In this document: positions 1 to 21,361 of the stretch, in pieces
Layout: every line of letters starts with the position of its first letter
Numbering within the stretch: the stretch's first letter is position 1
DNA from: a virus
IMG/VR virus record: IMGVR_UViG_3300032288_003215
Location: 1 to 21,361 of that record
DNA: 21,361 nt
Strand: one strand, 5' to 3'
Notes under the pieces: generated by a model
What the model was told of the DNA's origin: nothing
Databases searched by the model: none
What the model saw: the letters and a program-made list of their open reading frames with translations, nothing else
Position numbers and translations under genes: made by a program

Positions 1-46
1 AAAATTATAACAATAAACAATTTAGTAAACCAAAAATAAAACAACA

Positions 47-478
47 ATGGCACAAGTACAAGGTTCTTTACAAAACATCGAGATTGACGTAGCTGGTGGT
101 TCGTCATATAAAAACCTCGTATGTTTGCGTACATCTAGCGTAAATTCTACGGTAGATTCAACCACCGATCAAACAAACTGTGGAGTTCTTACTGCGGTAG
201 GTGAGCCACAAATGAGCTTGGATTTTGATGCAATTTGCGAAACCGCTCCAACAATTGCTCAAGTTTCTTACAACTCATTGCTTTCAGCATTTGCAAACAA
301 AACTCTTGTTACAGTTAGAGTTCAAAACCCAACCGTAACTGGTTCAAGCACTGGTGCTGCATATTACCATCAATTTGCTGGTTATATCACATCTTTGACT
401 TTCAACCAAGCTACAACTGAGTTTATTAACTTCTCTGGAACAATTGCTTCTACTGGAACAATTGATGTAACTGCATAA
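47..478 (+). CDS. Major tail tube protein
   Basis: 143 residues. The protein probably polymerises into the tube of the phage tail. It has no hydrophobic segments, is rich in Thr, Ser, Val and Asn, and has the alternating beta-strand character of tube subunits; the C-terminal part (QFAGYITSLTF, then SGTIASTG) is typical of the last strands of such proteins. Its place directly before the frameshifting chaperone and the tape measure is the standard position of the tube gene in long-tailed phages, and this is the strongest argument. The ATG is preceded by an A-rich stretch (1-46) with stops in all frames, as is usual for Bacteroidota genes. I infer the function from context plus general resemblance, not from a specific motif. 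Confidence 0.72.
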   Translation: MAQVQGSLQNIEIDVAGGSSYKNLVCLRTSSVNSTVDSTTDQTNCGVLTAVGEPQMSLDFDAICETAPTIAQVSYNSLLSAFANKTLVTVRVQNPTVTGSSTGAAYYHQFAGYITSLTFNQATTEFINFSGTIASTGTIDVTA

Positions 479-480
479 TT

Positions 481-840
481 ATGAATTATACTACTATTAC
501 TATAAACAACGAAGAAATTGGATTAAAATTCGGAATGGCTTCGTTTAGATACTTGACTGATAAATTTGTAGATGGAATTTCTTTTGATGGGAATACTATA
601 AATGAGATAGGAATATCTCATATCATATATAGCGGTTATTATAATAATTGTTTAGTCAAAAATGAAAAACCAAAACATAATTTTGAAAGTATTGTAGATT
701 GGATAGAATCAAATCTAAGAAATGAAACAGTATTATCAGAATTACAAGAGGTTATAAAAGTTTGGTCTGAATCAGATATTATTAAAGAAGCTAGTGAAAC
801 AGATCCGTCAAAAAAAAAGAAATTACGTGGGAAGAAATAG
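481..840 (+). CDS. Tail assembly chaperone, short form (gpG-like)
   Basis: 119 residues. This is the unshifted product of a two-frame tail chaperone, the counterpart of lambda gpG. Such proteins coat the tape measure during tail assembly and are absent from the finished virion. It starts two bases after the tube gene stop. The C-terminus is Lys-rich (SKKKKLRGKK) because it is encoded by the slippery A run at 810-819. The reading frame stops at 838-840, while the -1 frame stays open through 1136 and encodes the conserved second half. The body is acidic and helical (FESIVDWIESNLRNE and following). The assignment depends on position, size and the frameshift site and is well supported by all three. 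Confidence 0.8.
   Translation: MNYTTITINNEEIGLKFGMASFRYLTDKFVDGISFDGNTINEIGISHIIYSGYYNNCLVKNEKPKHNFESIVDWIESNLRNETVLSELQEVIKVWSESDIIKEASETDPSKKKKLRGKK
813..819 (+). promoter_or_regulatory. -1 ribosomal frameshift slippery site
   Basis: The heptamer A AAA AAG lies in register with the upstream frame (codons 814 AAA and 817 AAG). This is the most efficient -1 slippery sequence known in bacteria, as in dnaX. It sits in a run of nine A followed by G. A -1 shift joins frame 1 to the frame that is open to 1136. I see no convincing downstream hairpin or pseudoknot. Transcriptional slippage on the A run could produce the same fusion. Confidence 0.75.
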
Positions 841-1136
841 AGCAGTTCGCATTTGGTGAATTGAAGCTATTGCCTAGGGATTTTTACGAAATGAGTCCTA
901 GACACTTATCATTAATGATGAGTGGACATAAAGAGAGCAAGGTAGATACCTATAAACTTGTTAGACTATTGATGTTTACGATGGTTAGGTTAATGGGAGA
1001 CCCGAAATCGTCTCCCAAAACACCGGAAGCTCTTTGGGAATTGCCAGGTGATGAAGCTGAAGCCAAAATGGATGAACAATCTATGAGGGAAATATTTAAA
1101 AGATTTAGAAATGACGAAACCAGAATTACGGATTGA
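819..1136 (+). CDS. Tail assembly chaperone, frameshift extension (gpT-like)
   Basis: This is the -1 frame extension of the 481 gene. Read from the slip site it continues KKKEITWEEIEQFAFGEL, then LLPRDFYEMSPRHLSLMM. The pattern W-E-E-I..FAFGEL..LxPxxFYxMxPR is characteristic of phage tail chaperone second domains, so protein similarity runs across the frameshift junction. No ATG starts near the junction, and the first in-frame alternative is a TTG at 861. The extension should therefore be made only by frameshifting, giving a fusion of about 218 residues (113 before and 105 after the shift). The extended protein normally binds both tape measure and tube subunits. The end overlaps the tape-measure start by 26 bases. 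Confidence 0.78.
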   Translation, partial: EITWEEIEQFAFGELKLLPRDFYEMSPRHLSLMMSGHKESKVDTYKLVRLLMFTMVRLMGDPKSSPKTPEALWELPGDEAEAKMDEQSMREIFKRFRNDETRITD

Positions 1137-3216
1137 TTTTGTTGCGAATGATGCCCAATTAGCTGAAGTTGTTAATAGAGTACAAAATCGTCTTTCTACA
1201 TTACAAAAATTAATTTCTGAACTTCCAGATGGTGCTAAAGGATTAAATAAGTTAACAAGAGAATATGCAACTCAGTTAAATCAATTAACTAGGTTAACTA
1301 AAGCTCAACAAAACTTTAATCAAGCACTTAATCAAACTAATACTGGCACAGTTGTACAAAATAGTAAAGCAGCCAGAACTGCTTTAACTAATTTAAGTAT
1401 TGCAATACAAGATTTACCATTTGGTTTTATTGGTATTCAGAATAACTTGCCAGGAGTTATACAAGGATTTGGTAATTTAACAACTACTACAAATGGTAAA
1501 CTATTACCAGCATTAAAACAAATTGGTCAAGCACTTGTAGGACCAGCAGGTTTATTTTTAGCTTTTAGTGCAGTAACTTCTGGAGTTACATTTTTAGTAC
1601 AAAAATATGGAAGTCTTAGTGAGGCTTATGATGCTTTAATAAGAGGATCTAAAGTTTTAACTAAAGATCAAAAAGAATTTGCAAAAGGATTAGCTGAAGA
1701 AGCTAGTGATGTAGCAACACTTGTTGCATTATATCCTAAATTCGGAAATGATAGAGAAAAGCAAGTAGAGATAATACAAAAATTAAATCAATTATCTCCT
1801 ACATATTTCGGTAATTTAAAAGCTGAAAAAACTAGCATAGATGAAGTAACGCAGAGTTTAGATAAATATATTAATTCATTTATTGGTAAGATTTATATAG
1901 AATCTCAACAAAAAAGAATTAATGAATTATTTACTAAATATGCTGAGCAGATTACTAAGATAGTTGATCAAGAAGTTACAAGAAAGAAAAATGTTAAAGA
2001 GACAAAGAAAGAGATTGAGGGGTTAACACAAACAAATGAGCAATTATTTAAAAGTGTTGCTGAAAATGTTAAGAAAAATGTACCTGGTGATATTAAAGTT
2101 GGTATAACACCAGTAGTTACTAAAAAAACTGTACAAGAAGCAGTTGATCAATTAAAAGGTGAATTAAAATCTCAGCTTACTGGAGTATTTGGTGAAATTG
2201 ATGTGTTTAAGCAATTTATAAATTTAGATGATCAATTCAAAACAAAAGAGCCTGCAAAAATTAAAGAGGATGTAAGAGACTTAAAATTTGAGGTTAAAGA
2301 TTTAAGAAATGCTTTTGATTATGATACAATTATAGAAGAAGCATCAAAATTAGCTGGAATAATATTAGATCAACAACAAAAAATTAAAGATGGTGTTGTT
2401 GTATCTCAAAAATATACAAATACATTTTTAGAAAGAAATGCTGCATTAAAAGAATTGCAGCAAATAGCACCAGAAGTATTTGGTAATTTATCTTTAGAAA
2501 AAACTGGTTATGAGGATTTAGATGATGCGTTGTTTACATATATTAGAAAATTACAAATAGCTAGAGATGAAATTATAGCTAGAACAAATGCTGCTAAATT
2601 ACAAGCTCAAGCTGATAAAAATTCAGCCGATGCTTTACAAGAAGAAAATGAAGAGTTTGATAAGATTATACAAAAAATTAATGATCTTAATAATTTACTT
2701 CGTGATCCAAATGCTAAATCATTTAAATTTATAGAGCAGATAACTGTTCCATTGGCAAAATTGCAAAAAGAATTTCAAGGATTACAACTTGTCTTACAAA
2801 ATACATTTTTTGATCCTTTGACTAAATTATTTGAGAATTTCTTGACTACTGGAAGATTTACATTTGAAGAATTTACTAAAACCGTAATTACTTCAATTAA
2901 AAAAATGGCGGCTCAATTAATTGCAACTCAAATAATTAAAACTCTTGCACAAGTTTTAAATCCCATGGGATTTGCTGCATCAGTAGGGGTGCCTAGTGAA
3001 ATGGATAGTTTTAATTCATTGCAAAGAAGATTATATAACCAAAGAAATTTACAAGGATTTCAAGGATTGTTTGGAGGTGGTATTGCAGCCCCTAATATAA
3101 ATGGAATGACTGGAGCTGGATTAGCTTTAAGTGGAGGTGTAAGTTTAGTACTTAGAGGAAGTGATTTAGTTGGGTCTATAAATAGAACAAACGCACAAAT
3201 AAATAGAGTAGGATAA
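1111..3216 (+). CDS. Tail tape measure protein
   Basis: 701 residues. It sets tail length and sits in the tail lumen. At about 0.15 nm per residue it implies a tail near 105 nm, a short to medium siphovirus tail. The N-terminal 90 residues are a predicted coiled coil rich in Gln, Asn, Leu and Lys. Residues about 138-164 are hydrophobic and Gly-rich (VGPAGLFLAFSAV and following), the usual tape-measure membrane-active segment. Residues 200-640 are long charged helices. A segment around residue 233 (LSPTYFGNLKAEKTS) recurs 224 residues later (IAPEVFGNLSLEKTG). The start ATG lies inside the chaperone extension. Its size, position after the frameshift gene and composition make this call secure. 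Confidence 0.9.
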   Translation: MTKPELRIDFVANDAQLAEVVNRVQNRLSTLQKLISELPDGAKGLNKLTREYATQLNQLTRLTKAQQNFNQALNQTNTGTVVQNSKAARTALTNLSIAIQDLPFGFIGIQNNLPGVIQGFGNLTTTTNGKLLPALKQIGQALVGPAGLFLAFSAVTSGVTFLVQKYGSLSEAYDALIRGSKVLTKDQKEFAKGLAEEASDVATLVALYPKFGNDREKQVEIIQKLNQLSPTYFGNLKAEKTSIDEVTQSLDKYINSFIGKIYIESQQKRINELFTKYAEQITKIVDQEVTRKKNVKETKKEIEGLTQTNEQLFKSVAENVKKNVPGDIKVGITPVVTKKTVQEAVDQLKGELKSQLTGVFGEIDVFKQFINLDDQFKTKEPAKIKEDVRDLKFEVKDLRNAFDYDTIIEEASKLAGIILDQQQKIKDGVVVSQKYTNTFLERNAALKELQQIAPEVFGNLSLEKTGYEDLDDALFTYIRKLQIARDEIIARTNAAKLQAQADKNSADALQEENEEFDKIIQKINDLNNLLRDPNAKSFKFIEQITVPLAKLQKEFQGLQLVLQNTFFDPLTKLFENFLTTGRFTFEEFTKTVITSIKKMAAQLIATQIIKTLAQVLNPMGFAASVGVPSEMDSFNSLQRRLYNQRNLQGFQGLFGGGIAAPNINGMTGAGLALSGGVSLVLRGSDLVGSINRTNAQINRVG

Positions 3217-5225
3217 TGGCTTTAGCTTTAAAATATACTATGTCTTTCAAAACAACTGAAAATGTTGATTGTAAAGTTGAATTTCATATTGAAGGATATA
3301 GTGGAGATCCTATAACTATAAATGGTGCAGATAGCCCTTTTATACTTAGAGAATTTAATACAGAAGATAATATATTTAAGCCAGTAAGAGGACAACAAGC
3401 TGATATAAATATAATAGCTAGTTCATCTTTAAACATAGATGATTTTATAAGTAATTCAGATACATATTGTAAAATATATTTTTATTATTATAATATGATT
3501 ACACCATTTTGGGAAGGTTGGCTTTCTCAAGATGATTTACAACAAGAATGGACCAATCAAAATAAAGTAATACAATTAAAAGCCTCAGATGGTTTTGGAT
3601 ATTTAAAAAGCCAACCATATACAGATACTACTGGAGCTGAGGTAAGAGGTTTAAATACAATTTTTAAATATATATACGATTCACTATATAATACCTCTGC
3701 ATTTGATTCAAGAAGATTATATTTTATTAATAGTTTATTTAATGATGCAATAGATGATACATCATTATTAAGTCCATTAGCACAACTTTATTTAGATGCT
3801 AGGACATTTAGTATCGGAGATGGTGAATACGATGATAAATATACAGTTTTAGAAAAAATAAATACTGCATTTAATCAAACTGTATTTCAATACAATAATG
3901 GACTTTATACATTTAGATTAGAGGATATTTATTGCCCAACAAGTACAAATCTTAGAAGATATAGATACAATTCAATTGGTTTCCCAAATCAGTGGTCTTA
4001 TACAACTTCTAGGTATGATATTAATATAGGAGTCAACCAATCTATTAAGCCAATTGAGCCTAAGATGCTAAGAATGGTTAATAGAAATGTAAAGATGAAT
4101 GAAAATGACTTCTTTTATAATTATCCTACTGAATTTATAAGTAACCAAAATACTAAAAGAGGTACTTTAATAACATCCACTTCTACTTATAAAACATATA
4201 CAGTACAAGATTGGAGTTTTTTAACTGGTCCTTTAGCAACTCCATCAAATTCAACTGGAACAAAATATCGTAAAGATGAATTGGATGCTGATGGATATGT
4301 TACAGATTCATATATACAGGGTTTTTTAGGCACTGGCGAAACAGAGGTATATTGGAGAAATACACCAGCATGGGGTACAAAAAATGATGTAATTGATTTA
4401 TCATTTTTATGGAGTCCAAATGCAACAACTATATTTGCTGGTAATTTTATTGTTGGTTATGTATATTTAAAAGCCTCAAACACTTCTTATTATTTTTTAA
4501 ATGATAATGGAGATTGGCAGCCATATACATCTCCTGCTTTTGGAAGGCCTAGTTTAAATATAAAGGCCGATGACAATAGTACTTTTAAAACTGGAAGATA
4601 TATTGAGAAATCAGTATTAAGTAAGCCATTCCCAGATAACGGATGGGTTTATATTATACTATTTGGTCCAGCTAAGTTTTCTCAAATACAATTACGATAC
4701 CAAGCAGCCTTGGATAATATTACTACATCAAATATTGCTGGGTTCAAAGAAACATTTACTAAGTCAGAAGATATTAGACAAAATGATATTCAGCAAATAT
4801 ACCTATCTGATGTAAAAACAAATAATAACTTATTTGGGACTATATATTATAATGTTGGAACACCTGGTACTACATTTAATGAAAATACATTCCCAGAATG
4901 GTACCGATTAAGATATAACTCGGAGTCATTTAGCTTTTTGAGACAAAATCTAACGGCTAGATATAATTTCAACAAATTTAATCGTACAAAAATAGATGCA
5001 AACTTTTATGGTGTTGCAAATAATAATGTGCCGATAGGACTGCTGAATACATTTATTTTTACTGACGATGATCCTAACAAAATTTATTATCTTGCTAATC
5101 TGAAAGAGATGGATTTTGCAAATAATACTTGGAGTGGAACGCTGATTGAGGTATGGGACACATCAAGAGATACTGATACTGCAACTACTTATCCTACTTA
5201 CGCAAAAGATTTCTTATATAAATAA
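3216..5225 (+). CDS. Large distal tail or baseplate hub protein
   Basis: 669 residues. The ATG shares one base with the tape-measure stop (TAATG). The protein is rich in Tyr, Asn, Thr and aromatic residues and has no membrane segments or clear catalytic motif. The N-terminal ~130 residues (with PFWEGWLSQDDLQQEW at about 105-120) resemble the first domain of a family I associate with tails of Bacteroidota siphoviruses. Coming right after the tape measure, it occupies the place of Dit/Tal-type tail-tip proteins, which connect tube, fibres and host contact. The coding DNA from about 3216 to 4900 is noticeably more AT-rich than the genes on either side of 5228. The specific tail-tip role is inferred from gene order. 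Confidence 0.62.
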   Translation: MALALKYTMSFKTTENVDCKVEFHIEGYSGDPITINGADSPFILREFNTEDNIFKPVRGQQADINIIASSSLNIDDFISNSDTYCKIYFYYYNMITPFWEGWLSQDDLQQEWTNQNKVIQLKASDGFGYLKSQPYTDTTGAEVRGLNTIFKYIYDSLYNTSAFDSRRLYFINSLFNDAIDDTSLLSPLAQLYLDARTFSIGDGEYDDKYTVLEKINTAFNQTVFQYNNGLYTFRLEDIYCPTSTNLRRYRYNSIGFPNQWSYTTSRYDINIGVNQSIKPIEPKMLRMVNRNVKMNENDFFYNYPTEFISNQNTKRGTLITSTSTYKTYTVQDWSFLTGPLATPSNSTGTKYRKDELDADGYVTDSYIQGFLGTGETEVYWRNTPAWGTKNDVIDLSFLWSPNATTIFAGNFIVGYVYLKASNTSYYFLNDNGDWQPYTSPAFGRPSLNIKADDNSTFKTGRYIEKSVLSKPFPDNGWVYIILFGPAKFSQIQLRYQAALDNITTSNIAGFKETFTKSEDIRQNDIQQIYLSDVKTNNNLFGTIYYNVGTPGTTFNENTFPEWYRLRYNSESFSFLRQNLTARYNFNKFNRTKIDANFYGVANNNVPIGLLNTFIFTDDDPNKIYYLANLKEMDFANNTWSGTLIEVWDTSRDTDTATTYPTYAKDFLYK

Positions 5226-5227
5226 TT

Positions 5228-5845
5228 ATGGCAGACGTAGTTAAAGCAGAAGGTTTAGTTGTAACGCTCACAAAAAGTGGTAATGTTTATCCGCTTGCGT
5301 GTACAAAGGATGCTACATTAAGTATTAGTAGGGAGTATCTTGCGCTTGCGCCTAAAACAGATGGTAAGTTTAGAGAGTTTATTCCTTATAAAAGACAATT
5401 CACAATTAGTGGGACCGGGCTTTTGAAATTAAGCGAATCCTTTATGCATGGATTCCAAATATTTGACTTGTTTAGTTCATCAGACACTTTATACACCGCT
5501 TATTTAGATATTATAGATAAGCAGAACAATTTTTATGTATATAAATTTAATTGCTATTTTACTGATCTGAGTTTAGAATCATCTAGCGGGACCAACTTTG
5601 CAACGTATTCTTATACGCTTCAAGGAACTGGCGGTTTTACTTCTGCATCACAATACGCATCACCAAATGTTGTTGCTGGTCAAGTTTCTGCGTATAATCC
5701 AGATGCTTATAAATTAGTAGCCGTAGGCATTGAAGGCAAGTGGTATTACAACTATACTGTTGAAGGAACTTCACCTAACTTTTACATAAATATTGGAACA
5801 CAATTTAACGGTAAAATAGCCAATTTGGTCTATTTCGCAATATAA
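5228..5845 (+). CDS. Second tail tube-like structural protein
   Basis: 205 residues. The segment CTKDATLSISRE, followed by KDG-type and RQFTISGTGLL segments, matches the general pattern of TP901-1-type tail tube proteins (a hydrophobic strand, then a Ser/Thr strand, then W/F-x-I-S-G-x-G-L). The C-terminus after residue 140 looks like a separate small beta domain. It lies two bases after the hub-like gene and before the fibre genes, so it may be a tube-fold adaptor or a decorated distal ring rather than the main tube subunit, for which 47-478 is the better candidate. Codon use is less AT-rich than in the preceding gene. Confidence 0.5.
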   Translation: MADVVKAEGLVVTLTKSGNVYPLACTKDATLSISREYLALAPKTDGKFREFIPYKRQFTISGTGLLKLSESFMHGFQIFDLFSSSDTLYTAYLDIIDKQNNFYVYKFNCYFTDLSLESSSGTNFATYSYTLQGTGGFTSASQYASPNVVAGQVSAYNPDAYKLVAVGIEGKWYYNYTVEGTSPNFYINIGTQFNGKIANLVYFAI

Positions 5846-5868
5846 AAAAATTATGTAATTTTAATCAA

Positions 5869-6090
5869 ATGGAAGCAAATTTCTGGTTAGTTTTAGGCAT
5901 ACAAACAATAGCATTCGGACTCGGTGCTATTCGTATTTATACCGATATGAAAATAAAGCTTAGAGAGCATGATCTTAGGCTAAAGACTCTTGAAAAGAAA
6001 GAGGATGAGACTGCGATTCAGTTCAAAGAAATTATGCAAGCTCTTAATGAGATTAAATTAGAATTAAAAGATAAAGCCGATAAGCCATGA
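5869..6090 (+). CDS. Small membrane-anchored coiled-coil protein
   Basis: 73 residues. One membrane segment near the N-terminus (about residues 5-24, WLVLGIQTIAFGLGAIRIY) is followed by a charged heptad-like helix (KLREHDLRLKTLEKK onward, to the end). The Lys/Arg cluster directly after the membrane segment predicts that the coiled coil faces the cytoplasm. This architecture resembles the XhlA-type accessory lysis proteins in reverse order, and also small phage membrane proteins of unknown function. It lies inside the tail-fibre region, far from the lysis genes, so a lysis role is only a possibility. The start of the next gene overlaps its stop as ATGA. Confidence 0.6.
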   Translation: MEANFWLVLGIQTIAFGLGAIRIYTDMKIKLREHDLRLKTLEKKEDETAIQFKEIMQALNEIKLELKDKADKP

Positions 6091-6425
6091 TACCAGAAGT
6101 TAATTTAAAGTCTATAAAAATTGGCGATACCTATGTATTGCCTTTGGAGTTTTATAGCGATGAGTGCGAAGAAACGCCAATTAATGTGAGTGGTTATACC
6201 TTTAAATTGATGGCTAAAAATAGTGCTGGAGTTACTCAATTTACTTGGAACAATGCCGATTTTGTAAGCATTGCTACAAATAAAAGAACTGTAACATTAT
6301 CTAGCGTAACAACAACGGCTTACAATGCTGGAGATTTTCAATATGAATTGCAAGTAACGACTCCTGATGGGGTATTTACTTGGATGCAAGGATATATAAA
6401 CGTATCAACACAAATAACCAGCTAA
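6087..6425 (+). CDS. BppU N-terminal-like tail or baseplate domain protein
   Basis: 112 residues, beginning with an ATGA overlap with the previous gene. The pattern I-G-D-T-Y-V-L-P-L-E-F, then NVSGYTFKLMAKN, then FQYELQVTTPDGV, matches the immunoglobulin-like N-terminal domain of phage baseplate upper proteins (BppU family), which attaches receptor-binding proteins to the tail tip. In Gram-positive phages this domain starts a longer protein; here it is a stand-alone single domain. Position just before two fibre-type genes supports a linker role between tail tip and fibres. No signal peptide or membrane helix is seen. Confidence 0.6.
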   Translation: MIPEVNLKSIKIGDTYVLPLEFYSDECEETPINVSGYTFKLMAKNSAGVTQFTWNNADFVSIATNKRTVTLSSVTTTAYNAGDFQYELQVTTPDGVFTWMQGYINVSTQITS

Positions 6426-6426
6426 A

Positions 6427-7173
6427 ATGGTTTATGTTAAAATAAATTATAGTGTATCTCAACCAGTTATAAAAATAATTTATGACGAATCTCCTATATA
6501 TATAAAAACAACTGAAGAGCCAGTTTATGTAAAGGTTTTATATAGTGGAGTAGAAGGTAATAAGTTTTTATATTGTACGGTTAGGAATCAAACTGGGGCA
6601 ACGCTTACAAAAGGTACGGTAGTATATATAAGCGGTGCTACTGGTAATAGAGCTTTAATATCTAAAGCCGACGCAGACTTAGAATCAACCTCATCAAAGA
6701 CATTTGGCATTTTGCCAGTTGATATTGCTAATAATGAAAGTGGAATAGTTGTAACGGCTGGTGAAATAAGTAATTTAGACACTGCTGCATATAACGAAGG
6801 GGATTTGTTATGGCTAAGTACAACGGCTGGAGGATGGGTTACAACACCACCAGCAGAGCCAGCACACGCCGTATTTTTAGGTTATGTGATTAGATCGCAT
6901 CCTAACTTTGGTGTTGTTGAGGTTAAAATAATTAACGGGTTTGAGCTTACAGAACTACATGGAGTTTTGATTAATGGTGTGCAAAATAACCAGGTATTAA
7001 AATATAATAGTTCAAATTTGCTTTGGGTTAATAGTGGGACAGTAGGATTATCTAGCATACCTACAACAGTATCGTCAACTGGTGTTGCTGGAGACATAAA
7101 AGCTGATTCAAATTATTTATATATCTGTACTGCTACAAATACTTGGAAAAGAGTAGCAATATCATCTTGGTAA
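6427..7173 (+). CDS. Tail fibre-associated structural protein
   Basis: 248 residues. The middle (CTVRNQTGATLTKGTVVYI, then EISNLDTAAYNEGDLLWLS, then AHAVFLGYVI) is a beta-rich domain that I recognise as common in phage structural proteins. The last ~60 residues (GVLINGVQNNQVLKYNSSN, then GDIKADSNYLYICTATNTW) repeat phrases used in fibre shafts: NNQVLKYN recurs at about residue 85 of the following fibre protein. It therefore probably contacts or primes the large fibre, with which it is almost contiguous (one base between stop and start). No catalytic motif is visible. The exact role is not known. Confidence 0.6.
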   Translation: MVYVKINYSVSQPVIKIIYDESPIYIKTTEEPVYVKVLYSGVEGNKFLYCTVRNQTGATLTKGTVVYISGATGNRALISKADADLESTSSKTFGILPVDIANNESGIVVTAGEISNLDTAAYNEGDLLWLSTTAGGWVTTPPAEPAHAVFLGYVIRSHPNFGVVEVKIINGFELTELHGVLINGVQNNQVLKYNSSNLLWVNSGTVGLSSIPTTVSSTGVAGDIKADSNYLYICTATNTWKRVAISSW

Positions 7174-7174
7174 T

Positions 7175-10100
7175 ATGATAACAAATAGAATAAAAAGAGG
7201 GCCAGCATCTACGTTACCAAATGGTGCGCAAGGAGAGGCTTTATTCACTACTGATACCTATGATTTGTACATTGGTAAAGGTGATGGTACAAATCAACGC
7301 TTTCAAAAGTACATTGCTAGTGGTACAACAAGCCAATATTTAAGAGGGGATGGATCACTTGAGACTCATAATCTTGATAGCTTAACAGATGTTGCAATAT
7401 CATCACCTACTAATAACCAGGTTCTTAAATATAATGGATCTAATTGGGTTAATGGCAGTGGATTTGTAACTGGTAACTCAACGGCTGCTGGACAAGTTGC
7501 AGTATGGGATGGTATAACAAATGTTGTTGGTTATACAACTTTTACATTTGATCTTGCTACTGATAAATTAAGCATGACAAATGCTTATGTAAATAATAAT
7601 CTAACCGTTGATGGACAACTTGTAATTAAAAGTGAGAGCGGTGCGAGTGCATATACAAGGGGTTTGAAATTCCCAGATAATAGCTATGGTGGAAGCAATG
7701 ATTTGGCTGGTCTTAGATTAACAAACTGGGCTGGAGATCAATTGGTTCTTGAGCTTTATGTTGGTAATGATAGTACAGACACTATCAATTTTGCAGTAGC
7801 TGCAAATGGCTCTGCATACAATGATAATGTAACTATCAATGGAAATAAGATTTGGAACGTTGGAAACTTGCCAACACCTATAAGCAGCACTGGAACTATC
7901 AATAGTGGTGAAATCCCAATATTTAGCAATGGCACAACTGTGTATAGCGATACATCTTTATTTTGGGATAATAGCTTAAATAGACTTGGTGTTGGTGGAA
8001 ATTCACCAGCAGCTCAAGTTGGTGTTACAACAAGCAGTGGAGTAAATGCAATTGGTTATAGGACCAGTGGCATAGCATATTATGAAATGAATTTGAGCTT
8101 TGATGCCACTACTTATGGTTATACCATGCAAGTAGGTCGTGCAAGTGGACTGACTACTGCTAAACCAATGTCATTTTTAAATAATACAACAATATTATCT
8201 CTTGATGAGAGCAATAATGTTGGTGTAAATATACTTGCTCCAGTAGTAAGTGCTACAAGCAATTCAGCTTATGGAATAGATATTTATAGCTCAAGCAATA
8301 CCGTTTCTGCTGGTATTGCATTTCATACTATTTCCAGTGGGGCAACATTGTCAGATGGATTTAGGATAATGATGCGTAATGATGGCTCTGTCTTTATGTT
8401 CAATCAAGAGGCTGGAGGCATGATTATTAACGCTGGTACTGGTAACTATGAGATTATTACAAACGCTGCTACTAGCTTTAAAATAGATAGCAGTACAAAT
8501 AAGATAGGTATAAATAACCCAGCAAGCATTGCAGAGGCTTTGACAGTTAATGGAAGCATTCAGCAAAGTGGAGTTACCAGCTCTGTAATCAAAACAGACT
8601 CTAATGGTAAATTTGTTGCTGCTGTTGCTGGAACAGACTATGTTGCGCCAAGTGCATTGAGTGGATATGTACCTACTACACGCACATTGACAATTAACGG
8701 TACGGCTTATGATTTAAGTGCTGATCGCTCATGGTCAGTAGGTACAATTAGTGGTGGCGGTACAAGTGGTAGAGTAGCTTTTTATGATGGGGCTTCAAGT
8801 ATTAGTAGTGATGCTGGATTTATTTATGATAGCTCTACAAATAGGCTAGGTGTAAACACAACTGTACCAAATGCGGTTGTTGGAGTTACTGCAAGCAGTG
8901 GCTATGGATTTTTGACAAAGACTGCCGATGCCAATTATAATGGCATAGGAATTGGATTTGATGCTACATATGGTAATTTATTCCAAACGGAAAAATTAGG
9001 TAGTGCTGCTGCCGCAAATTTGACACTACTCAACCAATCTGGTTATATAAGTGTAACTGAGGGTGGTAACGTAGGTATTAATATTTTAAGTGCAAATCCA
9101 AGCACTTCTGGTCCTGGAGGTATAGGATTGGATATATATGCATCTACAACGGCTGCAATAGGCTTTAAAAACGCTACAAGCGGTCTGACAAGTAGTGATG
9201 GAGGTCGTATTTACTATAATAGTACAAATATGACTATCCGTAACCTCGAGACTGGTAATATAACAATTACTGCCGATGCGGGTAATTTCCAAGTTATTAC
9301 TTACGGTGCAGAGAATATAAAAGTAGAAGGCTCAACTGGTAAGGTGGGTATAGGTGCGCCAGCTAGCATTGCAGAGATGCTAACCGTTAATGGTAGCATT
9401 CAGCAAAGTGGAGTAACAAATTCTTTATTAAAAACAAATAGTGTTGGTAAAATAATTGCTGCTGTTGCTGGTACAGATTATATAGTTGGTAATTTTGATG
9501 CCACTGCAACTGTTAGAGCAAGAACTTCAAAAACTACATATAGAGATAATGGTAGTAACCCACCAACAGATGCCCCAGTTAGATCTTTAACAAATGATGT
9601 AGATAATTGGATTTATTTAGATACTGCAAGTACAGAATGGGGAATATATCATAGAAATATTGATGCAACATTATCTGTTGCTGGGCAACCAGATTTGCCA
9701 GCAAATAGTATAGCATTTATAGGTGCAAATAATCTAAATGCTTATATATGTTTATCTGATGGAAAAATTTTAGGTAAATCTTTTGTAAGATATAATGGGA
9801 CATCATCACAATTTTTAAAAGCAGATGGTAGCGTTGATGGCACAAGTTATCAACCATTATTATCTAATCCAGTTATTGGAAGTGGATCTGTTGGTAGATT
9901 AGCTAGATATTCTGGCTCATCTACTATTGGTGATAGTTTAGTATATAGTGATAATAACAGAGCTATTGCAATTGGAAATCTTTCTACAAAATCATGGGCA
10001 TCTCCTTTCTATGTTATTGAGGGAGGTTCTTATGGACAATTCTTGGGATTTCAAACTAATGGCGCAGCAATTAAATTAGGAGTAAATGCTTATTATAACG

Positions 10101-11449
10101 GAGCAAATTATATATATACAAATACTAACTATGGAATAGGTATATTAGATATAAATGGGGATGCTATTAATGCATCACTATCATTCTCAACCGCTCCTGC
10201 TGGAACAGCAGGTAATGCCGCCACTTTAATAAATAGATTTTTAATTGATGTAGCAAATAATATTACAAGTTTTTCAACTTTTTTGGGTGCAGGTCGAAAT
10301 TATACTCCAACCACTTCTATTGAAGCATTTAATGAAGATAATGTAAATACTGTTATTCAAGCTAGAAGAACCGGGTATGGAATTAATGGAGTTGCAGCAA
10401 TAAGCCTTGCTGGTGAAAATTTAAGTGGGGTTGCTTTGAGTAGGGCGCAAATTCGTGCCGTATTCAGTTCAAATACTTCCAGTATGGATGCAAATATGGA
10501 CTTCCATACAACAACTGGAACGACTGATATAAGTAGTGCAACACTTAGGATGCGTATTAACCCAGGCGGGAATATATCAATTGGTAGTACTAATAATTCT
10601 TATAAATTAGATGTAACATTACCATCTGGTTCAAATGGTCAGATAATTAGAATGAATCGTTCTGCTGGTGCTTATGGATGGGGTTTAGGTATTGATTCAT
10701 CAAGTATTTTTGGAATATATGATAACTCTGGAAATAGGCCATTTGTGATAACGAGTAGTGGATATATTGGAATTGGCGCGGATAATCCAGAAGGTCCTTT
10801 GCATATAAGTGGTGCAATAAGTGGTGGATATATTGGTATGGGAATTGTAAATAGAGATGCAGCATCTAATACATCTGTTGGTATAGATTTTGGAACTGAT
10901 GGTTCTTCAGTTTATAATGGAGCTGGTAATGCACAAATTAATGTAGTTAATACTGCCGGAACATCTCAAAATAATAAATCAGAAATGAACCTTAAAATTT
11001 GGAATGGTTCTGCTTTAGTAACCGGCATTAAAATTAATGATGCTGGTAGAGTTTCATTCCCAACCGCTACTGCACAAAATTATGCTTTATCTAATTCAAG
11101 TGCAATAACTGTAAACCCTGGAAATTCTGCTACAATAGCTAGTTGTACTATTACTACATCTGGAAAACCAGTTTTTGTAAATTTAACTGGAGATATAAAC
11201 CCTATTGGTGGGCCTAGTTGGTGTTATGTATATATACAAAGAAATGGTAATAATATTGGTAAATATATAATTGCAGAATCAACAGCAAGTTCTGCAAACG
11301 TTCCATTTGCAGTAACAACAATTGATACTCCAGGCTCTGGTACGCACACATATACTGGTTATATAACAATGGGTGGAGGAAATGCAATAATATTTGGAGA
11401 AACTGGAAATGGTCAAGCACCAACTGTATTAGCAATTGAATTATTATAA
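7175..11449 (+). CDS. Large tail fibre protein with internal repeats
   Basis: 1424 residues, the largest gene in the window and the probable host-contact fibre. The N-terminus (GPASTLPNGAQGEALFTTD, then LYIGKGDG) is a domain found at the start of many phage fibres and tropism determinants. The shaft contains repeated units of roughly 280-287 residues. The phrase SIAEALTVNGSIQQSGVT at about residue 450 recurs as SIAEMLTVNGSIQQSGVT exactly 840 bases later, each followed by AAVAGTDY. A third, diverged unit starts near 9880 (GRLARYSGSSTIGDS). The C-terminal ~110 residues form a jelly-roll-like end domain. There is no S74 chaperone peptidase at the C-terminus. Conserved internal DNA repeats could allow recombination and length or host-range change. 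Confidence 0.85.
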   Translation: MITNRIKRGPASTLPNGAQGEALFTTDTYDLYIGKGDGTNQRFQKYIASGTTSQYLRGDGSLETHNLDSLTDVAISSPTNNQVLKYNGSNWVNGSGFVTGNSTAAGQVAVWDGITNVVGYTTFTFDLATDKLSMTNAYVNNNLTVDGQLVIKSESGASAYTRGLKFPDNSYGGSNDLAGLRLTNWAGDQLVLELYVGNDSTDTINFAVAANGSAYNDNVTINGNKIWNVGNLPTPISSTGTINSGEIPIFSNGTTVYSDTSLFWDNSLNRLGVGGNSPAAQVGVTTSSGVNAIGYRTSGIAYYEMNLSFDATTYGYTMQVGRASGLTTAKPMSFLNNTTILSLDESNNVGVNILAPVVSATSNSAYGIDIYSSSNTVSAGIAFHTISSGATLSDGFRIMMRNDGSVFMFNQEAGGMIINAGTGNYEIITNAATSFKIDSSTNKIGINNPASIAEALTVNGSIQQSGVTSSVIKTDSNGKFVAAVAGTDYVAPSALSGYVPTTRTLTINGTAYDLSADRSWSVGTISGGGTSGRVAFYDGASSISSDAGFIYDSSTNRLGVNTTVPNAVVGVTASSGYGFLTKTADANYNGIGIGFDATYGNLFQTEKLGSAAAANLTLLNQSGYISVTEGGNVGINILSANPSTSGPGGIGLDIYASTTAAIGFKNATSGLTSSDGGRIYYNSTNMTIRNLETGNITITADAGNFQVITYGAENIKVEGSTGKVGIGAPASIAEMLTVNGSIQQSGVTNSLLKTNSVGKIIAAVAGTDYIVGNFDATATVRARTSKTTYRDNGSNPPTDAPVRSLTNDVDNWIYLDTASTEWGIYHRNIDATLSVAGQPDLPANSIAFIGANNLNAYICLSDGKILGKSFVRYNGTSSQFLKADGSVDGTSYQPLLSNPVIGSGSVGRLARYSGSSTIGDSLVYSDNNRAIAIGNLSTKSWASPFYVIEGGSYGQFLGFQTNGAAIKLGVNAYYNGANYIYTNTNYGIGILDINGDAINASLSFSTAPAGTAGNAATLINRFLIDVANNITSFSTFLGAGRNYTPTTSIEAFNEDNVNTVIQARRTGYGINGVAAISLAGENLSGVALSRAQIRAVFSSNTSSMDANMDFHTTTGTTDISSATLRMRINPGGNISIGSTNNSYKLDVTLPSGSNGQIIRMNRSAGAYGWGLGIDSSSIFGIYDNSGNRPFVITSSGYIGIGADNPEGPLHISGAISGGYIGMGIVNRDAASNTSVGIDFGTDGSSVYNGAGNAQINVVNTAGTSQNNKSEMNLKIWNGSALVTGIKINDAGRVSFPTATAQNYALSNSSAITVNPGNSATIASCTITTSGKPVFVNLTGDINPIGGPSWCYVYIQRNGNNIGKYIIAESTASSANVPFAVTTIDTPGSGTHTYTGYITMGGGNAIIFGETGNGQAPTVLAIELL
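8521..8647 (+). repeat. Fibre gene repeat, copy 1
   Basis: A DNA segment within the fibre gene that recurs at 9361-9487, at an offset of exactly 840 bases. Shared blocks include AGCATTCAGCAAAGTGGAGT and GCTGCTGTTGCTGG. The encoded protein segments are also similar, so both DNA and protein are conserved. Confidence 0.7.
9361..9487 (+). repeat. Fibre gene repeat, copy 2
   Basis: Second copy of the 8521-8647 segment, with scattered synonymous and non-synonymous differences. The upstream parts of the two units are offset by about 861 bases, so a small in-frame length change separates the units. Confidence 0.7.
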
Positions 11450-11459
11450 AATATAAAAT

Positions 11460-11819
11460 ATGAAATATTGGATAATATCGGCAATGGATACTGCTCCTTC
11501 AGAAGATGGCTTAATTAATGTAGTTAAAGTAGTGCATTGGAGAAGATGTGCGGAAGAAAAAATTGATGAAAAAATTTATTATGGCGATATTTATGGAACA
11601 ATGGCTTGTTCTTCGCCAGATATTATGGCATTTAAACCTTATAATGAATTAACTTTTGATGAGGTCTGTAATTGGCTCGAATCTAACATGGATGTTAATA
11701 AAATTGATGAAACTATTGATCAACAAATAGAGAATCAAAAAAATCCTCCAATTGTACAATTACCATTACCTTGGCAACAGCAAGATGTAAAAATTGATAA
11801 TGTTGAGGAAAATATTTAA
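11460..11819 (+). CDS. Fibre-adjacent phage protein of unknown function
   Basis: 119 residues. It starts with MKYWIISAMDTAPSEDGL and contains VVKVVHWRR, then FDEVCNWLESNMDVNKID, and ends in a Pro/Gln-rich stretch (PPIVQLPLPW). I recognise this as a recurring phage family usually found just after a fibre gene; members have no established function. It could be a fibre accessory or assembly protein. It has no membrane helix or signal peptide. It begins ten bases after the fibre stop, so it is probably co-transcribed. Confidence 0.65.
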   Translation: MKYWIISAMDTAPSEDGLINVVKVVHWRRCAEEKIDEKIYYGDIYGTMACSSPDIMAFKPYNELTFDEVCNWLESNMDVNKIDETIDQQIENQKNPPIVQLPLPWQQQDVKIDNVEENI

Positions 11820-11839
11820 CTTAGACAAAAATTTTAACT

Positions 11840-12226
11840 ATGAAATATTCAGATTTATTTGTACTTACACAGAACATTAAATTAAACCTTGGTAATCAAG
11901 AGACAAAGGCGCAAAAGAAGCTAGTCAAAATTTATGAAAAGCTAAAGCCTTATCTTGATGAATACCAAGCACAAATTGACGAGATCAGACTTGACTTTGC
12001 AAGCGTAGATGACAAAGGCAATGTGATCGTTGATGATAAAGGCAATTATAAATACACAAAAGAAGAACTAAAGAAATTTAACAAGGCATTTAAAGAACTC
12101 GAAGCTAAGGAATTTGATTATAATCCAATCGAAGTAATCAATAAAGAAGGACTGGCTCCATATTTATTCTTAGAAGGTTGGGTAAGTGGCGTAGAGTTCG
12201 AAAAGCCGCAAGAAGAAGAACTTTGA
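11840..12226 (+). CDS. Hypothetical helical phage protein
   Basis: 128 residues, highly charged and mainly helical. Residues 1-50 are Lys/Gln/Leu-rich (KAQKKLVKIYEKLKPYLDEY). There follows a short hairpin-like repeat (DDKGNVIVDDKGNY) and then another charged helix. The C-terminus is acidic (EFEKPQEEEL). It resembles small phage proteins of the DUF1617 type in size and character, but this is weak. It lies between fibre accessories and the lysis genes. Its stop overlaps a TTG start for the next gene (TTGA). Confidence 0.6.
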   Translation: MKYSDLFVLTQNIKLNLGNQETKAQKKLVKIYEKLKPYLDEYQAQIDEIRLDFASVDDKGNVIVDDKGNYKYTKEELKKFNKAFKELEAKEFDYNPIEVINKEGLAPYLFLEGWVSGVEFEKPQEEEL

Positions 12227-12600
12227 GAACAGTAAAAGAAGTCGGTCGTAATTATAGCGCGGATATAGATACTCCGAGTGCTAGTATAGATTATAATACC
12301 ACGAGTGTTACAACAAATACCACTATTACACAAACAAGTGGGCTTGTAACGCTTGTGGTAACTTGTTCTAGTACGGATATTATTATTTACCTACCTACTG
12401 CTGTTTTGAATCAAGCATCGTATAATATTATTAAAGTTGATTCAACTGTAAATAAAGTTATTATTGATGCCGATGGAGCAGAGACAATTGATGGGGATGG
12501 AACGATGTATATTTACGATCAATGGAATTTTTTACAAATACAAAGTGATGGAACGAATTGGGTGGTTAATAACCAATTTATAAATGATAAATGGACATGA
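12223..12600 (+). CDS. Small beta-rich structural protein, TTG start
   Basis: 125 residues from a TTG at 12223. The open frame extends further upstream to a TTG at 12178, but that would give a 48-base overlap and a very basic N-terminus translated from the neighbour's coding DNA. The TTG at 12223 overlaps the preceding stop as TTGA and follows a purine-rich AGAAGAAGAA that can serve as a ribosome site, so I prefer it. The protein pattern LPTAVLN...YNIIKVDS..NKVIIDADGAETIDGDG, then LQIQSDGTNWVV, is a small beta-structured domain seen in phage spike and fibre proteins. It is probably a minor virion component. Confidence 0.62.
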   Translation: MRTVKEVGRNYSADIDTPSASIDYNTTSVTTNTTITQTSGLVTLVVTCSSTDIIIYLPTAVLNQASYNIIKVDSTVNKVIIDADGAETIDGDGTMYIYDQWNFLQIQSDGTNWVVNNQFINDKWT

Positions 12601-12827
12601 AGTTTGGACTTAAATATTATTTTCATCCAACACCTAAGAAACTTAGGCTATTTGGAGATTCTCTTGCTGCTGCTAGTGTTTTTGTATCTACTATGACAAT
12701 ACTAGAGGGGCATAAAGAGATAGCCATAGCCGTATTTATTAGCGGTTGGGTTGGCAAATTCATCTCTAATATGTTCGCCGATGTTGACAAAAAAGCTGAT
12801 AACAACTCTTCCGAAGCAAGTTCTTGA
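12597..12827 (+). CDS. Holin-like small membrane protein
   Basis: 76 residues from the ATG at 12597, which overlaps the preceding stop as ATGA. An in-frame ATG at 12591 would add two residues. Two hydrophobic segments lie at about residues 20-38 (LFGDSLAAASVFVSTMTIL) and 44-62 (IAIAVFISGWVGKFISNMF), with a short charged turn between. The C-terminal tail is hydrophilic (DVDKKADNN). Size, two membrane helices and position directly before the endolysin fit a class II-type holin, which would form lesions in the inner membrane to release or activate the endolysin. No family-specific motif is recognised. Confidence 0.6.
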   Translation: MKFGLKYYFHPTPKKLRLFGDSLAAASVFVSTMTILEGHKEIAIAVFISGWVGKFISNMFADVDKKADNNSSEASS

Positions 12828-13377
12828 TGAGCTTCCAAGTGTTATCGATACCTTTAAAATAGATAATCCGCTCGTTTTATCTCATTTTCTTGCTCAGTGT
12901 GCGCATGAGAGCGGTAATTTTAAGTTTGTGCGTGAGAACCTAAATTATAGCGCACAAGGCCTCTTAAAAACATTCCCAAGATATTTTAGTAAAGACACCG
13001 CAGAAATAGCGGCTAGAAAGCCAGAACTGATAGCTAATATTGTGTATTCTAACCGCATGGGCAATGGCGATAAGCAAAGCGGAGACGGTTTTAAATACAG
13101 AGGCAGAGGCTATATTCAACTTACTGGTAAATATAATTACAAAGAATTTGGGCAGTATATTAACCAGGATTTGTTGACATCACCAGATTTAGTGGCTACT
13201 AAGTACCCATTAACAAGTGCCGCATGGTTCTTTGAAGTGAAAGTGCTATGGAATCTGGCGGCTAGAGATGCAAGCGATGAGACAATCAAACATCTTACAA
13301 GAAGAATCAACGGCGGGTTTAATGGCCTAGCCGACCGCATATCAAAAACTAAACTTTTTACATCAATTTTATGCTGA
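12781..13377 (+). CDS. Endolysin, GH19 chitinase/lysozyme-like
   Basis: 198 residues from the ATG at 12781; the frame is open upstream to a TTG at 12751, which adds residues with no family resemblance. The chitinase-19 pattern is clear: LAQCAHESGNF (general-acid Glu about residue 43), RENLNYSAQGL (second Glu about 52), YSNRMGNG, the GFKYRGRGYIQLTGKYNY core, and NGGFNGLADR near the end. In phages this fold hydrolyses the peptidoglycan glycan chain. There is no signal peptide, so release needs the holin-like protein upstream, whose gene it overlaps by 47 bases. It ends a few residues after the GH19 core, seven bases into the next gene. Confidence 0.88.
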   Translation: MLTKKLITTLPKQVLDELPSVIDTFKIDNPLVLSHFLAQCAHESGNFKFVRENLNYSAQGLLKTFPRYFSKDTAEIAARKPELIANIVYSNRMGNGDKQSGDGFKYRGRGYIQLTGKYNYKEFGQYINQDLLTSPDLVATKYPLTSAAWFFEVKVLWNLAARDASDETIKHLTRRINGGFNGLADRISKTKLFTSILC

Positions 13378-13823
13378 AGTACTTACCCATTATTTTTTTG
13401 TTCACATCGTGTGTAACGACAAATAAAGTCAAGAAATACTTGTATGAACATCCAGTACAAGCGGCGAAGCTATGCTTAGAGCAGTTTCCACAAAGTAGTG
13501 TCGTAGATACTACTTTTATAGTAAAAGATAGTATCATTATCGAGCAAAAAGTAGATAGCATCTACACTTGGCTAGTTGAGGAGCATTATTTAGAGAGCGA
13601 AGCAAAGGTTAAAATTCGCAACGTAATTAAAGAGCTAAAGGACACAATTTCCATCACAGAGACTAAGTGGGATGACAAATATAAAGTGCTTTTTGAGGCC
13701 AAGGATAAAGAATATATGATCCTTGAGGATCGATTCGACCGCAAAAGCAAAGCATTATTTTACACATGGCTATGGATAGCGATTATAGGAGTTGGAGCGT
13801 TTGCCTATAAAAAATACCTATGA
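13371..13823 (+). CDS. Putative unimolecular spanin (u-spanin) lipoprotein
   Basis: 150 residues. A short lipoprotein signal ends in FLFTSC, with lipidation predicted at Cys14. A periplasmic charged, helix-rich body follows (residues 20-125). One membrane helix lies at the C-terminus (about 130-146, WLWIAIIGVGAFAY) and ends in KKYL. A protein with an outer-membrane lipid anchor and an inner-membrane C-terminal anchor is the architecture of u-spanins such as T1 gp11, which fuse the two membranes as the last lysis step. Its position right after the endolysin, overlapping by seven bases, supports this. The residues after Cys lack the acidic surface-export signal of Bacteroidota lipoproteins, consistent with a periplasm-facing anchor. 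Confidence 0.7.
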   Translation: MLKYLPIIFLFTSCVTTNKVKKYLYEHPVQAAKLCLEQFPQSSVVDTTFIVKDSIIIEQKVDSIYTWLVEEHYLESEAKVKIRNVIKELKDTISITETKWDDKYKVLFEAKDKEYMILEDRFDRKSKALFYTWLWIAIIGVGAFAYKKYL

Positions 13824-14782
13824 CAAAAGCAGAGGTTTGTAAAAATTACAGAGAAGAGTACGGATGGCAAATGCCGACTCTAAAACTCGCTCGAATTATT
13901 TATGCCAAGGAAAACTTCCAATTTAAGGATGTGGAGGATGTGAGGACAGTTCTTCGTGGCATTGAGGGTAAAAGCAAGGCCATGGGTTATAAAGTTGTCA
14001 AAGAAGTTGATACAAGGCCTAAAAATCCTTACAATCTACCCAAGAGTGATGCTACTATACTTGAGCCTTACATTTTAAAGGCCAAAAGAGTGCTTATTTT
14101 AAGCGATATACATTTACCTTACCATGACATCGATGCAATTACGGTGGCCTTTAATTGGGCTAAAAAAGAGAAGCCAGATGCAATATTACTTAACGGAGAC
14201 TTGCTAGACTTTCATAGCCTATCAAGGTATGTTAAGAATCCCAAGATGAGGGATTTTGCAGCCGAGATAGATACGTTCAAGCATTTCTTTGAGGTGCTTA
14301 GTAAGGTTTTTGAGTGCCAAATTCATTATAAACTCGGCAATCATTGTGAACGCTACGAGCATTTTCTATTTATGAAAGCGCACGAGCTGGTAGGCGTTGA
14401 GGAGTTTGACTTTGAGAACATAATAAAGGCTAGGGCAAATGGCATAAACGTGATCAAGGATAAGCGGATCGTAAAGTGTGGCAACTTAAATGTTTTCCAT
14501 GGCCATGAGTTTTTTGGGAGCGGAGGAGAGCATATAGCAAAAGGGCTTTGGAGTAAAACGGGAACCAGTTCTTTGCAAGGCCATAACCACAGAACGCAAG
14601 AATATAGCTACAAAAATGTGGATGGCAAAATGTACACTACATTTGCTAGTGGATGCCTATGTGAGTTGCAACCAGCTTATATGCCGCATAACCAGTGGAA
14701 TCATGGCTTTGCATTTGTGGAGGTTGATGGCGATGACTTTCATCTCAGAAACTTGCGCATCCATAACGGCAAAGTTCTATGA
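13820..14782 (+). CDS. Calcineurin-like metallophosphoesterase
   Basis: 320 residues. All metallophosphoesterase motifs are present: DIH at 96-98, GD at 126-127, GNH at 173-175, a GHE motif about 228-230 and GHNH at 254-257. The fold binds two metal ions and cleaves phosphodiesters or phosphomonoesters. In phages, related proteins occur as stand-alone nucleases or phosphatases of uncertain substrate; an Mre11/SbcD-like DNA role is possible. The N-terminal ~55 residues (GWQMPTLKLARIIY..., VRTVLRGIEGK) form a helical extra domain that looks like a small DNA-binding or HTH-like module. It begins with an ATGA overlap and ends with another, so it is translationally coupled on both sides. Confidence 0.85.
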   Translation: MTKAEVCKNYREEYGWQMPTLKLARIIYAKENFQFKDVEDVRTVLRGIEGKSKAMGYKVVKEVDTRPKNPYNLPKSDATILEPYILKAKRVLILSDIHLPYHDIDAITVAFNWAKKEKPDAILLNGDLLDFHSLSRYVKNPKMRDFAAEIDTFKHFFEVLSKVFECQIHYKLGNHCERYEHFLFMKAHELVGVEEFDFENIIKARANGINVIKDKRIVKCGNLNVFHGHEFFGSGGEHIAKGLWSKTGTSSLQGHNHRTQEYSYKNVDGKMYTTFASGCLCELQPAYMPHNQWNHGFAFVEVDGDDFHLRNLRIHNGKVL

Positions 14783-15084
14783 AAGGATATTTTAGGATAA
14801 CACACCCAAAGGATTTGAAAATAAGAATTAAATATCGCAAACTTGGTAAGGAAAATGCCTATGGTGTGGCTCATTCCGATGGCCTCATCGAGATAGATGA
14901 AAGGCTAAAAGGTAAAAAGCACCTGGAAATTATCGTTCATGAAACATTGCATTTATTATGGCCAGAGGCAAGTGAGGAGGAGATTGAGAAAAAAGCCATA
15001 ACTTTGACAAAGATACTCTGGAAAGAAAATTATAGGCGGATTGATCCGCACGAAGATATACCGCTTCAAGACGGTAGCAAGTAG
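14779..15084 (+). CDS. Small HExxH putative metalloprotease
   Basis: 101 residues, ATGA overlap with the previous gene. The pattern GLIEIDERLKGKKHLEIIV, then HETLH (residues 54-58), then LLWPEASEEEIEKKA, is the minimal zinc-peptidase layout: HExxH on a helix followed by a Glu-rich helix that can give the third ligand. It resembles short SprT- or ImmA-like phage peptidases. The substrate is unknown. It is the last gene of the late operon and is followed at once by a terminator. Pairing with the metallophosphoesterase suggests a joint function, but the sequence does not tell which. Confidence 0.65.
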   Translation: MKGYFRITHPKDLKIRIKYRKLGKENAYGVAHSDGLIEIDERLKGKKHLEIIVHETLHLLWPEASEEEIEKKAITLTKILWKENYRRIDPHEDIPLQDGSK

Positions 15085-15113
15085 CACATTTTTTCATAAC
15101 AGTTGGTTTGTCC

Positions 15114-15140
15114 GCCCTTCGTTTCCACGAGGGGCTTTTT
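15114..15140 (+). terminator. Rho-independent terminator of the late operon
   Basis: An eight-base-pair stem GCCCTTCG/CGAGGGGC (15114-15121 with 15128-15135; one G-T wobble) with a TTTCCA loop is followed by TTTTT. It sits 30 bases after the HExxH gene stop and before the regulatory repeats, so it should end the late transcript. Confidence 0.85.
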
Positions 15141-15142
15141 AT

Positions 15143-15182
15143 TGAGCGATAAATGAGCCGATAATGAGCGATAAACGGCTCA
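15143..15182. repeat. Three tandem TGAGC(C)GATAA repeats plus inverted half-copy
   Basis: TGAGCGATAA (15143-15152), TGAGCCGATAA (15154-15164) and TGAGCGATAA (15165-15174) have an 11-base spacing, close to one helical turn. An inverted copy of the first half, CGGCTCA (15176-15182), pairs with TGAGCCG (15154-15160). The site lies between the terminator and the promoter of the HTH gene, where a repressor operator or iteron site would be expected. Confidence 0.7.
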
Positions 15183-15205
15183 CGAAAAAAAATATTTAAA
15201 ATAAA

Positions 15206-15237
15206 TTTGTTTATTTGAAATTGTCTATTTAGCTTTG
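15206..15237 (+). promoter_or_regulatory. Bacteroidota-type promoter for the early operon
   Basis: TTTG at 15206-15209 and TAGCTTTG at 15230-15237, separated by 20 bases, match the Bacteroidota -33/-7 consensus (TTTG ... TAnnTTTG). The expected start is near 15243, giving a leader of about ten bases before the ATG at 15254. The upstream repeats end 24 bases before the -33 box. Confidence 0.65.
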
Positions 15238-15253
15238 TCTAAAATTAAATGAT

Positions 15254-15448
15254 ATGAGTACACAAGAAGAAATTAGAACATTACGACTAGCAAAAGGTTT
15301 ATCGCAAGAAAAGTTGGCGCAGTTATGCGGCTTAACTTCACAGACAATTTACAGAGCAGAGAAAACGGGCAAGATCACACTATCCAACTATTTGAAAATA
15401 ACTAATACTTTAAAAAATGCAACTACTACTAATCCTTCTAGCTTGTAG
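15254..15448 (+). CDS. Cro/XRE-family HTH transcriptional regulator
   Basis: 64 residues, a single helix-turn-helix domain. The pattern EEIRTLRLAKGLSQEKLAQ, then CGLTSQTIYRAEKTGK, then LSNYLKITNTL, is a standard XRE fold with its recognition helix around residues 27-37. There is no dimerisation or protease domain, so it is Cro-like rather than a full CI repressor. As the first gene after the repeat array and promoter, it probably controls its own operon through the TGAGC(C)GATAA sites. That is inference; no second divergent regulator is in the window. Confidence 0.85.
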   Translation: MSTQEEIRTLRLAKGLSQEKLAQLCGLTSQTIYRAEKTGKITLSNYLKITNTLKNATTTNPSSL

Positions 15449-15761
15449 CCTTACCATTGCTTTTTTCATCGTTCCGTTAAAAAGACCAAAGAAAAAAAGC
15501 AGAGTTAATCGCAACGATCATTACAAGGTTCCCGCAGTATTTTGGGAAGAGTACAATTGGTTGACTCTTAAAATTCACCGCATGAGTGCGAGTGATTACG
15601 AGAATGTGCAGCATCACATCAACCAATTTATGTACAAGTACGAGCAATTAGTTGAATATAAAGTATATAACGAAAAGGTAGCAAATTTGCTATCATCTTA
15701 TCAATATCGGGTTCAATTATTACTTAACAATAAACACTTAGCAAATGGGACTTCAGTCTAA
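15417..15761 (+). CDS. Small membrane-anchored protein, unknown function
   Basis: 114 residues. The N-terminus is a hydrophobic segment (LLLILLACSLTIAFFIVPL, residues 3-21), followed at once by a basic run (KRPKKKSR). That predicts one membrane helix with the rest in the cytoplasm. The remaining ~85 residues are charged and helical (FWEEYNWLTLKIHRM, then NQFMYKYEQLVEY). An LLAC motif could be read as a lipobox, but the basic cluster after it argues against export. The gene overlaps the HTH gene by 32 bases and the next gene by 17, so it belongs to the early operon. I do not recognise a family. Confidence 0.6.
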   Translation: MQLLLILLACSLTIAFFIVPLKRPKKKSRVNRNDHYKVPAVFWEEYNWLTLKIHRMSASDYENVQHHINQFMYKYEQLVEYKVYNEKVANLLSSYQYRVQLLLNNKHLANGTSV

Positions 15762-16332
15762 TCAAAGTGGAGGGAACGGAGTTTTCCTATCCATCACCAA
15801 TGGCAAACTTGTAAGACAATTCAAGCAGCCTACTGACAAATCGGTAAAGCGCACCAACAAAATGGGTCGAGAAGTACACGAAGAGTTTTATGACTCTCTT
15901 ACGGGCTACATCTCCGACATCAAAACAAAGGAAAGCGAGTATGGCAAATTTTGGGTCATTGCACTTAAAGACAAAGAGACTACTTATTTTTTGGAAATGA
16001 AGTATAGCAGTGGTTATGCAGTTAGTTTTCTAAAAGCCTTGCCAAACGTTAGTTTCAGCGAACTTGTAACACTTACGCCTAAGCTCACTATTGATGGCGA
16101 TAAGAAAAGCTCAGTAGTGTTTATCAATCAAAATGGAGTAGGACTCAAGCATTTTTGGAATAAAGCAAATCCTGGAGATCTTCCGCAATTAAAGCAAATT
16201 AAAGTAAAGGGGGTAAATATTTGGGACGATAGCGATCGTATGCTTTATTTGGAAAATTACATCAAAGATTCTATCTTACCTCTCATTAAGCCAGTTCTCT
16301 CAGATGTCAACGAGGACGATACACCTTTTTAG
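15745..16332 (+). CDS. SSB-like single-stranded DNA-binding protein
   Basis: 195 residues. The N-terminal part is beta-rich and Lys-rich (GVFLSITNGKLVRQFKQP, ...). The C-terminus is acidic and ends in DVNEDDTPF, closely resembling the SSB tip (DDDIPF in E. coli) that recruits partner proteins. This tail, the OB-like length and the position before a recombination-type nuclease and helicase support an SSB role in phage replication. I cannot confirm an OB fold from motifs alone. The start ATG overlaps the previous gene. The stop is followed by the tRNA-like element. Confidence 0.6.
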   Translation: MGLQSNQSGGNGVFLSITNGKLVRQFKQPTDKSVKRTNKMGREVHEEFYDSLTGYISDIKTKESEYGKFWVIALKDKETTYFLEMKYSSGYAVSFLKALPNVSFSELVTLTPKLTIDGDKKSSVVFINQNGVGLKHFWNKANPGDLPQLKQIKVKGVNIWDDSDRMLYLENYIKDSILPLIKPVLSDVNEDDTPF

Positions 16333-16348
16333 GTTGGTTCATAGGTTA

Positions 16349-16399
16349 GTCGCTATCGCTATGGAGCGCATGTGATCGGTTCGATTCCGATATAGCGAC
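16349..16399 (+). other. tRNA-like element without an anticodon arm
   Basis: About 50 nt. A perfect T arm, ATCGG-TTCGATT-CCGAT (16375-16391), carries the T-loop consensus. It is flanked by a perfect seven- or eight-base acceptor stem, (G)TCGCTAT at 16349-16356 with ATAGCGA(C) at 16392-16399. Only 18 bases separate the 5' acceptor strand from the T arm, and they form one small hairpin CGCT-ATGG-AGCG (16357-16368). A normal D arm plus anticodon arm needs about 40 bases, so no functional full tRNA is possible. It may be a tRNA mimic, a deleted tRNA gene, or a tRNA-derived attachment site. TCGCTAT occurs twice in tandem (16350-16362). Confidence 0.55.
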
Positions 16400-16419
16400 C
16401 AAAACAAACTACAACTATT

Positions 16420-17181
16420 ATGAAAAATTACAAACTAGACCTAGACCGACAACGCATCCAATTTATTGATTCAAGGTTTTATTTATCTCCTAAAGGAAAT
16501 TATCTCCCAAGCGTAACTACGATCTTGGATGCTTACCCAAAGCCAGCGCAATTTTATTCATGGTTAAAAGAAGTTGGAGGCGATGCCGATACTATCAGAG
16601 ACGAGGCTGGAAGGCGTGGATCAGTTGTGCATGAATTAACCGAGCGTTATGATTGTAACGAAGAAATTAGCTTAGTTAATGATTTTGGTACCCCACAATA
16701 CAAAATCTTGGAGTGGAGTATGTTTGAGCGTTATGTCGAATTTTCGACAAATTTTCATCCTCAAATTGACATGATGGAGGTTCACTTAATGAGTGATAAG
16801 CTAGGCTTTGCGGGGACACTAGATAGAGTGATCAGACTCGGCTCGCTTACCATGCTTCTTGACATTAAGACAAGTAATAGCATTTACCCATCCTATTGGC
16901 TACAACTTGCGGCTTATCATCAACTCTTAAAAGAGCATCACAAAAAGCTAAACGTAGATGCCGTAGGTATATTATGGCTAAATGCCAAGACCCGAACTAC
17001 GGGCAAAGGCGGAGCCATACAAGGGCAAGGATGGCAGCTTGTACAACGCACTATGACCGAGCTTAAAAAAGATTGGGAGCTATTTAAAAGCACACAAAAA
17101 TTATGGCTCGCAATGAATGATGGCGTAACACCAAGAAATATTTCTTACCAACTTAAATACAAGAAAAATGATCTGCAATAA
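16420..17181 (+). CDS. PD-(D/E)XK nuclease, Cas4/RecB-like
   Basis: 253 residues. The motifs of RecB-family nucleases are in order: RRGSVVHELTERY (His71), a MEVHL Glu about 120, GFAGTLDRVI (Asp135), LLDIKTSNS (Asp148 and Lys150) and the YWLQLAAYHQLL motif (Gln162, Tyr166). The enzyme should be a metal-dependent DNA nuclease, most like the single-domain phage RecB/Cas4-type exonucleases used for recombination or replication-end processing. There is no cluster of four cysteines, so an Fe-S Cas4 is unlikely. Between the SSB-like protein and a helicase, it fits a recombination module. It overlaps the next gene by 14 bases. Confidence 0.82.
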   Translation: MKNYKLDLDRQRIQFIDSRFYLSPKGNYLPSVTTILDAYPKPAQFYSWLKEVGGDADTIRDEAGRRGSVVHELTERYDCNEEISLVNDFGTPQYKILEWSMFERYVEFSTNFHPQIDMMEVHLMSDKLGFAGTLDRVIRLGSLTMLLDIKTSNSIYPSYWLQLAAYHQLLKEHHKKLNVDAVGILWLNAKTRTTGKGGAIQGQGWQLVQRTMTELKKDWELFKSTQKLWLAMNDGVTPRNISYQLKYKKNDLQ

Positions 17182-17440
17182 ATGTAAAAAAGATGTAATG
17201 GCTACCATACATGATCTATGTATTGAGTGCCACGATGATATTCCACGAGATCCTATAGTAGAAAGCGTGATTGCTAAATATCAGAAAAGGTCAGCAGAAG
17301 GCATGATTAAGTACGGGGTAACAATGATGCGAGATGATCTTAGTACGATTGATTGGCTCAATCATTTGCAGGAAGAATTGTTTGATGCAAGCCTCTATCT
17401 TGAACGCCTCAGAGTAAAATTAGAACAAAATGAATCTTAG
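17168..17440 (+). CDS. Zinc-ribbon protein with MazG-like helical domain
   Basis: 90 residues. The N-terminus has CNKC (residues 3-6) and CIEC (18-21), a zinc-ribbon pair. The rest, KRSAEGMIKYGVTM, DLSTIDWLNHLQEELFDASLYLERL, resembles the all-alpha NTP pyrophosphohydrolase (MazG-like) or a related phage helical domain, where EEL-D-A-x-x-Y is part of the metal site. If active, it would clean up or restrict nucleotides during infection. The short length leaves room for only part of a MazG domain, so enzymatic activity is uncertain. It overlaps the upstream gene by 14 bases and the downstream one by 11. Confidence 0.55.
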   Translation: MICNKCKKDVMATIHDLCIECHDDIPRDPIVESVIAKYQKRSAEGMIKYGVTMMRDDLSTIDWLNHLQEELFDASLYLERLRVKLEQNES

Positions 17441-18668
17441 AGACTACCAAATAGAGATTTCGGATCGGGCGGCCAAGTTGTTAAAATATCATAAAATAGC
17501 ATATCTCGCTATGGAAGTTAGGACTGGCAAGACTTTGACGGCATTGGCATCGGCTTATAAGTTCGGCGCACAAAAGGTACTCTTTTGCACAAAGAAAAAG
17601 GCTATCGATGACATTATCGAGCAAGCCAAAAAGATGGGTTATGACATGGAGATATATATAACCAACTTTGAACAACTGCATAAAGTAGAGTACGGATGGG
17701 ATGTTGTGATTGTAGATGAGGCGCATGGACTAGGTGCTTTTCCAAGGCCATCTAAAAGAGCAAAGGAGCTGAAAAGAATTTGTGCTGCTACGCCTATTAT
17801 CTTTTTGAGTGGCACACCTACACCAGAGTCGTACTCACAGATTTACCACCAGTTATACATATCTAGTTATTCGGTATATAAAAAGTATAAAACCTTTTAT
17901 CAGTGGGCGAATGATTATGTGATTGTGCAAAAGAAATATGTATTTAACCGAGCCATTAATGATTACACTTACGCATACGAAGAAAAAATTATGGAAGATA
18001 TAAAGCCAATTATGATCACATTTACCCAAGCCCAAGCTGGATTTGAGGGACTTATAGAGGAGAATATATTATACGTTAAAATGGAGGATAGCACGTATAA
18101 GCTAGCTGAAAAGATACGTAGAGATAAAATGGTAACTAATAAAGACGGCGAGACTGTGATGGGAGATACGGCCGTAAAGTTGATGAATAAGCTACACCAA
18201 ATATATAGCGGGTCAGTAATTGTTGATGAGCCAAAGCGAGTGGCAAAGGCATTTGACTATACAAAAGCGGAGTTTATAAGAGATAAGTTTTCGGGTAAGA
18301 AGATTGCTATATTTTATAAGTTTCAAGCGGAGTATGCAGCACTACTATGGGTGTTTGGCAGTAGGATAGAGATAGATGCTGCGGCATTTAACAAGGCGGG
18401 TAATGACGCCGTCTTTGTATCGCAAATAGTGAGCGGGCGAGAGGGGCTTAACCTAAGCTCGGCCGATGCGTTAGTGTTTTATAATATTGACTTCTCGGCT
18501 ACAAGTTATTGGCAAAGTAGAGCTAGAATACAAACAAAAGATAGAACGGAAACGGCTCAGATTTATTGGATATTTAGCTACAATGGCATTGAGGATAAGA
18601 TATATAAAGCAGTAATGGATAAAAAGGATTTTACTTTGGCACATTTTCGAAAAGAATATGGAATTTAA
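17430..18668 (+). CDS. SF2 (SNF2-like) DNA helicase/ATPase
   Basis: 412 residues. Helicase motifs in order: a start Q-like region NLRDYQIEI (1-10), Walker A RTGKT (31-35), DEAH (96-99), SGTP motif III (127-130), and near the end GREGLNLSSADALVFYN (motif V) and YWQSRARIQTKDR (motif VI, from about 360). The arrangement and the REGLNL...SATSYWQSRARI pattern match the SNF2-like branch of phage helicases used in replication or recombination. The protein is a compact core without an accessory domain. It is the last gene before the structured RNA and HNH gene. It starts 11 bases inside the MazG-like gene. Confidence 0.88.
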   Translation: MNLRDYQIEISDRAAKLLKYHKIAYLAMEVRTGKTLTALASAYKFGAQKVLFCTKKKAIDDIIEQAKKMGYDMEIYITNFEQLHKVEYGWDVVIVDEAHGLGAFPRPSKRAKELKRICAATPIIFLSGTPTPESYSQIYHQLYISSYSVYKKYKTFYQWANDYVIVQKKYVFNRAINDYTYAYEEKIMEDIKPIMITFTQAQAGFEGLIEENILYVKMEDSTYKLAEKIRRDKMVTNKDGETVMGDTAVKLMNKLHQIYSGSVIVDEPKRVAKAFDYTKAEFIRDKFSGKKIAIFYKFQAEYAALLWVFGSRIEIDAAAFNKAGNDAVFVSQIVSGREGLNLSSADALVFYNIDFSATSYWQSRARIQTKDRTETAQIYWIFSYNGIEDKIYKAVMDKKDFTLAHFRKEYGI

Positions 18669-18672
18669 TAAT

Positions 18673-18680
18673 TATATTTG
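18673..18680 (+). promoter_or_regulatory. Possible -7 promoter element (TATATTTG)
   Basis: TATATTTG matches the Bacteroidota -7 consensus TAnnTTTG. No good TTTG lies at the right distance upstream (TTCG at 18645-18648 is a weak candidate at 24 bases). If used, transcription would start near 18686, just before the structured RNA. Confidence 0.3.
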
Positions 18681-18690
18681 TATTGCTGAA

Positions 18691-18813
18691 ATGACTAAGA
18701 TTAAAAAAATATTTACCCATTATGGGGGAGTGTGGTATTACCACAAGGCCTTAGTCGGCCTCAGCAACTCCTCTATAATGGGATTTTTATTTTATGCAGT
18801 ACAAAAAAATTAA
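18691..18813 (+). CDS. Possible 40-residue small ORF across the structured RNA
   Basis: ATG at 18691 is followed by 40 sense codons to a TAA at 18811-18813, passing through the whole RNA structure and overlapping the HNH start by 20 bases. The encoded peptide contains IFTHYGGVWYYHKALV and a hydrophobic C-terminal half. It may be a leader peptide whose translation affects the RNA, or an accident of the short interval. There is no family recognition and no clear ribosome site. Confidence 0.2.
   Translation: MTKIKKIFTHYGGVWYYHKALVGLSNSSIMGFLFYAVQKN
18716..18782 (+). ncRNA. Structured RNA, three-way junction, before the HNH gene
   Basis: A 16-base-pair outer stem (18716-18731 with 18767-18782, two G-U pairs) encloses two hairpins: GTGGT-ATT-ACCAC (18732-18744) and AGGCC-TTAGTC-GGCCT (18746-18761). 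A CAGCA joiner (18762-18766) follows. The stem has no mismatch and contains C-G-rich ends, so it should be very stable. It is followed by ATTTTTATTTT and, eleven bases on, the HNH start codon. The loop TTAGTC is complementary to upstream GACTAA at 18693-18698, which could form a pseudoknot. Function could be RNA control of the endonuclease, attenuation/termination, or an independent small RNA. I know no named family that fits. Confidence 0.6.
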
Positions 18814-19315
18814 AGGTTACGAAGAAAATTATGTTGTTTATGAAAATGGAGATATATACAACATAAAAATGAAAAGATTTTTGAAGCCAGTATTAAATTA
18901 TCGGTACATGATTGTTTTACTTTATAAAAATGGCAAAAGAAAAAAATATTATGTACATAGATTAGTTGCAGAAGCATTTTGTAGTAAAAAAGCCAATTGT
19001 AATACTGTAAATCATATTGACTTAAATAAACAAAATAACCATTATAAAAATTTAGAATGGGTAAGTATTAAAGACAATATTATACATTATATGAAATCAG
19101 ATAGATATAAAAAACCAGTTTTAACAGATAATGGCAAAAAAAGAATAAAAGAAAATCTAAATAAAAGAGTTGTATGTTTTGATACAAATAAAGTTTTTAA
19201 TTCTATATCAGAATATGCAGAATATAAAAAGATCTCATTACCACAAGCATCAATGAAACTAAATGACAGAATTTATAATAACCTCAATGCTAAACTTTTG
19301 AAAGATTATATTTAA
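18794..19315 (+). CDS. HNH homing endonuclease with NUMOD4-like domain
   Basis: 173 residues. The N-terminal NUMOD4-like part (IKGYEENYVVYENGDIYN, 7-24, then LKPVLNYRYMIVLLY) precedes the HNH core VHRLVAEAF (54-62), NHID (73-76) and NLEWVS (86-91). A C-terminal NUMOD1-like DNA-binding segment follows (VVCFDTNKVFNSISEYAEY, about 140-158). This is a free-standing phage homing endonuclease that cuts allelic phage genomes and spreads its own gene. The gene is more A- and Lys-codon-rich than its neighbours and separates an otherwise tight operon, which are signs of insertion. The structured RNA directly before it may control its expression. Confidence 0.88.
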   Translation: MQYKKIKGYEENYVVYENGDIYNIKMKRFLKPVLNYRYMIVLLYKNGKRKKYYVHRLVAEAFCSKKANCNTVNHIDLNKQNNHYKNLEWVSIKDNIIHYMKSDRYKKPVLTDNGKKRIKENLNKRVVCFDTNKVFNSISEYAEYKKISLPQASMKLNDRIYNNLNAKLLKDYI

Positions 19316-19316
19316 A

Positions 19317-19481
19317 ATGAAAATAATGCTTGCACTACTAAAGATTTCTATTTGGGCAGTTTATTGGATTGCCTTTTGTGTACCTTTTACACTATGCTTC
19401 ATGTTTATTATAACCATAAATTATTTAATTAAAAAGCTATACAATGACACAAAAAATTATCTCGACTCTATTCACTATTGA
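19317..19481 (+). CDS. Small membrane protein, 54 residues
   Basis: ATG at 19317 opens a 54-codon frame ending at TGA 19479-19481. It has an uninterrupted hydrophobic region of about 30 residues (LLKISIWAVYWIAF, then CFMFIITINYLI) followed by KKLYNDTKNY, so one or two membrane helices. It starts one base after the HNH stop and overlaps the next gene by 38 bases. Compact packing and membrane-protein composition support a real gene. The function is unknown. Confidence 0.5.
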   Translation: MKIMLALLKISIWAVYWIAFCVPFTLCFMFIITINYLIKKLYNDTKNYLDSIHY

Positions 19482-19869
19482 GTGTGAGCATTTACACTAT
19501 GCCTTGGGTTTGCCGCATACAACTGAGATTGACTGGTGGCATCAAAAGACGGACAACAAAATTCACTGGAGCGTAGAAATATTTTTTTCTAGTGAGGGCA
19601 TAAGCTATATTCGTGGTTTGGCTGAAGAAGTTACGGCTATCATTACATTTAGAATCCACGAAGATGATCTAAGAGCAAAGGACATTGTAAGGCTAGGTGA
19701 AGAAAACCAGCTTTTCAAGACGGGATTTTTTTACGAAGGCCTGGTCCATTTGAACACGCTCAGAGATCGTGCATGGCAGACCGTATTTGAGGTAGAGTGC
19801 GAGAACGGGATAATGATGCCGAGCAAAGTGATTATAAATTTTATGGATAAAAATATTTTGATTCTTTGA
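19444..19869 (+). CDS. Hypothetical protein
   Basis: 141 residues, not recognised. It has a compact soluble composition, with several Trp and His in the N-terminal half (DWWHQKTDNKIHWSVEIFF) and strand-like segments (GISYIRGLAEEVTAIITFRI, ...). There is no membrane helix, signal or catalytic motif I can name. Its neighbours are a small membrane protein and a small unknown protein, both overlapping it, so it is part of the early operon. The stop overlaps a TTG start for the next gene as TTGA. Confidence 0.6.
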   Translation: MTQKIISTLFTIECEHLHYALGLPHTTEIDWWHQKTDNKIHWSVEIFFSSEGISYIRGLAEEVTAIITFRIHEDDLRAKDIVRLGEENQLFKTGFFYEGLVHLNTLRDRAWQTVFEVECENGIMMPSKVIINFMDKNILIL

Positions 19870-20087
19870 TACTAGAACTTAGAAATAAAATCCCAGTCCA
19901 TACTCCGCATGGCTATGGAGATGCAATGTTTATCATTGATTATGGGCTGGAGATAAATAGCGTGTGGGTTGTGCGACTTAAAGGAGGAGATGTTAAGCAT
20001 TACTACTCCGATGATATAAGGATGTACGACAACCCTATGAACGGAAATAAATTTGATATTGAAATACCTAAAACTTGGAAAAAATGA
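19866..20087 (+). CDS. Small hypothetical protein, TTG start
   Basis: 73 residues from TTG at 19866, which overlaps the upstream stop as TTGA. The pattern HTPHGYGDAMFIIDYGLEINSVWVVRLKGGDVKHYYSDDIRMYDN reads as a small five-stranded beta protein of SH3-like character, with a G-x-G-x-A loop and a final short helix. Similar small phage proteins are common but uncharacterised. It overlaps the methyltransferase start by four bases (ATGA at 20084). TTG as a coupled start also occurs at 12223, which supports the choice. Confidence 0.6.
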   Translation: MILELRNKIPVHTPHGYGDAMFIIDYGLEINSVWVVRLKGGDVKHYYSDDIRMYDNPMNGNKFDIEIPKTWKK

Positions 20088-21001
20088 CTCATGGCTCTTT
20101 ATTTTCGGGTATTGGGGGCTTTGACTTAGCGGCAGAGTGGATGGGATGGGAGAATATATTTCATTGCGAATGGAATCCATTCGGACAAAAAGTATTAAAG
20201 TATTATTGGCCTAACGCATTTAGTTATGAGAACATATGTACAACAGACTTTACAATTCACAGAGAAAAAGTTGACATCATCACCGGTGGATTCCCATGCC
20301 AACCATACTCACTCGCAGGAAAGCGACTCGGCAAAGAGGATGAGCGCCATCTGTGGCCAGAAATGCTTAGAACAATTCGAGAAGTTCAACCACGTTGGGT
20401 CGTGGGCGAAAATGTTTTCGGCCTTGTTAATTGGTCAGGAGGGTTGGTATTCCACGAAGTGCAAGCTGACTTGGAAGCTGAAGGGTACGAAGTACAACCG
20501 TACATACTTCCAGCTGTTTCCGTCAACGCCCCACACCGAAGAGACCGAGTCTGGTTTGTTGCCCACGCCAATAACTGGGGATGGAATGAGGGGAATAAAT
20601 GGGAACACAACAACACTAGAGAATGGGAAATTTGTAAGGACATCCAAAACAACGGGAACAAAATTCGGAGCGACATTGGGTATGGCAGCAGCAAAGGGAT
20701 TACTTCCAACACCGAAAGCTCAGGATTGTCGTCATGCTTTGAGGGACAGAGGCAAGAGCAATTTAGGAGAGGAAATTTCAGAAATGAATTACCAAATAAC
20801 TGGGAAAACTTCCCAACTGTCTCCCCAGTTTGTAATGGAGATGATGGGCTTTCCGAGCGATTGGACGCTATTACCTTTCCTAAATGGAGAGCCGAGTCAG
20901 TAAAAGCAGGAGGCAACGCAATAGTACCACAAGTAGCTTATCAAATTTTTAAAACTATACAAGCATATGAGAGAAGCAGAATTGCAAAAGAAGATCGTTG
21001 A
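20084..21001 (+). CDS. DNA cytosine-5 methyltransferase
   Basis: 305 residues from ATG 20084, which overlaps the preceding stop as ATGA; a TTG three codons upstream is less likely. C5 motifs: I (LFSGIGGFD, 5-13), IV (GGFPCQPYS with catalytic Cys72), VI (GENVFGL, 108-114), VIII (PHRRDRVWFVA, 150-160) and X (AGGNAIVPQVAYQIF, near the end). It transfers a methyl group from S-adenosylmethionine to cytosine, probably to protect phage DNA from host restriction. No partner endonuclease is seen. The region between VIII and X is low in conserved motifs and is also open in a second frame (20226-20903). It overlaps the VRR-NUC gene by 35 bases. Confidence 0.9.
   Translation: MTHGSLFSGIGGFDLAAEWMGWENIFHCEWNPFGQKVLKYYWPNAFSYENICTTDFTIHREKVDIITGGFPCQPYSLAGKRLGKEDERHLWPEMLRTIREVQPRWVVGENVFGLVNWSGGLVFHEVQADLEAEGYEVQPYILPAVSVNAPHRRDRVWFVAHANNWGWNEGNKWEHNNTREWEICKDIQNNGNKIRSDIGYGSSKGITSNTESSGLSSCFEGQRQEQFRRGNFRNELPNNWENFPTVSPVCNGDDGLSERLDAITFPKWRAESVKAGGNAIVPQVAYQIFKTIQAYERSRIAKEDR
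20226..20903 (+). CDS. Overlapping open frame inside the methyltransferase
   Basis: 225 codons from ATG 20226 to TAA 20901-20903, in another frame of the methyltransferase gene. The product includes CKLTWKLKGTKYNRTYFQL, ETESGLLPTPITGDG, KGLLPTPKAQD and LSPQFVMEMMGFPSDWTLL. From memory, proteins with LLPTP and FVxEMMGFPxxWT patterns are repeatedly annotated in phages, often with cytosine methyltransferases. The same bases encode methyltransferase motif VIII (RRDRVWFVAHA) in one frame and TEETESGLLPTP in the other. It may be a true dual-coding gene or a family created by out-of-frame gene calls. An in-frame TAA at 20196 lies upstream. Confidence 0.35.
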   Translation: MRTYVQQTLQFTEKKLTSSPVDSHANHTHSQESDSAKRMSAICGQKCLEQFEKFNHVGSWAKMFSALLIGQEGWYSTKCKLTWKLKGTKYNRTYFQLFPSTPHTEETESGLLPTPITGDGMRGINGNTTTLENGKFVRTSKTTGTKFGATLGMAAAKGLLPTPKAQDCRHALRDRGKSNLGEEISEMNYQITGKTSQLSPQFVMEMMGFPSDWTLLPFLNGEPSQ

Positions 21002-21239
21002 TAGACTAAATAGACATGGATGGAGTTGTATAAAGCTCATCCAAACCAATATGAATGGCATACCAGACTTAATGTGCATACGAAAAGGAGTGGTCATGTT
21101 CCTAGAAGTAAAAACAGAGAAAGGAGTAGTTGCACCACTGCAAGAGAAAAGAATAGCTGATCTGAATAAGCACGGAGTATTTGCAAGAGTAGTAAGATCG
21201 CTGGATGATATTGATATATACTGTTATAAGAACATTTAA
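20967..21239 (+). CDS. VRR-NUC domain nuclease
   Basis: 90 residues. The pattern AELQKKIVDRLNRHGW, then GIPDLMCIRKG (Asp34), FLEVKTEKG (Glu47, Lys49) and PLQEKRIADLNKHGVFARVV (Gln59) is the compact VRR-NUC fold of the PD-(D/E)XK superfamily. Stand-alone phage members are thought to cut branched DNA such as Holliday junctions or flaps. It starts inside the methyltransferase gene and is followed two bases later by the primase start. It probably resolves replication or recombination intermediates together with the helicase and RecB-like nuclease upstream. Confidence 0.85.
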   Translation: MREAELQKKIVDRLNRHGWSCIKLIQTNMNGIPDLMCIRKGVVMFLEVKTEKGVVAPLQEKRIADLNKHGVFARVVRSLDDIDIYCYKNI

Positions 21240-21241
21240 CT

Positions 21242-21361
21242 ATGAATTATCTCGAACTAGGACTAAACGTAATTGCTATAAATGAAAACAAAGCAGCCAT
21301 CTTTCCTTGGAAAGTTTACCAAACGCAGAAAATTACACAAGCGGAGCTTGATGTACAAATG
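21242..21361 (+). CDS. Prim-pol type primase, N-terminal fragment
   Basis: The frame opens at ATG 21242 and runs off the window after 40 codons. The residues MNYLELGLNVIAINENKAA, then FPWKVYQ, follow the start of bifunctional DNA primase/polymerase (prim-pol) proteins, in which a helix is followed by G-x-x-V-I/F-P-hydrophobic and a K..P.WK..Q motif. The protein is therefore expected to be a phage replicase or primase, perhaps with a C-terminal helicase beyond the window. Only the N-terminus is visible, so the catalytic aspartates cannot be checked. Confidence 0.6.
   Translation, partial: MNYLELGLNVIAINENKAAIFPWKVYQTQKITQAELDVQM

Follow-up and report, generated by a model that had tools for sequence, protein, structure and literature searches.

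The small chain of the C5 cytosine DNA methyltransferase (MTase) M.EcoHK31I starts inside the gene of the large chain, in another reading frame. M.EcoHK31I (YGGCCR) is a two-polypeptide enzyme in which the large chain carries motifs I-VIII and X together with a predicted target-recognition domain (TRD), and motif IX is located on the small chain (PMC3404938). According to the title of Lee, Kam and Shaw (1995), cited in PMC3404938, both polypeptides are needed for methylation. Out-of-frame coding within phage methylases has also been described for ShiLan, where the out-of-frame HNH insertion is a mobile HNH homing element (PMC11855218). In the open-access literature that was searched, no description was found of the overlap reported here or of its +1 protein family.

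The window analysed is a virus record of 21,361 bases. It holds an MTase gene (frame 0) within which a second gene is nested in the +1 frame, and the motifs of the enzyme are divided between the two. The parts of this gene pair, with the evidence for each in brackets, are the following:

20084..21001, + strand: C5 cytosine DNA methyltransferase, frame 0, 305 aa (PF00145, TIGR00675, phrog_363, sequence)
20226..20903, + strand: overlapping +1 gene nested in the MTase gene, ATG start, 225 aa, assigned to the PHROG_1008 family (profile match, constraint, stop depletion); proposed chain of TRD plus motif IX
20294..20302, + strand: MTase motif IV PCQ with the catalytic Cys, frame 0 (sequence)
20340..20342, + strand: conserved Met of the +1 product, in K-x-M-T-A-T-S-G; alternative start (alignment, survey of starts and Shine-Dalgarno sites, constraint profile)
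20463..20525, + strand: predicted beta hairpin KLTWKLKGTKYNRTYFQLFPS, +1 frame (AlphaFold2)
20531..20563, + strand: MTase motif VIII PHRRDRVWFVA, frame 0; the +1 reading of this DNA is PTEETESGLLP (sequence)
20556..20570, + strand: first LLPTP, +1 frame (sequence)
20700..20714, + strand: second LLPTP, +1 frame (sequence)
20817..20864, + strand: motif IX LSPQFVMEMMGFPSDW, +1 frame (sequence, alignment, motif IX comparisons)
20909..20932, + strand: MTase motif X GGNAIVPQ, frame 0 (sequence)

The frame-0 protein matches PF00145 with an E value of 5.9e-42, in a match confined to residues 4-190, and it also matches TIGR00675 and phrog_363. Its start is most likely ATG 20084 (MTHGSLFSGIGG), which forms an ATGA overlap with the preceding ORF; an in-frame TTG at 20075 is offered by the ORF list as another start. 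Motifs I, IV, VI, VIII and X can all be read in this chain, and the canonical motif IX is absent from it and sits in the +1 frame at 20817-20864. An earlier note on this DNA had drawn attention to the 225-codon frame, to its repeated LLPTP and its MMGFPxxWT pattern, and to the DNA that it shares with motif VIII. All of this could be confirmed: the frame at 20226-20903 lies on the + strand, begins with ATG, is in +1 relative to the MTase and encodes 225 aa, its product contains LLPTP twice and MMGFPSDWT once, and the DNA of motif VIII (PHRRDRVWFVAHA) gives PTEETESGLLPTP in the +1 frame. A VRR-NUC type nuclease gene (20967-21239) shares 35 bases with the 3' end of the MTase gene, in another frame. 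The remaining genes of the window include tail, helicase, exonuclease, HNH and VRR-NUC type proteins, and a 669-aa ORF at 3216-5225 gave no PHROG match.

In a first set of 90 homologues, 80 of which were fetched with the MTase protein alone and the others of which were phages retrieved by means of the +1 protein, an open +1 frame was present in 90/90, with runs of 174-379 codons. The depletion of stops is specific to this frame, the +2 frame having a median of 25 stops in the homologues and 24 in the window. When synonymous codons of the window MTase were permuted, a +1 run this long appeared in 1 of 20,000 permutations. For 72 genes with 500 permutations each, a run as long was obtained in 50/36,000, and in 0/500 for 61 of the 72 genes; over all groups, 277 of 315 genes gave an equally long +1 run in at most 10 of 200 permutations. 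Moreover, the overlap was found in loci of bacterial genomes as well, e.g. Pedobacter, Flavobacterium, Dyadobacter and Rufibacter. We consider the +1 frame to be, almost certainly, genuine dual coding and thus a conserved overlapping gene. One locus, L289, was the sole member of the frame survey with a +1 stop between motifs VIII and IX. It had also been cautioned that a 176-codon minus-strand frame spans the region. This frame does exist (20386-20916), but it was rejected as a rival coding frame, since no family matched it and homologues do not consistently have long minus frames, the medians of their longest minus-frame runs being 86, 92 and 48 codons.

Selection on the two frames was followed in 128 independent gene pairs, using alignments built on frame 0, a choice whose bias runs against the swap of constraint reported here. 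The 5' non-overlapping part shows differences of 0.11/0.06/0.36 at codon positions 1/2/3 and a four-fold synonymous change of 0.40, and the 3' non-overlapping part resembles it (0.41). Inside the overlap, four-fold change falls to 0.17-0.18, being 0.18 over the 40 codons that lead up to motif VIII and 0.169 in the variable (TRD) region, where the corresponding value for the +1 frame is 0.318 and where codon position 1, the wobble position of the +1 frame, varies most (0.349). Along the gene, synonymous change is about 0.46 far upstream, and it drops to 0.12-0.20 in the roughly 60 codons nearest to motif VIII. The pattern repeats in five sets (Bacteroidota-type, Bacillota-type, actinophage-type, podophage-type and Kagunavirus-type), except that position 3 lies slightly above position 1 in the podophage-type set. 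In the TRD, dN/dS is 0.87 [0.81-0.92] for frame 0 and 0.51 [0.45-0.57] for +1; outside the overlap it is 0.08-0.10 for frame 0 and 1.2-1.6 for +1. The frames exchange roles in the variable, target-recognition region, with +1 being more constrained there than frame 0.

The motifs of the +1 frame are themselves in excess. PTP motifs beyond motif VIII number 486 in +1, compared with about 29 after codon permutation and 0 in +2. For the codon test at motif IX, loci were picked by the frame-0 motif X only, since picking them by the +1 pattern would be circular, and this anchor retained only 16 of the 81 loci in the window's own group. Among the loci so picked, third positions across motif IX are almost fixed (e.g. 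GTG 35/36, GAC 39/40 and CCC 36/36 in the podophage-type group), and codons past the +1 stop vary freely.

As for the nature of the +1 product, that of the window matches phrog_1008 with an E value of 2e-25, and the products of every other group tested match PHROG_1008 at 6.8e-22 to 5.2e-74. The +1 products are one homologous family, PHROG_1008. The product had no match in Pfam, NCBIfam or PADLOC, and no HNH family among the PHROGs. Its conserved parts are an N-terminal region (with a Met that is often conserved), a hairpin-like segment, LLPTP/WPTP repeats, whose number differs between homologues in the alignment, and a C-terminal LNPxFVEWMMGFPxGW, which is the canonical C5-MTase motif IX. With a strict pattern applied to 402 loci, motif IX was located to the open +1 frame in 275 loci and to frame 0 in 32, lay after a stop in 1 and was missed in 94; with a looser pattern it was found in frame 0 in 53 MTases. 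These 32-53 MTases are mostly actinophage-type, and motif IX there directly precedes motif X. In fact, LLPTP repeats, IX and X are all read in frame 0 in five actinophage-type MTases (L111, L116, L148, L177 and L179), and another of this type (L117) matches PF00145 over 1 to 320 of 324 in a single stretch. A genome scan with L111 gave no relative. When a profile of the actinophage-type in-frame IX-X region was compared with the PDB, 6 of 7 matches were DRM C5-MTases at the IX-X region, with marginal E values of 0.09-0.9; a PDB search with the +1 profile returned nothing real. AlphaFold2 predicted a hairpin in the window's +1 chain (strands 80-87 and 93-100) and the same hairpin in the compact homologue L261 (strands 68-76 and 82-89), with a mean pLDDT of 83-88 for those blocks. 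No TRD fold is established for the +1 chain, because the AlphaFold2 models of the chain are weak (mean pLDDT 57 and 62) and Foldseek found no match with them.

Internal initiation of the +1 frame is supported by the sequences around its starts. Shine-Dalgarno sites at the +1 starts are enriched over codon permutation in four groups, with 0.51 vs 0.10 permuted in the Bacillota-type and 0.36 vs 0 in the actinophage group. The start ATG is fixed 65 codons before motif VIII in 64 of 70 actinophage-type genes, and the likely start ATG of this group falls in the same motif (M-[SN]-D-T-S-G) as the window's conserved Met at 20340..20342. In the window itself, Shine-Dalgarno sites at the starts are poor, save for an internal ATG at 20412, and the Bacteroidota-type group to which it belongs showed no enrichment over permutation in the survey of starts. 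In Bacteroidota hosts a lack of Shine-Dalgarno enrichment is expected, and so would it be for the window's group if its host is a Bacteroidota.

Different arrangements of the two frames occur naturally. In mycobacteriophage Bora (L091, 1472-2474), frame 0 terminates directly behind motif VIII, and LLPTP, IX and X are found on the +1 chain; the two genes annotated there as 'DNA methylase' amount to a split enzyme, with gp6 ending after VIII and gp5 having LLPTP/IX/X. In L196, L258, L259, L321, L322 and L292, the MTase-frame ORF enters LLPTP and/or motif IX and ends without motif X, and these loci look as though a small indel had fused both frames; since L258 and L259 belong to separate metagenome contigs, their fusion at least is unlikely to be an assembly error. 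A Bacteroides finegoldii plasmid (L428, 1347-2463) has frame-0 stops after VIII and before X, with the +1 frame intact over 353 codons. In Komagataeibacter phage phiKX2 (L101, ~1760-2875), an inserted segment similar to the ShiLan element (PMC11855218) lies ahead of motif X in the MTase gene; it is open in the frame of the MTase and codes, out of frame, for an HNH-like protein. L317, too, has additional sequence in about this location.

Overlapping coding, a single homologous family, motifs split between the frames and the swap of constraint in the TRD are shown by the analysis. From these we infer that both chains are translated and pair, that the +1 chain has a recognition role and that the enzyme serves a protective purpose; probably, then, the product is a two-chain enzyme whose catalytic domain comes from frame 0 and whose recognition domain comes from +1. 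Frame 0 would give the large catalytic domain of a C5 DNA methyltransferase (I-VIII and X), loosely constrained over the stretch that usually holds the TRD. The +1 frame, from its internal start, would supply the other chain, containing a beta hairpin, LLPTP repeats in varying number and the canonical motif IX, and corresponding to the small DNA-recognition domain. Both chains would pair to form one active enzyme that methylates the phage DNA, which probably protects it against host restriction. The +1 chain is read as a recognition domain because of motif IX and the constraint swap. The two-chain model also fits the natural variants, namely the five MTases with LLPTP, IX and X in frame 0 and the split in Bora.

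The earlier note had suggested that the +1 frame, if real, perhaps encodes an accessory or anti-restriction protein. We regard a separate protein of this kind, acting outside the methyltransferase, as unlikely. A role of its own for part of the chain is indicated by actinophage-type genes in which motif IX, and even the LLPTP repeats, are read in the MTase frame and in which a shorter +1 ORF, made of the hairpin region and one LLPTP, is nevertheless retained; therefore the +1 chain does more than carry motif IX, and its N-terminal part has a further role. However, motif IX and the LLPTP repeats occur fused into MTase chains, motifs IX and X lie on the +1 chain of Bora, and no copy of the family was found away from an MTase in 44 whole records of phages and contigs, where it occupies one place per record. 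Motif IX and the swap of constraint point instead to the enzyme's own recognition domain. Ribosomal frameshifting, by which the +1 segment would be joined to the MTase in a longer alternative chain with no separate subunit, is very improbable. More than 180 codons are open simultaneously in both frames, making a shift possible, and fused forms are known where an indel joins the frames (L196, L258, L259), yet a product with VIII, IX and X would require two opposite shifts, the +1 starts show the Shine-Dalgarno enrichment and the fixed ATG described above, and synonymous constraint begins far upstream of VIII.

Between a true overlapping pair and a widespread gene-calling artefact, the choice that the earlier note had posed, the pair is favoured by synonymous constraint and by the +1-specific depletion of stops and excess of motifs. 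It is true that the MTase sequence partly dictates the LLPTP adjoining motif VIII, and that all the LLPTP proteins examined belong to MTase genes, which agrees in part with an outcome that had been put forward as a sign of artefact. The mapping stands, but not that reading of it, because the two proteins are encoded together, as the constraint shows. That the +1 frame is a non-functional by-product of MTase codon usage was rejected by the permutation and constraint tests, is contradicted further by the dN/dS reversal in the TRD and the PTP excess, and has hardly any credibility left.

The breadth of the arrangement was judged from loci opened from searches with +1 proteins. Phages with the overlap were found for hosts among the Bacteroidota (Bacteroides, Porphyromonas), Bacillota (Paenibacillus, Lacticaseibacillus), Actinomycetota (Mycobacterium, Gordonia), Pseudomonadota (Escherichia, Pseudomonas, Vibrio, Xanthomonas, Salmonella, Komagataeibacter) and Cyanobacteriota (Synechococcus, Microcystis). 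The arrangement spans phages of at least five bacterial phyla and is mostly unrecognised so far. We lean towards the view that, across these phyla, a single gene carries in overlapping frames both structural domains of an enzyme, that recognition evolves in +1 where the catalytic frame merely traverses, and that LLPTP and motif IX segments have moved between the frames. If this is true, it would be a very widespread and old nested gene pair of tailed phages, as well as a large natural data set of dual coding in which the domains of an enzyme are cleanly split and the more strongly selected frame changes along the gene. In annotations, a phage C5-MTase often figures as one complete enzyme, and assays often express a single frame of it; should the recognition domain lie on the nested +1 chain, one-frame clones and predictions lack half of the enzyme. 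Likewise, gene callers that forbid nesting would lose one of two proteins, and the specificity of the MTase would have to be sought in the +1 frame.

Among existing records, PHROG_1008 is labelled only 'DNA methyltransferase', with the out-of-frame nesting unstated. The same +1 ORF inside an MTase gene is found as gp56 of Paenibacillus phage Shelly ('g55 internal gene') and as ORF28 of Escherichia phage K1H ('Mte8-like'), both isolated annotations that give no function and do not recognise a family. ShiLan likewise has an out-of-frame ORF within a phage methylase gene; unlike it, the +1 ORF of the window has no HNH and is not an insertion. M.AquI alpha/beta is a natural split C5-MTase to which the split in Bora is similar (I-VIII, then IX-X on a second chain), whereas the window keeps motif X on the first chain and its second gene is nested out of frame. 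The likeness to M.EcoHK31I, compared by motif layout alone, is that in the window, too, motifs I-VIII and X are on one chain and IX is on another. M.EcoHK31I is described as a bacterial restriction-modification enzyme, and the overlap genes described here are largely from phages; moreover, its predicted TRD is on the large chain, whereas here the variable region is constrained in +1, with LLPTP repeats. With motif IX on its second polypeptide, M.EcoHK31I is the precedent for reading the gene pair as a two-chain enzyme.
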